DNA from: Burkholderiales bacterium
GTDB lineage: Bacteria > Pseudomonadota > Gammaproteobacteria > Burkholderiales > SG8-41
Direction: 5' to 3'
Length of the DNA stretch: 64,000 nt
Assembly (NCBI GenBank): GCA_022841375.1
Contig: JALHRQ010000002.1
Span: 1-64,000, forward strand
Part shown: positions 1-64,000 of the stretch, one piece after another
How positions within the stretch are numbered: position 1 is the stretch's first letter
Layout: each line of letters begins with the position of its first letter
Made by a program: the position numbers and the translations under genes
The notes under the pieces: model-generated
Told to the model about the DNA's origin: nothing
Database searches by the model: none
What the model saw: the letters and a program-made list of their open reading frames with translations, nothing else

Positions 1-110
1 CCCGAAAGGAACCCCGAGCCCGAAAGATATCCACAACCTGAGGCATAATAAACATTGAAAAGGGGTGGCTCAAAATTCAATGAAAAACCCGGCTCAGAAT
101 TCAGTGGAAA
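1..110. mobile_element. Possible terminus of an IS21-family-like element
   Basis: This stretch ends in two imperfect copies of a 20-bp unit at 67-86 and 91-110, spaced 24 bp apart and matching at 17 of 20 positions (GGCTCAAAATTCAATGAAAA and GGCTCAGAATTCAGTGGAAA). Multiple repeats of this kind, with a GTGGCTCA-type core, are typical of IS21-family ends. Frames open from the left edge stop at 46-48 and 56-58, so a transposase or helper gene could end there, but no IstA or IstB motif is visible in so short a piece. This is an inference from repeat style only. Confidence 0.4.
67..110. repeat. Two-copy 20-bp direct repeat, 24-bp period
   Basis: Unit 1 covers 67-86 and unit 2 covers 91-110, with three mismatches. 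They are the last recognisable repeat before the hsdM-like reading frame and probably mark the edge of an inserted element. Confidence 0.6.
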
Positions 111-220
111 TCAACAATCACGATGATCCAGCATTGATTCTTGAGGAAGTTCTCAAAACCGAAGAGGAAATTAGTTTGAGGGGTAAGGCGCTCCTCGAGA
201 AACTCATGGCAAAGCAATGA
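111..220 (+). pseudogene. Remnant of the hsdM 3' end (type I R-M methyltransferase subunit)
   Basis: A reading frame ends at TGA 218-220, overlapping the hsdS start as ATGA, the usual coupling between hsdM and hsdS. The visible peptide has DDPALILEEV followed by a Glu/Leu/Lys-rich helix ending LLEKLMAKQ, which resembles the C-terminal helix of HsdM proteins. The frame is open only from 59, and its first part is the repeat unit, so the methyltransferase catalytic region is missing. A short ATG at 80 could allow a 46-residue peptide, but it lacks a well-spaced ribosome binding site. A stand-alone small gene is the alternative reading. Confidence 0.4.
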
Positions 221-1377
221 AACGCTGGACTACGAAGCATTTAGGCGAAATTCTCGAGATAAGCCGCGAGCGTATTGAACCGAAGGACCATCCCGATACA
301 CGATTCAACTACGTCGGTCTGGAGAACATCGAAGGCCACACCGGCAATCTGCTGCCATATCAGCCTACGCGGGGCGCAGAGATTAAGAGCATGAAGAACG
401 TCTTCCACCCTGGCGAGATTCTCTACGGCAAATTACGCCCATATTTGAATAAAGTACATACCACCAGCGCAGAGGGTATTTGTTCAACCGACATCTACGT
501 TCTTCGTCCTCGCAGAGATTTAATTCTTCCTTCGTTTGTCGCATTCCACCTGCGTTCGCCCTCGGTACTAGCGATTGTCTCGAATGCAATGGCTGGAGCC
601 AATCTGCCACGCATCGGGCAAGATGCGTTGCTGTCCATTTCTATTCCTGTACCGCCGTTAGCAGAACAGCAGCGAATCGTGGAGTTATTGGACGAAACAG
701 ACGAGCTTAATAAAATTCGTGCTCAAGCTGATCATCGCACTAGCAATCTTATCCCAGCCCTCTTTCATGAAATGTTTGGTGATACTGAGCGAAATGAAGC
801 AAAGTGGCCAACAAAACTTGTTGGGAACGTCTGCAAGCTTGTACGAGGCAGCTCACCACGACCTAAAAGTGATCCACGCTATTACGGAGGCCCAATCCCA
901 AGATTGATGATTGAAGACATTACACGCGATGGTTGGTCAGTCACACCCTGCGTGGACAGCCTGACAGAACTAGGTGCAACCATGAGTCGCCCAGTAAGCG
1001 CCGGGACAATTGTGATGGCGGTTAGTGGAAACGTCGGTCTATGCGCACAACTTGCGGTTGACGCGTGCGTCCATGACGGTTTTGTTGCCTTCAATGAGTT
1101 GCGGGAAGATGTTTTCGTTCCGATTTATTTTGGAATGGCGTTGAGTCAGATGCGTCAATCTCACCGCCGCAATCAAGCAGGGGCGATTTTCCAAAACATT
1201 ACGACAACCGACGTCAAGGCTATGGAAATCCCGGCTCCACCCTTGGCTCTGCAAAATGAGTTTGCGCAGCGCGTCATCGAAATCCGCGAACTGGAAGCCA
1301 AACAAGCAGCTAGTCGCCAACTCCTTGATAACTTATTTCAATCCACTCTCCACCGAGCCTTCCAAGGCGAGCTTTAA
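217..1377 (+). CDS. hsdS: Type I restriction-modification specificity subunit HsdS
   Basis: The 386-residue protein has the two-repeat layout of HsdS. An N-terminal target recognition domain is followed by a conserved helix (VPPLAEQQRIVELLDETDEL, about residues 147-166), then a second recognition domain and a closing helix with PPLALQNEFAQRVIEIRELE near residues 343-362. HsdS sets the DNA sequence recognised by the methyltransferase and nuclease complex. Its ATG overlaps the stop of the hsdM remnant. Neither an intact hsdM nor an hsdR is next to it, and a serine recombinase follows 120 bp downstream, so in this window the subunit looks orphaned. Base composition is lower in GC than the core genome to the right. 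Confidence 0.9.
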   Translation: MKRWTTKHLGEILEISRERIEPKDHPDTRFNYVGLENIEGHTGNLLPYQPTRGAEIKSMKNVFHPGEILYGKLRPYLNKVHTTSAEGICSTDIYVLRPRRDLILPSFVAFHLRSPSVLAIVSNAMAGANLPRIGQDALLSISIPVPPLAEQQRIVELLDETDELNKIRAQADHRTSNLIPALFHEMFGDTERNEAKWPTKLVGNVCKLVRGSSPRPKSDPRYYGGPIPRLMIEDITRDGWSVTPCVDSLTELGATMSRPVSAGTIVMAVSGNVGLCAQLAVDACVHDGFVAFNELREDVFVPIYFGMALSQMRQSHRRNQAGAIFQNITTTDVKAMEIPAPPLALQNEFAQRVIEIRELEAKQAASRQLLDNLFQSTLHRAFQGEL

Positions 1378-1423
1378 TCTAGCAATTGCTCGCCAACCTT
1401 TTCCGCTTAGTGGAAACTTACAA

Positions 1424-1450
1424 TACGCTGTACTTAGAAAGTGCAGCGTA
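1424..1450. promoter_or_regulatory. Dyad upstream of the recombinase gene, possible operator
   Basis: TACGCTG at 1424-1430 and CAGCGTA at 1444-1450 form a perfect 7-bp inverted repeat with a 13-bp spacer, ending 47 bp before the recombinase start. The position and symmetry suit a repressor site or a small hairpin. No regulator gene is visible in the window to match it. Confidence 0.3.
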
Positions 1451-1497
1451 CTATGATTTGTCTACAGCACTGACTTATCTGTGGAGTGGAGGGCCTC

Positions 1498-3120
1498 ATG
1501 AAGGTGAAGCCGGCAAAAAGTGATAGTGTAAAGCGCGTCGGCATCTGGATTCGCGTCTCTACCGAAGATCAGGTTAAAGGCGAGAGCCCTGAAACACACG
1601 AGCGCCGTGCGCGCCTCTACGCGGAAGCAAAGGGATGGAACGTCGTCGAGGTTTATAGACTCGATGCCGTCTCCGGGAAAACCGTCAAGGAAACTCCTGA
1701 GGCAAAGCGGATGCTCCAAGACATCCGCGAGGGGCACATCACCGGGCTCATCTTCTCGAAGCTTGCCCGCCTCGCACGGAACACGAAAGAGCTCCTCGAA
1801 TTCGCGGAGCTCTTTCGTGAATCAGAAGCTGACCTGATTTCACTCGCCGAATCCATAGACACCTCAACCCCTGCCGGCCGCCTCTTCTACACCATGATCG
1901 CTGCGATGGCGCAGTGGGAACGCGAAGAGATTGCCGAGCGCGTTGCTGCGGCGGTCCCCATACGCGCACGGGACGGCAAGCCGACTGGCGGACAAGCCGT
2001 CTACGGCTACCAGTGGAAGGACAAAGAGTTTCTGATTGACCCGAAAGAAGCGCCCGTTCGGAAACTCATGTATGAACTCTTCCGGGAACACAAACGGAAG
2101 AAGATCGTTGCCCGGACGCTCAACGAGATGGGGCACCGAACCCGGAACGGAAGCAAGTTCACGGACACGACGATTGACCGTCTCCTCCGCGACCCGACTG
2201 CCAAAGGCACCCGCCGCGCAAACTACACCCGCAACGACACGGCAAACAGCGCGGGAGCCTGGGTTTTGAAACCCGAAGATGAGTGGGTGCTCATACCTGT
2301 GGAACCCATCGTGTCCGAGGAGCTCTGGAACGAGTGCAATCACTACCTCGACGGCCAGCGGGCAAAGCTCAAGCGGCCCACGAAGCCCGCCGTCTACCTC
2401 TTCTCTGGCCTCGCATACTGCGACTGCGGGCAGAAGATGTATGTGCCCTCCAATAGCCCCAAATACACCTGCTCCAAGTGCCGGAACAAGATCCCGCTCG
2501 AAGACCTGGAAGCCGTCTTCCACGAGCAGATCAAGCACTTCCTCTTTTCAGACAGTGAAATCGCAATCGAGCTCGAACGGACAAACGGGACCATCAAGGA
2601 AAAAGCCGAGCTCCTCACCGTCCTCGAACGGGAGCAGGTCAAGATCGGCCAGGAGATCGACAAGCTCTATGACCTCTACCAATCCGGGATGATCGACAAA
2701 GCCGGATTCGGCGCGAAATACAAACCGCTCGCCGAACGTCGGGATCAACTCACCGACCAAATCCCGGCAGCTCAAGCCGAGATCGACGTTCTCAAGATTT
2801 CGCACCTATCCCAAGAAACCGCCATCGCGGAATCCCGAAACCTGCACAGCCGGTGGCCCACGCTCCCACAGGATGAAAAGCGGCGGATCGTGGAAACCAT
2901 CACCGAGAAGATCACCATCGGTGATGGTGAAGTGGAGATTAACCTCTACTACGCCCCGCCAGCCCCTCCCAAGGTCGGGGGTGGCGGGAGCTCTTCAGAC
3001 GAAGGGGGAGGTAGCCCTCCCCCTTCTAGAACCCCCTCCGGAAACCGTGGCAATTGGGCAACGCCTCGTCAGGGATTCATCGCGGCCACCAGCTGGAAGC
3101 GCGCCGGAAAATCCGCCTGA
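1498..3120 (+). CDS. Large serine recombinase (site-specific integrase of the island)
   Basis: The 540-residue protein starts with a resolvase fold: RVSTEDQ places the nucleophile at Ser21, and KLARLARN is the conserved basic segment. A recombinase domain follows. Then come a zinc ribbon (CDCG and CSKC pairs, about residues 300-325) and a coiled-coil region rich in Glu/Lys. Such enzymes join attP and attB by a double-strand serine-linked mechanism. I chose ATG 1498 over GTG 1486 because GGAGGG at 1488-1493 is correctly spaced. The tail is odd: a Pro/Gly/Ser-rich low-complexity stretch, and then about 16 codons that are antisense comM DNA, so its end depends on the integration site. Confidence 0.93.
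2955..3023. other. Two strong GC-rich hairpins inside the recombinase 3' end
   Basis: Arms 2955-2966 and 2977-2988 pair over 12 bp with one mismatch. Arms 3004-3011 (GGGGGAGG) and 3016-3023 (CCTCCCCC) pair perfectly around a TAGC loop. They lie 50-120 bp from the attachment junction and encode the Pro/Gly/Ser-rich tail. They may be part of the element's original end, for example a terminator shielding it, rather than selected protein sequence. Confidence 0.6.
3064..3080. other. Attachment-site junction (island / comM)
   Basis: Reading comM on the minus strand, the family-conserved AAMNP is encoded up to about 3072, and then the expected Cys codon TGC becomes TGA. Sequence to the left no longer looks like ComM, whose family continues with a CPCG motif. 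This places the crossover within roughly the ATCCCTG segment near 3068-3075. The matching junction with the 3' part of comM must lie outside the window. Confidence 0.75.
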
Positions 3121-4109
3121 TTGGCGGCGCGGGAAATCGTGATGCGTCCGGATTCCAGAGGTTCGCGCAGCACCTCGAGCACCTTGCGTTCAAATTCCGG
3201 CAACTCGTCGAGAAACAGCACGCCATGCATGGCCAGTGAAATCTCGCCCGGTCGCGGGTTGCTGCCTCCGCCGACAAGGGCAACCGCAGAAGCCGTATGG
3301 TGCGGCGCCCGGTAAGGCCGCTGTTTCCACAGGGTTGCATCAAATCCGCGCGTGCCGATCGACTGCACGGCTGCCGATTCGAGGGCCTCCGCTTCGGTCA
3401 TCGGCGGCAGGATGCCCGGCAGCCGTTGCGCGAGCATGGTCTTGCCAGTACCGGGGGGGCCGACCATCAGCAGACTGTGCGCTCCGGCGGCGGCAATTTC
3501 CAGTGCGCGCCGCGCCTGCGCCTGGCCTTTGATATCCATCAGATCCGCGTAATGCACAGCATCGGCCACCGGCGCCGGCACCGCGCGCACCAGTGATGCC
3601 CGCCCGGCGAGATGCGCGCAGACATCCATCAGTGCAGGGGCTTCATAAACTGCGGCGCCGTGTGCCAGCGCCGCCTCCGGTGCATTGGCCTTCGGCACCA
3701 CAAACTCACGCCCGTCACGGACAACCGCCAGCGCCATCGCCAGTGCCCCGCGCACCGGCCGCAACTCCCCGGTCAGCGCCAGTTCCCCGGCAAACTCGAA
3801 TCTCTGCAAACGTTCACCAGGAATTTGTCCGGAAGCAGCGAGGATGCCCAATGCGATAGGCAGGTCGAAGCGACCCGATTCCTTGGGCAAATCAGCTGGC
3901 GCCAGATTGACGGTAATCCGCCGCGCGGGGAATTCAAACCGCGCATTCAGCAGCGCCGCACGCACGCGATCCTTGGCTTCCTTGACCTCGGCTTCGGGCA
4001 AACCGACGATGGTAAAGCTGGGCAGGCCGTTGCCCAGATGCGTTTCCACGGTAACCAGTGGCGCATCAAGGCCGGCGAGCGCACGGCTGTAAAGGACAGC
4101 AAGGGACAC
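3069..4109 (-). pseudogene. comM: ComM/YifB magnesium-chelatase-like ATPase, 5' part, disrupted by the island
   Basis: The 346-residue open frame starts at GTG 4107-4109 and covers the N-terminal Lon-protease-like domain and most of the AAA+ domain, with Walker A GPPGTGKT and Walker [12 protein letters not shown]. Family members are about 500 residues; this one stops after AAMNP and lacks the rest of the ATPase core and the C-terminal domain. ComM is a branch-migration helicase that helps incorporate incoming DNA during natural transformation, so it is probably inactive here. The gene is a recurrent target of genomic islands in other bacteria. A separate 3' piece is expected at the far end of the island. 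Confidence 0.9.
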
Positions 4110-4185
4110 GGAGTTCCGGGGACGTAATCGTAATCAAAACATAACGGCCGCCCCCGGCCGCCGGCTGACGACGCGTATGAACAAA

Positions 4186-4437
4186 CTAGCGGCGATCTGC
4201 GCTTGCGCCCGCTGCTGACTCCAGCGCCGTCACCTGTTTTTCGAGCTCCGCCAGACGTGCGCGGGTTCGCGCCAGCACTTCGCGCTGGATGTCGAATTCC
4301 TCACGGCTGACCAGATCCAGCCGTGCAAACGCGGGGCCGAGCATCGCCCGCAGATTTCGTTCCAGATCGGCAGCCGGACTTTGCGCCATTACCGATTTCA
4401 GTTTTTCATTGATCTCGTCAAACAGATTTTGGTTCAT
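4186..4437 (-). CDS. ubiK: UbiK family (YqiC/BMFP) ubiquinone biosynthesis accessory factor
   Basis: An 83-residue protein beginning MNQNLFDEINEKL, with an amphipathic N-terminal half and a C-terminal coiled coil of Arg/Glu/Leu heptads (about residues 40-75). UbiK binds UbiJ and lipids and supports the soluble ubiquinone synthesis complex. The start at 4437 is chosen because AGGAGG stands just upstream on this strand. A longer frame reaching 4506 has no support. It lies 77 bp upstream of comM in the same direction, a common pairing in proteobacteria. Confidence 0.88.
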   Translation of the reverse strand: MNQNLFDEINEKLKSVMAQSPAADLERNLRAMLGPAFARLDLVSREEFDIQREVLARTRARLAELEKQVTALESAAGASADRR

Positions 4438-4525
4438 GACGCCTCCTTGATCCGCGCAGTGTAGCAATACCTTGACGCCCCCCCCCGCCCGGGGCTGCTG
4501 CCTCATGCTGGGCGATTACGCCAGT

Positions 4526-4567
4526 CAATGGTGCGGTAATCCTTAAAATTGCACCAAAATAGTGCGA
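4526..4567 (+). promoter_or_regulatory. Putative NtrC binding sites
   Basis: TGCACC and GTGC half-sites at 4550-4565 form a near match to the NtrC consensus TGCACC-N4/5-GGTGCA. A further half-site, GGTGCG, lies at 4530-4535. They stand about 65-100 bp upstream of the -24/-12 element, a normal distance for an enhancer-binding activator. Confidence 0.6.
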
Positions 4568-4627
4568 CCCGTTGTTATGCGTTCAGCCGATAGATTGTAA
4601 CTTTATGTTTTTAAAGGAAAAATATTC

Positions 4628-4642
4628 TGGCATGGTACCTGC
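4628..4642 (+). promoter_or_regulatory. Sigma-54 promoter for the porin-glnK-amtB operon
   Basis: TGGCAT with GG at 4629-4630 and GC at 4641-4642 has the exact 10-nt GG-GC spacing of a -24/-12 promoter. Transcription would begin near 4653, about 45 nt before the porin start. Together with the NtrC-like sites it predicts induction under nitrogen limitation. Confidence 0.65.
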
Positions 4643-4696
4643 TCTAGGTAGCCCGCAGTCTTATTGCATATGTGCCAACACTGAAAAGGGAAAATC

Positions 4697-5527
4697 ATGT
4701 TTAAGAAAACCATTATTGCCGGTCTTGTCGCCGGTGCGTTCACCCCCTCTCTTGCTTTTGCCCAGGCCGCTGCGGCCCCGACCCCGGAGCACACGCTGAC
4801 CGGCAACGTTGGCGTTTACAGCCAGTACATTTTCCGCGGCCTGACCCAAACCAATAAGGACCCGGCCCTGCAAGGCGGTTTTGATTACAGCCACTCCAGC
4901 GGCTTCTACGCTGGCACCTGGATGTCGAACATCAGTTGGCTTACCGATTCGCCGGGCGTCACCGGTTACAACAGCAGCAGCCTGGAAATGGACTTCTATG
5001 GCGGCTACAAAGGCACTATTTCCGGCGACTTCGGCTTCGACATTGGTCTGCTCCAGTATTACTACCCGGGTACCCACAGCTCGGTGGTCAATCCAGGCAC
5101 TTTCAAGGCTGATACGCTTGAACTCTACGGCGCAGTAACCTGGAAATGGCTGTCCGCCAAGTATTCGCACAGCATCAACGACGAAACCTTCGGTGTGACT
5201 AACAGCGACGGCACCTATTACTTTGACCTGACCGCCAACTACCCGGTGACCGACAAGCTCACGCTGATGGCCCACTACGGTATCCAGAAGTTCAAGGGCA
5301 CCAGCAACCTCTGTGGCGCCAACACCTCGAACGACCTGTGCGCATCCTATGACGACTGGAAAATCGGTGCCTCCTACGCGCTGCCGCAAAGCTTCACCAT
5401 CGGTGGCTTTTTCACCGGGACCGACATGTCTAACGCCCAGAAAGTTAACTACACCAACGCAAATAACGCTGGTGCACGCTTCCTCGGCAAGGACACGTTC
5501 ACCGTCTATCTGTCGAAAACCTTCTGA
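4697..5527 (+). CDS. TorF family putative outer-membrane porin
   Basis: The 276-residue protein has a clear signal peptide (MFKKTII... ending AFA|QA) and a body of amphipathic beta strands rich in Tyr, Trp, Gly and Ser, closing with a C-terminal phenylalanine (VYLSKTF), as outer-membrane barrel proteins do. The opening VGVYSQYIFRGLTQT is the hallmark of the Gcw_chp/TorF family. Placed directly ahead of glnK and amtB behind a nitrogen-type promoter, it probably admits small nitrogenous solutes, but the substrate is not known. AAAGGGAAAA precedes the ATG. Confidence 0.87.
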   Translation: MFKKTIIAGLVAGAFTPSLAFAQAAAAPTPEHTLTGNVGVYSQYIFRGLTQTNKDPALQGGFDYSHSSGFYAGTWMSNISWLTDSPGVTGYNSSSLEMDFYGGYKGTISGDFGFDIGLLQYYYPGTHSSVVNPGTFKADTLELYGAVTWKWLSAKYSHSINDETFGVTNSDGTYYFDLTANYPVTDKLTLMAHYGIQKFKGTSNLCGANTSNDLCASYDDWKIGASYALPQSFTIGGFFTGTDMSNAQKVNYTNANNAGARFLGKDTFTVYLSKTF

Positions 5528-5530
5528 TAA

Positions 5531-5926
<396 letters not shown>

Positions 5927-5938
5927 TTGGAGAATGTC

Positions 5939-7423
5939 ATGAGAAAACTGTTTGCAGCTCTTGCCCTGTTCGGCGTCCTCGGCTTTGCCGGCGCACCGGT
6001 CAGCGCGCAGGACAAACCAGCTGAAGCGCCGGCCGCAGCCGCTCCCGCAGCAGCACCTGCTGCTGCCGCGGCTGCAGCAGCCGCTCCGGCAGCCCCGGCT
6101 GCTGCTCCTGCACCCACCCCCAACAAGGGTGACACCGCCTGGATGCTGATGGCCACCGTACTGGTGATCCTGATGACCGTTCCCGGTCTCGCGTTGTTCT
6201 ACGGCGGCATGGTCCGCGCCAAGAACACCCTGTCGGTATTGATGCAGGTGTATATCGTATTTGCGATGTGCGTCGTGCTGTGGGCCATTTACGGCTACAG
6301 CGTGGCATTCACCGGCGGTAACGCGTTTTTCGGCGGCTTCGACAAACTGTTCCTGTCGGGCGTGAATGCCGACTCGGTGGGCGCGACCTTCAGCAAGGGC
6401 GTAGTTCTTCCCGAGTATGTGTTCATCGCTTTCCAGGCGACGTTTGCCGGTATTACGCCGGCACTGATCGTCGGTGCTTTTGCCGAGCGGATGAAGTTCT
6501 CCGCCGTGCTGCTGTTCATCCTGCTGTGGTTCACGTTCTCCTACCTGCCGATGGCGCACATGGTCTGGTTCTGGGACGGTCCGGATGCCATCACCGATGC
6601 CGCATCGCTCGACAAAGTACTGGCGGGTGCCGGCTTCCTGTGGGCCAAGGGCGCGCTCGACTTTGCAGGCGGCACGGTGGTACACATCAACGCCGGTATC
6701 GCCGGTCTGGTGGGTGCTTACCTGATCGGCAAACGCGTGGGCTTTGGCAAGGAAGCGATGTCGCCGCACAGCCTGACGCTGACCATGGTCGGTGCCGCAC
6801 TGCTGTGGGTAGGCTGGTTCGGCTTCAATGCCGGCTCCAACCTTGAAGCCAACGGCCTTGCAGGTCTGGCGCTGATCAACACCTTGCTCGCGACAGCGGC
6901 CGCAACGATGTCGTGGATGATCTTCGAGTGGCTGCTCAAGGGCAAACCCTCGATGCTCGGTGCCGCTTCAGGCTCGGTTGCAGGTCTCGTCGCCATCACC
7001 CCGGCTTGCGGTTTCGTCGGCCCGATGGGCGCCATCATCATCGGCCTGCTGGCCGGCGTGATCTGCCTGTGGGGTGTCAACGGCCTCAAGCGCATGCTCG
7101 GTGCGGATGACGCCCTCGATGTGTTCGGCGTGCATGCGGTCGGCGGCATCCTCGGCTCCATCCTCACCGGCGTGTTTGTCTCGCCGGCGCTGGGCGGAAC
7201 GGGCGTCTACGACTACGTGGCCAACAAGGTCGGTGACTTCACCATGAGCACCCAGATCATCAGCCAGTTGTGGGGCGTTGGTGTGGCTGTTGTGTGGTCT
7301 GCCGTGGTTGCCCTGGTTGCCTACAAGGTCGTTGACCTGATCGTCGGTCTGCGTGTGACCGAAGAAGTCGAGCGCGAAGGCCTCGACATCAATGAGCACG
7401 GTGAAAAGGCGTATCACATGTAA
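5939..7423 (+). CDS. amtB: Ammonium transporter AmtB
   Basis: A 494-residue inner-membrane channel with an N-terminal signal sequence (cleavage after VSA), a long Ala/Pro-rich stretch at about residues 25-58, and then eleven transmembrane helices. Family motifs include ALFYGGMVRAKN, the twin-His pore region (GGTVVHINAG and FGVHAVGGILGS) and a C-terminal cytosolic tail that docks GlnK. ATG 5939 is preferred to the upstream TTG because TTGGAGA gives a ribosome site just before it. The Ala/Pro linker after the signal peptide is longer than in enteric AmtB and would lie in the periplasm. Confidence 0.95.
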   Translation: MRKLFAALALFGVLGFAGAPVSAQDKPAEAPAAAAPAAAPAAAAAAAAAPAAPAAAPAPTPNKGDTAWMLMATVLVILMTVPGLALFYGGMVRAKNTLSVLMQVYIVFAMCVVLWAIYGYSVAFTGGNAFFGGFDKLFLSGVNADSVGATFSKGVVLPEYVFIAFQATFAGITPALIVGAFAERMKFSAVLLFILLWFTFSYLPMAHMVWFWDGPDAITDAASLDKVLAGAGFLWAKGALDFAGGTVVHINAGIAGLVGAYLIGKRVGFGKEAMSPHSLTLTMVGAALLWVGWFGFNAGSNLEANGLAGLALINTLLATAAATMSWMIFEWLLKGKPSMLGAASGSVAGLVAITPACGFVGPMGAIIIGLLAGVICLWGVNGLKRMLGADDALDVFGVHAVGGILGSILTGVFVSPALGGTGVYDYVANKVGDFTMSTQIISQLWGVGVAVVWSAVVALVAYKVVDLIVGLRVTEEVEREGLDINEHGEKAYHM

Positions 7424-7453
7424 TACCTCTACGGGACAACCTCCTCCGAGGCA

Positions 7454-7482
7454 AGCGGGCGCTACGGCGCCCGCTTTTTTTT
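7454..7482 (+). terminator. Intrinsic terminator after amtB
   Basis: AGCGGGCGC at 7454-7462 pairs perfectly with GCGCCCGCT at 7467-7475 around a TACG tetraloop (UNCG type), followed by eight T residues. It closes the porin-glnK-amtB operon. Confidence 0.93.
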
Positions 7483-7532
7483 GCGCATTGCTCCAAACCC
7501 GCCGCAGCCCATGAACCCTCATGGGGATCGGC

Positions 7533-7538
7533 TACAAT
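7533..7538 (+). promoter_or_regulatory. -10 element of gshA, probable leaderless transcript
   Basis: TACAAT lies 7 nt before the gshA ATG, and no Shine-Dalgarno sequence is present. The transcript would start at or next to the start codon. The -35 region is not recognisable. Confidence 0.45.
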
Positions 7539-7545
7539 TCGCGTC

Positions 7546-8838
7546 ATGACCGTACCCCGTCTGACCACCGCACTCACCGGCCCGCTGCAGGAACTGGAAA
7601 GCCACATCCTCAAGGCCACGACCGATATCGAACACTGGTTGCGTTTGCAATGGCAGGAACATGCCGCGCCGTTTTACGCCTCGGTCGATCTGCGCAACGC
7701 AGGATTCAAGCTGGCGCCTGTGGATACCAATCTGTTTCCCGGGGGATTCAACAACCTGAACCCGGATTTCCATCCCCTGTGCGTGCAGGCTGCGATGGCT
7801 GCCATCGAAAAAGCCTGCCCCGATGCGCGCGCAATCGCGCTGGTACCGGAAAACCACACCCGCAACCAGTTTTATCTGCAGAACGTCGAGAAGCTCGCAC
7901 GCATCCTGAGACACGCCGGGGTTGAAGTACGCATCGGCAGCCTGCTGCCGGAAATCACCGCCGTCACCGACATTGAACTGACCAACGGCACGACGCTGCG
8001 CCTGGAACCGCTCAAGCGCGAGGGCAGCCGGGTCAAGGTGGGCGACATGGATCCCTGCGTCGTATTGCTGAACAATGATCTGTCCGCCGGCGTTCCGGCC
8101 ATCCTGCAGGGTCTGGAACAGACCGTGTTGCCGCCGCTGCATGCCGGCTGGGCAACCCGACGCAAATCCAAACACTTCGCCGCCTATGACGACGTGACAA
8201 AAGACTTTGCGCGAATGATCGGCATCGATCCGTGGCTGATCAACCCTTATTTCGAACGCTGCGGCAAGATCAATTTCCACGAACGCAAGGGCGAGGAATG
8301 CCTGGAAGGCTATGTATCGGAAATCCTCGGCGACATCCGCAAGAAGTACACCGAGTACGGCGTCACTGAGGATCCGTTTGTCATCGTCAAGGCCGACGCC
8401 GGCACCTACGGCATGGGCATCATGACAGTGAAAGACCCCGCGGAAGTCAAAAGCCTCAACCGCAAGCAGCGCAACAAAATGGCCGTGGGCAAGGAAGGCC
8501 TGGCAGTCAACGACGTGATCGTGCAGGAAGGGGTATACACCTTCGAAAACGTCGGCGATGCGATTGCTGAACCGGTGGTGTACATGATCGATCACTTCGT
8601 CGTTGGTGGCTTTTACCGCGTGCACACCGAACGCGGCAAGGACCAGAACCTCAACGCCCCCGGCATGCAGTTTGTGCCACTGGCGTTTGCCGAACCCTGC
8701 TCGTCGCCCAATCCGGGTGACCCCGGTTGCCCGCCCAACCGGTTTTATTCGTATGGCGTTATCGCCCGCCTGGCACTGCTGGCGGCCGCGATCGAACTCG
8801 AACGCATGGAAACACCCGAGCCTGTGCTGGTGCCATGA
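7546..8838 (+). CDS. gshA: Glutamate-cysteine ligase (betaproteobacterial type)
   Basis: The 430-residue protein matches the GshA family first defined in Acidithiobacillus and common in betaproteobacteria, unrelated in sequence to E. coli GshA. Recognisable blocks are FPGGFNNLN near residue 65, PENHTRNQFY near 105, and VKADAGTYGMGIMTVKDP near 281, an ATP-grasp-like nucleotide-binding segment. It makes gamma-glutamylcysteine, the first and limiting step of glutathione synthesis. Its TGA overlaps the gshB ATG, so the two enzymes are translationally coupled. No ribosome site precedes the ATG. Confidence 0.93.
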   Translation: MTVPRLTTALTGPLQELESHILKATTDIEHWLRLQWQEHAAPFYASVDLRNAGFKLAPVDTNLFPGGFNNLNPDFHPLCVQAAMAAIEKACPDARAIALVPENHTRNQFYLQNVEKLARILRHAGVEVRIGSLLPEITAVTDIELTNGTTLRLEPLKREGSRVKVGDMDPCVVLLNNDLSAGVPAILQGLEQTVLPPLHAGWATRRKSKHFAAYDDVTKDFARMIGIDPWLINPYFERCGKINFHERKGEECLEGYVSEILGDIRKKYTEYGVTEDPFVIVKADAGTYGMGIMTVKDPAEVKSLNRKQRNKMAVGKEGLAVNDVIVQEGVYTFENVGDAIAEPVVYMIDHFVVGGFYRVHTERGKDQNLNAPGMQFVPLAFAEPCSSPNPGDPGCPPNRFYSYGVIARLALLAAAIELERMETPEPVLVP

Positions 8839-9797
8839 AGATCGCCTTCATCGTCGACCCGCTCGACGAATTCAATCTAAAAAAAGACTCCACCTACGCG
8901 ATCATGCGCCAAGCCGCGGCGCGCGGTCACCAGTTGTTCGCGATGCAGCAGGACGACCTCGCCTGGCACAAACAGACGGTCATCGGCTACGCCTCGCGGC
9001 TGCACCTGACTGACTCGACGACTGTGGCAACGACTGCGGCGGCGCCGTCGTGGTACCGGCTCGACGCCGCGGCGGATACGCCGCTGGAGCAGTTCGACGC
9101 GGTGCTGATGCGCAAGGATCCGCCATTCGACATGGAATACGTCTACAGCACCTACCTGCTGGAGATGGCGGAAAAACGCGGCGCCCGCGTGTTCAACAGT
9201 CCGCAGGCGATCCGCGACCACAACGAAAAAATGGCCATCGCCCGCTTTGCGCAGTTCATTGCGCCGACGCTGGTGACCCGCCGCACCGGCCTGCTGCGCG
9301 AATTTCTCGGCGAACACGCAGACATCATCCTCAAACCGCTGGATGGCATGGGCGGTTCATCGGTATTCCGGGTGCGCGCGGGGGATCCCAATATCAGCGT
9401 CATCATCGAGACACTGACCCAGTACGGCCAACGCACAATCATGGCGCAGCGTTATCTGCCGGAAATCAGCAATGGCGACAAACGCGTACTGGTGATCGGC
9501 GGCGAACCGGTACCCTTCTGCCTCGCGCGCATTCCGCAGCCCGGTGAAACCCGGGGCAACCTCGCCGCCGGCGGCACCGGCGTGGCCCGCGAACTGACTG
9601 CACGCGACCGCGAAATCGCCGAAACCCTCGGTCCGCAGCTGATGGCGTCCGGTTTGTTGCTGGTCGGACTGGACGTGATTGGCGACTGCCTGACCGAAGT
9701 CAATGTCACCAGCCCGACCTGTTTCCAGGAAATCACCCAGCAGACCGGCTTTAATGTCGCTGGTATGTTATTGAATAAATTGGAAAAATTAATATAG
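8835..9797 (+). CDS. gshB: Glutathione synthetase
   Basis: A 320-residue ATP-grasp enzyme that adds glycine to gamma-glutamylcysteine. It opens with the family's MKIAFIVDPLD, has LMRKDPPFDMEY near residue 95, ILKPLDGMGGSSVFR near 167 (the ATP-binding loop) and VNVTSPTCFQEI near the end, the typical GshB finishing block. ATG 8835 overlaps the gshA stop by four bases. Length is normal for the family (about 315 residues). Confidence 0.96.
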   Translation: MKIAFIVDPLDEFNLKKDSTYAIMRQAAARGHQLFAMQQDDLAWHKQTVIGYASRLHLTDSTTVATTAAAPSWYRLDAAADTPLEQFDAVLMRKDPPFDMEYVYSTYLLEMAEKRGARVFNSPQAIRDHNEKMAIARFAQFIAPTLVTRRTGLLREFLGEHADIILKPLDGMGGSSVFRVRAGDPNISVIIETLTQYGQRTIMAQRYLPEISNGDKRVLVIGGEPVPFCLARIPQPGETRGNLAAGGTGVARELTARDREIAETLGPQLMASGLLLVGLDVIGDCLTEVNVTSPTCFQEITQQTGFNVAGMLLNKLEKLI

Positions 9798-9890
9798 TTC
9801 GCTTTTGGAGCTGGCCCGGGTATTTATGTTGCAGCGCAAGAACAGGGGGCGTAAAGTATTGCGCTTTCATGACAGGAACTGCACAAGTTC

Positions 9891-10313
9891 ATGATCGGCA
9901 TCCTGATTATCAGCCACGGCACACTGGGCGAAAGCCTGATTCACTGCGCCAGCCATATGCTCAACAAACGACCGCCGCGGCTGCGTCAAATCGGCGTCAC
10001 CGCCCAGGATGACCCGGTACAGTTGGTGCCGCAGGCACGCAAGATGGTCAAGGAACTGGACGAAGGCGACGGCGTGCTGGTACTCACCGACATGTACGGC
10101 GGCTCGCCCTCCAACATCGCCGCCAAGCTGGTCATCTCGGGCAAAATCGAAAGCATCGCGGGCGTCAATCTGCCGATGCTGATCCGCGCCCTGACCTATC
10201 GCGACAAGTCGCTGCAGATGATGATCACCAAGGCAATCAGCGGGGGTTGCGAAGGCGTACTGCGGGTACCGCCGGTATTTACAACTGTGCCCAATGCAGC
10301 AACAGGAAGCTGA
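9891..10313 (+). CDS. PTS fructose/mannose-type EIIA component
   Basis: A 140-residue EIIA-Man-like protein with the phosphorylated His9 in IISHG and the conserved LTDMYGGSPSN block near residue 65. No sugar permease (EIIB, C or D) is nearby. The gene stands in the compact gshAB-IIA-ptsH-ptsI set typical of betaproteobacteria, where the phosphorelay is thought to regulate metabolism rather than carry sugars. Its 3' end overlaps ptsH by 20 bp. A weak promoter-like pair (TTGCAG, 17 bp, TAAAGT) lies upstream at about 9830-9858. Confidence 0.9.
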   Translation: MIGILIISHGTLGESLIHCASHMLNKRPPRLRQIGVTAQDDPVQLVPQARKMVKELDEGDGVLVLTDMYGGSPSNIAAKLVISGKIESIAGVNLPMLIRALTYRDKSLQMMITKAISGGCEGVLRVPPVFTTVPNAATGS

Positions 10314-10563
10314 GATCATCAACAAGCTCGGGCTGCACGCCCGGGCGTCCGCCAAACTGACCCAGACCGCCGGCCACTATGCCAGCAGCGTCTGGCTGAG
10401 CCGCAACGGCCGCCGCGTCAATGCCAAGAGCATCATGGGCGTGATGATGCTGGCAGCCGCCAAGGGCTCGAAAATCATCATCGAAACCGACGGCCCGGAT
10501 GAATCCGCAGCGATGCAGGCTTTGCTCGCGCTGATCGCCGGCCGTTTCGGCGAAGGAGAATGA
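10294..10563 (+). CDS. ptsH: Phosphocarrier protein HPr
   Basis: An 89-residue HPr with the catalytic His15 in NKLGLHARAS and Ser46 in NAKSIMGVMML, the position used by HPr kinase in species that have it. It accepts phosphate from Enzyme I and hands it to EIIA. It begins inside the end of the EIIA gene, so expression is coupled. Confidence 0.95.
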   Translation: MQQQEAEIINKLGLHARASAKLTQTAGHYASSVWLSRNGRRVNAKSIMGVMMLAAAKGSKIIIETDGPDESAAMQALLALIAGRFGEGE

Positions 10564-10650
10564 ACCGCAAGGATTGAGGGGCCCGCCGGCAAAGGGCAAA
10601 ATACGTTACATCTTCGATAACCAGCAACACTTCCGGCCTCCTTACCCTCC

Positions 10651-12378
10651 ATGAGTTTCACGATCCACGGCATCGGCGTTTCCGGCGGCATCGCCATCGG
10701 CCGCGCCCATCTGGTTTCGCATACGAAACTCGAAGTCGCGCACTATGATGTGCCGCCGGAGCAGGTGGCGGATGAGATCGTGCGCTTTGATCTTGCGGTG
10801 GCCACCGTGCGCGGCGAACTCGAAGATCTGCGCGGCGCAGTACCGGCGGGCGCTCCCGCGGAATTCACCGCATTCATCGACCTGCACCTGATGATCCTCA
10901 ACGACTCGACGCTGTCGGGCATCCCGCGGGACCTCATCAAAACCGAGCATTGCAACGCCGAGTGGGCGCTGAAAATGCAGACCGACGAACTGCTGCAGCA
11001 GTTTGATGCGATTGAAGACACCTACCTGCGCGAACGCCGCACCGACGTCATTCAGGTCGCCCAGCGTGTCATGAAGGCGCTGTCCGGCCAGCCCGGTTAT
11101 GTACCCCCGCCGGCGGGCGCTTCCGAAGAAAACCTGGTGCTGGTGGCGCACGATCTTTCGCCCGCCGATGTCGTGCTGTTCAAGCAGCATCAGTTCGCCA
11201 GCTTCGTTACCGACCTCGGCGGCTCGACGTCGCATACCGCGATCGTCGCACGCAGCCTGAACATCCCCTGCATCGTCGCGCTGCACCAGGCACGGCGACT
11301 GGTGCGCGAGAACGAACTCGTCATTGTCGACGGCACCCAGGGCGTTTTTATCGTTGATCCCGATCCGCAGGTGCTCGCTGAATACCAGCTGCGCCAGCGT
11401 GAATTCGGCCTCGAGCGCCAAAAACTCAAACGCCTGCGCGACACCCCGGCACGCACGCTGGACGGCGCGCAGATCGAGCTGCACGCCAACATCGAACTGC
11501 CGGGCGACGTGTCGCTGGCCGTCGAAAGCGGCGCCACCGGCATCGGCCTGTTCCGCACGGAATTTCTGTTCCTCAATCGTCCCGACTTGCCCGACGAGGA
11601 TGAGCAGTTCGAAGCGTATCGCAAGGTGCTCGAAGAAATGCGCGGATTCCCGGTCACCATCCGCACTTATGATCTGGGAGCCGACAAACAGATTGATGAT
11701 TCCGCCCGCGCATCCCCAAATCCGGCGCTGGGTCTGCGCGCAATCCGGCTGTGCCTGACCGAACCCAAACGCTTCATCACGCAGTTGCGCGCGATGCTGC
11801 GCGCCTCGAATTACGGCAAGCTGCAGATCCTGATCCCGATGCTGATGAATGCATCCGAGGTGGATCAGTCGCTGCAACTGGTCGAGCAGGCCAAACGCAG
11901 CCTTGATGACGAGGGCATCGCTTATGACCGCGAAGTACCGGTCGGCGGCATGGTTGAAATTCCCGCTGCTGCGCTCGCGCTGGGTCTGCTGACCAAACGA
12001 CTGGATTTTCTGTCGGTCGGCACCAACGACCTGATCCAGTATTTGCTGGCCATCGACCGCACCGACGACACAGTCGCCCACCTCTATGACCCGCTGCACC
12101 CGGCAGTGCTGACGGTGCTCTCGCATATTTTTTCCACTGCCGGTAAATCACAGATTCCCGTCGCAGTCTGCGGCGAAATGGCCGGCGACCTCGACCTGAC
12201 CCGCCTGTTGCTGGCATTGGGACTGCGCCGGTTTTCGATGCATTCCGCGCACCTGCTGGATGTCAAACAACGCGTGCTGAAAACCAACCTGGCCGATGCC
12301 CACCCCATCGCCCGCAAAATGCTGCGCACAACGGATCCGGTCAAACTGCGCGGCATGCTCGACAAACTCAACGCCTGA
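10651..12378 (+). CDS. ptsI: PTS Enzyme I (phosphoenolpyruvate-protein phosphotransferase)
   Basis: A full-length 575-residue Enzyme I. The phosphorylated His195 lies in GGSTSHTAIVARS, the PEP-binding barrel has LFRTEFLFLNR and GTNDLIQYLLA, and the catalytic Cys is in AVCGEMAGD near the end. It starts the relay EI, HPr, EIIA. It is separated from ptsH by 87 bp, so a separate ribosome site is used. The order IIA-ptsH-ptsI without a permease indicates a regulatory, truncated PTS. Confidence 0.96.
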   Translation: MSFTIHGIGVSGGIAIGRAHLVSHTKLEVAHYDVPPEQVADEIVRFDLAVATVRGELEDLRGAVPAGAPAEFTAFIDLHLMILNDSTLSGIPRDLIKTEHCNAEWALKMQTDELLQQFDAIEDTYLRERRTDVIQVAQRVMKALSGQPGYVPPPAGASEENLVLVAHDLSPADVVLFKQHQFASFVTDLGGSTSHTAIVARSLNIPCIVALHQARRLVRENELVIVDGTQGVFIVDPDPQVLAEYQLRQREFGLERQKLKRLRDTPARTLDGAQIELHANIELPGDVSLAVESGATGIGLFRTEFLFLNRPDLPDEDEQFEAYRKVLEEMRGFPVTIRTYDLGADKQIDDSARASPNPALGLRAIRLCLTEPKRFITQLRAMLRASNYGKLQILIPMLMNASEVDQSLQLVEQAKRSLDDEGIAYDREVPVGGMVEIPAAALALGLLTKRLDFLSVGTNDLIQYLLAIDRTDDTVAHLYDPLHPAVLTVLSHIFSTAGKSQIPVAVCGEMAGDLDLTRLLLALGLRRFSMHSAHLLDVKQRVLKTNLADAHPIARKMLRTTDPVKLRGMLDKLNA

Positions 12379-12391
12379 TTACAAAGGGAAT

Positions 12392-12420
12392 TTGACAAGG
12401 GGCCCTGCCGCAGGTAACTT
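12392..12420 (+). promoter_or_regulatory. Promoter of metXW
   Basis: A perfect -35 TTGACA (12392-12397), a 17-bp spacer and -10 TAACTT (12415-12420) predict a start near 12427, only a few bases before the riboswitch aptamer. Confidence 0.75.
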
Positions 12421-12432
12421 CTGATAGTGGTT

Positions 12433-12486
12433 TCGCGCCGATTTGAGTCAGCTTGCGGGCGCGTAATAAATCCGGCTAAAGAGATG
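12433..12486 (+). ncRNA. SAM-II (SAM-alpha) type riboswitch upstream of metX
   Basis: The leader matches the SAM-II consensus block by block. Helix P1 is CGCGCC (12434-12439) with GGCGCG (12458-12463). The loop carries GATTTG, then GCTTGC, then GTAATAAAT, then GGCTAAAGAG. The same order and nearly the same bases are found in the well-studied SAM-II aptamer ahead of metX from marine metagenomes. Binding of S-adenosylmethionine should switch methionine synthesis off. SAM-II is best known from alphaproteobacteria. Pseudoknot pairing was judged by eye, not computed. Confidence 0.85.
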
Positions 12487-12500
12487 AACGAATTCTCGTA

Positions 12501-12530
12501 ACCCCGGAGCGCAGGCTGCGGGGTTTTTTT
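12501..12530 (+). terminator. Riboswitch-linked intrinsic terminator abutting metX
   Basis: ACCCCG (12501-12506) pairs with CGGGGT (12519-12524); an inner AGC/GCT stem closes a GCAG loop, and seven T residues lead straight to the metX ATG. Its 5' arm CCGGA (12504-12508) is complementary to TCCGG (12471-12475) in the aptamer's 3' strand, so an antiterminator can form when SAM is absent. Confidence 0.75.
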
Positions 12531-13688
12531 ATGGCTGCAGACAAAATTCAGGATTCCTCCCGTTCGGTCGGCGTGGTGACGCCGCAGGTTGCACGCTTTG
12601 CCGCGCCGCTGTCGCTGCGTTGCGGGGCGGCCCTGCGCGATTACGAACTCGTCTACGAAACCTACGGCACGCTGAACTCGGACCGCTCGAATGCGGTGCT
12701 GGTCTGTCACGCCCTCAATGCTTCGCACCATGTCGCCGGTCATTATGCCAACGACCCCGCCAGCACCGGCTGGTGGGACAACATGATCGGACCGGGCAAA
12801 CCGCTCGATACACGGCGATTTTTTGTCATTGGCGTCAACAACATCGGCGGCTGCCACGGCTCCACCGGCCCGCTGAGTACCAACCCGGACACCGGCCGCA
12901 TCTGGGGCGGCGATTTCCCGGTGATCACGGTCGAGGATTGGGTCGACGCCCAGGCCCGGCTGGCCGACCATCTCGGTATCCAACAATTCGCCGCGGTGAT
13001 GGGCGGCAGCCTCGGTGCGATGCAGGCGCTGGCCTGGTCGGCGCGTTATCCGCAGCGCCTGCGCCACAGCGTGGTCATTGCCTGCGCGCCCAACCTCTCG
13101 GCGCAGAACATCGCCTTCAACGAAGTCGCCCGTCAGGCCATCATCACGGATCCGGATTTTAATGAGGGCAACTACCGCGCGCAGAACACGGCGCCGAAGC
13201 GCGGCCTGCGCGTCGCGCGCATGGTCGGGCACATCACCTATCTGTCGGACGACGAGATGGCCAACAAATTCGGCCGCCAACTGAAAAACGGCAAGCCGGG
13301 ATACTCCTTCGAACCCGAATTCCAGATCGAGTCGTACCTGCGTCACCAGGGGAACAAGTTCGCCGATTATTTTGACGCTAATACCTACCTGCGCATCACC
13401 AAGGCACTGGACTACTTCGACCCGGCATTCGACTACGGCGGCGATCTGGCGAAGGCGCTACAGCCGGTGATTGCCGGAATGCTGGTGGTTTCGTTCACCA
13501 CCGATTGGCGATTTTCCCCGGAACGTTCGCGCGAAATCGTCCATGCGCTGATCAAAAACCGCGCGCCTGTCACTTACGCGGAAATCGACGCCCCGCACGG
13601 CCACGACGCATTCCTGCTCGACGATGCGCGATACCACCGGCTGGTCGCCGCCTATTTTGAACGGGTGCACGGGGAGATTCCGTCATGA
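12531..13688 (+). CDS. metX: Homoserine O-acyltransferase MetX
   Basis: A 385-residue alpha/beta hydrolase. The nucleophile elbow is [10 protein letters not shown], the substrate block is [10 protein letters not shown], and the catalytic His lies in [10 protein letters not shown] near the end. It acylates homoserine, the first committed step to methionine; acetyl or succinyl specificity cannot be told by eye. The first residues ([10 protein letters not shown]) look non-conserved, and the family core begins at GVVTPQ. ATG 12531 directly follows the terminator T-run, with the GGGG of the stem as the only ribosome-site candidate. metW overlaps by four bases. Confidence 0.95.
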
Positions 13689-14281
13689 ACGGCCCGCGCG
13701 GAACCCAGCGGCCCGATTTTGCCGCGATTGCCAATTGGATACCACAGGGTGCACGCGTGCTCGATCTGGGCTGCGGCGACGGCACGCTGCTCAAATACCT
13801 GCAGCAGACCCGCCGCGTGAACGGCTACGGCGTTGAAATCGACGACGGCAACGTGCTGGAATGCGTAAAAAACGGTGTGCATGTCATCCAGAGCGACCTG
13901 GAGCGGGGGCTGGCCGACTTTGACGACGGCTCATTCGATTTCGTCGTGCTGTCGCAGACATTGCAGGCGATGCGCAACACCGAACGCATCGTGCGCGAAA
14001 TGCTGCGCGTCGGCCGCGCCGGCATTGTCACTTTCCCGAACTTCGGCTACTGGAAAAACCGTCTGCACGTGCTGCGCGGCCACATGCCGATTTCGGCAAA
14101 CCTGCCGTTCGAGTGGTTCAACACGCCGAACATCCATCTGTGCACGGTCGACGATTTCGAAAAATTCTGCAGCCAGCGCGGCATCAACATTGTCGCGCGC
14201 ACCGTGCTCACCGGCGGACGGCCGGCAACCGTATTGCCGAACCTGCTCGGCGAACTCGCGGTGTATCAGTTCGGCGGCTGA
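13685..14281 (+). CDS. metW: MetW, methionine biosynthesis methyltransferase-like protein
   Basis: A 198-residue protein with the class I methyltransferase glycine loop LDLGCGDG near residue 27. The rest carries the family's conserved [11 protein letters not shown] and [11 protein letters not shown] blocks. MetW is almost always paired with metX and is needed for efficient MetX function, but its own reaction is unsettled. The start overlaps the metX stop (ATGA), so it shares the SAM-II control. Confidence 0.93.
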
Positions 14282-15519
14282 GGGGAGGCCGCCAGTCGTG
14301 TCACCCTGCGGAGCAGCAGCAGCCCGGGGATCGCGATCAACACGCACAGCAGGAAAAATCCAGACCAGCCCAGCATCTGCGCCATCCAGCCCGTCGGCGC
14401 CGACAGCAACACCCGCGGTACGCCCATCAGGCTCGACAGCAGGGCGTATTGGGTGGCGGTGAAACGGCGGTCGGTCAGTGCAGCCATAAAACCGACAAAG
14501 GCCGCCGTGCCCATGCCTGCCGTCAGATTTTCAATGGCGACCACAACTGCGAGCGCAATCTCGCTCGGCGGCACCTGCGCCAACACGACAAAACCGAAGG
14601 TTGAAATCATCTGGCCAAAGCCGAACAGCCACAACGCGCGGTGCATGCCGGCACGCAGGATCCAGATGCCCCCCAGCGTGCCGCCGGCAATCGTCGCCCA
14701 GAATCCGAACAACTTCACCACCGCGCCAATTTCGGTTTTGGTGTAACCGAGATCCAGATAAAACGGCGTGGTCATCGCCGACGCCATCGTGTCGCCCAGT
14801 TTGTAGAGCAGTATGAACGCCAGGATCAGCCAGGCGCCATCGCGGGTGAAATAGTCGCGGAACGGCAGCACCACCGCTTCACGCAGATTGCGCGGCCGGC
14901 CCTCGGGCAGCGGCGGCTCGGGCGCAAACAAGGTAAACGCGACACACGCGGCCATGAACATTGCCATCAACCGGTACATGACCTCAAACGACAACCAGTC
15001 GGCGAGTATCAATCCGCCGCCGCCGGCGAGGAGCATGCCGACGCGATAGCCGTTGACGTACAGCGCCGAACCCAACCCAAGTTCGGCTTCCGCCATGCTC
15101 TCACGGCGGTAGGCATCGATCACGATGTCCTGCGACGCCGCAAAAAAAGTCACCAGCAGGCCCGCCAACATCACTAGCCACAGATGATCGGCAGACGGCT
15201 GCGTCATGCTCAGCAGCAGCAACGCACCCGCCACCGACAACTGCATCAATGCCATCCAGCCGCGCCGCCGTCCCAGCGGCAGCGCGTAACGGTCAAACAG
15301 CGGCGACCACAGGAATTTCAGGGTATAGGGCAGTCCCACCAGCGCAAACAGGCCAATACGCGCCAGATCCACACCGCCATCCTTGAGCCAGGCCTGCAGC
15401 ACGGAACCGGTCAGCAGCAGGGGCAGGCCCGAGGAGAAACCCATCAGCATCGCCACCAGCATGCGGCCGCTGAACGCGGCCTGCAGGGTTTCGCGCCAGG
15501 ACAGACGACCGCCGGTCAA
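14266..15519 (-). CDS. ampG: AmpG-type muropeptide permease (MFS)
   Basis: About 417 residues with twelve hydrophobic helices and the AmpG opening GFSSGLPLLLTGSVLQAWL followed by YTLKFLWSPLFDRY. AmpG imports anhydro-muropeptides from the periplasm for cell-wall recycling and can feed beta-lactamase induction. The frame is open well upstream but overlaps xthA there; TTG at 15517-15519, sharing TTGA with the xthA stop, is the most likely start, with a modest GGGAAG upstream. The 3' end overlaps the end of metW by 16 bp tail to tail. Confidence 0.88.
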   Translation of the reverse strand: MTGGRLSWRETLQAAFSGRMLVAMLMGFSSGLPLLLTGSVLQAWLKDGGVDLARIGLFALVGLPYTLKFLWSPLFDRYALPLGRRRGWMALMQLSVAGALLLLSMTQPSADHLWLVMLAGLLVTFFAASQDIVIDAYRRESMAEAELGLGSALYVNGYRVGMLLAGGGGLILADWLSFEVMYRLMAMFMAACVAFTLFAPEPPLPEGRPRNLREAVVLPFRDYFTRDGAWLILAFILLYKLGDTMASAMTTPFYLDLGYTKTEIGAVVKLFGFWATIAGGTLGGIWILRAGMHRALWLFGFGQMISTFGFVVLAQVPPSEIALAVVVAIENLTAGMGTAAFVGFMAALTDRRFTATQYALLSSLMGVPRVLLSAPTGWMAQMLGWSGFFLLCVLIAIPGLLLLRRVTRLAASPQPPN

Positions 15520-16307
15520 GCGAGCTTCCCGTCGTAGCGGACAGTCAGCGGCGCATGGTCGGAAAACCATTCGTCCTTGTAGATTGCAGCTTCTTTTGCA
15601 CGGACAGCCAGGCCCGGCGTGGCAATCTGGTAATCGATGCGCCAGCCGACGTTTTTGGCGCGTGCCTGGCCGCGATTCGACCACCAGGTATAGGATTCAT
15701 CGGTCACCTCCGGATGCAGGCGGCGGTAAACATCCACCCATCCGAGTTCGTCAAATATCCGGGTCATCCACGCGCGTTCCTCGGGCAGGAATCCTGAATT
15801 CTTCAGGTTGCCCTTCCAGTTCTTGAGGTCGATCTCACGGTGCGCGATATTCCAGTCGCCGCAAAGTACAAGCTCGCGACCTCCCTTGCGCAGTTTTTTC
15901 AGGTGCGGGATGAAGGCATCAAGAAAGCGGAACTTGGAAGCCTGGCGATGCTCACCGCTGGAACCCGAAGGCAGATACAGCGAAATCACCGACAGGTCGC
16001 CGAAATCGGCGCGCAGATACCGTCCTTCGCCATCAAATTCGGCGACGCCGAAGCCGGCAGCCACCCGGTCCGGCGCGGTCTTCGAATAAATGCCGACGCC
16101 GCTATAGCCCTTTTTCTCAGCGTAATGAAAATGGCCGTGATAACCGGCCGGTGCCAGCAGGTCATCGGTCATGTCCGCCGCCTGGGCCTTGAGTTCCTGG
16201 ACACAGATCACGTCGGCACGCTGCTGCGGCAGCCACTGCAGGAGGCCTTTACGCGCAGCAGAGCGGATACCGTTGAGATTCAGGGTTATAATTTTCACTG
16301 TCTTCAC
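15516..16307 (-). CDS. xthA: Exodeoxyribonuclease III / AP endonuclease
   Basis: A 263-residue EEP-fold nuclease. Visible active-site blocks are [18 protein letters not shown] with the metal-binding Glu near residue 39, [22 protein letters not shown] and the final SDHAPL with the catalytic Asp-His. It cuts abasic sites and degrades DNA 3' to 5' in base-excision repair. It is transcribed together with ampG downstream and divergently from pyrE, 48 bp away. Confidence 0.95.
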
Positions 16308-16355
16308 TCTGGGAATGGCCGGCAGCTTGCCGGCGTTCCCGTCGAATATTCAGTC

Positions 16356-17006
16356 ATGGCCGCCAGTTTCCGACACCAATTCATCCGCTTCGCCATAGAC
16401 ACCCGGGTACTGTTGTTCGGGGAGTTCAAAACCAAAGCGGGACGCCTGTCGCCGTACTTTTTTAATGCCGGGCTGTTCTGCGACGGCGATTCGCTGCGTC
16501 AACTCGCACAATTTTACGCGAAAGCGATTTCCGCGGCCGATGTGCCTTTTGACATGCTGTTCGGTCCGGCCTACAAAGGCATCCCGCTGGTGGCGGCTGT
16601 GGCGGTGGCGCTGTCTGAAGGCGGTCGCAACGTCAAGTTCAGCTACAACCGCAAGGAAGCCAAGGACCACGGCGAAGGCGGCAATGTCGTCGGCGCGCCG
16701 CTGGCCGGACGTGCGCTGATCGTCGACGACGTCATTTCAGCCGGCACCTCGGTACGTGAATCGGTCAACCTGATCCGCGCCTCAAACGCCACTCCCGCGG
16801 GCGTGCTGATCGCGCTGGACCGCATGGAACGCGGCACCGGGGAACTGTCGGCGACGCAGGAGGTCGGACAGCTTTATGGAATCCCGGTGGTCAGCATCGC
16901 CACACTGGATGATCTGGTCGGATTCCTGGAAAACGAAAAGGGAATGGCGGCGCAGCTGGCTGCGGTCGCCGCGTATCGCAAACAATATGGAGTGCAACAT
17001 GCCTGA
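16356..17006 (+). CDS. pyrE: Orotate phosphoribosyltransferase
   Basis: A 216-residue enzyme joining orotate to PRPP to form OMP in pyrimidine synthesis. [10 protein letters not shown] and the PRPP loop [15 protein letters not shown] (about residues 119-133) are diagnostic. ATG 16356 is chosen because the protein then begins in the family's normal register; the frame is open far upstream, where it is only antisense to xthA. The last eight bases overlap the next gene. Confidence 0.95.
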
Positions 17007-17679
17007 ACGTTCAGCGTTTTTGTCAGCGATTTTCGCCTGCACTGCCGTTGCGCTGTTGCTGGCCATCTCGCCTGTGGCGCAGGCGCAGAAAATCGTCTGC
17101 TGGAAAGACAAGGCGGGCAAGGTTGTGGGTTGCGGCGATCGTGTGCCACCTGAATTCCAGCAGAACGAGTCGAAGACCCTGAGTTCGCGCGGTATCACCG
17201 TGGAAACCACGGTATCGGCACAGGAAGCCGCCCGTCTGAAGGATGAGGCGCAGAAAAAAGCCACTTTGAAAGTCGAGGAAGACCGGCGTATCGCCGAGCA
17301 GCGCCGTCAGGATTCAGCGCTGGTCAATACCTACACCTCTGAAAAAGAAATCGACCAGCGGCGAGACCGTGAAGTACAGGTGATTGATCTGCAACTCGCC
17401 CAACTCAAATCTTCACTGAAAAATGCAGCGGAAGCCGAAGCTGCTTTGCTGAAACGAAACAGCGATATAACGAAGTCCGGCAAACAGTTATCGCCGGCAG
17501 TCGCGGATGAATTGAACCGCGCCAGCGATGAGCGAAAACGCTTCGAAGCACGGGTCGCGGAAAAAGAAAAAGACAAGGCTGCGATCAACGCGCGTTATGC
17601 CGAACAAAGGGCGCGTTACATCGAATTGCGCGGCGACAGCACACCTGCGCCGCAGCCGGCACCGGCCGCAAAAAAATAA
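16999..17679 (+). CDS. DUF4124-like periplasmic protein with coiled coil
   Basis: A 226-residue protein with a signal peptide ending AQA, then a short domain with [19 protein letters not shown] of the DUF4124 type. A long Glu/Lys/Arg-rich coiled coil (about residues 75-205) and a Pro/Ala/Lys tail follow. It overlaps the end of pyrE, so it is probably cotranscribed. No function is assigned; the layout suggests an envelope structural or adaptor role. Confidence 0.75.
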
Positions 17680-17685
17680 CCAGGA

Positions 17686-19176
17686 TCAGGGTGCCAGTTT
17701 GCGCCGAAGTATGTCGTTGACCTGCTGCGGGTTGGCTTTGCCGCGCGAGGCCTTCATCACCTGCCCGACCAGTGAATTGAAGGCCTTTTCCTTGCCGGCA
17801 CGGAAATCGGCGACCTGCTGGGCATTGGCTGCGAGCACCTGATCGACGATTTTTTCGATTTCGCCGCTGTCTGATATCTGCTCAAGACCCAGAGCCGCAA
17901 TAATCTTGTCGGCATCACCATCATGCTCACCCGACCACATGGCCTCGAGAACCACTTTTGCCTGCTTGTTATTTATCTTTTGATCGAGGATTCTCGATAG
18001 CATTTTCGCCAATTGTCCAGGCGTGATTGGTATGTTTCGTAACTCAATGGCCTCAGCATTGAGCCGCGAGGCAATATCTCCATTGATCCAGTTGGCTACA
18101 AGCTTCGCGACCCCCGATTCAACGGGTTCTTGCCCATCCATGGCGAGTGCGACTTTACTTGCTGCGACCGTCACCCTTGTAGTCTCTTCAAAAAAAGTCG
18201 CAGTCTCTTTGCTTGCAGTCAACAGCAAAGCGTCATATTCAGCAAGCCTGTATTCCTGAACAAATCGAGTCCGCATTGCTTGCGGTAACTCAGGCATCGC
18301 CGCCCGCACCGCTTCAAGGCGTTCGGCCGTCACTTCCAGCGGCAACAGGTCGGGATCCGGGAAATAGCGGTAGTCATGCGCGTCTTCCTTGGTGCGCATC
18401 AGCCGCGTCTCACCGGTGTCCGGATTAAACAGCACGGTGGCCTGCTGGATCGCACGGCCGTCTTCCAGTTCATTGATCTGCCAGCGCACTTCGTACTCGA
18501 TCGCCTGCTGCAGAAAGCGGAAGCTGTTCAGGTTCTTGATCTCGCGGCGGGTGCCCAGTGGAGTGGACCCCGCCGGGCGCACCGACACGTTAGCGTCGCA
18601 GCGGAACGAACCTTCCTGCATGTTGCCGTCGCAGACATCGATCCAGCGCACCAGCGTATGCAGCATTTTGGCGTAGGCCACCGCTTCTTCCGCCGAACGC
18701 ATGTCGGGTTCGGAAACGATTTCGAGCAGTGGCGTGCCGGCGCGGTTGAGGTCGATCCCGGTACGACCCTGGAAATCTTCGTGCAGCGACTTGCCGGCGT
18801 CTTCTTCGAGATGCGCGCGGGTCAGCCGCACGGTCTTTTCGGTATCACCGACCTGCATTGTGATCGTTCCGCCTTCGACGATGGGTCGTTCGTACTGGCT
18901 GATCTGGTAGCCTTTGGGCAGATCCGGATAGAAATAATTCTTGCGCGCGAAAATCGACGGCGAATTGATTTTCGCACCGACGGCGAGGCCGAAGCGGATC
19001 GCACGTTCCACCGCGCCGGTGTTCAGCACCGGCAGCACGCCCGGCAGCGCAATATCGACGCCGCAGGCCTGGGTGTTTGGCGCCGCGCCAAAGGCGGTGG
19101 CAGCACCGGAAAATATTTTCGACACCGTCGACAGCTGGGCGTGGGTTTCCAGCCCGATGACCACTTCCCATTTCAT
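17686..19176 (-). CDS. gatB: Asp-tRNA(Asn)/Glu-tRNA(Gln) amidotransferase subunit B
   Basis: A full-length 496-residue Gat[11 protein letters not shown] at the start, [18 protein letters not shown] near residue 78, [12 protein letters not shown]-type block (here [12 protein letters not shown]) near 143, [10 protein letters not shown] near 213, and the YqeY-like tail domain. It binds misacylated tRNA and phosphorylates the acyl group before amidation. Within the gene, about 17,870-18,290 is unusually AT-rich (53 G/C in 120 bases at 17,941-18,060), unlike both flanks, suggesting an imported segment. A heptamer repeat lies between it and gatA. Confidence 0.96.
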
Positions 19177-19190
19177 GAGCGTGGGCTCCG

Positions 19191-19306
19191 TAAGGCGTTA
19201 GGCGTTAGGCGTAAAGTGCACAAGCAGCGACCGCATCTGATCAGCGCCCGCACGACACGGATGGTGTTGTTGCTCCTCACGCCTGACTCCTCACCCCTGA
19301 CTCACA
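19191..19306. repeat. Heptamer inverted-repeat element A, between gatB and gatA
   Basis: The left array (19191-19215) reads TAAGGCG, TTAGGCG, TTAGGCG, TAAAG. The right array (19272-19306) reads CTCCTCA, CGCCTGA, CTCCTCA, CCCCTGA, CTCACAG. The two are in inverted orientation around a core of about 56 bp. The right array contains the gatA stop codon, so it supplies the last codons of gatA. Confidence 0.7.
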
Positions 19307-20751
19307 GCCGGGGCGCGCTGGTGCCAGTCGGTGGCAAGCTGATACTGGTGCGCCACGTTGAGCATGCGCGCTTCATCGAAATAATTGCCGATGATCTGCA
19401 GCCCGACCGGCAGTCCGTCGCCGTCGAATCCGCAGGGGATCGAGATGCCGGGCAGTCCGGCCAGATTCACCGCAATGGTGTAGATGTCCGACAGATACAT
19501 CTGTACCGGATCGCTGCTTTTTTCGCCGATCTTGAAAGCCGTGGTCGGGCTGGTCGGCCCCATAATTACATCGCAGTGCCTGAACGCGTCGACAAAATCC
19601 TGCGCGATCAGCCGGCGCAGCTTCTGCGCGCGGATGTAATAGGCGTCGTAATAACCATGCGACAGCACATAGGTGCCGATCAGGATGCGGCGCTTGACCT
19701 CGGCGCCAAAACCTTCACCGCGACTGCGCTTGTACATATCAAGCAGGTCGGTGTATTCAGCGGCGCGATGGCCGTAACGCACGCCGTCAAAACGCGACAG
19801 GTTGCTCGAGGCTTCCGCCGGGGCCAGCACGTAATACACGGCAACCGACAACCCCATATTGGGCAGACTGATATCGACGACCGTGGCACCGAGTTTTTTG
19901 TATTCGGCGATCGCCGCTTCGATGGCCTTCTGCACGTCGGCCGACAACCCCGCGGCAAAAAATTCTTTGGGCAGACCGACGCGCAGACCCTTGAGCGGCT
20001 TCGCCAGATCGCGGTTGTAATCTTCGGCCAGCCGTTCAAGGCTGGTCGAATCGCGCGCGTCATGACCGGCCATCACGTTTAAGAGCAGACCGAGATCTTC
20101 GGCGGTGCGTGCCATCGGTCCGGCCTGATCCAGACTGGAAGCGAACGCAATCATGCCGTAACGCGACACTAATCCGTACGTAGGCTTCAATCCGCAGATG
20201 CCGGTCAGCGCAGCGGGCTGGCGGATCGAACCGCCGGTATCCGTACCGGTGGCGGCCGGCGCCAATCGTGCAGCGACCGCAGCGGCCGAGCCGCCGGAAC
20301 TGCCGCCGGGCACCCGCTCGCGGTTCCACGGATTGCGCACCGCACCGAAAAACGAGGTCTCGTTCGACGAACCCATCGCGAACTCGTCCATGTTGGTCTT
20401 GCCCAGCGTGACCATGCCGGCGGCATCACAGCGCTCGACCACATGTGCGTCGTACGGCGCGACAAAATTAGCGAGCATTTTCGAGCCGCAGGTGGTCAGC
20501 CAGCCCTTGGCGCAGAAGATGTCCTTATGCGCCAGCGGCACCCCGGTCAGGGTGCCGGCATTACCTGCAGCGCGTCGCGCATCGGCCGCCTGCGCCTGTG
20601 CCAGCGTACGCGCCGCATCGACCGTGACGTAACAGCCGAGGTCTTTATTTAAGATATTGATTTTATTGATAAAATCCTGCGCCAACTCGACACTGGAGCA
20701 GGCCTTGGCGGCGAGCTGCGCGGACAATTCTTTGAGTGTGGCGTTGGACAT
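19291..20751 (-). CDS. gatA: Asp-tRNA(Asn)/Glu-tRNA(Gln) amidotransferase subunit A
   Basis: A 486-residue amidase-signature enzyme that releases ammonia from glutamine for transamidation. The triad is visible with the usual spacing: Lys76 in LAHKDIF, cis-Ser151 in [11 protein letters not shown] and Ser175 in [14 protein letters not shown] 20749-20751 gives the conserved opening; a TTG eight codons upstream is less likely. The final codons (AVSQG and the stop) are read from a heptamer repeat. Confidence 0.96.
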
Positions 20752-20801
20752 TGCTGGGGTGTCGGCCTGCGGCAACAGGCCTGGCTCGGGTTATGCGATA
20801 A

Positions 20802-21089
20802 CTATTCGATGACCTTGGGCACCAGATAGAGCCCGGCGTCGACTTCGGGTGCAACGGACTGGAACAGATTGCGCTGATCACCCTCGGTAACCAGATCATT
20901 CCGCAACCTCAGCATCAGATCCTGCGCGTGCGCCATCGGCTCGATGCCCGATACATCCACAGCCTGCATGTCTTCGATCAACCCGAACACACGTGTCAGC
21001 TGGGCCAGCGCGGCTTCGGCTTCAGCATCGTCAATCGCGATCCGCGCCAGGTGCGCTGCGCGCCGCACATCGTCGAGGGTCAGAGCCAT
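20802..21089 (-). CDS. gatC: Asp-tRNA(Asn)/Glu-tRNA(Gln) amidotransferase subunit C
   Basis: A 95-residue GatC that belts GatA to Gat[18 protein letters not shown] is the family start and [12 protein letters not shown] the usual end. ATG 21087-21089 is chosen over an upstream start that would add ten non-conserved residues. It heads the gatCAB operon and is divergent from mreB, 95 bp away. Confidence 0.94.
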
Positions 21090-21130
21090 GAAAAGGGATG
21101 AAAAAACCGTTAAAAACAAGGGCTGCGTAG

Positions 21131-22228
<1,098 letters not shown>

Positions 22229-22280
22229 TGCCGCAGACTTTGGCCTGCGTTCGCATTCCGGCCCGCCGCGGCTGCGAACC

Positions 22281-22306
22281 CGGGCCCGCCTGCGCGGGCA
22301 GGCAGT
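22281..22306. repeat. Short palindromic repeat between mreB and mreC
   Basis: GCCCGC (22284-22289), CTGC and GCGGGC (22294-22299) form a 6-bp hairpin in a GCCTGCGCGGGCAGGC context. It resembles short dispersed hairpin repeats common in proteobacterial intergenic DNA. It may also tune expression between the two genes. Confidence 0.45.
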
Positions 22307-22314
22307 AATTCCCC

Positions 22315-23211
22315 ATGGAGCACACAGCACCTCCGCTGTTTCGCACCGGTCCCACGCCGCTCGCCCGGCTGATGATTTTTTCGATGCTGTCGATCGTATT
22401 TCTGATCGCCGACGCGCGTTTTAATTACCTGACCTTCCTGCGCCAGGTCACCGCGGTCATCGTTTATCCGTTGCAGCGTCTTGCTGCGGCGCCGGCTGCG
22501 ATCGGCGGCCACATCTCGGATTTTTTCGTCACGCACAGTTCGCTGCGTAACGACAACCTGCGCCTGGCGCAGCACAACCTCGAACTGGCGCGTGAAACCC
22601 AGCAAACCCGCGCGCTGCAACTGGAAAACGTCCACTTGCGCGGCCTGCTCACCGCGCGTGAAAAACTTGCTGTACCCGCAACCGCCGCTGAAATTCTCTA
22701 TGCTGCGCGCGATCCGTTCGCACGCAAGGTGATGATCGACCAGGGCCTGCAGCGCGACATCGAAGCCGGACGTCCGGTGGTTGACCATGTTGGCGTCATT
22801 GGCCAGGTGACGCGGGTCTATCCGTGGCTGTCCGAAGTCACGCTGATCACCGACAAGGGCCATCTGGTGCCGGTGATGAACGTGCGCACAGGTTTACGCG
22901 CGGTACTCGCCGGCACCGGGGACGACGGCAGGCTGGAACTGCGCTTCATTCCGCTGGCCGCCGATTTTCAGATCGGCGACCGGTTGGTGACCTCGGGCAT
23001 CGACGGCATCTACCCGCCGGGACTGCCGGTGGCCGAAGTCACCAACGTCGAACGCAATACCGCCTACCTCTTCGCCAACATCACCTGTAAACCGGTCGCC
23101 GGGGTCAATGCCCATGCCCAGGTGCTGGTGCTCGGCCCGATGTCCGCAGCGCCCCAACGACCCGAAGAAACGCCGGCTGCCGCACCGCAGAAAAAAAGGA
23201 AAAAATCCTGA
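22315..23211 (+). CDS. mreC: Rod-shape protein MreC
   Basis: A 298-residue bitopic protein with one transmembrane helix (about residues 20-40), a periplasmic coiled coil (70-115) and paired beta domains; GVIGQVTRVYPWLSEVTLITD is a typical block. It ends in a Pro/Ala/Lys-rich tail. It links MreB, MreD and PBP2 in the elongasome. It overlaps mreD by one base (TGATG). Confidence 0.94.
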   Translation: MEHTAPPLFRTGPTPLARLMIFSMLSIVFLIADARFNYLTFLRQVTAVIVYPLQRLAAAPAAIGGHISDFFVTHSSLRNDNLRLAQHNLELARETQQTRALQLENVHLRGLLTAREKLAVPATAAEILYAARDPFARKVMIDQGLQRDIEAGRPVVDHVGVIGQVTRVYPWLSEVTLITDKGHLVPVMNVRTGLRAVLAGTGDDGRLELRFIPLAADFQIGDRLVTSGIDGIYPPGLPVAEVTNVERNTAYLFANITCKPVAGVNAHAQVLVLGPMSAAPQRPEETPAAAPQKKRKKS

Positions 23212-23732
23212 TGAGCGGGCCCTCAATGATGCCGCAGGAACTGCTGCTGCCGGTCCGACCGGGGTTCATTTTTGTGACACTGGTGACAGCGCTGCTGGCC
23301 AACCTGCTGCCGTGGTCCGGCTGGGTGATGTGGCTGGCACCGGATTTTGTCGCGCTGCTGGTACTCTACTGGTGTATCCACGAACCGCGGAAAATCGGGT
23401 TCCTGACGGCCTGGTCATTGGGTCTGCTGATGGACATCGCCGAAGGCAGCCTGTTCGGCGAACATGCGCTGGCCTACGTCATCCTCGCCTACGCGGGCAT
23501 GGTTCTGCACCGCCGCGTGCAGCGTTTCTCGATGGCACCGCAGATCCTGCATGTGATTCCGCTGCTGCTGTTCACCGATCTCGTTGTGCTGCTGGTGCGC
23601 GCACTCGCCGGCTCCGATTTCCCCGGTTACGCCTACTTCCTCGGCAGTGTCGTCGGTGCCGCGCTGTGGCCACCGCTGGCCCACCTGCTGAAACTGCCGC
23701 AGCACCCGCGTCCCGATCCCGACCGTGTCTGA
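23211..23732 (+). CDS. mreD: Rod-shape membrane protein MreD
   Basis: A 173-residue inner-membrane protein with about five hydrophobic helices and the family block MDIAEGSLFGEHALAYVILAY. It partners MreC in the elongasome. It is coupled to mreC upstream and overlaps mrdA by eight bases downstream. Confidence 0.92.
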   Translation: MSGPSMMPQELLLPVRPGFIFVTLVTALLANLLPWSGWVMWLAPDFVALLVLYWCIHEPRKIGFLTAWSLGLLMDIAEGSLFGEHALAYVILAYAGMVLHRRVQRFSMAPQILHVIPLLLFTDLVVLLVRALAGSDFPGYAYFLGSVVGAALWPPLAHLLKLPQHPRPDPDRV

Positions 23733-25614
23733 GCTTTCGATCAATCCCGGGATCGAGATTCGCGACTCCGAACGTGAACTGCAGCGTTTCCGCGGCCGCC
23801 TGGGGATACTCGGAATTTTCGTGCTGTCGCTGTTCGGCCTGCTGTTCCTGCGATTCTTCTATCTTCAGGTGATCCAGCACAGCCATTACAGCACGCTCGC
23901 CGAGGCCAACCGCATTTCCGTGCTGCCCATCGCCCCGCATCGCGGCATCATCGTCGACCGCAACGGCATTCAGCTCGCGCACAACTATTCCGCGTACACG
24001 CTGGAAATCACCCCCAGCAAAGTGTCCGACCTCGACACCACGATCGAGGAACTGGCGACCGTTGTCGAAATCTCACCGCGTGACCGCCGCCGCTTCCGCA
24101 AAATGCTCGAGGAAAGCAAGCGCTTCGAAAGCCTGCCGATCCGCACCCGCCTCTCCGACGAGGAAATCGCGCGATTTGCCGCGCACCGTTACCGTTTCCC
24201 CGGCGTCGAAGCCAAGGCGCGGCTGTTCCGGCAATATCCGCAGGGCGACATGTTTTCGCATGTAGTCGGCCACATCGGCCGCATCAACCAGAAAGAAGTC
24301 GAGCAGCTGGAAACAGAAGACCGGCTGGCGAATTACCGCGGCAGCGATTACATCGGCAAAACCGGACTCGAACAGAGCTACGAAAAATTCCTCCACGGCA
24401 CCACCGGCGTGGAGGAAGTCGAGGTCGATTCGGGCGGCCGCGCGGTGCGTACGCTGTCGCGCACACCGCCGGTATCGGGCAACAATCTGGTACTCAACCT
24501 CGATGCCAAGCTGCAGGAAATTGCCTACAACGCCTTCGGCGAGCGCCGCGGCGCGCTGGTCGCGATCGACCCGGCCACCGGCGGCGTGCTCGCTTTTGTC
24601 AGCAAACCCGGCTTCGACCCCAACCTGTTCGTCGACGGCATCGATCCGCAAAGCTGGGCGGAACTCAACGGCTCCATCGACAAACCGCTGCTTAACCGCG
24701 CTGCTGCCGGCACCTACCCGCCGGGGTCGACATTCAAGCCCTTCATGGCGCTTGCCGCATTGTTCTACGGCAAGCGCACACCGCAGCAGGCGATCAGCGA
24801 TCCCGGTTACTACATGTTCGGCGGCCACCGTTTCCGCGACGACAAGGTCGGCGGCCATGGCATGGTCGACATGTATAAGTCCATCGTCGTGTCCTGCGAT
24901 ACCTATTACTACGTGCTAGCCAATGATCTAGGCATTGATCCGCTCTCGCGCTTTATGGGCATGTTCGGTTTCGGCAGCCGTACCGGCATCGACATCGGCG
25001 GCGAGTCTTCCGGCGTACTGCCGTCGTCGGACTGGAAAATGCGCCGCTTCAAGCAGAAATGGTATGCCGGCGAAACCATCAGCGTCGGCATCGGTCAGGG
25101 CTACAACAGCTACACGCCGCTGCAGCTGGCTTCGGCGACCGCAACGCTGGCCAACAATGGCGTGATGTTCCGGCCGCATATCGTCAATTACGTCGAAGAC
25201 ATCCGCACCCGCGAAAAATCACCGATCGAACCCAAACCGCTGCGCGACCTCGGCCTGAATCCGGAGCACCTCAAAGTCATCCAGGATGCGCTGGTCGGCG
25301 TCAACAAGGAGGGCACCTCTGCGCGCGTCTTCGCCGACGCGCCGTATGTCTCCGCCGGTAAAACCGGCACCGCGCAGGTCATCGCCATCAAGCAGAACGA
25401 AAAATACGTCGAAAGCCGTGTTGCCGAACGTCATCGCGACCATGCTCTGTTCATCGCCTATGCCCCAGCCGACAAGCCGACGATCGCGCTCGCCGTGATT
25501 GCCGAAAACTCCGGTTTCGGCGCGCGCGCTGCGGCGCCGATCGCCCGCCAGGTGCTCGACTATTACCTGCTGGGCAAAGTACCGAACAAACCCGCGCCGT
25601 CGGAGGAGGACTGA
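23725..25614 (+). CDS. mrdA: Penicillin-binding protein 2 (elongasome transpeptidase)
   Basis: A 629-residue class B PBP with a membrane anchor near residues 27-50, a pedestal domain and a transpeptidase domain. The acyl-serine is Ser335 in PPGSTFKPF, with Lys338 three residues on. The second motif is SCD and the third is KTGTAQ. It cross-links peptidoglycan during side-wall growth. GTG 23725 lies inside the end of mreD; the mrdA stop overlaps the rodA start as TGATG. Confidence 0.96.
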   Translation: MSELSINPGIEIRDSERELQRFRGRLGILGIFVLSLFGLLFLRFFYLQVIQHSHYSTLAEANRISVLPIAPHRGIIVDRNGIQLAHNYSAYTLEITPSKVSDLDTTIEELATVVEISPRDRRRFRKMLEESKRFESLPIRTRLSDEEIARFAAHRYRFPGVEAKARLFRQYPQGDMFSHVVGHIGRINQKEVEQLETEDRLANYRGSDYIGKTGLEQSYEKFLHGTTGVEEVEVDSGGRAVRTLSRTPPVSGNNLVLNLDAKLQEIAYNAFGERRGALVAIDPATGGVLAFVSKPGFDPNLFVDGIDPQSWAELNGSIDKPLLNRAAAGTYPPGSTFKPFMALAALFYGKRTPQQAISDPGYYMFGGHRFRDDKVGGHGMVDMYKSIVVSCDTYYYVLANDLGIDPLSRFMGMFGFGSRTGIDIGGESSGVLPSSDWKMRRFKQKWYAGETISVGIGQGYNSYTPLQLASATATLANNGVMFRPHIVNYVEDIRTREKSPIEPKPLRDLGLNPEHLKVIQDALVGVNKEGTSARVFADAPYVSAGKTGTAQVIAIKQNEKYVESRVAERHRDHALFIAYAPADKPTIALAVIAENSGFGARAAAPIARQVLDYYLLGKVPNKPAPSEED

Positions 25615-26717
25615 TGCATCCCGCCGTGCGCCGTCTGACCCTGTTCCTGACCCGGCACATCGACGGGGTACTGCTGTCGGCGATCCTGCTGCTGATGTTC
25701 ACCGGCCTGCTGGTGCTGCTCAGCGCCTCCAACGGCAGCTTCGTGCGCACCTCGGGCCAGCTCGGCAACATGCTGGTCGCGCTGGGCGTGATGTGGTTGT
25801 TTGCCAATATTCCCCCGCATTACCTGCAGCGGCTGGCGGTGCCGGTTTTCCTGCTCGGCTGTGCGTTGCTGGTCGGCGTTGCGCTGTTTGGCGACATCGT
25901 CAACGGCGCGAGGCGCTGGCTGCATGTCGGAGTCACCCGCATCCAGCCTTCCGAATTGATGAAAATCGCCATACCGCTGATGCTCGCCTGGTATTTCAAC
26001 CGCAACGAGTCTTCACTGAAATTGCGCAATTTCCTGGTCGCGGCGCTGATGCTTGCGGTTCCGGCGGCGCTGATTGTGCGCCAGCCCGACCTCGGCACTG
26101 CGATCCTGATCACCGCCAGCGGCGGTTACCTGATTTTTCTCGCCGGGCTGCCTTGGCGGGTCATTATCGCGCTCACTGTCGCCGGACTCAGCAGCATGCC
26201 CTTCCTCTGGTCTGCGCTGCACGATTACCAGCGGCAGCGCATCCTTACACTGATCGATCCGACAGCCGATCCGCTGGGCACCGGTTACCACACCATTCAG
26301 TCGACGATTGCCGTCGGTTCCGGCGGTGTGCTGGGCAAAGGCTGGATGAACGGCACCCAAACGCATCTCGACTTCATTCCGGAACGCACCACCGATTTCA
26401 TTTTTGCGGTGTATGCCGAAGAATTCGGTCTGCTCGGCAACGCCATACTGCTGGTGCTGTTGCTGTTCCTGATCGCGCGAGCCATGGTCATCACCGCCAA
26501 CGCGCCGACCCTGTTTGCGCGCCTGCTGGCCGGCTCAATCACAATGACGTTTTTTACCTATGCCTTCGTCAACATGGGCATGGTGTCCGGCATCCTGCCC
26601 GTCGTCGGCGTACCGCTGCCGCTGATCAGCTATGGCGGCACATCGCTGGTTTCGATCTGTCTGGGCTTCGGCATTCTGATGAGCATCAACACCCACAAAA
26701 AGCTGGTGCAAACCTGA
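25614..26717 (+). CDS. rodA: Rod-shape glycosyltransferase RodA (MrdB)
   Basis: A 367-residue SEDS-family membrane glycosyltransferase that polymerises lipid II together with PBP2. It has about ten helices. RQPDLGTAILI holds the essential Asp, GFIPERTTDFIFAV-type sequence (here DFIPERTTDFIFAV) and LPLISYGGTSL are family signatures. It is coupled to mrdA and to rlpA at both ends. Confidence 0.96.
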   Translation: MHPAVRRLTLFLTRHIDGVLLSAILLLMFTGLLVLLSASNGSFVRTSGQLGNMLVALGVMWLFANIPPHYLQRLAVPVFLLGCALLVGVALFGDIVNGARRWLHVGVTRIQPSELMKIAIPLMLAWYFNRNESSLKLRNFLVAALMLAVPAALIVRQPDLGTAILITASGGYLIFLAGLPWRVIIALTVAGLSSMPFLWSALHDYQRQRILTLIDPTADPLGTGYHTIQSTIAVGSGGVLGKGWMNGTQTHLDFIPERTTDFIFAVYAEEFGLLGNAILLVLLLFLIARAMVITANAPTLFARLLAGSITMTFFTYAFVNMGMVSGILPVVGVPLPLISYGGTSLVSICLGFGILMSINTHKKLVQT

Positions 26718-27694
26718 TGCGGAAGCTGCCCCTCATTGCAATGCTGATGGTTGTTGCAGGGCTTTCGGCCTGCGGCAGCACGCCGCAGCGCGGTGGCACC
26801 ATCGACCGCGCACCGGGCGGCAGCGGCGCGCCACCCACCCGCGGCGGCGGCTTTTATCTGGATGACGGCCCCGGTGCCAATGCGCCGTCCAATCTCGATG
26901 CCATTCCCGACGCAGTGCCCAAAACCGAGCCGCTGCATCGCGGCACCCAGCGGCCGTATGTTGTCATGGGCCGCAGCTACACGCCGATGACGCGGATCGA
27001 ACACTACAAGACGCGCGGCATCGCCACCTGGTACGGGCGGCGCTACCACGGCAAACCGACATCCTCCGGCGAGCCCTATGACATGTATGGCATGACGGCC
27101 GCGCATACCGTGCTGCCGATCCCCAGTTATGTGCGGGTGACCAATGTCGCCAACGGCAAATCGGTGGTGCTGCGCGTCAACGACCGCGGACCATTCATCG
27201 GCGATCGCCTGATCGACCTGTCCTATACCGCTGCATATAAGCTGGGCATCCTCGGCAGCGGCAGCGGCATGGTTGAAGTGGAAAGCATCATCCCCGGCGC
27301 CCCACCGGTAGCGGAATCGCCGCCGGTCGCAACCGCAAAACCGCTGGCGGCACCGACGATTGAAGTTGCCGCATTACCGCCCGTGGCGCCGATAGCGCCT
27401 GTCGCTGCGGTGCCCATTGCACCGGCAACACCTGCAGCCTCCACCGCCGCAACAGCAGCGGCCAGCGGCAGTTATCTGCAATTCGGCGCCTTTGGTGTGC
27501 AGGCCAATGCCGAAAGCTATCTCGCACGGCTGCAGTCGCAGGCGGACTGGCTCAGCGGGACGCTGCGTGTTCACAGCTACGACGGCGTTTTCCGCGTGCA
27601 GGCAGGCCCGTATCCGAACGAGACGGCGGCACGCGAAGCCGCCGAACGCGCCGGGCAGTTGCTCGGCACCAAGCCGGTACTCGTTACCCGCTGA
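26717..27694 (+). CDS. rlpA: Septal-ring lytic transglycosylase RlpA (lipoprotein)
   Basis: A 325-residue lipoprotein. The lipobox is GLSACG with Cys19. A double-psi beta-barrel domain holds GIATWYGRRYHGKPTSSGEPYD and VNDRGPF with the catalytic Asp. A Pro/Ala-rich linker (about 195-245) leads to a C-terminal SPOR domain that binds stripped glycan strands at the septum. It closes the elongasome operon, its ATG overlapping the rodA stop. Confidence 0.93.
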   Translation: MRKLPLIAMLMVVAGLSACGSTPQRGGTIDRAPGGSGAPPTRGGGFYLDDGPGANAPSNLDAIPDAVPKTEPLHRGTQRPYVVMGRSYTPMTRIEHYKTRGIATWYGRRYHGKPTSSGEPYDMYGMTAAHTVLPIPSYVRVTNVANGKSVVLRVNDRGPFIGDRLIDLSYTAAYKLGILGSGSGMVEVESIIPGAPPVAESPPVATAKPLAAPTIEVAALPPVAPIAPVAAVPIAPATPAASTAATAAASGSYLQFGAFGVQANAESYLARLQSQADWLSGTLRVHSYDGVFRVQAGPYPNETAAREAAERAGQLLGTKPVLVTR

Positions 27695-27744
27695 TCACCA
27701 TTCACGGTGGGTGCAACCGCGTTTCCGGAACCAGCCAACTGCTC

Positions 27745-28221
27745 CTAGTGTTTGTGCTGCGGCGCCGGCTGCCCCTTGAGGTCGCGCACTTCGACCGACA
27801 GTTCCACGGTCTCGCGCTTTTTGTTGGCCAGTTCAAAGGTCAGCTGCAACGGCACCCTGTCGCCCGCGTTCAGCGGTTTCTTCAAGTCCATCAGCATCAC
27901 GTGATAACCGCCGGGCGCCAGCTTCACGGGCTTGCCGGCGGGAAGAACAATGCTTTCGACCGGAAACATTTTCATCACGCCGTTCTCGACTTTCATGTTG
28001 TGCACTTCAACGGTCTTCGTCGCCGGACTCGTGACACCGACCAGCCGTGCGTCCGACTTGCCGGTGAGTTCCATGAACGCGCCGGTCGCGCTCTGACCCT
28101 GCACCATGCCGCGGATCCAGGCGTCCTTTACGCTGACTTCCTGTGCATGCGCCGCAGTGGCAGACAGCATCACCAGGACGAGGATTGCGAACGTGTATTT
28201 GACGAAACAATGATTTTTCAT
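27745..28221 (-). CDS. Periplasmic copper chaperone PCu(A)C
   Basis: A 158-residue protein with a signal peptide ending AHA. It has the exact PCuAC copper site: His74, Met85, His107 and Met109, in the H-x10-M-x21-H-x-M pattern. Such proteins carry Cu(I) to cytochrome oxidase or other periplasmic targets. It is the most downstream member of a minus-strand metal cluster and has its own AAAGGA ribosome site. A His-containing tail (QHKH) may add affinity. Confidence 0.93.
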   Translation of the reverse strand: MKNHCFVKYTFAILVLVMLSATAAHAQEVSVKDAWIRGMVQGQSATGAFMELTGKSDARLVGVTSPATKTVEVHNMKVENGVMKMFPVESIVLPAGKPVKLAPGGYHVMLMDLKKPLNAGDRVPLQLTFELANKKRETVELSVEVRDLKGQPAPQHKH

Positions 28222-28339
28222 AAAAATCCTTTAATACATAGACTCATTTTTTTCATCGGGCAGTGCCGCGAAGGGATGTATACACATCGCATGATGTGCG
28301 CGAACCGGAAACAGATCGGGGATTAAACCCTTAACCGCC

Positions 28340-28702
28340 TTAACCGCGCGGGGGCGCGCGTGGATTCAGCGGTTGGAGAACCGCAGCATCGCCAGCCACC
28401 GCAGGGGGGATGCGGTCAACAGGCAAGAGCAGGTCGGGAACCGTCGCCACAACAACCGGCACTGTACTGGCCGCCGTAGGCGGCGACACTGTGCCGACAC
28501 ACATCAGGCAGTGTGCGAATTTGGTTTGGGTCTGCGGCGCGGCGGGCTCGTTCGCGTCAGCGGTAGCAACGCGACAGATCGTCGCGAAAGACGTCGGATC
28601 CATAGCCTGATGCACCACGGCGAGCGCAGGCAAGGCTATGCCGAAGAGGAACGCTGCGAGAGCAAACCCCGAAATGATCCTGCGATGCATGAACAGACGC
28701 AT
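28340..28702 (-). CDS. DUF2946-like small protein
   Basis: A 120-residue protein with an N-terminal hydrophobic segment or signal (about residues 9-28), an FAHCLMCVG motif near residue 63 and a Pro-rich tail ending LNPRAPPRG. The paired Cys with His resembles DUF2946 proteins, which are often found near metal or TonB genes. A second ATG four codons in is an equally good start. Metal binding is inferred only from the motif and neighbours. Confidence 0.65.
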   Translation of the reverse strand: MRLFMHRRIISGFALAAFLFGIALPALAVVHQAMDPTSFATICRVATADANEPAAPQTQTKFAHCLMCVGTVSPPTAASTVPVVVATVPDLLLPVDRIPPAVAGDAAVLQPLNPRAPPRG

Positions 28703-28780
28703 GGGCCGGATGTTAAGCGCTGCGCGAAAGGGTCGTCAAACCACGGGGATGCGGCAAAGCCATTTCCAATCCGCCGACGG

Positions 28781-29464
28781 TCAGGATTCCAACCGGAACA
28801 CCACGGGGACACGCACCCAGTCTTCGACATTCTGCGTGCCGCGCCGCGCCGGCACAAAACGCCAGCCGCGCACCGCATCCTGCGCCGCACCGTCAAGCAG
28901 TGCGGATCCGCTGGAACGATCGAGCTCGACCCGCGCCGCAGCACCGTCAATTGTCACCAGCACGCGCAACATCACCGTACCTTCGTCGCCATTGCGCCGT
29001 GCAGCCGGCGGGTAACGCGGCGGCGGATTGCGCAGATACGCCGCATTGAATGCAGGCGGCGTCACCACTGGCTCCACCCTGGGTGCCGCAACCGGCGGCG
29101 CAGTCACTGGAGCCCGCGCTGTCTCAAGGATCGCGGGCAGCGCCGGTTCTGCTGAGTTTTGCGCAACCGCAATCTCGGCGCGCGCAGGCGCAGCAGGCGC
29201 TACTCTCGTAACCGGCAATGGTGTCGCCGGCTTGACGACGGGTTTAAGTTCCGGCGGTGAGATTAACGCAGGCGCGTCGGCCGGCATCAGCACAACATCC
29301 ATCACGGAAGGCACTTCCGGCAACGTGATGCGCCACCATCCGGGCAACACCAGCAGCAGCGTGAGGTGTAGTAACAGGCTGGCCAGGATGCAGACGACCA
29401 GCAGCCGCGAAGGCGTCTTCGTCTCGGTGCCAGCGGATTGCCGCGATGCGGCGGCTGCATTCAT
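28781..29464 (-). CDS. tonB: TonB-family energy transducer
   Basis: A 227-residue protein with one N-terminal helix (about residues 19-40), a Pro/Ala-rich periplasmic spacer and a C-terminal TonB domain (PPPRYPPAARRNGDEGTVML, then GWRFVPAR). TonB carries proton-motive energy to outer-membrane receptors. ATG 29464 is chosen; an upstream in-frame start adds 25 non-conserved residues. It lies 117 bp downstream of its probable receptor. No exbB or exbD is in the window, so the motor must be encoded elsewhere. Confidence 0.9.
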   Translation of the reverse strand: MNAAAASRQSAGTETKTPSRLLVVCILASLLLHLTLLLVLPGWWRITLPEVPSVMDVVLMPADAPALISPPELKPVVKPATPLPVTRVAPAAPARAEIAVAQNSAEPALPAILETARAPVTAPPVAAPRVEPVVTPPAFNAAYLRNPPPRYPPAARRNGDEGTVMLRVLVTIDGAAARVELDRSSGSALLDGAAQDAVRGWRFVPARRGTQNVEDWVRVPVVFRLES

Positions 29465-29581
29465 CACAATAAGGTTCAGTGCTGCGAAGCAGGCATTATC
29501 GGCGAAACGACAACCAGCGCACAAATGACCTGCAGACAAGCTGTGGCAGCAGACGCAGTTAGGTCTACGGCCACAGCCTGA

Positions 29582-31678
29582 TCAGAACTGTCCGCGCACC
29601 CCCAGCTGCGCACTGCGCCGGCCCAGCGGCGCAATATCTTTCAGGAAGGACACATGATTGCGCGCCTCTTCATTGAGCAGATTGACGCCGCGAAGGAAAG
29701 CCTCCAGCCGCACGCCCGGCGCCGGCAGGCGGTAACTGACTGCGGCGTTCAGCATGGTGTAGCCATCGGTCGGCAATTCACCGATTGCGACACGGTCCTG
29801 CCCATCGACAAAGGTTGCGTCAATGCGCGCACCGAAACGATCCTGGCGATAATCGACGCCGATAGCGTAACGCAAGGGTGCAATGCGCGGCAGCGGAAGG
29901 CCGGATGATTGATCCTCGGCACGCACATAACTCGCGTTGATCAGCAAGTCCATGGTGCCGCCCCGTTCCATCACCCGGAAACGTCCTTCGCCTTCAATAC
30001 CGCGAAAGCGCGCCGGAACCGCGCGATAAGCAAACTCCGGCAGGATTTCTTCGCCGGTGTTCAATGATGTGCCGTCGCCGGCATCGGGCGGACTCAACTC
30101 ACCATCGGCACCGCGGGTATTTCCCGAGTCGAATAGCGCGATGAAATTGTCAAAGCGGCTCTGAAACACGCCGATGCTGCCCGAATGTTTGCCTGACTTC
30201 ATACGCAGCGTGACATCCAGCGCCTTCGACTTCTCTTTGCCGAAAGCCGTATTACCGACTTCATAAACACCGGTTGCAGCATGGGGTCCGTTGGCGAAAA
30301 GTTCGTAGTACGTCGGTGCACGCTCCGTATAAGCACCATTGACCGCCAGCGCCAGACCCGGCCTGAAGTTCCACACCGCACCCAACGCCCCGCTGTTGCC
30401 ATTGAAGCTGCGCGACTGCGCCTGATCAAAGCGCGGCCAGGTGCCGCCGAACGGAACCACACCGCCGCCTTCGCTGCTCACTTCGCTGCGTTCATGCCGG
30501 CCGCCGAAAGTCAGTTTTACCGGCCCCAGCGGCCATTCTTCAAAAAAGAACGCGGCGCGGGTGTTTGTGCTGGTCGACGGAACGAAAGCTTCTGCACCCA
30601 GTGCGGAAAAATCGAAGCGGGTAACCTGAACGCCGAACGCGCCCTGCAGCGGGCCCAGTTTGCCGTGCGTAGCCTCGAGATGAACGTCGTGGCCCTTGTT
30701 GCTGAATCGCGTGGCCGGCACGCCCGCGTCCAGCTCGGTGTGTTCATAATCTGTCTTGCCCACCTTGAATTTGAGGGCGCGGATCATGCTGCCCAATTCG
30801 CGCATTTCGCCTGCGAAATCCCATCGGCTGCTCTGCATGTCGATACTCACCGTCGGCTCGGCGACCGTGCCATAAACCGAGTTGAATCCGGAGCGGGAAA
30901 TGCCGACGTAGCCATTGGCCCAGGTATGGGACAAGCCAAAAGCGCCGCCGTCGGATTGTGCCGCGCTGTTCGGTAAAGTACCTTCAGCCTCAACCGGCTG
31001 CGGGTCGGCGGCCCGTTGCCGGGCCGAACGCGCAAAACCCTTGATCTTCAGATCTTCGGTATCGCGCGAATAAACATCCGCATGCAGTGCAAGGCTGCCG
31101 TTGCCGGCTTCGAATACCACCGCTCCGGCTTTTTCGCGCTCGGCCCCGCCGAAACGGCCCTCGACGCGCCCGGTGACTCCATACACTGCGGCCTGCGGAA
31201 TGCGGTTGTCGATGACGTTGACCACGCCGCCGACGGCGCTGCCGCCGTAGAACAACGCCGCCGGGCCGCGCACCACTTCCGCGCGTTCGATCACCAGCGG
31301 ATCGATGGATACCGCATGGTCAAAACTCAGTGAAGAGGCATCCAGCATGCCGGTGCCGTTCTGCAACAGGCGGATGCGGTCACCGTCAAGGCCGCGGATC
31401 ACCGGCCGGCTGGCGTTGGGTCCGAAACCGGTTGCTGCCACGCCGGGCAGGCCGTCCAGCGCATCCCCGAGCGTGGACCGGCGCAGGCGGAACAGTTCTT
31501 CGCCTTGCACGACCGATGCCGGTGACGCCATTTCAAACAGATCGCTGCCCAGCGGATTGCCGGTGACGATGACTTCCGGCAATGTCGCCGGCGATGTTTT
31601 ATTGCTGACCTGCGCGTGGACGGTCGCGGCATGCGCCGTGACCGCCATCAGCGCAAGCATATAGGGCTTGCTGCTCAT
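29582..31678 (-). CDS. TonB-dependent outer-membrane receptor, ZnuD-like
   Basis: A 698-residue receptor with a signal peptide (ending VHA), a plug domain (LPEVIVTGNPLGS, GLDGDRIRLLQNG, IERAEVVRGPAALFYGG, GGVVNVIDNRIP) and a 22-strand barrel ending in Phe. The plug block with FDHAVSIDPLVIERAE closely resembles the zinc/haem receptor ZnuD of Neisseria. Neighbouring TonB and metal-type genes support uptake of a transition metal, most likely zinc, but copper cannot be excluded. No clear Zur box was seen upstream. Confidence 0.88.
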   Translation of the reverse strand: MSSKPYMLALMAVTAHAATVHAQVSNKTSPATLPEVIVTGNPLGSDLFEMASPASVVQGEELFRLRRSTLGDALDGLPGVAATGFGPNASRPVIRGLDGDRIRLLQNGTGMLDASSLSFDHAVSIDPLVIERAEVVRGPAALFYGGSAVGGVVNVIDNRIPQAAVYGVTGRVEGRFGGAEREKAGAVVFEAGNGSLALHADVYSRDTEDLKIKGFARSARQRAADPQPVEAEGTLPNSAAQSDGGAFGLSHTWANGYVGISRSGFNSVYGTVAEPTVSIDMQSSRWDFAGEMRELGSMIRALKFKVGKTDYEHTELDAGVPATRFSNKGHDVHLEATHGKLGPLQGAFGVQVTRFDFSALGAEAFVPSTSTNTRAAFFFEEWPLGPVKLTFGGRHERSEVSSEGGGVVPFGGTWPRFDQAQSRSFNGNSGALGAVWNFRPGLALAVNGAYTERAPTYYELFANGPHAATGVYEVGNTAFGKEKSKALDVTLRMKSGKHSGSIGVFQSRFDNFIALFDSGNTRGADGELSPPDAGDGTSLNTGEEILPEFAYRAVPARFRGIEGEGRFRVMERGGTMDLLINASYVRAEDQSSGLPLPRIAPLRYAIGVDYRQDRFGARIDATFVDGQDRVAIGELPTDGYTMLNAAVSYRLPAPGVRLEAFLRGVNLLNEEARNHVSFLKDIAPLGRRSAQLGVRGQF

Positions 31679-31776
31679 GACGTTCTCCGTATGACGGAAC
31701 GGCGCGCACGACCACAGGCCGGCGCATCGCGCTCCGCAAATTAAAAGTAGGGGATGCCGGTCAGACCGGCGCTACG

Positions 31777-32172
31777 TCAGGAGAGAACGGGAGGGCCGCG
31801 GGAATCGTACGGAACATCGGTCGTCGTGCCGCGCGACGGCAGCACGATAACGGCGTGGGCAACCGCCACTGCTGCCGAGAAATGCAGCGTATGGCCGGCA
31901 TGCATGCCACCGAGCACCTGGCTGTAGACCAAGTCAAATGCGCACTGCTCCGAAGCGAGCCGTGCAACCGGCTCATGAGACGCATCGTCCGCATGCGCCG
32001 CGGCAGGGTGATCATGGTCATCCAGTACTGCGACGGAGTCATGCGCGTGGCCGGCAGCATGGCCCAGCGCATGCGTAAGCGCGCCCTGCTGCGCCGCCAG
32101 CAGCAGCAAGGCCAGCGCCCATCGCAAAGCGATGGAGCGCAGCATCCTGCCGAGCAGCGGCCAACGGGTCAT
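31777..32172 (-). CDS. His-rich small membrane or periplasmic protein
   Basis: A 131-residue protein with an N-terminal hydrophobic helix (about residues 13-30), followed by a stretch with many His and Asp residues (HALGHAAGHAHD, DDHDHPAAAHADDASH). A second hydrophobic patch and the ending YDSRGPPVLS follow, similar in style to DUF2946 tails. The His/Asp cluster suggests zinc or copper buffering near the receptor gene. No family is recognised with confidence. Confidence 0.65.
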   Translation of the reverse strand: MTRWPLLGRMLRSIALRWALALLLLAAQQGALTHALGHAAGHAHDSVAVLDDHDHPAAAHADDASHEPVARLASEQCAFDLVYSQVLGGMHAGHTLHFSAAVAVAHAVIVLPSRGTTTDVPYDSRGPPVLS

Positions 32173-32185
32173 GGTTGAAGCGGTG

Positions 32186-32710
32186 TCAGCGCGGTGTGGT
32201 CACGGCGACCGCGTCGGTCAGCCGGTAATACAAACCCATCGAGTCATCGCGCAGTACGGTGAAGCGACCGGAGACGACGATCGGTTCAAACCCGTATTTC
32301 ACCGGCGTCTTGGTCTGCACTTCCACCATCTGTTCAGGCCCGCCAGGCATGCAGTACGAGCAGGTCGGCGGCAGCGCGGCGAGGATGAAGCGCGCCTGTT
32401 TTTCGCCCATGTCGAGCGGCATCATGAAGCCCTGCAGTTTGACTTCCTTTTTGTCGAGGACCGCCACGCTTTTGCCGAACTCCGGCGTGAAGCGGTCTTT
32501 CTGCTTCACGGTTTTGACATCGGCCAGGGTTTTCCACGACACCACGCCCTTCAGTTCCGGCAGTGGTTTGGAGGCATACGGCGACGGCGGCAGATTGGCT
32601 TCCGCGTCCAGCGGTTTTTTCATCAAATCCTTGGACTCTGACCCCTGGAAGCCCTGAGCGCTGGCCGACAAGGCCACAACCAACAGCATGATTCCGCAGT
32701 GAATTCTCAT
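32186..32710 (-). CDS. DUF3299 domain periplasmic protein
   Basis: About 174 residues with a signal peptide ending ASA. The DUF3299 core has LQGFMMPLDMGEKQARFILA and then the Cys pair TCSYCMPGGPEQ. Function is unknown; members often sit beside an ABC permease and a TonB-dependent receptor in zinc-linked clusters. The start at 32710 is chosen because it puts the hydrophobic region at the N terminus; a start six codons upstream is possible. Confidence 0.75.
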   Translation of the reverse strand: MRIHCGIMLLVVALSASAQGFQGSESKDLMKKPLDAEANLPPSPYASKPLPELKGVVSWKTLADVKTVKQKDRFTPEFGKSVAVLDKKEVKLQGFMMPLDMGEKQARFILAALPPTCSYCMPGGPEQMVEVQTKTPVKYGFEPIVVSGRFTVLRDDSMGLYYRLTDAVAVTTPR

Positions 32711-32762
32711 AATATCCAATAAAATCAATTAGTTATTGATCGTGACTGGCGCTAACACACCA

Positions 32763-33029
32763 TCAGTGGCTGTGCTTCATGCCGCAGTATTTGCCGATTG
32801 CCAGCCCTTTGCAATCCTTGGCGAGTTGCTCATGACAGACCTTCTCGGATTTGCCCGCTTCAAAACATCGGGCCGCATTCAGATGCGCTTCCGCCATCGC
32901 ACGATGATCGGCGATATCCTTTTTCGCTTCGGCAGCGCCATGCGATTTGGTTTTTTCCGCAGCGCCGGCCGGCAATGCCATCAGCGCAACCGCGATCAGG
33001 GCCGCAACAATCATTCCGTTTTGTTTCAC
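32763..33029 (-). CDS. Small periplasmic Cys/His protein of unknown family
   Basis: An 88-residue protein: signal peptide ending AGA, a Lys/Ala/His helix, then four Cys spaced C-x9-C-x7-C-x8-C (in AARCFEAG, KVCHEQ, KDCKG, KYCGM), ending MKHSH. The spacing suggests a disulfide-linked helical hairpin or a metal site. GTG 33027-33029 is chosen because TGGAGATG is properly spaced; a longer frame upstream overlaps the permease gene and is unsupported. Its place between an ABC permease and DUF3299 suggests a metal-handling role. Confidence 0.65.
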   Translation of the reverse strand: MKQNGMIVAALIAVALMALPAGAAEKTKSHGAAEAKKDIADHRAMAEAHLNAARCFEAGKSEKVCHEQLAKDCKGLAIGKYCGMKHSH

Positions 33030-33070
33030 TTGGTCATCTCCAGATTGAATGGGGCACCCGGCTTTGAGCA

Positions 33071-34282
33071 TCAGCCGCGCGCCAGAGTTCCCGCGATATC
33101 GGTGCGATAGGCGCGCCATGCCGGCACCAGCGCTGCCAGCGCGCCCACCGCAACCGCCAGCGCGAGCACGATGAATTCCTCGGGCAGCCATATTAGACCG
33201 GTGATGCTGCCCTGCTGCGCCGTGCGCATCGCCATGCCGGTCATTTCGGTGAATAAATGTCCCAGCGCGATTCCGCATACGCCACCGATACCGGCCAGCA
33301 GCATGCCTTCACCCATCAGCAACGCCATCAGCCGCCCCGGTGACGCCCCCAGTGTGCGCATGATCGCCAGATCGTAGCGCCGCTCTTCCAGCGCGTTGTA
33401 AAGTGCGATGAACACCGACAACGCCGCGCTGAACACCAGCACCAGAGCAAACCCGCGCAGCACGTCGGTACCGACGCCGATGATGCTGAACAGCCGCGCG
33501 GTTTCATACGCCGGCGACGCCGCCTGCATGTCGCTGTTGTTGTTGACATAGCGCGGCAGAATCGCAGCAGCGAGCGGGGACGCGTATTGAACCAGCAGCG
33601 CGGTGTACTCCTTGTCCTCGTCTTTCATTTGTGCCGCGGCATTCTCGATGTCGTGTATGCCCTGATGCTGGGCGTGGACCGCCCACACGGTTTCAACCGA
33701 AGTGAGGACCAGCCGGTCGAGCACCGTGCCGCTGGGCGCGAGCACGCCGACCACGGTGTAGTCGGTGCCTTCGTGCGCATCGCCGCCATCGCCCAGGCCA
33801 TGCGCGCCGGCGAATTTCGCGCCGAGACCGTGTCCGGTGCGTGCCGCGACCTCGGCACCGATGACGGCGTCCAGCGGTTTTTCCCACAGGCGTCCGGCAC
33901 CCAGCGTCGCGCCATAGTGCGCGACATAGTCATGGTTTGTGCCGGCAATGCGAAAGCCGCGGTAACTGTCGCCGAGTGCCAGCGGAATGGTTTTTTTGAC
34001 GGCGCGGTGCGCAGCGATGGTCTTCGCCTGCGTATACGAGATATTGCCGGTGGGCACGTCGAGGTGATAAATCGCCGACAGGATGATCTGCAGCGGACTG
34101 CCCTTGGCGCCGATCACCAGATCAATGCCCTGCGCGTCGCGGCGCATGCGCTGGTCCAATTGCGTCGTCGCCAGCAGCAGCAGCGTGATGGTGCCGATGC
34201 CCAGCGCGAACAAGACGACCTGCAGTCCCGTGTTCAGTGCTTTGGCACGCAGGTAGCTTGCGGAGAGTTTCAGCAGATTCAT
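33071..34282 (-). CDS. ABC transporter permease, MacB/LolC (FtsX) type
   Basis: A 403-residue protein with one N-terminal helix, a large periplasmic domain (about residues 45-260) and three C-terminal helices of the FtsX domain, with RRYDLAIMRTLGASPGRLM as the coupling segment. This architecture belongs to mechanotransmitting exporters and lipoprotein movers, not nutrient importers. The ATG overlaps the end of the ATPase gene. In this cluster it may move a protein or metal carrier within the envelope. Confidence 0.85.
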   Translation of the reverse strand: MNLLKLSASYLRAKALNTGLQVVLFALGIGTITLLLLATTQLDQRMRRDAQGIDLVIGAKGSPLQIILSAIYHLDVPTGNISYTQAKTIAAHRAVKKTIPLALGDSYRGFRIAGTNHDYVAHYGATLGAGRLWEKPLDAVIGAEVAARTGHGLGAKFAGAHGLGDGGDAHEGTDYTVVGVLAPSGTVLDRLVLTSVETVWAVHAQHQGIHDIENAAAQMKDEDKEYTALLVQYASPLAAAILPRYVNNNSDMQAASPAYETARLFSIIGVGTDVLRGFALVLVFSAALSVFIALYNALEERRYDLAIMRTLGASPGRLMALLMGEGMLLAGIGGVCGIALGHLFTEMTGMAMRTAQQGSITGLIWLPEEFIVLALAVAVGALAALVPAWRAYRTDIAGTLARG

Positions 34283-34917
34283 GACGCCGCTCCGAGCTGG
34301 TAGTGATGGGCAACGCGCGCCCTCACCCGCTGGTCGTGTGTCGCAATCACCAGCGTCGCGCCGCAAGCGGCGGCCTGCGTCAGCAGCAGATCCAGTGCCT
34401 GTGCGCAACGCGCGTCATCCAGATTGGATGTCGGTTCGTCGGCGAGCAGCAGCCGCGGCCGGTTGACCACCGCGCGCGCGATTGCGGCGCGCTGGGCCTG
34501 GCCATGCGACAGCGCATGCGGCCGGGCATCGGCCTTGTCGGCGAGGTCGAGGCCGGCCAGCACTTCATCGACCCGTGTCGCATCCTGCGGCAAGCCCGCG
34601 AGGTATTGGGCCAGCTGCACGTTCTGCGCTACGGTCAGGCTGGGCAGCAGATGCAGCCGCTGCAGCACGATGCCGATATTGCGGCCACGGAAGCGGTCAA
34701 GTGCGGACGCCGACAAGTCTGAAACATCCTGTCCGGCAATGATGGCGCGACCTGCCGTCGGCCGCAGGATGCCGGCCAGGATATGCAGCAGCGTGGTCTT
34801 GCCACTGCCCGAAGGGCCGAGCAGCAGCCATTGCGCGCCCTGTGCCGCCGACCAGTCCTCCACGCGGAGTACTTCGGCGCCGTCATAGTGATGCGTCAGT
34901 TGCTGCAGTTCAAACAA
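34279..34917 (-). CDS. ABC transporter ATP-binding protein, LolD/MacB type
   Basis: A 212-residue ATPase with Walker A GPSGSGKTT, Q-loop region IGIVLQRLHLLPS, a signature segment reading LSHGQAQRAAIARA (His in place of the usual first Gly) and Walker B LLLADEPTSNLD. It is coupled to the FtsX-type permease by a four-base overlap and heads the minus-strand metal cluster. Confidence 0.9.
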   Translation of the reverse strand: MFELQQLTHHYDGAEVLRVEDWSAAQGAQWLLLGPSGSGKTTLLHILAGILRPTAGRAIIAGQDVSDLSASALDRFRGRNIGIVLQRLHLLPSLTVAQNVQLAQYLAGLPQDATRVDEVLAGLDLADKADARPHALSHGQAQRAAIARAVVNRPRLLLADEPTSNLDDARCAQALDLLLTQAAACGATLVIATHDQRVRARVAHHYQLGAAS

Positions 34918-35008
34918 GGGCGGTTCCCTGAAAGGTGCGCGACAGCGGGCGATTTAAGCAGAGCGCAGCCGGTTGCGCAAACCGTGCACGGTATACTGAC
35001 CGTATATC

Positions 35009-35233
35009 ATGAAGCGCGTGCTCATTTTTCTGATCGACGGCTACCGCCTGCTGCTGTCGCCGTTTTTCGGCACCCAGTGCCGGTTTTATCCGACCTGCTC
35101 GGCTTACGCCCGCGAAGCCATCGAAATCCACGGTGCGATCAAGGGCACCTGGCTGACGGTCTGCAGAATCAGCAAATGCCATCCCTGGCACGAGGGCGGC
35201 ATCGACAACGTCCCACCACACATCAAACGCTGA
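35009..35233 (+). CDS. yidD: YidD, membrane protein insertion efficiency factor
   Basis: A 74-residue protein with the family signature [18 protein letters not shown] and a final [13 protein letters not shown]. YidD assists YidC-dependent insertion of inner-membrane proteins. It usually lies between rnpA and yidC; here it is alone, divergent from the ABC genes and overlapping the end of rlmI. A TATACT -10-like box lies at 34992-34997, 11 nt before the ATG. Confidence 0.92.
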
Positions 35234-36392
35234 CGCGGCACAGCAAGCCCTTCAGATATTCCCCTTCGGGAAAATTCAGCGCCACCGGATGATCCGCGGA
35301 GGCGTGCAACCAGGTCTCGATGCGCGCATCGACGCCGGCATCCAGCGCCGCACCGGCGATGATTTTCTGGAACAGGTCGGGGCTGACGCCGCCTGAACAC
35401 GAGTAGGTCATCAATGCGCCGCCCGGGTTGAGCAGCTTGAAACCGATCAGGTTGATGTCCTTGTAGGCGCGTGAGGCTTTTTCAGCATGCGCCGCGGTCG
35501 GCGCAAATTTCGGCGGATCGAGCACGATGACGTCGAACTTGCGGCCGGCGTCGCGAAACTTGCGCAGCGACTGAAACACGTCGGCTTCAATCCATTCCGC
35601 TGCGGGCAAATGATTGCGCGCTGCATTGGCCTGGGCCGCCGCCAACGCCGGGCCGGAACTGTCGATCGCCGTCACCGCGACGGCACCGCCGGCCAGCGCA
35701 TTCAGCGCAAAACCGCCGCTATAACAGAAACAGTCGAGCACGGTCTTGCCCTTGACCATGCCGCGCAATAAAAGCCGGTTGTCGCGCTGATCCAGATAAA
35801 AACCGGTCTTGTGGCCCTGTTCGGCATCCACACCGAAGTGCAGTCCGTGTTCGGTCACCGTCAGCGCCCCCTGCACCGCCGGGCCGCGCAGCAGCCCGGA
35901 CTGCGGCGGCAAGCCCTCCAGCTGCCGTACGTCGGCGTCCGATCGTTCGATCACGCGTTGCACGCCGGGCAACGATGCCAATGCATCCGCAATGGCGCCG
36001 CGCCAGCGTTCAGCGCCGGCACTCAGCAGTTGTACGACCACGGTGTCGCCATAACGGTCGGCGACCACTCCGGGTAATCCGTCCGATTCGCCGTGGACCA
36101 GTCGCGCACCATCAGCCTCCAGTCCCCGGCGCGCGGCCGCTGCCTGTGCGATGCGCTGCGCAAAAAATGCGGCGTCGATGTCGCGCATCGTCCAGTCCCA
36201 GACCCGGGCGCGGATCTGCGACTCGGGACTGTAGGCGGCAATCGCCAGCAGCGCACCGTCGTCGCCATGCACGGCGACCGTATCGCCGAGTTGCGGCTTG
36301 CCTTCCACCCGTGCAATGCCGCCGGAAAATATCCAGGGATGCCGGCGTTTCAGCGATTTCTCGCGGCCGGGCTTCAGAATCAAGCGGTTCAT
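35223..36392 (-). CDS. rlmI: 23S rRNA (cytosine-5) methyltransferase RlmI-like
   Basis: A 389-residue protein with an N-terminal PUA domain ([12 protein letters not shown]), a middle segment ([13 protein letters not shown]) and a class I methyltransferase domain: [16 protein letters not shown] binds SAM and VLDPPKFAP is the substrate motif. RlmI modifies C1962 of 23S rRNA in E. coli. It overlaps the stop of xerC (ATGA) and ends over yidD on the other strand. Confidence 0.9.
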
Positions 36393-37330
36393 TTGTCTTT
36401 GCGTTTGGCGCGCGGATGCGCGGCGTCGTAAATCTTGGCGAGATGCTGATAGTCGAGTTGTGTGTACACCTGCGTGGTCGAAATGCTCGCGTGGCCGAGC
36501 ATTTCCTGCACTGCGCGCAGATCGCTGCTCGACTGCAACACGTGCGACGCAAACGAGTGGCGCAGCATGTGCGGATGCACGCGGCCGGCGATGCCCTGGT
36601 GCAAGCCGCGCTGGCGGACGCGGGACTGTATTGCGCGCGGCCCGAGCCGGCGGCCCTGGCGGTTGACGAACAGCGCCCGCGCGTCTACGCCGGGCAATGC
36701 CGCGCGCTGCTCCAGCCAGGCGTTTAATGCCGTGGCGGCGTGACTGCCGACGGGAATAATGCGTGTCTTGCCGCCTTTGCCGGTCACGCGCACCGTGGCA
36801 TCGGCAAAATTGACATCCTCCGGTGCGAGCCCCGTCAGCTCGGCCAGACGCAGGCCCGAGGAATAAAACAGTTCGAGCATGGCGCGGTCGCGTACCGCCA
36901 GTGCATCGGTCGCCTCGATCTCGACCAGTTGCCGCGCGTCATCCGGCGACAAGGCATCGGGCAGGCGCTTGGCGCTTTTCGGCGCACGGATGCCGATGCA
37001 CGGATTCTGCGCACAACCGTGATCGCGCGCGAGATAGTGATAAAAGCCGCGCCATGCCGACAACATGCGCGCAATGCTGCGTCCATCGAGGCCGCGGCCA
37101 TGCAGTTGGGCGATGGCGCGACGGATGTCATGCGCGCTCAGCTTCGCCGGCGGCGTGTCGCCGGCGAACGCGAGCAGCGCGGTAATGTCTCGGTGATAAT
37201 TTTTGGTGGTGTGCGCCGCCAGCCTGCGCTCATGCATCAGATGCTCGATGTAAGCCTGCAGCAGTTTTTGTGCGGGGCCTGAAACGGAAACCGGCGGCGC
37301 CGGCGGTTGTTTTCGCCGGCGGGCGGTCAC
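36389..37330 (-). CDS. xerC: Tyrosine recombinase XerC
   Basis: A 313-residue recombinase with an N-terminal core-binding domain and a catalytic domain. The active residues lie in SSGLRLAELTGL (Arg), GKGGKTR (Lys), HPHMLRHSFASHVL (His and Arg), LGHASISTTQVYTQLD (His and Tyr). With XerD it resolves chromosome dimers at dif. GTG 37328-37330 shares GTGA with the preceding stop and is the best start; the frame upstream is antisense noise. The order dapF, DUF484, xerC is conserved in many proteobacteria. Confidence 0.94.
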   Translation of the reverse strand: MTARRRKQPPAPPVSVSGPAQKLLQAYIEHLMHERRLAAHTTKNYHRDITALLAFAGDTPPAKLSAHDIRRAIAQLHGRGLDGRSIARMLSAWRGFYHYLARDHGCAQNPCIGIRAPKSAKRLPDALSPDDARQLVEIEATDALAVRDRAMLELFYSSGLRLAELTGLAPEDVNFADATVRVTGKGGKTRIIPVGSHAATALNAWLEQRAALPGVDARALFVNRQGRRLGPRAIQSRVRQRGLHQGIAGRVHPHMLRHSFASHVLQSSSDLRAVQEMLGHASISTTQVYTQLDYQHLAKIYDAAHPRAKRKDK

Positions 37331-37977
37331 GCCGGTTCCAGATAACGCAACAGGCAGGCCGCCGCCACCTCGCCGATACGCGTCAGGTACAGCGTGCCCA
37401 TTTCGGGATAGAAGCGTTGCGCATCCTCGCTCGCCAGCACCAGCAGGCCGAAGGTTTCCTTGCCGCGCAGGGCGACATAAGCCCAGGACTTGATCAGAGG
37501 CGCCGCTTCGCCGAATAGCCCTGCCGTATCCGCCATCGCCAGCGGGCCGCAATGCGGATGCAGCAGGCCGGCGGCAAAAGTGCGGGTGGCTTCCGATGCC
37601 GCAGACTCCGGCGCGGCGGCAGCGGCACCCGGGTGCCAGAGGCGCAACGCGACATGCGGTACCGCGAAATCCTCGCGCAGGTTGTAAGCGGCGGCATGCA
37701 GCATTGCCGGCAGGTCGCGCGTGGCGATCATCGCCAGCGTCAGGCGATGAACCTTTTCGCTGATGGCGTCGTTTTCCTCACCGAACTGGATCAGTTCGCC
37801 GAGTTTGGCTTCGAGCTGTTTCGCGCGGTCACGCAGCGTCAGGATCTGGCGCTCGCTGATCGAAATGGCGCGGCCGCCATGCGGATGCGGAATCATCACG
37901 TCAGCGACGACGTCGGCATAATTCTCGAAAAAGTCCGGGTTATCCTTCAGGTAGGCCGCAACGTCGCTGGGATTCAT
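37327..37977 (-). CDS. DUF484 family protein
   Basis: A 216-residue protein beginning MNPSDVAAYLKDNPDFFENYADV, with a coiled coil (about 45-65) and a GAF-like C-terminal domain. It is almost always found between dapF and xerC, but its function is unknown. The stop overlaps the xerC GTG. Confidence 0.9.
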   Translation of the reverse strand: MNPSDVAAYLKDNPDFFENYADVVADVMIPHPHGGRAISISERQILTLRDRAKQLEAKLGELIQFGEENDAISEKVHRLTLAMIATRDLPAMLHAAAYNLREDFAVPHVALRLWHPGAAAAAPESAASEATRTFAAGLLHPHCGPLAMADTAGLFGEAAPLIKSWAYVALRGKETFGLLVLASEDAQRFYPEMGTLYLTRIGEVAAACLLRYLEPA

Positions 37978-38001
37978 CAGTTGGTATTCCTTGCTTGCTG
38001 G

Positions 38002-38838
38002 TCAGTGGGGTATTTCAATTTCGCCGTCGAACACGGTCACTGCAGGGCCGGTCATCAGCACCGGCTGGCCGGCACCCGCCCATACTATAACGAGGTCGCC
38101 GCCGCGCGTCGCCACCGTGACGCGCGCGTCGAGCAATCCACGCATGATGCCGGACACCACCGCCGCGCAGGCGCCCGTGCCGCAGGCCAGGGTTTCACCG
38201 GCGCCGCGCTCGTATACGCGCAGGCGGACATGCGCACGATCAAGCACCTGCAGATAACCCGCATTCACGCGCTGTGCAAACCGTGGGTGCGATTCGATCA
38301 GCGGGCCTTCGGTTGTCACCGGTGCCGCATCGACATCGGCAACGATCTGCACCGCGTGGGGATTGCCCATCGATAACACATTGATTTTAATGGTTTTTCC
38401 TGCAACCGCCAGATCATACAACGGCGCCACGTCCGGCGCATCAAAAGGAATGCGCCCGGGCTCGAACTGCGGCACGCCCATGTTCACGGTGATCTGGCCG
38501 TCGGTTTCGAGTCGCGGCTCGATGACGCCGCCCAGCGTGCCGACGCGGATCACGCGTTTCTGCGTCAGTCCGCGGTCGTGCACATAACGCACGAAACAGC
38601 GCGCGCCGTTGCCGCACTGCTCAACCTCACCGCCATCGGCATTAAAAATCCGGTAGTAAAAATCGGTGTCCGGATGACGCGCGGGCTCGACCATCAGCAA
38701 CTGGTCACAGCCGATGCCAAAATGCCGGTCGGCGATAAAACGCAGTTGCGCAGCGGTCAACGTGATCGGTGCAGCAGTCGCATCAAGCACGACAAAGTCG
38801 TTGCCGAGGCCATGCATTTTGGTGAATTTAAGTTTCAT
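38002..38838 (-). CDS. dapF: Diaminopimelate epimerase
   Basis: A 278-residue cofactor-independent epimerase making meso-diaminopimelate for lysine and peptidoglycan. The two catalytic Cys lie in [10 protein letters not shown] (near residue 75) and [13 protein letters not shown] (near 219). The opening [16 protein letters not shown] is standard. It heads the dapF-DUF484-xerC-rlmI run. Confidence 0.96.
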
Positions 38839-38855
38839 GGTTTTAACAATTTACT

Positions 38856-38938
38856 CTGAACCCGTGCCCTCCATCTGCCGAGCGGCACAGCGGGCGACGA
38901 AGTATCGGCAAGCGCAGGCATGGACGGCACGGGTTCAG
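38856..38938. repeat. 83-bp element with perfect 13-bp terminal inverted repeats
   Basis: CTGAACCCGTGCC (38856-38868) and GGCACGGGTTCAG (38926-38938) are exact reverse complements. Pairing continues inward imperfectly (TCCAT against ATGGA), giving one long hairpin. It fills the gap between dapF and the next gene, and the stop codon of that gene (38935-38937) lies inside the right repeat. The structure resembles a MITE or a REP-type hairpin. Confidence 0.7.
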
Positions 38939-39348
38939 CGGCAATAATCCCGGTAATCACGGTAAATGCAGCGGTCCATCACCACGGTCATGCCGCCGGC
39001 CTGCGCACGCGCTGCGGCCGGTTCATTGATGATGCCTTCCTGAATCCAGATCGCTTTCATCCCCAGCGTCAGGCACTCATCAACGACACCGTCGATGAAT
39101 TCGGCGCTGCGGAACACATCAACCAGATCGACCGCTTCGGGAATGTCTTTCAGCGACGGGTAAACCTTTTCGCCGAGGATTTCTGTCGCCGCGGGATGCA
39201 CGGGAATCACGCGAAAGCCGAATTCCTGCATCGCCTTCGCCACGCCGTAACTTGGCCGGGCGGCGTTCGGCGACAGGCCGACCACGGCTATGGTTTTGAT
39301 TGTTTTCAGCAGCGCGCAGCGCGCTTCAGCGTCAGGATTTTTGAACAT
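38935..39348 (-). CDS. CoA-binding domain protein, YccU-like
   Basis: A 137-residue single Rossmann domain of the succinyl-CoA-synthetase alpha N-terminal type: TIAVVGLSPNAARPSYGVAKAM and VDVFRSAEFIDGVVDE, then KAIWIQEGIINEPAA. The cellular role is unknown. Its stop codon is part of the adjacent inverted-repeat element. Confidence 0.88.
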   Translation of the reverse strand: MFKNPDAEARCALLKTIKTIAVVGLSPNAARPSYGVAKAMQEFGFRVIPVHPAATEILGEKVYPSLKDIPEAVDLVDVFRSAEFIDGVVDECLTLGMKAIWIQEGIINEPAAARAQAGGMTVVMDRCIYRDYRDYCR

Positions 39349-39400
39349 GTGGAGTGATTATATCGGGCAATCAACGCTGGATAGACGGCTTGAAGTCCAA

Positions 39401-39487
39401 TTAACGGGATGGACATGATTTTCAGGATAGAAGCCTGTTGCTGGTGATTGCTTTTGTTAATCTTGCCTATCCTGCCCATCCTGTTAA
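39401..39487. repeat. Imperfect palindrome built of 9-10-bp units
   Basis: The left arm (39401-39434) and right arm (39450-39486) are imperfect reverse complements. The right arm is made of repeated ATCCTG-type units (TTAATCTTG, CCTATCCTG, CCCATCCTG). It abuts the stop codon of the acyltransferase gene at 39489. It may be a mobile repeat or a transcript-end hairpin. The rest of the 39349-39488 gap holds nothing else recognisable. Confidence 0.55.
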
Positions 39488-39488
39488 A

Positions 39489-40355
39489 TCAATAAATCTT
39501 TTGCTCGCCCGGCGGACGCGTCTTGAAGCGCTTGTGCAGCCAGTAATACTGTTCCGGCATTTCGCGCACGCGTTCCTCGATGAAGGCATTCATGCGCCGC
39601 GTGTCCGCCGCCAGATCGCCGCTTGGGTAGTGGTCCCATGCGGGATAAAAACGCAGCGCATAACCGGCGCCGCCCGGCAACTGGGTGGTGACGGCAGGCA
39701 CCACCACCGCGCCGGTCATCGCCGCGATGCGCGCAAGCCCGGTGATGGTCGCGGCGGGAATGCCGAAAAACGGCACGAACATCGAATCGCGTTCGCCGAA
39801 GTCCATGTCCGGCAGGTAATAAAACGGCAAGCCTTTTTTGATCGCTTTGGCCACCGGCCGGATACCGTCCTGGCGTGAATACAACTCGGTCGGCCCCAGC
39901 CGCGTGCGGCCGTGCAGCAGCACCGCATCAAACGCCGGATTCTTCTGTTTGCTGTAGACCGAAACCAGCGGAAATTCCGCGGTCAGCCGGATGCCGCCCA
40001 TATCGAGCCCGACAAAATGCGGCGACAGCCAGATCACCGGCCGGTCGCGCACCGCATGCCAATGCTCCAGCCCCTCGATGCGGACCATGCGCAACACCCG
40101 TTCACGGCTGCCCCACCACAGGATGCCGTGCTCCAGCAGGCTGCGCGTGAACACTGCGAAGTGATTGCGCGCGAGCTGCGCGCGCTCGAGTTCGCGCAAC
40201 CCGGGGAAACACAGGCGCAGATTGGTCAGCACCACGCGTCGCCGTTCTGCCGCCAGCGCGTACAGCAGCAGGCCCGCGGCGCGGCCCAGCGGCGCCAGCA
40301 GCGGCAACGGCAGCCAGTGCAGCAGCCAGATCAGGCCGAGTCCGAGGCGGGTCAC
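39489..40355 (-). CDS. LpxL/HtrB-type lipid A acyltransferase
   Basis: A 288-residue membrane-anchored acyltransferase with an N-terminal hydrophobic segment, the catalytic H-x4-D/E block SPHFVGLDMGGIRL near residue 114, YLPDMDFGERDSMFVPFFG near 179 and a final EQYYWLHKRFKTRPPGE. It adds a secondary acyl chain to Kdo-lipid IVA. A second related gene follows upstream, so the pair probably provides the two late acylations. Which is LpxL and which LpxM cannot be told by eye. Confidence 0.9.
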   Translation of the reverse strand: MTRLGLGLIWLLHWLPLPLLAPLGRAAGLLLYALAAERRRVVLTNLRLCFPGLRELERAQLARNHFAVFTRSLLEHGILWWGSRERVLRMVRIEGLEHWHAVRDRPVIWLSPHFVGLDMGGIRLTAEFPLVSVYSKQKNPAFDAVLLHGRTRLGPTELYSRQDGIRPVAKAIKKGLPFYYLPDMDFGERDSMFVPFFGIPAATITGLARIAAMTGAVVVPAVTTQLPGGAGYALRFYPAWDHYPSGDLAADTRRMNAFIEERVREMPEQYYWLHKRFKTRPPGEQKIY

Positions 40356-40370
40356 TGAAAGCCGCCAGGT

Positions 40371-40460
40371 GTCAGGTGCGGGGAGTGAGGAGCAAACCCC
40401 TGGCCGCTGTTTTCAGGCTTTATCCTCCTCACGTCTCACTCCTCACTCTTCACCCCTTAC
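40371..40460. repeat. Heptamer inverted-repeat element B
   Basis: The left array (40371-40392) reads TCAGGTG, CGGGGAG, TGAGGAG. The right array (40424-40460) reads CTCCTCA, CGTCTCA, CTCCTCA, CTCTTCA, CCCCTTA, in inverted orientation. The right array contains the stop codon of the second acyltransferase gene and supplies its last codons (GKG and stop). Confidence 0.7.
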
Positions 40461-41304
40461 CAGGTTTTACTGCACCTGCCGGCACTTTGTAGCGGTTGTA
40501 GCCCCACAGGTATTGCGCGGGACAGCGGCTGATCATCCGCTCGACTGCGCGATTGAGTGCTGCAGGATCGAGCGGATCGGCTGACACCCGTTGCAGATGC
40601 AAACGGTAGCCTGCACCTTGCGGCAAGCGTTCAGCAAAAGCCATCACTACCGCGGCACCGGTGGATTCCTGCAGTCGCGACACCAGCGTCATGGTGTATG
40701 CCGGGCGGCCGAAAAAATCCGCCCACTCGCCTTCGCCGACGCCGGGCGCCTGGTCGGGCAATATGCCGATCGCTTCGCCGCGACGCAGCGCCTTGATCAG
40801 CAAACGCACCCCCTGCAGATTAGCCGGCGCCAGCTTGGCCTGCGCGCGCTGCCGGCCGGCCTGCATCAAGGCTTCCAGTCCCGCGTACTTCGGCGGTCGG
40901 TACAGCACGGTCAACGGCAAACGGCGTGCACCGTACAACGCGGAAATTTCAAAACAGCCCAGATGCGGCGTCAGAAAAATAAGTCCCTTGCCGTTGCCGA
41001 GCGCGGCTTCAACCACCGACCAGTCATCGCAACGAACGATGCGGTCGATCTCATCATCGTCGCCAAACCAGACGCGGCACAATTCCGTGATGCTCTTGCC
41101 GGTCTCCGCCACGGTGGCGCGCAGCAGGCTGCGATAAGCCGCTTCATCCGTGCAAAGCCCGCTGGCGCGCAGGTTTTCGCGGCAGCGACGGCGATACGCC
41201 GCCGACAGTCCGTAGACCAGCCAGCCCAGGCCGGCGCCGAAAAAATGCAGCGCCGCCAAGGGCATACGCGCAGCCAGGCGCATCAATGCGGACAACAGGG
41301 GCAT
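40450..41304 (-). CDS. LpxL/LpxM-type lysophospholipid acyltransferase
   Basis: A 284-residue relative of the neighbouring gene, with TPHLGCFEISALYG as the catalytic H-x4-E block near residue 117, ILPDQAPGVGEGEWADFFGRPAYTM near 183, and CPAQYLWGYNRYKVP at the end. It is expected to transfer a fatty acyl group to a lipid A precursor. The two genes are separated only by heptamer element B and may be one transcript. Confidence 0.88.
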   Translation of the reverse strand: MPLLSALMRLAARMPLAALHFFGAGLGWLVYGLSAAYRRRCRENLRASGLCTDEAAYRSLLRATVAETGKSITELCRVWFGDDDEIDRIVRCDDWSVVEAALGNGKGLIFLTPHLGCFEISALYGARRLPLTVLYRPPKYAGLEALMQAGRQRAQAKLAPANLQGVRLLIKALRRGEAIGILPDQAPGVGEGEWADFFGRPAYTMTLVSRLQESTGAAVVMAFAERLPQGAGYRLHLQRVSADPLDPAALNRAVERMISRCPAQYLWGYNRYKVPAGAVKPGKG

Positions 41305-41320
41305 CAGACCGGGAAATCCG

Positions 41321-41349
41321 TTAATAAATCAAGGGTTATATGCTATTCT
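41321..41349 (+). promoter_or_regulatory. Promoter of metK
   Basis: -35 TTAATA (41321-41326), a 17-bp spacer and an extended -10 TGCTATTCT (TATTCT at 41344-41349) predict a start near 41356. The leader of about 66 nt contains a GC hairpin, TGCGGC (41371-41376) with GCCGCA (41382-41387), and is not a SAM or SAH riboswitch that I recognise. Confidence 0.55.
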
Positions 41350-41422
41350 AACGGCCTTTTTGCCGACCCTTGCGGCCTTTCGCCGCAGCCTTGATTAACT
41401 TTTTGCGATCACACACTACGCC

Positions 41423-42589
41423 ATGAGCAATTTCCTGTTCACTTCCGAATCGGTTTCCGAAGGTCATCCCGACAAAATCGCCGACCAGATCTCTGATGCG
41501 GTGCTTGATGCCATCCTCGCCCAGGATAAAAACGGCCGCGTCGCCGCTGAAACGCTGACGCACACCGGACTCGTCGTACTCGCCGGCCAGGTCACGACCA
41601 GCGCCCGCGTCGATTACGCGAAGGTGGCGCGCAAAATCATCAAGCAGATCGGTTACGACGATTCCGAAATCGGCTTTGACTACAAGAGCTGCGGCGTCAT
41701 GGTGTGTTACGACGAACAGTCGCCCGACATCGCGCAAGGTGTGGACGAAGGCAAGGGCCTCGACCTCGACCAGGGCGCCGGCGACCAAGGCCTGATGTTC
41801 GGTTTCGCCTGCGACGAAACGCCGCAGCTGATGCCGATGCCGATCTACTATGCGCATCGCCTGATGGAGCGTCACGCCGAGTTGCGCCGCGATGGCCGTC
41901 TGCCGTGGGCGCGCCCCGATGCGAAATCGCAAGTGTCCGTGCGCTACGTCGACGGCAAGCCGCATCACATCGACACGGTGGTGATTTCGACCCAGCATCG
42001 GGAAGACATTTCGCACGAACCGCTCACCGAGTCCGTGATCGAGCAGATCGTCAAGCCCGTGCTGCCGAAAAACATGGTTACCAAGGACACCAAGTACCTG
42101 ATAAACCCGACCGGCCGCTTCGTCATCGGCGGCCCGCAAGGCGACACCGGCCTCACCGGCCGCAAGATCATCGTCGACACCTACGGCGGTTACTCGCGTC
42201 ACGGCGGAGGCGCATTTTCGGGCAAGGATCCTTCGAAGGTTGACCGCTCGGCCGCTTATGCCGCGCGTTACGTGGCGAAAAACATCGTCGCCGCCGGCCT
42301 TGCGACCAAGTGCGAAATCCAGGTGGCTTACGCCATCGGCGTGGCACGTCCGGTCAGCGTGCTGGTCGATACTTTCGGCACCGGAAAAATTTCGGACGAG
42401 AAAATCGCAGCGCTGGTCGAGAAACACTTCGACTTGCGGCCGAAAGGCATCATCCAGTCGCTCAACTTGCTGCGCCCGATCTACACCAAGACCGCAGCTC
42501 ACGGCCATTTCGGCCGCGATGAGCCGGAATTCACCTGGGAGCACACCGACAAAGCGGCTGCATTGAAGGCGGATGCGGGTATCAAATAA
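41423..42589 (+). CDS. metK: S-adenosylmethionine synthetase
   Basis: A 388-residue enzyme making SAM from methionine and ATP. Signatures are [17 protein letters not shown] at the start, [15 protein letters not shown] near residue 117 and [19 protein letters not shown] near 258, the phosphate-binding block. It is monocistronic, with its own promoter and terminator. With metX, ahcY and metF it makes this window rich in methionine-cycle genes. Confidence 0.97.
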
Positions 42590-42610
42590 TCCGTGTTTCA
42601 TTGCGCAGCA

Positions 42611-42641
42611 AAAAAACGCCGGCTCAGCCGGCGTTTTTTTT
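42611..42641. terminator. Bidirectional intrinsic terminator after metK
   Basis: A perfect 13-bp stem: AAAAAACGCCGGC (42611-42623), loop TCA and GCCGGCGTTTTTT (42627-42639), with a continuing T-run. Confidence 0.95.
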
Positions 42642-42802
42642 GCGCATATGCAACTACCAATGATTTTCTGATCCGAAGCTGCTTTAGGTTCATGCCGCCG
42701 GGAATACATTGAATATCAGAATTAACTTAACTTGCCTGGATCAACGCACTAAAATGATTAATTAGTTGACTCAGAACGCCTTATAACGATTACGAGGACT
42801 GG

Positions 42803-43102
42803 ATGTTCGTCGCGTTAAGCCGTTTTACGATCGCCAACGATATGGCAGACGAAGTGCGGACTGCTTTCCGCAACCGCCCGCATCTTGTTGATGGCGCGCC
42901 GGGATTTGTCGGCATGGAAGTGATGAGTCCGCTGGGCCATCCCGCGGAGGTCTGGCTGCTTACCCGGTGGAACGATGAGCAAAGCTACCGCAACTGGCAC
43001 CGGGGCCACGAATACCACGAGTCCCACAAAGGCATTCCCAAGGGGCTCAAGCTGGTGCCGGGCAGCGCGGCGGTGCAGCTTTTTGATGTGTTCTCGGAAT
43101 AG
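42803..43102 (+). CDS. ABM-domain (antibiotic biosynthesis monooxygenase-like) protein
   Basis: A 99-residue ferredoxin-like barrel protein with FVALSRFTIAND at the start, DGAPGFVGMEVMSP near residue 30 and EVWLLTRWNDEQSYRNWHRGHEY near 49. The domain occurs in small monooxygenases and in HmoA/IsdG-type haem-degrading enzymes; the W-x3-H pair near residue 65 is compatible with either. It leads a three-gene unit, with the B12-binding gene 11 bp downstream. The substrate is unknown. Confidence 0.8.
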   Translation: MFVALSRFTIANDMADEVRTAFRNRPHLVDGAPGFVGMEVMSPLGHPAEVWLLTRWNDEQSYRNWHRGHEYHESHKGIPKGLKLVPGSAAVQLFDVFSE

Positions 43103-43113
43103 GGCAATCGCAG

Positions 43114-44190
43114 ATGACGATTGATGCCGGACTGTCGACACTGAATGCCAAGGGTCTGCAGCAGTTTAAAGCGCTGCAGGGGGATGCGGTAAGCGCGGTA
43201 ACTGAACGCTTTTACGCCACTCACGGATCGGCGTATGCGGAGTTCGGCGAGCGCGGGCGTGAAGCCTGCCGCGAAGATCTGGCCTTTCATCTTGAATTTC
43301 TGCGTCCGGTTCTCGAGTTCGGCCTGCTGCAACCCATGGTGGATTACCTGTGCTGGTTGAACGGCGTGCTCGTCGCACGATCGATTCCATCCGCTCACCT
43401 CGGACTTTCGCTGGACTGGCTGGCGGAATTCTTCGAGGGCCATATGGATGCGCCGGATGGCGCAGTGGTTGCCGCAGCTTTACATGCAGCGCGGGATCAG
43501 TTTCTCGCGACAGGCCATGCGCCGGTAAAACCGCTTGTTGCCCCCTCTGCGTGGTCTGAAGCGACGATCTTCGAAACCGCTCTGCTCGCGGGCAGTCAGC
43601 GCGAAGCGCTGGCAGTGGTCAACCGCTGCATTGACGGCGGCCACAGCCTCGTCGAGGTTGAAATGCATGTTATCCAGCCGGCGCTTTATCAGATCGGCGA
43701 AAAATGGCAGGCCAACCAGGTGACGGTGGCGCAGGAACACATGGCGACAGCCATCGTACAGTCGGTGATGACAGTGGGACTGTTGCGCTCCCCGCCGCCG
43801 GCGCTGCTCAACAAACGTGCGCTGCTGGCCTGCGTCGAGGGCAACAACCACGCCATCGGCCTGCGTATGGTGGCCGATGCATTTCAGCTCGGCGGCTGGG
43901 ATGTACAGTACCTCGGCGCCAATGTGCCGACTCCGGCGCTGGTCGCGCAGGCTGCACAGTGGAAGCCGGATCTCGTCGGGCTGTCGGTGTCTTTCCCGCA
44001 GCAATTGCGGGTGGTCAGGATTATCGTCGGTCAGCTGATTGAGCGCCTTGGCAGCACAAGGCCGGCAGTGATCATCGGCGGACTGGCCATCAACCGTTTC
44101 AACCAGCTGGCCGGTGTAGTCGGTGCCGACGCGTGCATGGCAGACGCCCAGGCTGCGGTGGCCTCTGCCAGCAACATGGTCAAGCACTAG
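43114..44190 (+). CDS. B12-binding sensor protein with CarH-type Wx9EH signature
   Basis: A 358-residue protein in three parts: a helical N-terminal domain (1-110) that I do not recognise, a four-helix B12-capping domain (about 145-230) and a Rossmann B12-binding domain (235-358). The capping domain has Trp198 and Glu208-His209, the Wx9EH motif that contacts the upper face of adenosylcobalamin in CarH photoreceptors. His246 in EGNNHAIGLRM is the lower-ligand His, with Asn in place of the usual Asp or Glu two residues before it. There is no MerR DNA-binding domain. The diguanylate cyclase gene next to it suggests that it signals through c-di-GMP. Confidence 0.85.
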   Translation: MTIDAGLSTLNAKGLQQFKALQGDAVSAVTERFYATHGSAYAEFGERGREACREDLAFHLEFLRPVLEFGLLQPMVDYLCWLNGVLVARSIPSAHLGLSLDWLAEFFEGHMDAPDGAVVAAALHAARDQFLATGHAPVKPLVAPSAWSEATIFETALLAGSQREALAVVNRCIDGGHSLVEVEMHVIQPALYQIGEKWQANQVTVAQEHMATAIVQSVMTVGLLRSPPPALLNKRALLACVEGNNHAIGLRMVADAFQLGGWDVQYLGANVPTPALVAQAAQWKPDLVGLSVSFPQQLRVVRIIVGQLIERLGSTRPAVIIGGLAINRFNQLAGVVGADACMADAQAAVASASNMVKH

Positions 44191-44198
44191 CCGGACCC

Positions 44199-45122
44199 GT
44201 GGCCTGGTTTAATCCGGAACTGGAACCATTACTGGCTGTTGCTGCAGCCACGCTGGATGGAGACGGCCTCCTGATCGAGGCTAATGCGGGGTTCCTCCGG
44301 TTGATCCATGCCGAGGGACAACAGCCGATCGGTCAGTCCGTAAGCCGTTTTTTCCGACAGCCTGATTTTTCCGCCCTCGCCGGCATGCCTGCTGGCAACG
44401 ATGGGGAAATCCATCGCGGGCTGCTGACCATCGGCGATTTCATGGGACAGACACGCACTGTTCACGCCCGCATCTGGCGCACCAACGGACAACTGCGCGT
44501 GCTGGCGGAGCACGACATCGCGGAGCTGGAACGACTCTACGCCACCGTGCTCGAACTCAACCGCGATTACGCCAACACCCAGCTCGAACTGGCGCAGACC
44601 AACCTCAAGCTGCAACAGCGCGAGGCGCAGATCACCGCCATTTCGCTGACGGATCCGCTGACTGGGGTGGGCAATCGCCGCCTGCTGGAAGAATCACTGG
44701 CAAAGGAGATCAGCCGCGTCGAACGTGGGGGAGGAACATTGTGCACGGTGATGGCTGACCTTGACCATTTCAAAAACATCAATGACCGCTACGGGCACGA
44801 CTCCGGGGACCAGGTGCTGATGGCCTTTGGGGCCCTGCTGCGGCAGCACACGCGGCCGACCGACATCGTGACCCGATACGGCGGTGAGGAGTTTGTCCTG
44901 CTGTTGCCGCACACCGACCTTGAGCATGCACTGGCCGCGGCAGAGCGCATCCGGACAGCCCTCGCGGGCTGCCTTATTGAGCCCTTGCGCAATCCGGTTA
45001 CCGCGAGCTTCGGCGTGGCTGAAATAGCGTCAGGTGAACAGGGCGATGCGCTGCTGCGGCGTGCCGATATGGCCCTTTATCAGGCCAAGCATTCGGGACG
45101 CAACCGGGTTGTTGCGGGCTAG
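44199..45122 (+). CDS. Diguanylate cyclase with PAS-like sensor
   Basis: A 307-residue protein: a PAS-like domain (about 8-105), a coiled coil (108-145) and a GGDEF domain. The active-site GGEEF is at 228-232, and Arg219 with Asp222 form the inhibitory RxxD site exactly five residues before it. It should make c-di-GMP with product inhibition. GTG 44199 is the likely start, eight bases after the B12 gene stop, so the two are coupled. No transmembrane helix is seen, so it is cytosolic. Confidence 0.92.
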   Translation: MAWFNPELEPLLAVAAATLDGDGLLIEANAGFLRLIHAEGQQPIGQSVSRFFRQPDFSALAGMPAGNDGEIHRGLLTIGDFMGQTRTVHARIWRTNGQLRVLAEHDIAELERLYATVLELNRDYANTQLELAQTNLKLQQREAQITAISLTDPLTGVGNRRLLEESLAKEISRVERGGGTLCTVMADLDHFKNINDRYGHDSGDQVLMAFGALLRQHTRPTDIVTRYGGEEFVLLLPHTDLEHALAAAERIRTALAGCLIEPLRNPVTASFGVAEIASGEQGDALLRRADMALYQAKHSGRNRVVAG

Positions 45123-45173
45123 CTACTGCAGGGATTGCGTGCGTCACTACCGGGAATGCCTATAAGCCGCTGT

Positions 45174-45203
45174 TTGGCGAGCCACCCCGCCTTCGGCTAT
45201 AAT
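45174..45203 (+). promoter_or_regulatory. Promoter of ahcY
   Basis: -35 TTGGCG (45174-45179), an 18-bp spacer and a perfect -10 TATAAT (45198-45203). The predicted start is near 45210, the first base of the first SAH riboswitch. Confidence 0.75.
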
Positions 45204-45210
45204 CCGCCCC

Positions 45211-45290
45211 GCTGAGGAGCGTTGCGACCGATGGGGTTTTAGTTCTTTACCCATCATCGGCCAGGCTCAGCAAAGATATCAACGGCGCTC
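45211..45290 (+). ncRNA. SAH riboswitch, first of a tandem pair
   Basis: GCTGAG (45211-45216) pairs with CTCAGC (45266-45271). The core contains GAGCGTTGCGACC and GGCCAGGCTCAG, both typical of S-adenosylhomocysteine riboswitches. The distal AACGGCGCTC (45281-45290) pairs back with GAGCGTT as the pseudoknot. SAH binding should raise ahcY expression. Confidence 0.92.
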
Positions 45291-45320
45291 GCACCGGAAA
45301 CGGTGCGGGCGCTTTGCTTT
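45291..45320 (+). terminator. Hairpin after the first SAH aptamer, possible terminator
   Basis: GCACCG and CGGTGC (45291-45306) pair around a GAAA tetraloop, followed by GGGCGCTTTGCTTTT. The T-rich tail is interrupted, so termination is possible but uncertain; it may be the expression platform of aptamer 1. Confidence 0.45.
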
Positions 45321-45368
45321 TGTAACACCGAAAACGTAATACCGAAAACGCATCAATTAAATCGTGCT

Positions 45369-45453
45369 CCCGAGGGGCGCTGCGACCGGGCGGGTCGAAG
45401 ATTTAACCCGCACACCGGCCAGGCTCGGGCGGCATGCTGGAAACGGCGCCCGA
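45369..45453 (+). ncRNA. SAH riboswitch, second of a tandem pair
   Basis: CCCGAG (45369-45374) pairs with CTCGGG (45424-45429). The core has GGGCGCTGCGACC and GGCCAGGCTCGGG, and the pseudoknot strand AACGGCGCCC lies at 45442-45451. It ends 21 nt before the ahcY ATG, with AGGAG between, so it can control ribosome access. Confidence 0.92.
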
Positions 45454-45474
45454 CCATTCATTCAGGAGCTAGAC

Positions 45475-46878
45475 ATGAACGCCAAATCCGCCGACTACAA
45501 AGTCGCCGATATCAACCTCGCCGACTTCGGTCGCAAGGAAATCGCCATTGCCGAGACCGAAATGCCCGGCCTGATGGCGATCCGCGAAGAACACAAAGGC
45601 AAGAAGCCGCTCAAGGGCGCGCGCATTGCCGGCTCTCTGCACATGACCATCCAGACCGCCGTGCTGATCGAAACGCTGGCCGATCTGGGCGCCGACATCC
45701 GCTGGGCGTCGTGCAATATTTTCTCGACTCAGGACCACGCTGCCGCGGCCATCGCCGCCAGCGGCATCCCCGTGTTCGCCTACAAGGGTGAAACGCTGGA
45801 AGACTACTGGGATTACACCCATCGCATTCTCGAATGGTCGGATGGCGGCACGCCGAACATGATCCTCGACGACGGCGGCGACGCCACGCTGCTGGTGACG
45901 CTGGGCGCACAACACGAGCGCAACAAGACGCAACCGCCGGAAGGCAGCAACGAAGAAGAGGTGGTGCTGTTCGCAGCGATGCGCAAGACGCTGAAGGAAA
46001 AGCCCGGTTTTTACTCGAACATCGAGAAAAACATCAAAGGCGTTACTGAAGAAACGACGACCGGTGTGCACCGCCTGTATCAGATGGAAAAAGAAGGCCG
46101 CCTGCCGTTCCCGGCGATCAACGTCAATGACTCGGTGACCAAATCCAAGTTCGACAACCTCTACGGCTGCCGCGAATCGCTGGTCGACGCCATCAAGCGC
46201 GCCACCGACGTGATGATCGCCGGCAAGGTCGCGCTGGTCTGCGGTTTCGGCGACGTCGGCAAGGGCAGCGCACAGGCGCTGCGTGCGCTCTCGGCTCAGG
46301 TCTGGGTCACCGAAGTCGATCCGATCTGCGCACTGCAGGCAGCGATGGAAGGTTTCCGCGTCGTGACCATGGACTACGCCGCCGACAAGGCCGACATTTT
46401 TGTCACCGCCACCGGCAATCTGGGCGTGATCAACCACGACCACATGAAGCGGATGAAGAACAACGCCATCGTCTGCAACATCGGCCACTTCGATTCGGAA
46501 ATCGAAATCGCCGCGCTGAAACAATATAAGTGGGAAAACATCAAGCCGCAGGTCGACCATGTGATTTTCCCCGACGGCAAACGCCTGATCATCCTCGCCG
46601 AAGGCCGGCTGGTGAACCTCGGCTGCGGCACCGGACACCCGTCATTCGTAATGTCGAGTTCGTTCACCAACCAGACGCTGGCACAGCTCGAGCTGTACAC
46701 CCAGGGCGGCAAGTACCAGAACAAGGTTTACGTGCTGCCGAAACACCTGGATGAGAAAGTCGCGCGCCTGCATCTGAAGAAACTCGGCGTTGACCTGACC
46801 GTACTTAGCGAGAAGCAGTGCGACTACCTGCAGATGCCGGTTGAAGGTCCGTACAAGGCAGATCACTACCGGTATTGA
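45475..46878 (+). CDS. ahcY: Adenosylhomocysteinase (SAH hydrolase)
   Basis: A 467-residue NAD-dependent enzyme splitting SAH into adenosine and homocysteine. Signatures are [16 protein letters not shown] near residue 80, the NAD loop [16 protein letters not shown] near 256 and the C-terminal KADHYRY that closes the active site. ATG 45475 has AGGAG at the right distance. A longer open frame upstream runs through the riboswitch and is not coding. Two SAH aptamers in its leader indicate substrate-level induction. Confidence 0.97.
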
Positions 46879-46881
46879 TGC

Positions 46882-46910
46882 GCGAGGAGTAAGGAGGCAG
46901 GAGTGAGGGC
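46882..46910. repeat. Heptamer array, left arm of element C
   Basis: Reads GAGGAG, TAAGGAG, GCAGGAG, TGAGGGC directly after the ahcY stop codon. It is in inverted orientation to the array at 47305-47330, and together they bracket the four-helix-bundle gene. Confidence 0.65.
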
Positions 46911-46916
46911 AAGCCG

Positions 46917-47279
46917 GTGAAACGTGCGCACCACGACCTGATGGCTTGGCAACGGGCCGTTCAGCTCGTGGAGGCGGTGTATCTTTGTACTCAGGCGTTT
47001 CCGGCGGATGAACGGTTTGGGCTGACCGCGCAAATCAGGCGATCGGCAGTCTCCGTTGCAAGCAACATCGCCGAAGGTGCAGCGCGATCCGGTACCAAGG
47101 AATTCCTGCACTTTCTGACCATGGCGCGGGGATCGCTCAGCGAACTGGAAACGCAACTGATCATTGCCCGCAATCTGCGCTACATTGAGCCTGAAGCCGA
47201 GGTTTTCTTGTTACTGGAGACCGTTTTCGGTCTCCTGGGGGGCTTGATAAACTCGATCCGAAAGACGACCAAACCATGA
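46917..47279 (+). CDS. Four-helix-bundle protein (S23 / 23S rRNA intervening-sequence family)
   Basis: A 120-residue all-helical protein with the family blocks HHDLMAWQRAVQLVEAVY, LTAQIRRSAVSVASNIAEGA (about residues 37-56) and FLTMARGSLSELETQL. Relatives are encoded in intervening sequences of 23S rRNA genes and, as Avd, with diversity-generating retroelements. The function of free-standing copies is unknown. It starts at GTG 46917, with AGGAGTGAGG-type sequence from the repeat as its only ribosome site, and its TGA overlaps the metF ATG. It interrupts an otherwise plausible ahcY-metF pair. Confidence 0.87.
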   Translation: MKRAHHDLMAWQRAVQLVEAVYLCTQAFPADERFGLTAQIRRSAVSVASNIAEGAARSGTKEFLHFLTMARGSLSELETQLIIARNLRYIEPEAEVFLLLETVFGLLGGLINSIRKTTKP

Positions 47280-48151
47280 ACACCCCGCGCCCGACACGCC
47301 ACCTTTCACGCCTGACGCCTGACGCCTCACGGAGCTTCAGCTTCGAGTTCTTCCCGCCGAATACGCCGGAAGGACTGGACAAGCTCGCGCAGACCGCCAA
47401 ACAACTGGCGCCGCTGAATCCGAAATTTTTTTCGGTGACTTACGGCGCCGGCGGCTCGACCCGTGAGCGCACGCTGCGCGCGGTACTCGATCTGCGTGCC
47501 GCCGGTTACGCGGCGGCGCCCCACATCTCGTGCATCGGCTCCTCGCGCGACGACATCCGCGACATCCTGCGCGGCTATCGCGAACATGGCATCCGCCACC
47601 TGGTGGCGCTGCGCGGCGATCTGCCCTCGGGCACCGCAACCGCCGGCGAGTTCCATTACGCCAACGAACTGGTCGCCTTTATCCGTGGCGAGTTCGGCGA
47701 CCATTTCCATATTGAAGTCGCCGCCTATCCGGAGTATCACCCGCAGGCCCGGAGCGCACAGGATGACCTGCTCAACTTCAAGCGCAAGGTCGAGGCCGGC
47801 GCACATTCCGCGATTACCCAGTATTTCTACAACGCCGACGCCTACTATCATTTCATCGACCAGTGCGAGGCGATGGGCATCACCATACCGATCGTCCCCG
47901 GCATCATGCCGATCGGCCGTTTCTCCCAGCTCGCGCGCTTTTCCGACGCCTGCGGCGCCGAAATTCCGCGCTGGATCCGCAAGAAGCTTGAGGGCTTCGG
48001 CGACGATTCCGATTCAATCCGCGCCTTCGGCCTTGATGTCGTCACCCGCCTTTGTGACGACCTGCTGGCTGCGGGTGCGCCGGGACTGCATTTCTATACG
48101 ATGAATCAGGCGGGGCCGACCAGCACGATCTGGCAGCGGCTGGGGTTATAG
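47276..48151 (+). CDS. metF: 5,10-methylenetetrahydrofolate reductase
   Basis: A 291-residue flavoprotein making 5-methyl-THF for methionine synthesis. SFSFEFFPPNTPEG, SVTYGAGGSTRERT and HLVALRGDLPSG are family blocks, followed by ITQYFYNADAY near residue 181. The ATG overlaps the stop of the preceding gene. The first 20 or so residues (through LTPDASR) are not MetF-like: they translate the heptamer repeat, so the native start was probably replaced when the upstream cassette inserted. Confidence 0.95.
   Translation: MNTPRPTRHLSRLTPDASRSFSFEFFPPNTPEGLDKLAQTAKQLAPLNPKFFSVTYGAGGSTRERTLRAVLDLRAAGYAAAPHISCIGSSRDDIRDILRGYREHGIRHLVALRGDLPSGTATAGEFHYANELVAFIRGEFGDHFHIEVAAYPEYHPQARSAQDDLLNFKRKVEAGAHSAITQYFYNADAYYHFIDQCEAMGITIPIVPGIMPIGRFSQLARFSDACGAEIPRWIRKKLEGFGDDSDSIRAFGLDVVTRLCDDLLAAGAPGLHFYTMNQAGPTSTIWQRLGL
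47305..47330. repeat. Heptamer array, right arm of element C, inside metF
   Basis: TTCA, CGCCTGA, CGCCTGA, CGCCTCA: three near-identical heptamers within the 5' coding region of metF. They are inverted relative to the array at 46882-46910. Confidence 0.7.
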
Positions 48152-48166
48152 GTCAGGCGCCCCACC

Positions 48167-51016
48167 GTGCGCGCCCTGATTCAGGGTTCCCGACCTTTTC
48201 CCATGCAGATGCTCCACTCAATCACCTCCCGGCAACGCTTCCCTCCACTACTCGTGGCGGCCGTCGTTTTTCTGCTCGCAGCCGTTGTTTCGGCTGGCGC
48301 GATCTGGCGCATTGCGCAGGCTGACAGCAGGGCCTTGCGTGAGCGCGCTGCGTTCGAGGCGACCATCCATGCGCACGCTCTCGAGCGCAGCATCGAGCGC
48401 AGCCTGTCCGCCACCTATGCCGTGGCCGCCCTGATTCGTGAAGGCAACGGTGCAATCCGCAATTTCGATACCGTCGCCCGCCAGATGCTGCCACTCTATC
48501 CCGGTGCGACTTCGCTGCAATTGGCGCCCCGCGGCATAGTCCAGTACATCGTGCCGCTGGCGGGCAACGAAAAGGCCATCGGCCACAACCTGTTGCAGGA
48601 TCCGGCGCGCACGAAAGCGGCCATTGTCGCCCGTGACACCGGCAAGCTGACCCTCGATGGTCCCTTCCCTCTGCTGCAGGGCGGGATGGGCGCGGTTGGA
48701 CGCCTGCCGGTCTTTCTTGACAGCGCCGGTGGCCCAACCTTCTGGGGATTCACCAGCGTCGTGATCCGCTTCCCCGACGTGATTGAGACGGCCCGCTTTG
48801 TCGGGCTGGCGGAGTTGGGCCTTGCCTACCAGCTCTGGCGCACCGATCCAGTCACCGGACAAAGAGCGATCATCGCCGCGTCATCGTCCGCCGCCATGAT
48901 CGACCCTGTCCAGAAAATCATCGCGGTACCGAACGCGGTCTGGACCCTGAGCGTCGTGCCCGTCAATGGCTGGCGCCAGGATCCTCTCAAATTTCTGTTC
49001 GAAGCCGCACTGGGCTTGTTCCTCAGCGCACTGCTGGGCTACGCCGCGAAACTGCTGATCGAACTGAGAGCCCACAAGCGGGAGCTGGAAGCGCGGGTCG
49101 AGCGGCGCACCGCCGAGGTCAAGGCGCGCGAGACCGACCTGAACCGCGCGCAATCGATCGCGCGGGTCGGCAGCTGGGTCGTGGACCTCCCCGGGCACAA
49201 GGTCCAGTGGTCGGCGGAGGCCAGTCGCCTCCTGGGAGGAAGTACCGGTGTGCCGATTGATCGCGACGCCTTCCTGGAGCGTGTCCACCCGGAGGACCGC
49301 GCCGCCGTGGACAGGGCCTGGCAGGAAACCCTCGCGGGCAAACCCCTGGATTTAGAGCATCGCGTCGGGGTCGGCACGGAAAAAACCCGCTGGGTGCACA
49401 CACGGGCGGATCCGGAATTTGCTGCAGACGGAACGCTGCGGCGTATTGTCGGCACCGTCCAGGACATCTCCGAGCGCAAGCACGCCGAAACTGCGCGCCG
49501 CGACAGGCTCGACCGGGTCCAGCGGCAGATGGAAGCAGTCAACAGGATCTCCGCATCCGATGCGCTGCTGGCGGGCGACGTCGAGCGCCTTGCACGCGAG
49601 ATCACGGCAGAAACCGCCCGCGTCACGGGCGTCGAACGCGCCAACGTGTGGCTGTTCAACGAAGACGAGACCGAGTTGCACTGCATCGACCTCTACGAAG
49701 CCACGCCGGGGATGCATACCGCGGGTGCAATACTCCGCCAGGAGCATTTCGAAAACGAATTCCGCGCCCTGAAAAACGCCCGCTACATAAACGCCGATGA
49801 CCCGCTGACAGACCCGCGGACGGCGGGCTACATCGAGGATTACCTGAAACCCCTGCGCATCTCCGCCATGCTCGACACAGTGGTCCAGATCTCCGGCAAG
49901 CATCTCGGGCTGCTCTGCTTCGAGCACGTGGACCGTCCCCACCACTGGGAACAGGACGAAATCACCTTTGCCTGCCAGCTTGCCGACAAGATCGGCCTCG
50001 CCATCACGATCCGCACGCGCCTGCTGGCACAGGCGGAGCTGGCGGAAAGCGAGCGGCACTTCCGCGCCATGGTCGAGCAATCCGTCAGCGGCTTCTACCT
50101 CATCCAGGACAACAAGTTCGTTTATGTCAATGCGCGCTTCGCCGAGATATTCCGTTACGCCTCCCCCGGTGAAATCACCGGCAAGAGCCCGCTAGACCTG
50201 ACGGCGACGAAGGACCGTGCGACTGTGGCCGAGAATATCCGGCGCCAGTTTGCCGGCGAAGTGAAAAGCATCGGTTATTCATTTATCGGCCTGCGCAAGG
50301 ACGGCAGCGAGATCGAGATCGGCATGCACGGCTCGTCCGCCAGCCACGAAGGTCGCCCCGCGATCATCGGCCTGCTGCAGGATATTTCCGAGCGCAAGCG
50401 CGCCGAGGACGAGATCCGGCACTACGCCTCGCAGCTGGAGCAGGCCATGCGCGGTACGATCGGCGTCATCAACGCGATCGGCGAGGTCCGCGACCCTTAC
50501 ACGCACGGCCACGAGCGTCGCGTCGGCGAAATTGCCGCAGCAATCGGAGCTGAAATGGGGCTCGATACGAACCGCGTCGAGGGCATCCGCATCGCCGGCT
50601 ATATGCACGACGTCGGCAAGATCGGCGTGCCCGCTGAAATCCTGTCCAAACCCAGCAAGCTCTCGAGACTCGAGTACGAGCTGGTGAAGAGCCACGCGGA
50701 GCGGGGTTACGAGATCCTGAAGAGCTTCGAGTTTCCGTGGCCGGTTGCCGACATCGCATGGCAGCATCACGAGCGGCTCGACGGCAGCGGCTATCCGCGC
50801 GGCCTGAAGGGCGACGCAATCCTGCTCGACGCCCGCATCCTCGCAATCGCCGACGTGGTGGAAGCAATGTCCTCACACCGCCCCTATCGTCCGGGGCTGG
50901 GCATCGAGCCGGCGCTTGCTGAAATCAGCAAGGGTGCCGGGACGCTATACGATCCGCAGGCCGTGGCGGCCTGCCTGCGGCTGTTCCACGACAAAGGCTA
51001 CCGATTGCCGGAATAA
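48167..51016 (+). CDS. HD-GYP c-di-GMP phosphodiesterase with CHASE, PAS and GAF sensors
   Basis: A 949-residue membrane sensor. Two transmembrane helices (about residues 27-50 and 288-306) bracket a periplasmic CHASE-like domain. Then come a coiled coil, a PAS/PAC domain (about 320-450, ending TVQDISERKHAE), a GAF domain (470-630), a second PAS/PAC domain (640-760, ending LLQDISERKRAE) and an HD-GYP domain. The active-site residues are intact: MHDVGKIGVP and HHERLDGSGYPRGL. It should break down c-di-GMP in response to an external ligand. GTG 48167 or ATG 48203 may be the start. It follows metF by 15 bp. Confidence 0.92.
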   Translation: MRALIQGSRPFPMQMLHSITSRQRFPPLLVAAVVFLLAAVVSAGAIWRIAQADSRALRERAAFEATIHAHALERSIERSLSATYAVAALIREGNGAIRNFDTVARQMLPLYPGATSLQLAPRGIVQYIVPLAGNEKAIGHNLLQDPARTKAAIVARDTGKLTLDGPFPLLQGGMGAVGRLPVFLDSAGGPTFWGFTSVVIRFPDVIETARFVGLAELGLAYQLWRTDPVTGQRAIIAASSSAAMIDPVQKIIAVPNAVWTLSVVPVNGWRQDPLKFLFEAALGLFLSALLGYAAKLLIELRAHKRELEARVERRTAEVKARETDLNRAQSIARVGSWVVDLPGHKVQWSAEASRLLGGSTGVPIDRDAFLERVHPEDRAAVDRAWQETLAGKPLDLEHRVGVGTEKTRWVHTRADPEFAADGTLRRIVGTVQDISERKHAETARRDRLDRVQRQMEAVNRISASDALLAGDVERLAREITAETARVTGVERANVWLFNEDETELHCIDLYEATPGMHTAGAILRQEHFENEFRALKNARYINADDPLTDPRTAGYIEDYLKPLRISAMLDTVVQISGKHLGLLCFEHVDRPHHWEQDEITFACQLADKIGLAITIRTRLLAQAELAESERHFRAMVEQSVSGFYLIQDNKFVYVNARFAEIFRYASPGEITGKSPLDLTATKDRATVAENIRRQFAGEVKSIGYSFIGLRKDGSEIEIGMHGSSASHEGRPAIIGLLQDISERKRAEDEIRHYASQLEQAMRGTIGVINAIGEVRDPYTHGHERRVGEIAAAIGAEMGLDTNRVEGIRIAGYMHDVGKIGVPAEILSKPSKLSRLEYELVKSHAERGYEILKSFEFPWPVADIAWQHHERLDGSGYPRGLKGDAILLDARILAIADVVEAMSSHRPYRPGLGIEPALAEISKGAGTLYDPQAVAACLRLFHDKGYRLPE

Positions 51017-51095
51017 GATCGATGACCAGCAACCCCCCGGTGCATGTTATGGGCAGCCGAACAACAAGACCTCTTGCTCAAACCCCTCATCAATC

Positions 51096-51266
51096 ATGAT
51101 CGGTGACTTGACAACAACGATGCCCCCGCCAGTGCAGGCGCCCCCGCTCATCAGCAGGCGCGCGCTCGCCCTGTTCGGCACGATCGCCGTGCTGTGGACC
51201 GTGCTGGCGTGGTTCGCGATCGAGCAGCAGTTGCTCGCTGCGCGCTGCAATGTGCGGTTGCGGTGA
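51096..51266 (+). CDS. Possible small single-pass membrane protein
   Basis: A 56-residue frame with a Pro-rich N terminus and one hydrophobic helix (ALALFGTIAVLWTVLAWFAI), ending in Arg-rich sequence. It is the only coding candidate in the roughly 385-bp gap 51017-51401. No good ribosome site precedes the ATG, so it may be chance. Nothing else is recognisable in that gap apart from the promoter-like start of the mgtE duplicate. Confidence 0.3.
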   Translation: MIGDLTTTMPPPVQAPPLISRRALALFGTIAVLWTVLAWFAIEQQLLAARCNVRLR

Positions 51267-51401
51267 ACCGGTTACCCGCAGCAGTTCTCCCGGCACGGTA
51301 GCGCCCCTCCCCTTACAAACACAAAGATTCGCCGGGCGGCGGCCTCCGTCGCTATACTTTCCCGCTGGCGCACCCGCGCCTATCGCTGACGGGAGGACAC
51401 C

Positions 51402-51735
51402 GTGCCAGAAAACCAGAATCACGCTGCGCCGGCGGCGAATCCAGAACGCAGTGAACTGGCGCGCGCCGCGGGAAGCCGCGGATCTGCTTGCCGAGTATCC
51501 GGCGGCGCAGATTGCCGAGGTACTGCAGGAACTCAATCCTGCGCTCACCGTCGGAGAAATCACCTTGGGCGAGGTGATCGAATTTCTGGCCAATGACGTG
51601 GTCGCACGGCATATGCTGACTGCAGACCGCGATTTTTTCCCCTTAATCGCGACAGGAACAACAGCAACACCTGACACGGCTTTCCGCAGGTCCTGCCCGC
51701 TAACGCATCCACAGTACGCCGTAACCGTGGCCTGA
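51402..51735 (+). pseudogene. Decayed duplicate of the mgtE 5' region
   Basis: GTG 51402 starts a frame resembling the start of MgtE (ENQNHAA... and SELARA against KNQYQTA... and RELALA). It then shifts: the next frame continues PREAADLLAEYPAAQIAEVL, matching PKEAAELLADHPAATIAVVL of the intact gene. A small deletion explains the frameshift. Similarity fades after the segment NPALTVGEI. The leader before it (TATACT box, GCGCA, GCTGAC, GG-rich ribosome site) also matches the mgtE leader, so a tandem duplication is likely. No CBS or membrane domain remains. Confidence 0.65.
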
Positions 51736-51813
51736 ACATGCACCATTGAGCGCAAACCCTCGCTATACTCCCCGCAGGCGCAGTCGGGCCTGTGGCTGAC
51801 CGGGGGAATTGCG

Positions 51814-53046
51814 ATGGAAAAAAATCAGTATCAGACTGCCGCAACAGCAACCCACCAACACCGCGAACTGGCACTCGCCGCCAAGGCGCGATCGCCGAAG
51901 GAGGCCGCCGAATTGCTGGCGGACCATCCGGCAGCAACCATCGCCGTCGTGCTGCAGGATCTGGCGCCGGCGCTGACGCAGGACATCCTCGGTGAACTGC
52001 CGGATGGACTGGTGGACGGCATCAAGCACGCCGTTCCTGCGGAAGTCGCCGCGCAATGGCAGATCAACGGCCATTTCGAAGCGGGCACTATCGGCCGGAT
52101 GATGGTGCCACCGCGGGCGGTGTTCCGCCCGGACTTGTCGGTACGCGACACCATCGAGCAATTGCGACCGCTGGTACGCACTGCGTTCATTACTTACGGC
52201 TACGTCACCGATGACGCCGGCAAGCTGCTGGGCATTATCACCATGCGCGACCTGTTGTTCGCCGACGACCACGTACCGCTGGAGTCGGTGATGCTGCATA
52301 AAGCATTCACGCTGCGCCCGGACTTGCCGCTGGCTGACGCGATGAAACTGGTACTTGATCGGCATTATCCGGTGTACCCGGTCTGCGACGAACACGGCAG
52401 GCTGCTCGGCCTGGTCCGCGGTCAGACCATGTTCGAGGAACAGGCATTCGAAATCACCGCGCAAGTCGGCAGCATGGTCGGTGTGGAGAAAGAGGAGCGG
52501 TTGGCCACACCCTTGCCCAACAGCTTCAAATTCCGCCACCCCTGGCTGCAAATCAATCTGGCCACGGCATTCGTTGCCGGCGCGGTAGTCGCGATTTTCC
52601 AGGACACCGTGGATCGCCTGGTCATCCTTGCGCTGTTCCTGCCGGTGCTCGCCGGCCAATCCGGCAACACCGGCTGTCAGGCGCTGGCCGTCACGCTGCG
52701 CGGCATGACCTTGGGTGAACTGAAGGCCGGCGCGGAACGCGCGCTGGTGATCAAGGAAGCCTCACTCGGTGCATTAAACGGCGCGTTCACCGGCATCGTC
52801 GCCGCACTGGGCATGTTTATTGTCGCGAGTTACCAGCACAATCCCGACGCGCTGCTGCTCAGCCTGGTGGTGTGGATCGCGCTGGTCGGCAGCTGCGTCG
52901 CCAGCGGCATCTCGGGCGCAATGGTACCGCTGACGCTGAAGCGCTTCGGCTTCGATCCGGCGACGGCCTCGAGCATTTTCCTCACCACAGCCACCGATGT
53001 CGTCAGCATGGGGCTTCTGCTCGGGCTCGCCACACTGCTGATTTGA
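51814..53046 (+). CDS. mgtE: Magnesium transporter MgtE
   Basis: A 410-residue channel: a short N-terminal MgtE domain (1-85), paired CBS domains (about 90-215) that sense cytosolic Mg2+, and five transmembrane helices (from about 245) with LPVLAGQSGNTGCQALAV in the pore and FGFDPATASSIFLTTATDV. The N domain is shorter than in Thermus MgtE. A GGGGGAA ribosome site precedes the ATG, and its leader resembles that of the decayed copy upstream. Confidence 0.95.
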   Translation: MEKNQYQTAATATHQHRELALAAKARSPKEAAELLADHPAATIAVVLQDLAPALTQDILGELPDGLVDGIKHAVPAEVAAQWQINGHFEAGTIGRMMVPPRAVFRPDLSVRDTIEQLRPLVRTAFITYGYVTDDAGKLLGIITMRDLLFADDHVPLESVMLHKAFTLRPDLPLADAMKLVLDRHYPVYPVCDEHGRLLGLVRGQTMFEEQAFEITAQVGSMVGVEKEERLATPLPNSFKFRHPWLQINLATAFVAGAVVAIFQDTVDRLVILALFLPVLAGQSGNTGCQALAVTLRGMTLGELKAGAERALVIKEASLGALNGAFTGIVAALGMFIVASYQHNPDALLLSLVVWIALVGSCVASGISGAMVPLTLKRFGFDPATASSIFLTTATDVVSMGLLLGLATLLI

Positions 53047-53062
53047 GCCGGCATCCGAAGCA

Positions 53063-53088
53063 AAAAGGCCGCCCGGAGGCGGCCTTTT
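53063..53088. terminator. Bidirectional terminator between mgtE and the aminotransferase gene
   Basis: An 11-bp stem: AAAAGGCCGCC (53063-53073), loop CGGA, and GGCGGCCTTTT (53078-53088). It serves two convergent genes. Confidence 0.9.
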
Positions 53089-53109
53089 GCAGGGGCATTA
53101 AAAACCCTG

Positions 53110-54630
53110 TTACGCGGCTTTCGCCGGCTTGCGTTTTTTCGCTTGTGCAGCAGTCGCATGCATTGATGCATATGCGGCATGCGCTGCGGCTTCAGCATCG
53201 CCGACGTGCACCGGATGGCCCATGTCTTCCAGCACCGAACCCAGCGCTGACAGGCACAGCATGACGTTGTCAGGACGGCAGGAATAACCCATCAGGCCGA
53301 AGCGCCAGATCTTGCCGGCGAGCGGCCCGAGGCCGGCGCCGATTTCCAGGCCGAATTCGGACAGCAGCGTCTTGCGCACTTCGGCTTCATTGACACCTTC
53401 AGGACACAGCACGGCGTTCATCTGCGGTGCCTGATACGGCTCTTTGACAAGGAACTTGAGCCCCATGGCTTCGAGCCCGGCTTTGAGCGCGGTGTGATGA
53501 CGATCAACACGCGCCCATGCGTTTTCCAGGCCTTCTTCGCGAATCAGCAGCAGTGCTTCGTGCAGCGCAAACAGCGAGTTGGTCGGCGCGGTGTGGTGAT
53601 AGGTGCGGGTGGTTTCGCCCCAGTAGCCGAGCAGCAGGTTCATGTCCATGAACCAGGAATGAATCTTGTCCTTGCGCGACTTGACCCGTTCAACCACGCG
53701 CTCGGAAAACGTCACCGGCGACAGGCCGGGCGTGCACGACAGGCATTTCTGACTGGCGGAATAGGCAGCGTCGATTTTCCATTCGTCGACCAGCACCGGT
53801 GAGCCGCCGAGTGAAGTCACGGTATCAACGATGGTCAGCGCGTTGTATTTGTGCGCGATCTCGACCAGCGTCTTGGCGTCGGACAACACGCCGGTGGACG
53901 TTTCAGCATGGACAAAAGCCACCAGGCGCACGTCAGGGTTTTTCTTCAGTGCGTCTTCAAGTTTCTGCGGGCTGATCGGCTCGCCCCAGTTGTCTTCGAC
54001 GATGATCGGCGTGCCGCCGCAGCGTTCCACGTTTTCGATCATGCGGCCACCGAACACGCCATTGCGGCAGACGATGACCTTGTCCCCGGGACTCACCAGG
54101 TTGACGAAGCAGAATTCCATGCCCACGGAACCCGGGCCCGAGATCGGGAAGGTCAGCGGATTCTTGGTCTGATAGGTATAGCGCAGCAGCGATTTCAATT
54201 CTTCCATCATCTCGACGAACACCGGATCGAGATAACCGATCGCCGGCTGGCTCATCGTGGTCAGCACGCGCGGATGAATCTCCGTCGGGCCCGGCCCCAT
54301 CAGTGTACGTTGCGGCGGGTGAAACGAATTGATGCGTTTGCTCGGCGCGTATTTGTCCATGTTGAATTCACTCCCTGCAGTGGCGTTGGCTGAAAAATTT
54401 TCTCCGTCCGGCCGCGACTTCAGCTTCAGCGGCTTGCGCGCAGTGGCTTCGTTGAGCACCTCAACCGCGGCAATCTCGCCACCGGTGACCTGCTCGACTT
54501 CCATCGCCCAGCGTGCCGGCACATAGCCCGACTTGACCCAGTGATTGACCACCGCGCGATCAAGCCGGAAGCGACGGGCGACTTCGGCCTGACTGCCAAA
54601 CAGATCAACGAGACGGGTGGCGCAATTCAT
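53110..54630 (-). CDS. Helix-turn-helix / class V aminotransferase fusion (alanine-glyoxylate type)
   Basis: A 506-residue frame. Residues 1-75 form a Cro/YdaS-like helix-turn-helix (FGSQAEVARRFRLDRAVVNHW), followed by a linker. From residue 91 comes a complete PLP aminotransferase of the alanine/serine-glyoxylate family: LMGPGPTEIHPRVL, GPGSVGMEF, and the Schiff-base Lys in SASQKCLSCTPG. An internal ATG at 54358-54360, with a GGGAG site about 10 nt before it, could make a 416-residue enzyme alone. The C terminus is Ala/Lys-rich. It may feed photorespiratory-type or purine-derived glyoxylate into glycine; the substrate is not certain. Confidence 0.88.
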   Translation of the reverse strand: MNCATRLVDLFGSQAEVARRFRLDRAVVNHWVKSGYVPARWAMEVEQVTGGEIAAVEVLNEATARKPLKLKSRPDGENFSANATAGSEFNMDKYAPSKRINSFHPPQRTLMGPGPTEIHPRVLTTMSQPAIGYLDPVFVEMMEELKSLLRYTYQTKNPLTFPISGPGSVGMEFCFVNLVSPGDKVIVCRNGVFGGRMIENVERCGGTPIIVEDNWGEPISPQKLEDALKKNPDVRLVAFVHAETSTGVLSDAKTLVEIAHKYNALTIVDTVTSLGGSPVLVDEWKIDAAYSASQKCLSCTPGLSPVTFSERVVERVKSRKDKIHSWFMDMNLLLGYWGETTRTYHHTAPTNSLFALHEALLLIREEGLENAWARVDRHHTALKAGLEAMGLKFLVKEPYQAPQMNAVLCPEGVNEAEVRKTLLSEFGLEIGAGLGPLAGKIWRFGLMGYSCRPDNVMLCLSALGSVLEDMGHPVHVGDAEAAAHAAYASMHATAAQAKKRKPAKAA

Positions 54631-54685
54631 GTTCAGTAACGGGTTGGGCCGCGGAACACCGCGAACAATGACGGAAACGGACTGC

Positions 54686-54714
54686 AATTTATCATGACCA
54701 ATTTAATTTGACAA
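54686..54714 (-). promoter_or_regulatory. Promoter of the fusion gene
   Basis: On the minus strand, -35 TTGTCA (54709-54714), a 17-bp spacer and -10 TAAATT (54686-54691) predict a start near 54680, about 50 nt before the first ATG. The intergenic region 54631-54862 is AT-rich and also faces the divergent receptor gene. Confidence 0.5.
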
Positions 54715-54862
54715 GACTATATTGCTGTCGCCACACTGTTGTAACTATATGTTTTTATTGGGTATTTTTATCTGCCACGGCAGCACGACCCTGGCTTTCC
54801 TCATCATAAAGTCATGATAAGGTGCTGTTTTGCATAAAAATCAACAACGAGGAGCTTTGCTG

Positions 54863-55834
54863 ATGAACCGACTGATAGGCCTGCCGCTGGCCGCCGCGTG
54901 CCTGGCGTTGTCCGCGCCGGTGATGGCTGCCCAAACCACTCCCTACCCCAACAAACCGATCCGTTTGATCGTGCCATTCCCGCCGGGCGGAGGCACCGAT
55001 CTGGTGTCGCGCATCATGCAGCCCGCGCTCACCGCGGAACTGGGCCAGCAGATCCTGCTCGACAATCGCGGCGGCGCGCAAGGCACGCTGGGCACCGCGA
55101 TCGCGGCGACCGCCAACCCCGACGGCTACACCCTGGTCATCTCGGAAATCGGCGCCACCGCCGTAGCGCCGGCGCTGATGCCCAAACTCAGTTTCGACGT
55201 GGCCAAGGACTTCGTCGGCATCAGCCAGCTGATCGAGCAGCCGTACATCATGACGGTGCACCCGAGTGTGCAGGCAAAAACGCTGGCGGAGTTCGTCAAA
55301 CTCGCACAGAGCAAACCCAACTCGATGAATTTCGGTTCGGGCAACGTCACCGCGCATGTCGCGCAGGAAGCCTTTTTCCAGACCGCAAAGGTCAAGCTGA
55401 CGCACATCCCGTACCGCGGCTCCGGCCCGTCGGTCGCTGCAGCTGTCGGTGGAGAAGTACAAACCCTGTTCTCAGGACCCGGCGCCGCAATCCCCCAGAT
55501 CAAGGCCGGCAAGCTGCGCGGTCTGGCGGTGACAACAACCAAACGCACGCCGCAGCTGCCGGAAATTCCGACACTGGCAGAACAGGGTTACAAGGGTTTC
55601 GCGATTTCCGGGTGGTACGGCCTGATGGGCCCGGTGGCCATGCCCAAGGAAGTCGTCACCACAGTCAATAAGGCGGTGACTACGGTATTGAAGGGCGATA
55701 CCGGCAAACTGCTGCGCGATCGCGGTTATGAACCGGTACCGACCACGCCTGCCGAGTTCGACAAATTCACGCGTCAGGAAATCGCGCGCTGGAGCAAGGC
55801 GGTCAAGGAATACGGCATCAAAGCTGATTTCTAG
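54863..55834 (+). CDS. Bug/TctC-type tripartite tricarboxylate transporter receptor
   Basis: A 323-residue periplasmic binding protein with a signal peptide ending VMA and the family's YPNKPIRLIVPFPPGGGTD opening, DNRGGAQGTLGTAIAA near residue 66 and FGSGNVTAHVAQEAFF near 156. Bug proteins bind carboxylates or amides and are greatly expanded in betaproteobacteria. No TctA or TctB membrane subunits are nearby, as is common for Bugs. GAGGAG precedes ATG 54863. It is divergent from the aminotransferase fusion. Confidence 0.93.
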   Translation: MNRLIGLPLAAACLALSAPVMAAQTTPYPNKPIRLIVPFPPGGGTDLVSRIMQPALTAELGQQILLDNRGGAQGTLGTAIAATANPDGYTLVISEIGATAVAPALMPKLSFDVAKDFVGISQLIEQPYIMTVHPSVQAKTLAEFVKLAQSKPNSMNFGSGNVTAHVAQEAFFQTAKVKLTHIPYRGSGPSVAAAVGGEVQTLFSGPGAAIPQIKAGKLRGLAVTTTKRTPQLPEIPTLAEQGYKGFAISGWYGLMGPVAMPKEVVTTVNKAVTTVLKGDTGKLLRDRGYEPVPTTPAEFDKFTRQEIARWSKAVKEYGIKADF

Positions 55835-55866
55835 TCAAAGTGGGCGGACGCGTGCGTCCGCCCCTG

Positions 55867-56736
55867 TTACTCGGGGTCAAACGCCGTGTCGCCATCGGCG
55901 ACCGGCGTGCCGGTTGCCCGTACAGCTGCAAAATCAAACAGCGTGCGGTCCATCAGATGCGAAGGCCGCACGTTTTGCAGGCTGGTCAGTATGGTTTCCA
56001 CGCGGCCGGGATGGCGCTTTTCCCACTCGCGCAGCATTGCCTTCATTTCGCGGCGCTTGAGGTTTTCCTGTGACCCGCACAGGGTGCACGGGATGATCGG
56101 AAACTGCCGCAGTTGCGCATACGCCTCAAGATCAGTCTCCTCGCAATAGGCCAGCGGCCGGATCACCACATTGCGGCCGTCATCCGACACCAGCTTGGGC
56201 GGCATCGTTTTCAGCTTGCCGCCGTAGAACATGTTCAGCATGAAGGTTTCGAGAATGTCGTCGCGATGGTGGCCCAGCGCGATCTTGGTCGCGCCGTGTT
56301 CCTGCGCCACGCGATAGAGCACGCCGCGACGCAGCCGCGAGCACAGCGAACACATGGTCTTGCCTTCGGGAATGACCCGCTTGACGATGCTGTAGGTATC
56401 CTGGTTTTCGATGTGGAACGGCACCCCGAGCCTGGTCAGATACTCAGGCAGCACATGTTCGGGAAACCCCGGCTGTTTCTGATCCAGATTGACGGCGACG
56501 ATGTCGAACGCAATCGGCGCGTGGCTGCGCAGATGCAGCAGGATGTCGAGCAGCGCATAACTGTCCTTGCCGCCGGACAGACAGGCCATCACCTTGTCGC
56601 CCTCGCGGATCATGTCGAAATCAGCGATCGCCTGACCCGCCTGCCGGCGCAGACGTTTGACCAGCTTGTTCGATTCGTAATGATCGCGGCGCTCGCGGTT
56701 GCTGCGCGGCGTGATGTTGATAACCCGGGATTCCAT
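55867..56736 (-). CDS. ttcA: tRNA 2-thiocytidine(32) synthetase
   Basis: A 289-residue PP-loop enzyme with the ATP pyrophosphatase loop SGGKDS at 54-59, and Cys pairs in [13 protein letters not shown] and [10 protein letters not shown] that hold the Fe-S cluster. It thiolates cytidine 32 in certain tRNAs. It lies next to a folate/pterin-type reductase on the same strand. Confidence 0.95.
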
Positions 56737-56807
56737 GGTTTTTTGCTCCGTCGCGATTCACCCGCGCCTGTTGTTCCGTTTGTTCGTGTTGGTGTTCGTT
56801 TAACGCA

Positions 56808-57557
56808 TCACAACACGATGCTGCGGCCGCCGTCGATGGCGATGATCTGTCCCGTGACATAAGGTGCCGTGGCCAGAAACTCGACCGCCCCGGCAATATC
56901 GTCGGGTACGCCAGTACGTTTGAGCACGGACTGGTCCAGTATGCGCTGCCGCTCCTCTTCATTCTGCCATTCCGGGCCGTCAGGCCACAGGATCGCACCG
57001 GGCGACACGCCGTTAACCCGCACCTCGGGTCCCAGTTCCAGGGCCAGCGAGCGCGTCAGCGCCAGCAGGCCGCCTTTGGCCGCGGTATACACCATGTGAT
57101 TCGCCAGCGGCCGTTCGGCATGGATGTCGATAATGTTGACAATGCAGCCTTGCGTGCGCCGCAGTTCCGGTGCCGCGGCCTGCGACAGAAACAGCGGTGC
57201 TTTCAGGTTGGTCCCGATCAGGTCATCCCACGCCTGCTCGTCAATGCTCCCGAGAGGCGTCGCAAAAAAACTGGATGCATTGTTAACCAGCACATCCAGG
57301 CGTCCGAACACCGCCTGCGCCTGCTGCGCCAGTTGCGGTAAAGCGCCGCGCTCCACCAGGTCTGCCTGCACCAGCGCCGCAGAATCCGCGCGCAAGCTGT
57401 TCAGCGCCTGCACCAGCGTTTGCGCCTCGGTGAGGGAGTGATGGCAGTGCACCACCACATGGGCGCCGGCCGCATGCAGACGCTGGCAGATTGCCGCGCC
57501 GACGCGACGCGCGCCGCCGGTGACCAGTGCAGTTTTGCCGTTCAGTGATGCGTTCAT
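56808..57557 (-). CDS. Pteridine reductase-like short-chain dehydrogenase (FolM type)
   Basis: A 249-residue SDR with the nucleotide loop VTGGARRVG, which carries the Arg typical of NADPH-dependent pteridine reductases, VNNASSFF near residue 93, and the catalytic Tyr-Lys in MVYTAAKGG. It probably reduces dihydropterins or dihydrofolate. It is divergent from the MidA gene. Confidence 0.87.
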   Translation of the reverse strand: MNASLNGKTALVTGGARRVGAAICQRLHAAGAHVVVHCHHSLTEAQTLVQALNSLRADSAALVQADLVERGALPQLAQQAQAVFGRLDVLVNNASSFFATPLGSIDEQAWDDLIGTNLKAPLFLSQAAAPELRRTQGCIVNIIDIHAERPLANHMVYTAAKGGLLALTRSLALELGPEVRVNGVSPGAILWPDGPEWQNEEERQRILDQSVLKRTGVPDDIAGAVEFLATAPYVTGQIIAIDGGRSIVL

Positions 57558-57607
57558 GAGCGGTTATTGATTGGAAGAACCTACGTAAATGATTGTTTAT
57601 TTTAGCG

Positions 57608-57613
57608 TATTAT
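57608..57613 (+). promoter_or_regulatory. -10 element next to the MidA start, probable leaderless mRNA
   Basis: TATTAT lies 6 nt before GTG 57620. Transcription would start at the GTG, and no ribosome site exists. The -35 is weak. Confidence 0.4.
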
Positions 57614-57619
57614 GCCGCC

Positions 57620-58780
57620 GTGACTTTTTCGAGCCCGAATCCTGCACTGCCGGAGCCGTCCGTCGATGCGCTCGCATTGAGCGCTCGCCTGCAAGCCCTG
57701 ATCCATCGCGAAATCGAACATGCCGGCGGCTGGATCAGCTTTGCCCGTTACATGGAACTCGCGCTGTACGCACCGGGCCTGGGCTATTACAGTGCCGGCA
57801 GCCGCAAGCTCGGCGCAGCCGGCGATTTTGTTACCGCGCCGGAACTGTCGCCGTTGTTCGGCCGTACGCTGGCGCGCCAGATTGCCGAACTGCTCGCGCA
57901 GGACATCCCGGACTTGATCGAACTCGGCGCCGGCAGCGGCGTGCTCGCCGCTGTGCTGCTTGAAGAACTCGCCACGCTGGGCCGGCTGCCGCAGCGCTAC
58001 CGCATCCTCGAGGTCAGTGCCGATTTGCGCGAACGCCAGCAGGCACAACTGCAGGCGCGCGTGCCGCAATATGTATCGCGAATTGAATGGCTGGAACGGA
58101 TGCCCGATCGCCTTAACGCGGTGGTCATCGCCAATGAAGTGCTCGACGCGCTGCCGGTGCATCGCATCCGCACGCACGACGGCGATGTCGGGGAGATCGG
58201 CGTCGAGTCCAACGGGGACGGATACGCGTGGGCGATGCGACCTGCCGCCGGCGCAGTCGCCGCAGCCGCCCGTCAGCTGTCATTGCCCGATGATTACGAA
58301 ACCGAAATCAACCTTGCCGCGCCGGCGCTGGTGACCGATCTCGCACAACGTCTGGTTCGCGGCGCATTGTTGTTCATTGATTATGGCTTTCCGGCACGCG
58401 AGTTTTTTCATTCGCAGCGCACCCGCGGCACCTTGATGTGCCATTACCGCCATCATGCCCACGATGATCCCTTCCTGTGGCCGGGACTGCAGGACATCAC
58501 CGCGCATGTCGATTTCAGTGCCATCGCGCAGGCAGGCGCGGCGCTCGATCTTCTCGGTTACGTCAATCAGGCGCAATTCCTGATCAATTGCGGCATCACC
58601 GCGCTGCTCGGCGAAACACCGGCCTCCGATGTTGCGCGTTATGCCCCGCTCGCCGGGCAGGCACAGCAACTGCTGTCACCGGCGGAGATGGGCGAACTGT
58701 TCAAGGTCATCGCCTTCGGCCGCGGCATTGTTTCACCGCTGTCGGGTTTCAGCCGCGGCGACAAATCCCACACGCTTTAG
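57620..58780 (+). CDS. SAM-dependent methyltransferase, MidA/NDUFAF7 family
   Basis: About 386 residues (GTG start) with WISFARYMELALYAPGLGYY, DFVTAPELSPLFGR and LIELGAGSGVLA, the SAM loop, followed by ANEVLDALPVHR. The mitochondrial homologue methylates an Arg in complex I; bacterial members are proposed protein-arginine methyltransferases. An upstream TTG at 57593 would add nine residues but lies over the -10 box. It is 34 bp ahead of a cytochrome gene, which would fit a respiratory role. Confidence 0.9.
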   Translation: MTFSSPNPALPEPSVDALALSARLQALIHREIEHAGGWISFARYMELALYAPGLGYYSAGSRKLGAAGDFVTAPELSPLFGRTLARQIAELLAQDIPDLIELGAGSGVLAAVLLEELATLGRLPQRYRILEVSADLRERQQAQLQARVPQYVSRIEWLERMPDRLNAVVIANEVLDALPVHRIRTHDGDVGEIGVESNGDGYAWAMRPAAGAVAAAARQLSLPDDYETEINLAAPALVTDLAQRLVRGALLFIDYGFPAREFFHSQRTRGTLMCHYRHHAHDDPFLWPGLQDITAHVDFSAIAQAGAALDLLGYVNQAQFLINCGITALLGETPASDVARYAPLAGQAQQLLSPAEMGELFKVIAFGRGIVSPLSGFSRGDKSHTL

Positions 58781-58814
58781 CCCGGTCACCCCGTTCCGCT
58801 ATCATGGCCCGACC

Positions 58815-59489
58815 ATGATTTCAGGTCGCCCCATCCTGCTGTTGATCGTGCCGCTGTTGGTCAGCGCCATCACGCATGCCGCCGAATCGCCGGAAACCGC
58901 GCAGGCCCGCAAACTGTGGGCGCAAAGCCCTCATGGCCGCATGCTCGAACGCATCCTGCCGCCGGCAGTTGAAGCGCAACAGTTGCCGGAACCTCATAGC
59001 GACGGCGCGCGGCTGATGTCGCGGTATTGCGTGCAATGCCATCACCTGCCCAGCCCGCAGATGCACGCTGCCGCGCGCTGGCCGTCGGTGGTCGAACGCA
59101 TGGTGTGGCGCATGCGCGGCGAGGGCAACAGGGGCGCGCTGATGAAAGACATGATGGCCCGCGTCGAGGCCCCATCGGACGCTGAAGTCGCCGCACTGGC
59201 CGCTTACCTGCGCAAACATGCGCAGCGCGAAATGGATCCCAAGCACCCCGCGCTGCAGACCCGATCCGGACAGATTTACAGCCTGGCGTGTTCGCAATGC
59301 CATGCGCTGCCGGACCCGCAGCGGCACACCGCCAGCGAATGGCCCGGGGTCGTCAAACGCATGCAGCAACACATGGCCTGGGCAACCACCATTGTCGGCG
59401 TGCGCGAACTGCGCACGAATCCGGAACTCGATACCGCGGAAATCATCCGTCTGCTGCAGCGGAACGCCCGCGGGGGCGGAACGCCCTAG
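58815..59489 (+). CDS. Dihaem c-type cytochrome, periplasmic
   Basis: A 224-residue exported protein with a signal peptide ending THA and two haem c sites, CVQCHH near residue 72 and CSQCHA near 165. Each is followed by a similar W-P-x-V-x-x-R-M segment (RWPSVVERM and EWPGVVKRM), so the protein looks like two repeats of one cytochrome unit. The paired Met residues could be axial ligands. Its redox partner is unknown. It ends 15 bp before the end of the convergent liv operon. Confidence 0.85.
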   Translation: MISGRPILLLIVPLLVSAITHAAESPETAQARKLWAQSPHGRMLERILPPAVEAQQLPEPHSDGARLMSRYCVQCHHLPSPQMHAAARWPSVVERMVWRMRGEGNRGALMKDMMARVEAPSDAEVAALAAYLRKHAQREMDPKHPALQTRSGQIYSLACSQCHALPDPQRHTASEWPGVVKRMQQHMAWATTIVGVRELRTNPELDTAEIIRLLQRNARGGGTP

Positions 59490-59503
59490 CCGGTACTGGC
59501 GGC

Positions 59504-60373
59504 TTATTTCTTCAGCAGGGCGCTGCCGTAGAGGCCGGTCGGCTTGACCAGCAGGATCAGCAACATGATTACGAACGGGGCCACCTGCGCCAGCGGGGCG
59601 TAAATCAGCGAACCGATGGAGACCACCTGGCCGACGATGAAGGCTGAGACCAGCGTGCCCTTGATGCTGCCCAGCCCGCCGATGATCACCACCATGAACA
59701 CGAAGGCCAGCACTTCCAGACCCATGTGCGGATCGACCATGATCAGCGGTGCGTGCAGGGCGCCGGCCAGGGCCGACAGCGTGCCGGCGATGACGAAGGT
59801 GGTGGTGAACAACCGCGCGACGTTGATGCCCAGGCCTTCGACATGCTCCACGCTCTCGATGCCGGCGCGGATCGCCTTGCCGGTCACGGTGCGGTTGAGA
59901 AACAGCCAGATGCCGATATAGACCGCGGCAGCCACGGCGACGACGAGCAGGCGGTAGGCGGGAACATCGGTGCCGAGCAGGTCGACCTGGGCGCTGAAGG
60001 GCAGCGGCACCGGGCGCGGCACCAGGCCCCAGAAAAATTTAATGACACCGACGCCGCCGAGCAGCACACCGAACGAGGTGATCATGCTGAAGGTCAGGTC
60101 GCGCTCGTAGATGCGGCGGAACACCATGCGCTCGATGGCGAGGCTGACCACCCCGCCCACCGCGACGGCCGCGATGAGCCCGAGTCCGAAACTTCCGGTG
60201 GCGAGGCTGACGCTGTAGGCGATGTAGGCGCCGACCGAGTAGTACAGCAGCTGGTCCAGACTGATCACCCGCATCAGGCCGAAACACAGCGACAGCCCGA
60301 TGGCCATCAGGAAATAAATGCTGCCGATGCTGAGGCCGAAAATAAATCCCGAAAACAACAGGCTGGTGTCCAT
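59504..60373 (-). CDS. livH: Branched-chain amino acid ABC permease LivH
   Basis: A 289-residue membrane protein with about eight helices. GSIYFLMAIGLSLCFGLMRV near the start and GGLGSIKGTLVSAFIVG near residue 225 are LivH signatures. It forms the channel with LivM. It is the last gene of a five-gene unit and overlaps livM by one base. Confidence 0.93.
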   Translation of the reverse strand: MDTSLLFSGFIFGLSIGSIYFLMAIGLSLCFGLMRVISLDQLLYYSVGAYIAYSVSLATGSFGLGLIAAVAVGGVVSLAIERMVFRRIYERDLTFSMITSFGVLLGGVGVIKFFWGLVPRPVPLPFSAQVDLLGTDVPAYRLLVVAVAAAVYIGIWLFLNRTVTGKAIRAGIESVEHVEGLGINVARLFTTTFVIAGTLSALAGALHAPLIMVDPHMGLEVLAFVFMVVIIGGLGSIKGTLVSAFIVGQVVSIGSLIYAPLAQVAPFVIMLLILLVKPTGLYGSALLKK

Positions 60374-61371
60374 TACCGCGCCTCGTCCCGGTCGTCAGCG
60401 GCGGTATTCCTGCGGCGGAACAGCACATTTTTCAGCCAAGGCTCCAGCGTGCCCCAGATGCCTTTTTCGCCGGCCAGCATGATGATCACCAGCAGCGGCC
60501 CGATGACCATTTCCCAGTTACCGATCAATTTGCTGATCACGTCCTTCATGCCGGTGTAGGCCACGGACCCGACGATGGGGCCGTACAGCGTGCCGACGCC
60601 GCCCAACAGGATCACGATCACCGGGTCGGCGGTGCGCGACGGCGCGGTGATTTCCGGGCTGACTGCGCCGAGATAGACCGCGTAGAGCGAACCCGCCAGT
60701 GCCGTGGTGGTATTGGCGATGACAAAGGCGGCGAGGCGGATGCGGAAGTTGCTGTAGCCGAGGAACTGCAGCTTGTCTTCGTTGATCTTGGTGGCGAGGC
60801 AGCAGGCGCCGAAGATCGTGTCGTCGAGATACTTGTAAAAGGCCCACACCACGAGCCCGACGAGGAAGGCGAAGATGAAGAACTGTTGCGGCTGCGTGAT
60901 GTCCAGTACCGGAGTCGACGTCATGTTGGTCAGGAACCACAGGCCGTTGTCGCCCTTGGTGATCGGCGCCAGCACCTTCTGCATCAGGTAGAACACGATG
61001 ACCGCCAGGGCCAGATTGACCAGCGCGAAATAATCGCTGCGCAGGCGCACGAACAGCGGCCCCACCAGCAGTGCCGCAGCGCAGCCTGCAGCCAGTCCCC
61101 ACAGAATGCCGATGTAGGGATTGGTGCCGAAATAGAACAGGTAGAACGCCGTGGCATAGGCGCCGACGGCGAGATAGGCGGGCTGGCCGAAGGAAATGAA
61201 GCCGACCTTGCCGAGCAGGAAACTGCAGCCGATGGCATAGATCGAGAAAATGAGGATCTCGTTGACGAAGGGCAGCGGCAGCACCAGCCGCATGCCGGCG
61301 ATCAGCATAAACGCCAGCAGGATGCCCCACCACCAGGCCCAGGCCTTGCGCAGGGTCGGGCCGCGGTTCAC
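60373..61371 (-). CDS. livM: Branched-chain amino acid ABC permease LivM
   Basis: A 332-residue membrane protein with GKVGFISFGQPAYLAVGAY and a LivM-type GGVGTLYGPIVGS loop. GTG 61369-61371 shares GTGA with the livF stop and is the likely start; the frame upstream is livF antiregister. One usual motif, in which GLSLNLALG-type sequence precedes the first loop, is replaced by CSFLLG, a small departure. Confidence 0.91.
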   Translation of the reverse strand: MNRGPTLRKAWAWWWGILLAFMLIAGMRLVLPLPFVNEILIFSIYAIGCSFLLGKVGFISFGQPAYLAVGAYATAFYLFYFGTNPYIGILWGLAAGCAAALLVGPLFVRLRSDYFALVNLALAVIVFYLMQKVLAPITKGDNGLWFLTNMTSTPVLDITQPQQFFIFAFLVGLVVWAFYKYLDDTIFGACCLATKINEDKLQFLGYSNFRIRLAAFVIANTTTALAGSLYAVYLGAVSPEITAPSRTADPVIVILLGGVGTLYGPIVGSVAYTGMKDVISKLIGNWEMVIGPLLVIIMLAGEKGIWGTLEPWLKNVLFRRRNTAADDRDEAR

Positions 61372-62060
61372 AGGAAACGCTCGCACTGGTCCACCCGGAT
61401 CTCGTCCGAGCCGGACAGGGTGGCGACGATGGCGCCGTCGCTGAGCGCATAGACCTTGTCCGCAATTGCACACACCAGCGGCAGGTTCTGCTCGACGATG
61501 ACCAGTGCCGCGGTCTTGCTCAGTTCGCGGAACACGTTTTTCAGGTGCGCCACGATACTCGGCGCCAGCCCCTCGGTGGGTTCGTCGACCAGCAGCACCT
61601 GCGGACTGCCGAGGATGGCGCGGCCGATCATCAGCATCTGGCGCTCGCCACCGCTGAGGTAGCCGGCCTTGCGGTCCATCAGCACTTTGAGCTTGGGGAA
61701 GTAAGTGGTGACCGGATCCCAGTTGTAGTCACGGGTCGCGTAACTGCCGAGTTCGAGGTTTTCGCGCACGGTCAGGTCGGAGAACACCTTCTTGTCCTGC
61801 GGCACGTATTTGACACCCAGCCTTGCCACGTCATACGGCGGCAGGCCGATCAGGGTGCGATCGCCGGCCGTGACGGTGCCGGCCGTCGGCTTGATAAACC
61901 CGGCGATGGTTTTCAGCAGCGTCGTCTTGCCGGCGCCGTTGCGTCCGACACAGGCGACGATGCTTCGCGGCGCCACCGCCAGTGAGATGTCGAACAGCAC
62001 CTTGGCGCTGCCGTAGGACGCCGAGAGACCGTTGACACTGAGCAGGGCGGCGGCGTTCAT
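61368..62060 (-). CDS. livF: Branched-chain amino acid ABC ATPase LivF
   Basis: A 230-residue ATPase with Walker A GRNGAGKTT, signature YLSGGERQMLMIGRA and Walker B LLVDEPTEGLAP. ATG 62058-62060 overlaps the livG stop; an upstream in-frame start adds 26 non-conserved residues. Confidence 0.94.
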   Translation of the reverse strand: MNAAALLSVNGLSASYGSAKVLFDISLAVAPRSIVACVGRNGAGKTTLLKTIAGFIKPTAGTVTAGDRTLIGLPPYDVARLGVKYVPQDKKVFSDLTVRENLELGSYATRDYNWDPVTTYFPKLKVLMDRKAGYLSGGERQMLMIGRAILGSPQVLLVDEPTEGLAPSIVAHLKNVFRELSKTAALVIVEQNLPLVCAIADKVYALSDGAIVATLSGSDEIRVDQCERFL

Positions 62061-62842
62061 GGAGCAGCCTGCGCAGCGGCCTCGGCATCGACGTCGATCT
62101 GCCAGTAGCTGCGGCGCACTTCGGGATGATTCATACATTCCTCGTAGCCGCCCTCGGCGATGATGCGGCCCTCGTGCATCACGGTGAGGCGTTGCAGGAA
62201 TTCCTTTACGTGCGACAGCTTGTGCTCGACGATCAGGATGGTCTGCTGGCCGACCTGGCGGCGCAGGATGGCCAGCACCGCCTGAATTTCCGACTCGGCC
62301 AGCCCGGCCAGGGGCTCATCGAGCAACAGCACTTTAGGCTCGGCCAGCATGGTCATCGCAATCTCTAGCCGGCGCTTTTCGCCGAGACTCAGGTTGCGCA
62401 CTTCCCGGTCGCGCAGGTCCCTGAGATCGAAGGTTTCGAGGACTTCCGCAATTTTGTCGTTGTTGCGGTGCTGCTTGCAGGTATTCAGGAACAGCTGCAG
62501 CAGGCTGGATTTGCGGTGGGCGCGGAAAAAGGCGAGCACCAGGTTGTCGATGACCGTCAGGTTGTCGAAGGTCGACGTCAGCTGGAAGGTACGCATCACG
62601 CCGTGCGCGACGCGCTGCTGGGGCGTGTCGCGGGTGATGTCGGTTCCGCGGTAATGGATGCTCCCGCTGTCGGGCGTGTAGAGGCCGGTGAGCAGGTTGA
62701 AGAAGGTGGTCTTGCCGGCGCCATTGGAGCCGATGATGCCGGCCACCTCGTGCTCGCGCAGCGTGTAGCTGACGTCATTGACTGCCGCCAGTGCGCCGAA
62801 GCGCTTGGTGACATGGCTGGCTTTGAGGAGTTCGATGCTCAT
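62057..62842 (-). CDS. livG: Branched-chain amino acid ABC ATPase LivG
   Basis: A 261-residue ATPase with Walker A GSNGAGKTT, a signature of the form NLSLGEKRRLEIAM (LSLGE instead of LSGGQ, as is usual in LivG) and Walker B VLLLDEPLAGLAESE. Residues between the Walker motifs include the LivG-specific TFQLTSTFDNLTVIDN. It follows the receptor gene by 70 bp. Confidence 0.94.
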   Translation of the reverse strand: MSIELLKASHVTKRFGALAAVNDVSYTLREHEVAGIIGSNGAGKTTFFNLLTGLYTPDSGSIHYRGTDITRDTPQQRVAHGVMRTFQLTSTFDNLTVIDNLVLAFFRAHRKSSLLQLFLNTCKQHRNNDKIAEVLETFDLRDLRDREVRNLSLGEKRRLEIAMTMLAEPKVLLLDEPLAGLAESEIQAVLAILRRQVGQQTILIVEHKLSHVKEFLQRLTVMHEGRIIAEGGYEECMNHPEVRRSYWQIDVDAEAAAQAAP

Positions 62843-62912
62843 CCGTACGCTCTGCGCACAGGCCGCCCCCGCGGCTGTTTTCCGTCCGCGGAGGCGCCTG
62901 CCGGGACGATGG

Positions 62913-64000
62913 TCAGTAGCCGAGCGACTTCAGGCTGGGCATGACGGAGTCACCGCCCTGCGAGCCGACGACATGGAACAGGTCCCATTCGTTCTTCTGT
63001 TCCTTGGGACCCTTGCCCTTGACCAGGAAGGCGGCATGTTTGTACACCGCTGCCTGGTCCTGGCGCCAGTTGGCCTGGCCCTTGACGGTCATGAATTCGC
63101 CCTTGTTGGCGCGCAGGGCCGCGGCCACCTTGGTCGGGTCAAAGGACTTCGCCGATTCAAAGCCGCGGAACATTTCCATGTAGGCGATATAGGCGATCGC
63201 CGCATAGGCGTCGGGCGGATTCTTGTACTTGGCCCGGAACAGTGCGGTGAATTCAGCTGCACTCTTCGCAGCAGCCTTGTCTTCGAAGCTGGAAAGGTCG
63301 TAATAAAAATAGTGCATGGCGTAGACGCCTTCCAGCGCTTCCGGCGGCAGGCCCTTGGCCACGACATTGGTGGTGAAAGCGTTGAATATGGTCATTTCCT
63401 TGCCGAGGCCCATCTGGTGAACCTGTTTCAGCAGGGCCACGGCATCGGCGGCGAACTGCGCGGCGATGAAGACATCGGGCTTGGCAGCGCGCACCTTCTG
63501 CAGCACGGTGGTGAAGTCGCTGGTGCCCAACGAGACCTCGTCGTAGCCGACGATCTCGGCTCCGGCTTCCTTGGCCGCGGCATAAACACCGTCGCGGATG
63601 TCCCAGCCGAAGCTGTCGGAACGGGCGAGGAAGAAAATGCGTTTTTTCTTCAGCTCCTGAGTGGCTGACTTGCCGGCCATGTAACCGACGGTCCAAGGGC
63701 TGTAGGCGGTGGCGAAGGTGGTATCAGCGAGCTTGCCCTTCTGGAAGGCTTCCTTGGCCATTACGCACACCGGGAAGTAGGGCAGGGGATTCTTGGACAC
63801 CATGGCGTTGATGGCGTAGGCCAGGGGTGCGAAGGTCTGGCCGCCGAGGCCCTTGACGCCTTCGTCGACCATGTAGCGGTAGCGGCGCACGCCGACGTCC
63901 TGCTTGGCTTCGTCGTCGCCAACCACGCCCTCGACCGCGACCTTGCCCCAGGGCATGTTGAGGCCGCCGCGCTTGTTGATGACGTCGACCGCGAGCTCGG
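62913..64000 (-). CDS. LivK-type periplasmic amino acid/amide-binding protein, 5' end missing
   Basis: At least 362 residues of a type I periplasmic binding protein: GVVGDDEAKQD, RIFFLARSDSFGWDIRDGVYAAA near the middle, and FIAAQFAADAVALLKQ. The frame stays open to the window edge, where VDVINKRGGLN is read, so the signal peptide and first lobe start lie outside. It supplies substrate to LivHMGF. The exact ligand (branched-chain amino acid, urea, amide) cannot be told. Confidence 0.9.
   Translation of the reverse strand, partial: ELAVDVINKRGGLNMPWGKVAVEGVVGDDEAKQDVGVRRYRYMVDEGVKGLGGQTFAPLAYAINAMVSKNPLPYFPVCVMAKEAFQKGKLADTTFATAYSPWTVGYMAGKSATQELKKKRIFFLARSDSFGWDIRDGVYAAAKEAGAEIVGYDEVSLGTSDFTTVLQKVRAAKPDVFIAAQFAADAVALLKQVHQMGLGKEMTIFNAFTTNVVAKGLPPEALEGVYAMHYFYYDLSSFEDKAAAKSAAEFTALFRAKYKNPPDAYAAIAYIAYMEMFRGFESAKSFDPTKVAAALRANKGEFMTVKGQANWRQDQAAVYKHAAFLVKGKGPKEQKNEWDLFHVVGSQGGDSVMPSLKSLGY

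Follow-up and report, generated by a model that had tools for sequence, protein, structure and literature searches.

Three adjacent genes in the window, the 64,000-nucleotide stretch of Burkholderiales DNA that was analysed, probably form a light-signalling cassette, which comprises a receptor for B12 and probably a bilin, a separately encoded diguanylate cyclase, and a small ABM-domain protein as partner (Table 1). The domains, motifs, gene order and conservation of this cassette are directly observed, and its three-gene arrangement is not due to chance, given its recurrence with the receptor. The photocobilin-type sensor and its coupling to a cyclase are of a known kind; the link to the ABM partner gene is the part for which no match was found in print.

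Table 1. Genes, domains and selected residues of the cassette (positions of the window)
Feature	Position	Strand	Basis or remark
ABM-domain protein gene, 99 aa	42803-43102	+	ORF; member of receptor-linked ABM subfamily
Photocobilin-type receptor gene, 358 aa	43114-44190	+	photoglobin domain, then B12-binding_2 and B12-binding
Photoglobin (bilin-binding globin) domain, residues 12-132	43147-43509	+	PDB profile search, hhalign, model helices
Cys52, aligned with Cys of phycocyanin alpha C-x-R-D motif (here C-R-E-D)	43267-43269	+	alignment
Asp55, equivalent of SasPcob Asp270 (biliverdin contact)	43276-43278	+	alignment
Trp81, counterpart of SasPcob Trp296 (touches the corrin and ring D of the bilin)	43354-43356	+	alignment
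B12-binding_2 helical bundle, residues 155-221, Gly195-x2-Trp198, Glu208-His209	43576-43776	+	Pfam, motifs
B12-binding Rossmann domain, residues 235-350, Gly243-Asn244-x-His246, Gly268-x3-Pro272	43816-44163	+	Pfam, motifs
PAS-coiled coil-GGDEF diguanylate cyclase gene, 307 aa, GTG start	44199-45122	+	
PAS-like adaptor domain, residues 1-105	44199-44513	+	model pLDDT 79.4, Foldseek top matches are PAS domains
Long helix, probable coiled coil, residues 107-149	44517-44645	+	structure model
GGDEF domain	44646-45107	+	RPTD inhibitory site 44853-44864, GGEEF 44880-44894

Gene order and its conservation

As originally predicted, the three adjacent open reading frames are real, correctly placed on the plus strand and carry Pfam domains above cut-off. 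The gap between the ABM and receptor genes is 11 nt, and that between the receptor and cyclase genes is 8 nt, the latter as had been noted. In a first scan the receptor was found again in five loci with 61-82% identity; the ABM gene stands beside it in four of them, and all five have the third gene's N-terminal part after the receptor. In some relatives the third gene encodes a histidine kinase in place of the cyclase. The three-gene neighbourhood, on which the original prediction had staked itself, is conserved with the output domain exchanged. A linked ABM gene is absent from 12 of the 25 distinct receptor loci, and in seven of these 12 no GGDEF or kinase ORF lies directly 3' of the receptor. 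The full receptor is present in only three of the 21 searched genomes of the genus (the window's own counted), and its function is therefore dispensable. A pattern scan of viral contigs revealed no relative.

As the window protein or its alignment served to collect the loci, these lean to window-like receptors, and three same-genus genomes as well as two f15 genomes are mutually non-independent. Four genomes with matches (E<=1e-30) to the B12 part only were left out (G382, G179, G476, G503); nine of the 30 plasmid records with a match were taken, one of which (L088) was not used further.

The receptor

The C-terminal half of the receptor scores above cut-off for both B12 families of Pfam (B12-binding_2, 56.1 bits; B12-binding, 69.6 bits) and carries the complete signature published for light-type B12 domains, GxxW, EH, GxxH and GxxxP (PMC11796333), as G195-W198, E208-H209, G243-H246 and G268-P272. 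These motifs are short, and GxxxP occurs thrice in the receptor, but all of them lie at aligned places among the relatives. Trp198-x9-Glu208-His209 and His246 are found exactly where they had been predicted. The Asn in the lower-ligand motif (Asn244-Asn245-His246, N-x-H) had likewise been seen correctly, but it is not the special feature that it was taken for, as Asn, Asp and Glu alternate at this position in the alignment of relatives. The E/D-x-H motif reported for both characterised photocobilins (PMC10979010) is absent from the receptor, which is why we call it photocobilin-type; the later light signature, as published, asks only for GxxH (PMC11796333). Gln199 directly follows Trp198, as in SasPcob, which makes a CarH-like light state with bis-His ligation unlikely. 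An adenosyltransferase of the CobA/CobO/BtuR family is encoded in the window genome; the search, made for this family only, found one in eight of 18 receptor genomes and none in the same-genus genomes G005 and G020.

The N-terminal domain had been described as an unknown helical domain, but it is a photoglobin, that is, a bilin-binding globin domain. With a profile of this domain only, the top PDB matches were SasPcob (2.1e-8), AbPcob (7.4e-8) and allophycocyanin (3.8e-6), and in the two photocobilins the matched regions are their biliverdin domains. In hhalign the domain matched the C-terminal domains of four Streptomyces photocobilins with a probability of 97.9 (E 5.6e-13). The best PDB matches of the whole receptor are SasPcob (8j2x/8j2w, 7e-23), CtMerR (8jbs, 1.8e-21) and AbPcob (8j2y, 3e-18). 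Foldseek ranks CtMerR and SasPcob on top for a receptor structure model of moderate quality (pLDDT 68, pTM 0.44), but the rows of the photocobilin and of CtMerR have an rmsd of about 7-9 Angstrom, and these whole-receptor matches were not applied to the N-terminal domain. The Pfam scan of the receptor shows no HTH family and thus no MerR-type DNA-binding domain, and the CarH NCBIfam model reaches 54.9 bits at a cut-off of 400. The original reading stands as regards a B12 domain of the photoreceptor type, whereas a CarH with an unknown N-terminal domain is rejected by the profile search and hhalign. Judged from its sequence, the receptor is of the photocobilin type, with a bilin-binding globin fused in front of a light-type B12 domain and with predicted chromophores.

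Asp270 and Trp296 of SasPcob are named as bilin-pocket residues in the photocobilin paper (PMC10979010). In an alignment of the N-terminal domain from 24 of the 27 distinct loci (L081 and L083, which have no globin, and L073, in which this domain is divergent, were left out) the equivalent Asp55 is conserved in 19 rows and Trp81 in all 24, and Cys52 is found in 16. The crystallised photocobilins have no Cys at the place where phycobiliproteins attach their bilin, whereas the receptor has Cys52 there; its C52-R-E-D55 keeps the Cys and Asp of the C-x-R-D attachment motif, but the Arg is misplaced and the motif as such is not present. Of the 13 ABM-linked receptors 10 have this Cys, but so do some receptors without a linked ABM gene (two Azospirillum, Skermanella, L008, G244 and G371), so that a correlation between this Cys and the ABM gene, which we considered, is loose. 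AbPcob is described as binding biliverdin poorly although its globin fold is kept (PMC10979010), and a conserved fold is hence no proof of bilin occupancy.

The ABM protein

The first gene encodes a small ABM-domain protein, as predicted (PF03992, 52.6 bits, cut-off 23.1). Its nearest solved relatives are a hypothetical Thermus ABM protein and then the haem-degrading HmoB, MhuD and IsdI/IsdG. In an alignment of 13 homologues, which excludes L083, the receptor-linked subfamily has Ser6, Arg25, His27, Trp56, Trp65, His75 and a C-terminal PKGLKL motif that was seen in none of the five listed PDB alignments. The linkage to the receptor is strict: among 18 genomes that encode such a sensor or the B12 part of one, 11 (the window's counted) contain an ABM protein that scores 84-225 bits to the window's own (P0001), and all 11 genes adjoin a receptor gene, whereas five other genome-wide ABM matches are far weaker (25-37 bits). 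These scores come from a search with the single window protein, which served as the control for an ABM model whose own score gap is not independent, as it was built from its own matches. ABM and receptor distances are also correlated (Mantel r 0.926, 0/5000 permutations, n=12; r 0.771, 3/5000 permutations, n=8 once close relatives are taken out) in a test of 12 of the 14 ABM-bearing loci, which leaves out L082, whose receptor is split, and L083, which lacks a globin. In one genome (G307) the gene that adjoins the receptor encodes a fusion of ABM and PAS domains. The ABM protein thus seems to be dedicated to the receptor as its partner, and it probably handles a tetrapyrrole, by making, binding or delivering a bilin, or acts as a structural subunit. 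A link between an ABM gene and such a sensor was not found in print, in a search whose scope did not include the photoglobin survey of Schneider et al. 2022.

Bilin supply by the ABM protein is plausible from sequence. The window genome was found to contain no PF01126 haem oxygenase, no phytochrome PHY domain and no protein of PF10615, which we take to be the family of HugZ-type enzymes, and the source of a bilin is therefore not obvious. The ABM protein could degrade haem and in this way supply the neighbouring globin with its bilin, in place of a canonical haem oxygenase, an idea that we nevertheless regard as rather unlikely. Besides its solved relatives, it would explain that the haem-ruffling Trp position (Trp65) is kept in 13/13 and the haem-ligating His position (His75) in 12/13 linked ABM proteins, and that PF01126 is absent from 17 and PF10615 from all of the 18 genomes searched; PF01126 turns up only in G307, the very genome in which the ABM carries Gln for His75. 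However, some of these 18 genomes are incomplete (G999 70%, G894 82%), L006, L007, L008 and the plasmid hosts are not among them, and receptor genomes without a linked ABM lack PF01126 as well. Moreover, Ser6 replaces the catalytic Asn of the IsdG family in 13/13, so that a Ser6-Trp65-His75 set on an ABM fold stands in place of the Asn-Trp-His triad that is described as required in all characterised members (PMC5557675), and we rejected a plain IsdG haem oxygenase label on this ground; IsdG-type products are also reported to differ from biliverdin (PMC6018153, PMC9393634). That one ABM is fused to a PAS domain speaks for a function built into the system, not a diffusible one. This fusion, with its lost axial His, together with the Asn to Ser change, the strict linkage and the co-divergence with the receptor, would suit a non-catalytic structural or sensory subunit that binds haem, bilin or another ligand or only bridges receptor and adaptor, and this has a substantial if not quite even chance of being correct, although a pocket Trp, Arg and His that are nearly invariant in unfused copies exceed the needs of a bridge. 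A bolder version, in which a new Ser-type enzyme or loader of haem-derived bilin serves an N-globin photocobilin that holds the bilin covalently on Cys52, so that the self-contained cassette would make its own chromophore and could take either a cyclase or a kinase as output, seems unlikely to us.

Signalling model and relation to known systems

The third gene was predicted to encode a PAS-GGDEF cyclase with intact active and inhibitory sites, which is borne out by a GGDEF domain of 160.5 bits (over cut-off), which has the GG[DE]EF signature of diguanylate cyclases as GGEEF, with the RxxD I-site five residues upstream. The PAS domain is below cut-off in Pfam by sequence (17.5 versus 23.1), whereas the structure model matches PAS folds. 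The genetic coupling of a B12 receptor to a separate c-di-GMP enzyme was correctly recognized, but it is not without precedent: a related receptor gene in Ilyobacter polytropus overlaps a GGDEF gene, and in vitro a DGC domain is reported to change its activity when stand-alone SasPcob or the isolated AbPcob domain is supplied as a separate protein, so that light-activated DGC is on record for photocobilins (PMC10979010).

From these relatives we infer light sensing, bilin binding and control of the cyclase; chromophore binding, the light response, partner contact, the direction of the effect and the role of the ABM protein are likewise put conditionally here. The C-terminal half of the receptor would bind adenosylcobalamin with His246 as lower ligand, the adenosyl group being surrounded by Trp198 and Glu208-His209, and the globin would probably bind a bilin via Asp55 and Trp81. 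If the receptor works like SasPcob, the Co-C bond would break when B12 takes up green light, or when the bilin takes up red light and relays it, so that the adenosyl group departs and the receptor dimer loosens. The altered receptor surface may then act on the PAS domain and coiled coil of the cyclase, for which some relatives have a histidine kinase, and change c-di-GMP synthesis, while the ABM protein would attend the receptor in one of the capacities weighed above.

It could also be that the receptor senses B12 status, namely the level of adenosylcobalamin, and that its globin is empty or structural. The cassette lies between metK and ahcY, a methionine-cycle neighbourhood, and the globin of AbPcob is described as having lost most of its bilin binding (PMC10979010), but the cassettes of L006 and L007 are placed elsewhere, so that this setting is not general, and the full light signature, including the residues around the adenosyl group, and both bilin-pocket residues are kept; we hold this to be improbable. 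Still far less probable is that the three genes are mere neighbours and the cyclase is not under receptor control. Bacterial genes are densely packed in general, but a same-strand GGDEF or histidine-kinase gene follows the receptor in 10 of the 13 ABM-linked loci, and of the other three, two end with the contig inside the next ORF and one has the PAS domain fused to the upstream ABM. The gene order stays constant while the output domain changes; these counts do not derive from the similarity search with the third gene, which also catches unrelated kinases and cyclases.

Photocobilins were described in 2024, in a paper that calls the function of stand-alone ones less clear and whose main text makes no mention of haem oxygenase (PMC10979010). 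The cassette groups such a receptor with its probable output enzyme and a dedicated third protein, and this grouping recurs with the output swapped between cyclase and kinase. It provides a compact set for testing whether a bilin photoreceptor can be served by an ABM protein, whether covalent attachment of the bilin, as in phycobiliproteins, also occurs in a photocobilin, and by what means an unattached receptor governs its enzyme. It could also yield a split tool with which green and red light control c-di-GMP or a kinase.

The receptor resembles SasPcob (8J2W/8J2X) and AbDPcob (8J2Y) in its light-signature B12 domain joined to a bilin-binding globin, in the kept Asp270 and Trp296 equivalents and in the coupling to a diguanylate cyclase, and it shares the Gln after Trp with SasPcob. 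In contrast to both, its globin is N-terminal instead of C-terminal, although the B12 domain of photocobilins is said to be possible at either end (PMC10979010), its cyclase is encoded separately and carries a PAS adaptor, and it has the Cys at the phycobiliprotein attachment site, the linked ABM gene and Asn-x-His instead of E/D-x-H. With CarH it has the light core Trp-x9-Glu-His and the lower-ligand His in common, but neither the MerR DNA-binding domain nor the His beside Trp for the bis-His state. The ABM protein shares its fold and the Trp and axial-His positions with IsdG, MhuD and HmoB, and differs in the Ser for the catalytic Asn and in its linkage to a photoreceptor gene. The photoglobin family of Schneider et al. 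reportedly combines a globin-B12 hub with signal-transduction domains, and the cassette is alike in this respect. BBAG-2 globins, finally, are described as binding bilin and as being associated both with a B12 protein and with an enzyme that makes bilin, and thus also tie a bilin-type globin to B12, but there the enzymes are a canonical haem oxygenase and a pre-PcyA reductase, the globin and B12 parts are separate proteins, and the globin has no CXRD motif (PMC10151467).

Gene layout and the two halves of the receptor

The three genes lie on the same strand with intergenic gaps of 11 and 8 nt, and together they constitute a photocobilin-type receptor, a separate and exchangeable output, and a dedicated ABM partner. 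Their GC contents (0.597, 0.616 and 0.618) are similar to those of the flanking metK (0.605), ahcY (0.592) and metF (0.634), and their third-position GC of 0.70-0.73 is a little below the 0.77-0.80 of the flanking genes; a recent foreign origin is therefore not strongly indicated. The full receptor is present in only three of the 21 genomes searched within the genus, the window genome included. Upstream of ahcY, two SAH riboswitch aptamers are found in tandem, a seemingly unusual arrangement, and a CHASE-PAS-GAF-PAS-HD protein (HD_5, HD-GYP-like), a probable c-di-GMP phosphodiesterase, is encoded on the same strand some 3 kb downstream from the cyclase.

Features of the cassette, the receptor protein and the surrounding window
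Feature	Position	Strand	Basis or remark
metK	41423-42589		flanks cassette
ABM-domain gene	42803-43102	+	ORF in window
Receptor gene	43114-44190	+	ORF in window
B12-binding_2 domain	receptor residues 155-221		Pfam
B12-binding domain	receptor residues 235-350		Pfam
Cyclase gene	44199-45122	+	ORF in window
SAH riboswitch aptamer	45208-45297		57.1 bits (gathering 37)
SAH riboswitch aptamer	45366-45458		51.5 bits (gathering 37)
ahcY	45475-46878		flanks cassette on other side
CHASE-PAS-GAF-PAS-HD protein	48167-51016	+	probable phosphodiesterase

For light-responsive B12 domains, PMC11796333 describes a signature of GxxW, EH, GxxH and GxxxP. It is complete in the receptor (Gly195-Trp198, Glu208-His209, Gly243-His246, Gly268-Pro272) and includes all of the residues on which the original prediction had relied, namely Trp198, Glu208-His209 and His246. 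Among PDB sequences the best matches are the photocobilin SasPcob (7e-23), CtMerR (1.8e-21) and the photocobilin AbPcob (3e-18), followed by CarH at about 2e-8. An AlphaFold model built from six sequences is of moderate quality (pLDDT 68, pTM 0.44), and Foldseek places CtMerR (5e-10) and SasPcob (3.5e-9) at the top, a ranking that supports the B12 half but is on its own no proof of the globin half.

The N-terminal domain, originally called unknown, can now be assigned, as it matches the biliverdin domains of photocobilins. Used as sole query, it retrieved 25 sequences at E<=10, all of them phycocyanin alpha chains (best 0.005), and its Cys52 and Asp55 align with the C and D of the phycocyanin alpha C-x-R-D motif. 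A profile made from 24 receptor N-domains matched 110 sequences at E<=10, and among the best 60 of these 110 SasPcob (2.1e-8) and AbPcob (7.4e-8) come first, each through its C-terminal biliverdin domain, followed by allophycocyanin (3.8e-6); hhalign of the N-domains against four Streptomyces photocobilin C-domains gave a probability of 97.9 and an E-value of 5.6e-13. By our own count, the SasPcob PDB chain index equals the paper numbering minus five (lower-ligand His108 at index 103), and after this shift Asp270 and Trp296 of SasPcob, both named in PMC10979010, correspond to Asp55 and Trp81 of the window receptor. Over the 24 aligned N-domains, Trp81 is conserved in all, Asp55 in 19 and Cys52 in 16. 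One 2.8 Mb genome (G427) encodes three photoglobin-B12 paralogues (L070, L071, L072) that have no Cys at position 52 and beside which ABM, GGDEF and kinase ORFs were not seen; the L071 copy is adjoined by an ORF read as sigma-factor-like (4231-4788).

Exchangeable outputs and a possible signalling route

In the third protein a GGDEF domain scores 160.5 bits and contains both GGEEF and an RxxD I-site. Its first 105 residues score under the Pfam PAS cut-off; in the model (pLDDT 79.4) they adopt a PAS-like fold, which leads into a 43-residue helix, and the best 50 Foldseek matches listed for this part are, judging by their titles, all PAS folds (E from 2.1e-5), with 3bwl, PpsR, FixL and PYP near the top. 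In loci L006 and L007 this N-domain and helix (51-52% identity) are joined to a histidine kinase instead. Histidine kinases occur at the receptor loci L065, L066 and L079 by Pfam, L039 by annotation, and L038 and L067 by our own reading, and GGDEF proteins at L041 and L077 by Pfam and at L004, L005, L008 and L076 by similarity. Kinase and GGDEF alternate among the loci, so the outputs paired with the receptor are interchangeable. Recognition of the PAS adaptor itself was confined to relatives of the window and to L069.

The cyclase is split over two overlapping frames, and so broken in these assemblies, in L005 (about 7518), L008 and L077 (6750-6840), and the receptor is interrupted in L008 and L082 (880-889), the breaks of L008 lying at about 2372 and 3330; these breaks reflect either decay or assembly errors. 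The receptor of L081 (genome G057) is B12-only and has the light signature; its gene overlaps one for a GGDEF protein that shares 39% identity with the window cyclase, and globin and ABM are absent.

A signalling route can be drawn by analogy with SasPcob and AbDPcob. In the dark, the receptor would be a dimer holding adenosylcobalamin with His246 as ligand. Light would break the Co-C bond, the Glu208-His209 helix would shift, the dimer would loosen, and the free receptor might act on the PAS-coiled-coil of the cyclase. A CobA/CobO/BtuR-family adenosyltransferase (PF02572) is encoded in the window genome, as in eight of the 18 receptor genomes, so that the organism can probably make adenosylcobalamin. 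According to PMC10979010, photocobilins controlled a separate cyclase domain in vitro; the split layout is therefore reasonable, and the separate cyclase, originally described as an output not known from CarH systems, is less novel than first thought.

The ABM partner

The comparison comprised 27 distinct loci (29 minus two duplicates), 25 of them with a globin-B12 receptor, including L073, with a divergent putative globin part, and the broken L008 and L082. An ABM ORF of a single subfamily adjoins the receptor in 13 of the 25, upstream and on the same strand in 12 and divergently in L066; the ABM of L069 forms a fusion with a PAS domain (ABM 58.9 bits, PAS_4 26.1 bits, both above cut-off). 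No linked ABM is present at the other 12 (L008, L038, L039, L040, L041, L067, L068, L070, L071, L072, L073, L080). To avoid circularity, the window ABM alone was used as query in 18 genomes. It matched with 84-225 bits in 11, its own included, each time adjoining a receptor gene; of five further matches (25-37 bits), four lie elsewhere and one, in G870, adjoins a B12-only gene, and three genomes gave no match. Among 339 genomes sampled from the class, 19 had a match at E<=1e-15, and only four ABMs exceeded 71 bits with the subfamily model, all four receptor-linked and themselves part of that model. PF03992 is matched three times in total in the window genome, twice above cut-off. ABM and receptor distances are correlated (Mantel r 0.926, n=12; 0.771, n=8). 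A fourteenth ABM locus, L083 (3068-5916), has a different ABM that keeps the IsdG-type Asn next to a B12-only protein; an ORF read as a histidine kinase lies further downstream, and the locus may be a relative of the cassette that lacks the globin.

The nearest solved relatives of the ABM protein are TT1380, named hypothetical, and then the haem-degrading HmoB, MhuD and IsdI/IsdG. Trp65 and Arg25 are conserved in all 13 linked ABMs and His75 in 12 (Gln in L069). PMC5557675 and PMC6018153 describe Asn, Trp and His as required in the IsdG family; all 13 linked ABMs have Ser in place of the catalytic Asn, so that, judged by the triad, the protein is not an IsdG haem oxygenase. As 866 of 1,204 homologues surveyed carry the triad (PMC5557675), other homologues lack it too.

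Unlike IsdG-type enzymes the window ABM is without the triad Asn, but most features of the haem pocket are retained, which would suit a supplier of bilin to the receptor. This role would also fit the genomes: searches detected no canonical haem oxygenase (PF01126) in 17 of the 18 receptor genomes, the window genome among them, and no PF10615 protein in any of the 18. In the single genome with PF01126 (G307) the ABM has lost its His and is PAS-fused, a suggestive coincidence with n=1. However, PF01126 is also missing from receptor genomes without a linked ABM, and the IsdG-type products reported in PMC6018153 and PMC9393634 differ from biliverdin. We therefore consider bilin supply rather unlikely, and tentatively regard a non-catalytic partner role as plausible.

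Relation to known systems

According to PMC10979010, the B12 domain of photocobilins may sit at either end of the protein, and N-globin photocobilins as such are therefore already known, as is control of a separate cyclase. In the open-licence literature searched, neither the ABM-receptor link nor the combination of globin, B12-binding, biliverdin, histidine kinase and light was found, and the dedicated ABM partner is apparently undescribed there. On a plasmid of Streptomyces sp. SGAir0924 (L087, 3953-7922), a B12/C-terminal-globin photocobilin-like gene lies directly upstream of gas vesicle genes, a layout in which light might regulate the buoyancy proteins. On three further Streptomyces plasmids (L084, L085, L086), photocobilin-like genes adjoin PP2C/SpoIIE-type phosphatases, with STAS genes too in L084 and L086, in agreement with the partners that PMC10979010 proposes for SasPcob. 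The same paper describes the bilin-linking Cys as absent from photocobilins, and the window receptor, with its Cys52, differs in this respect from at least the two crystallised ones.
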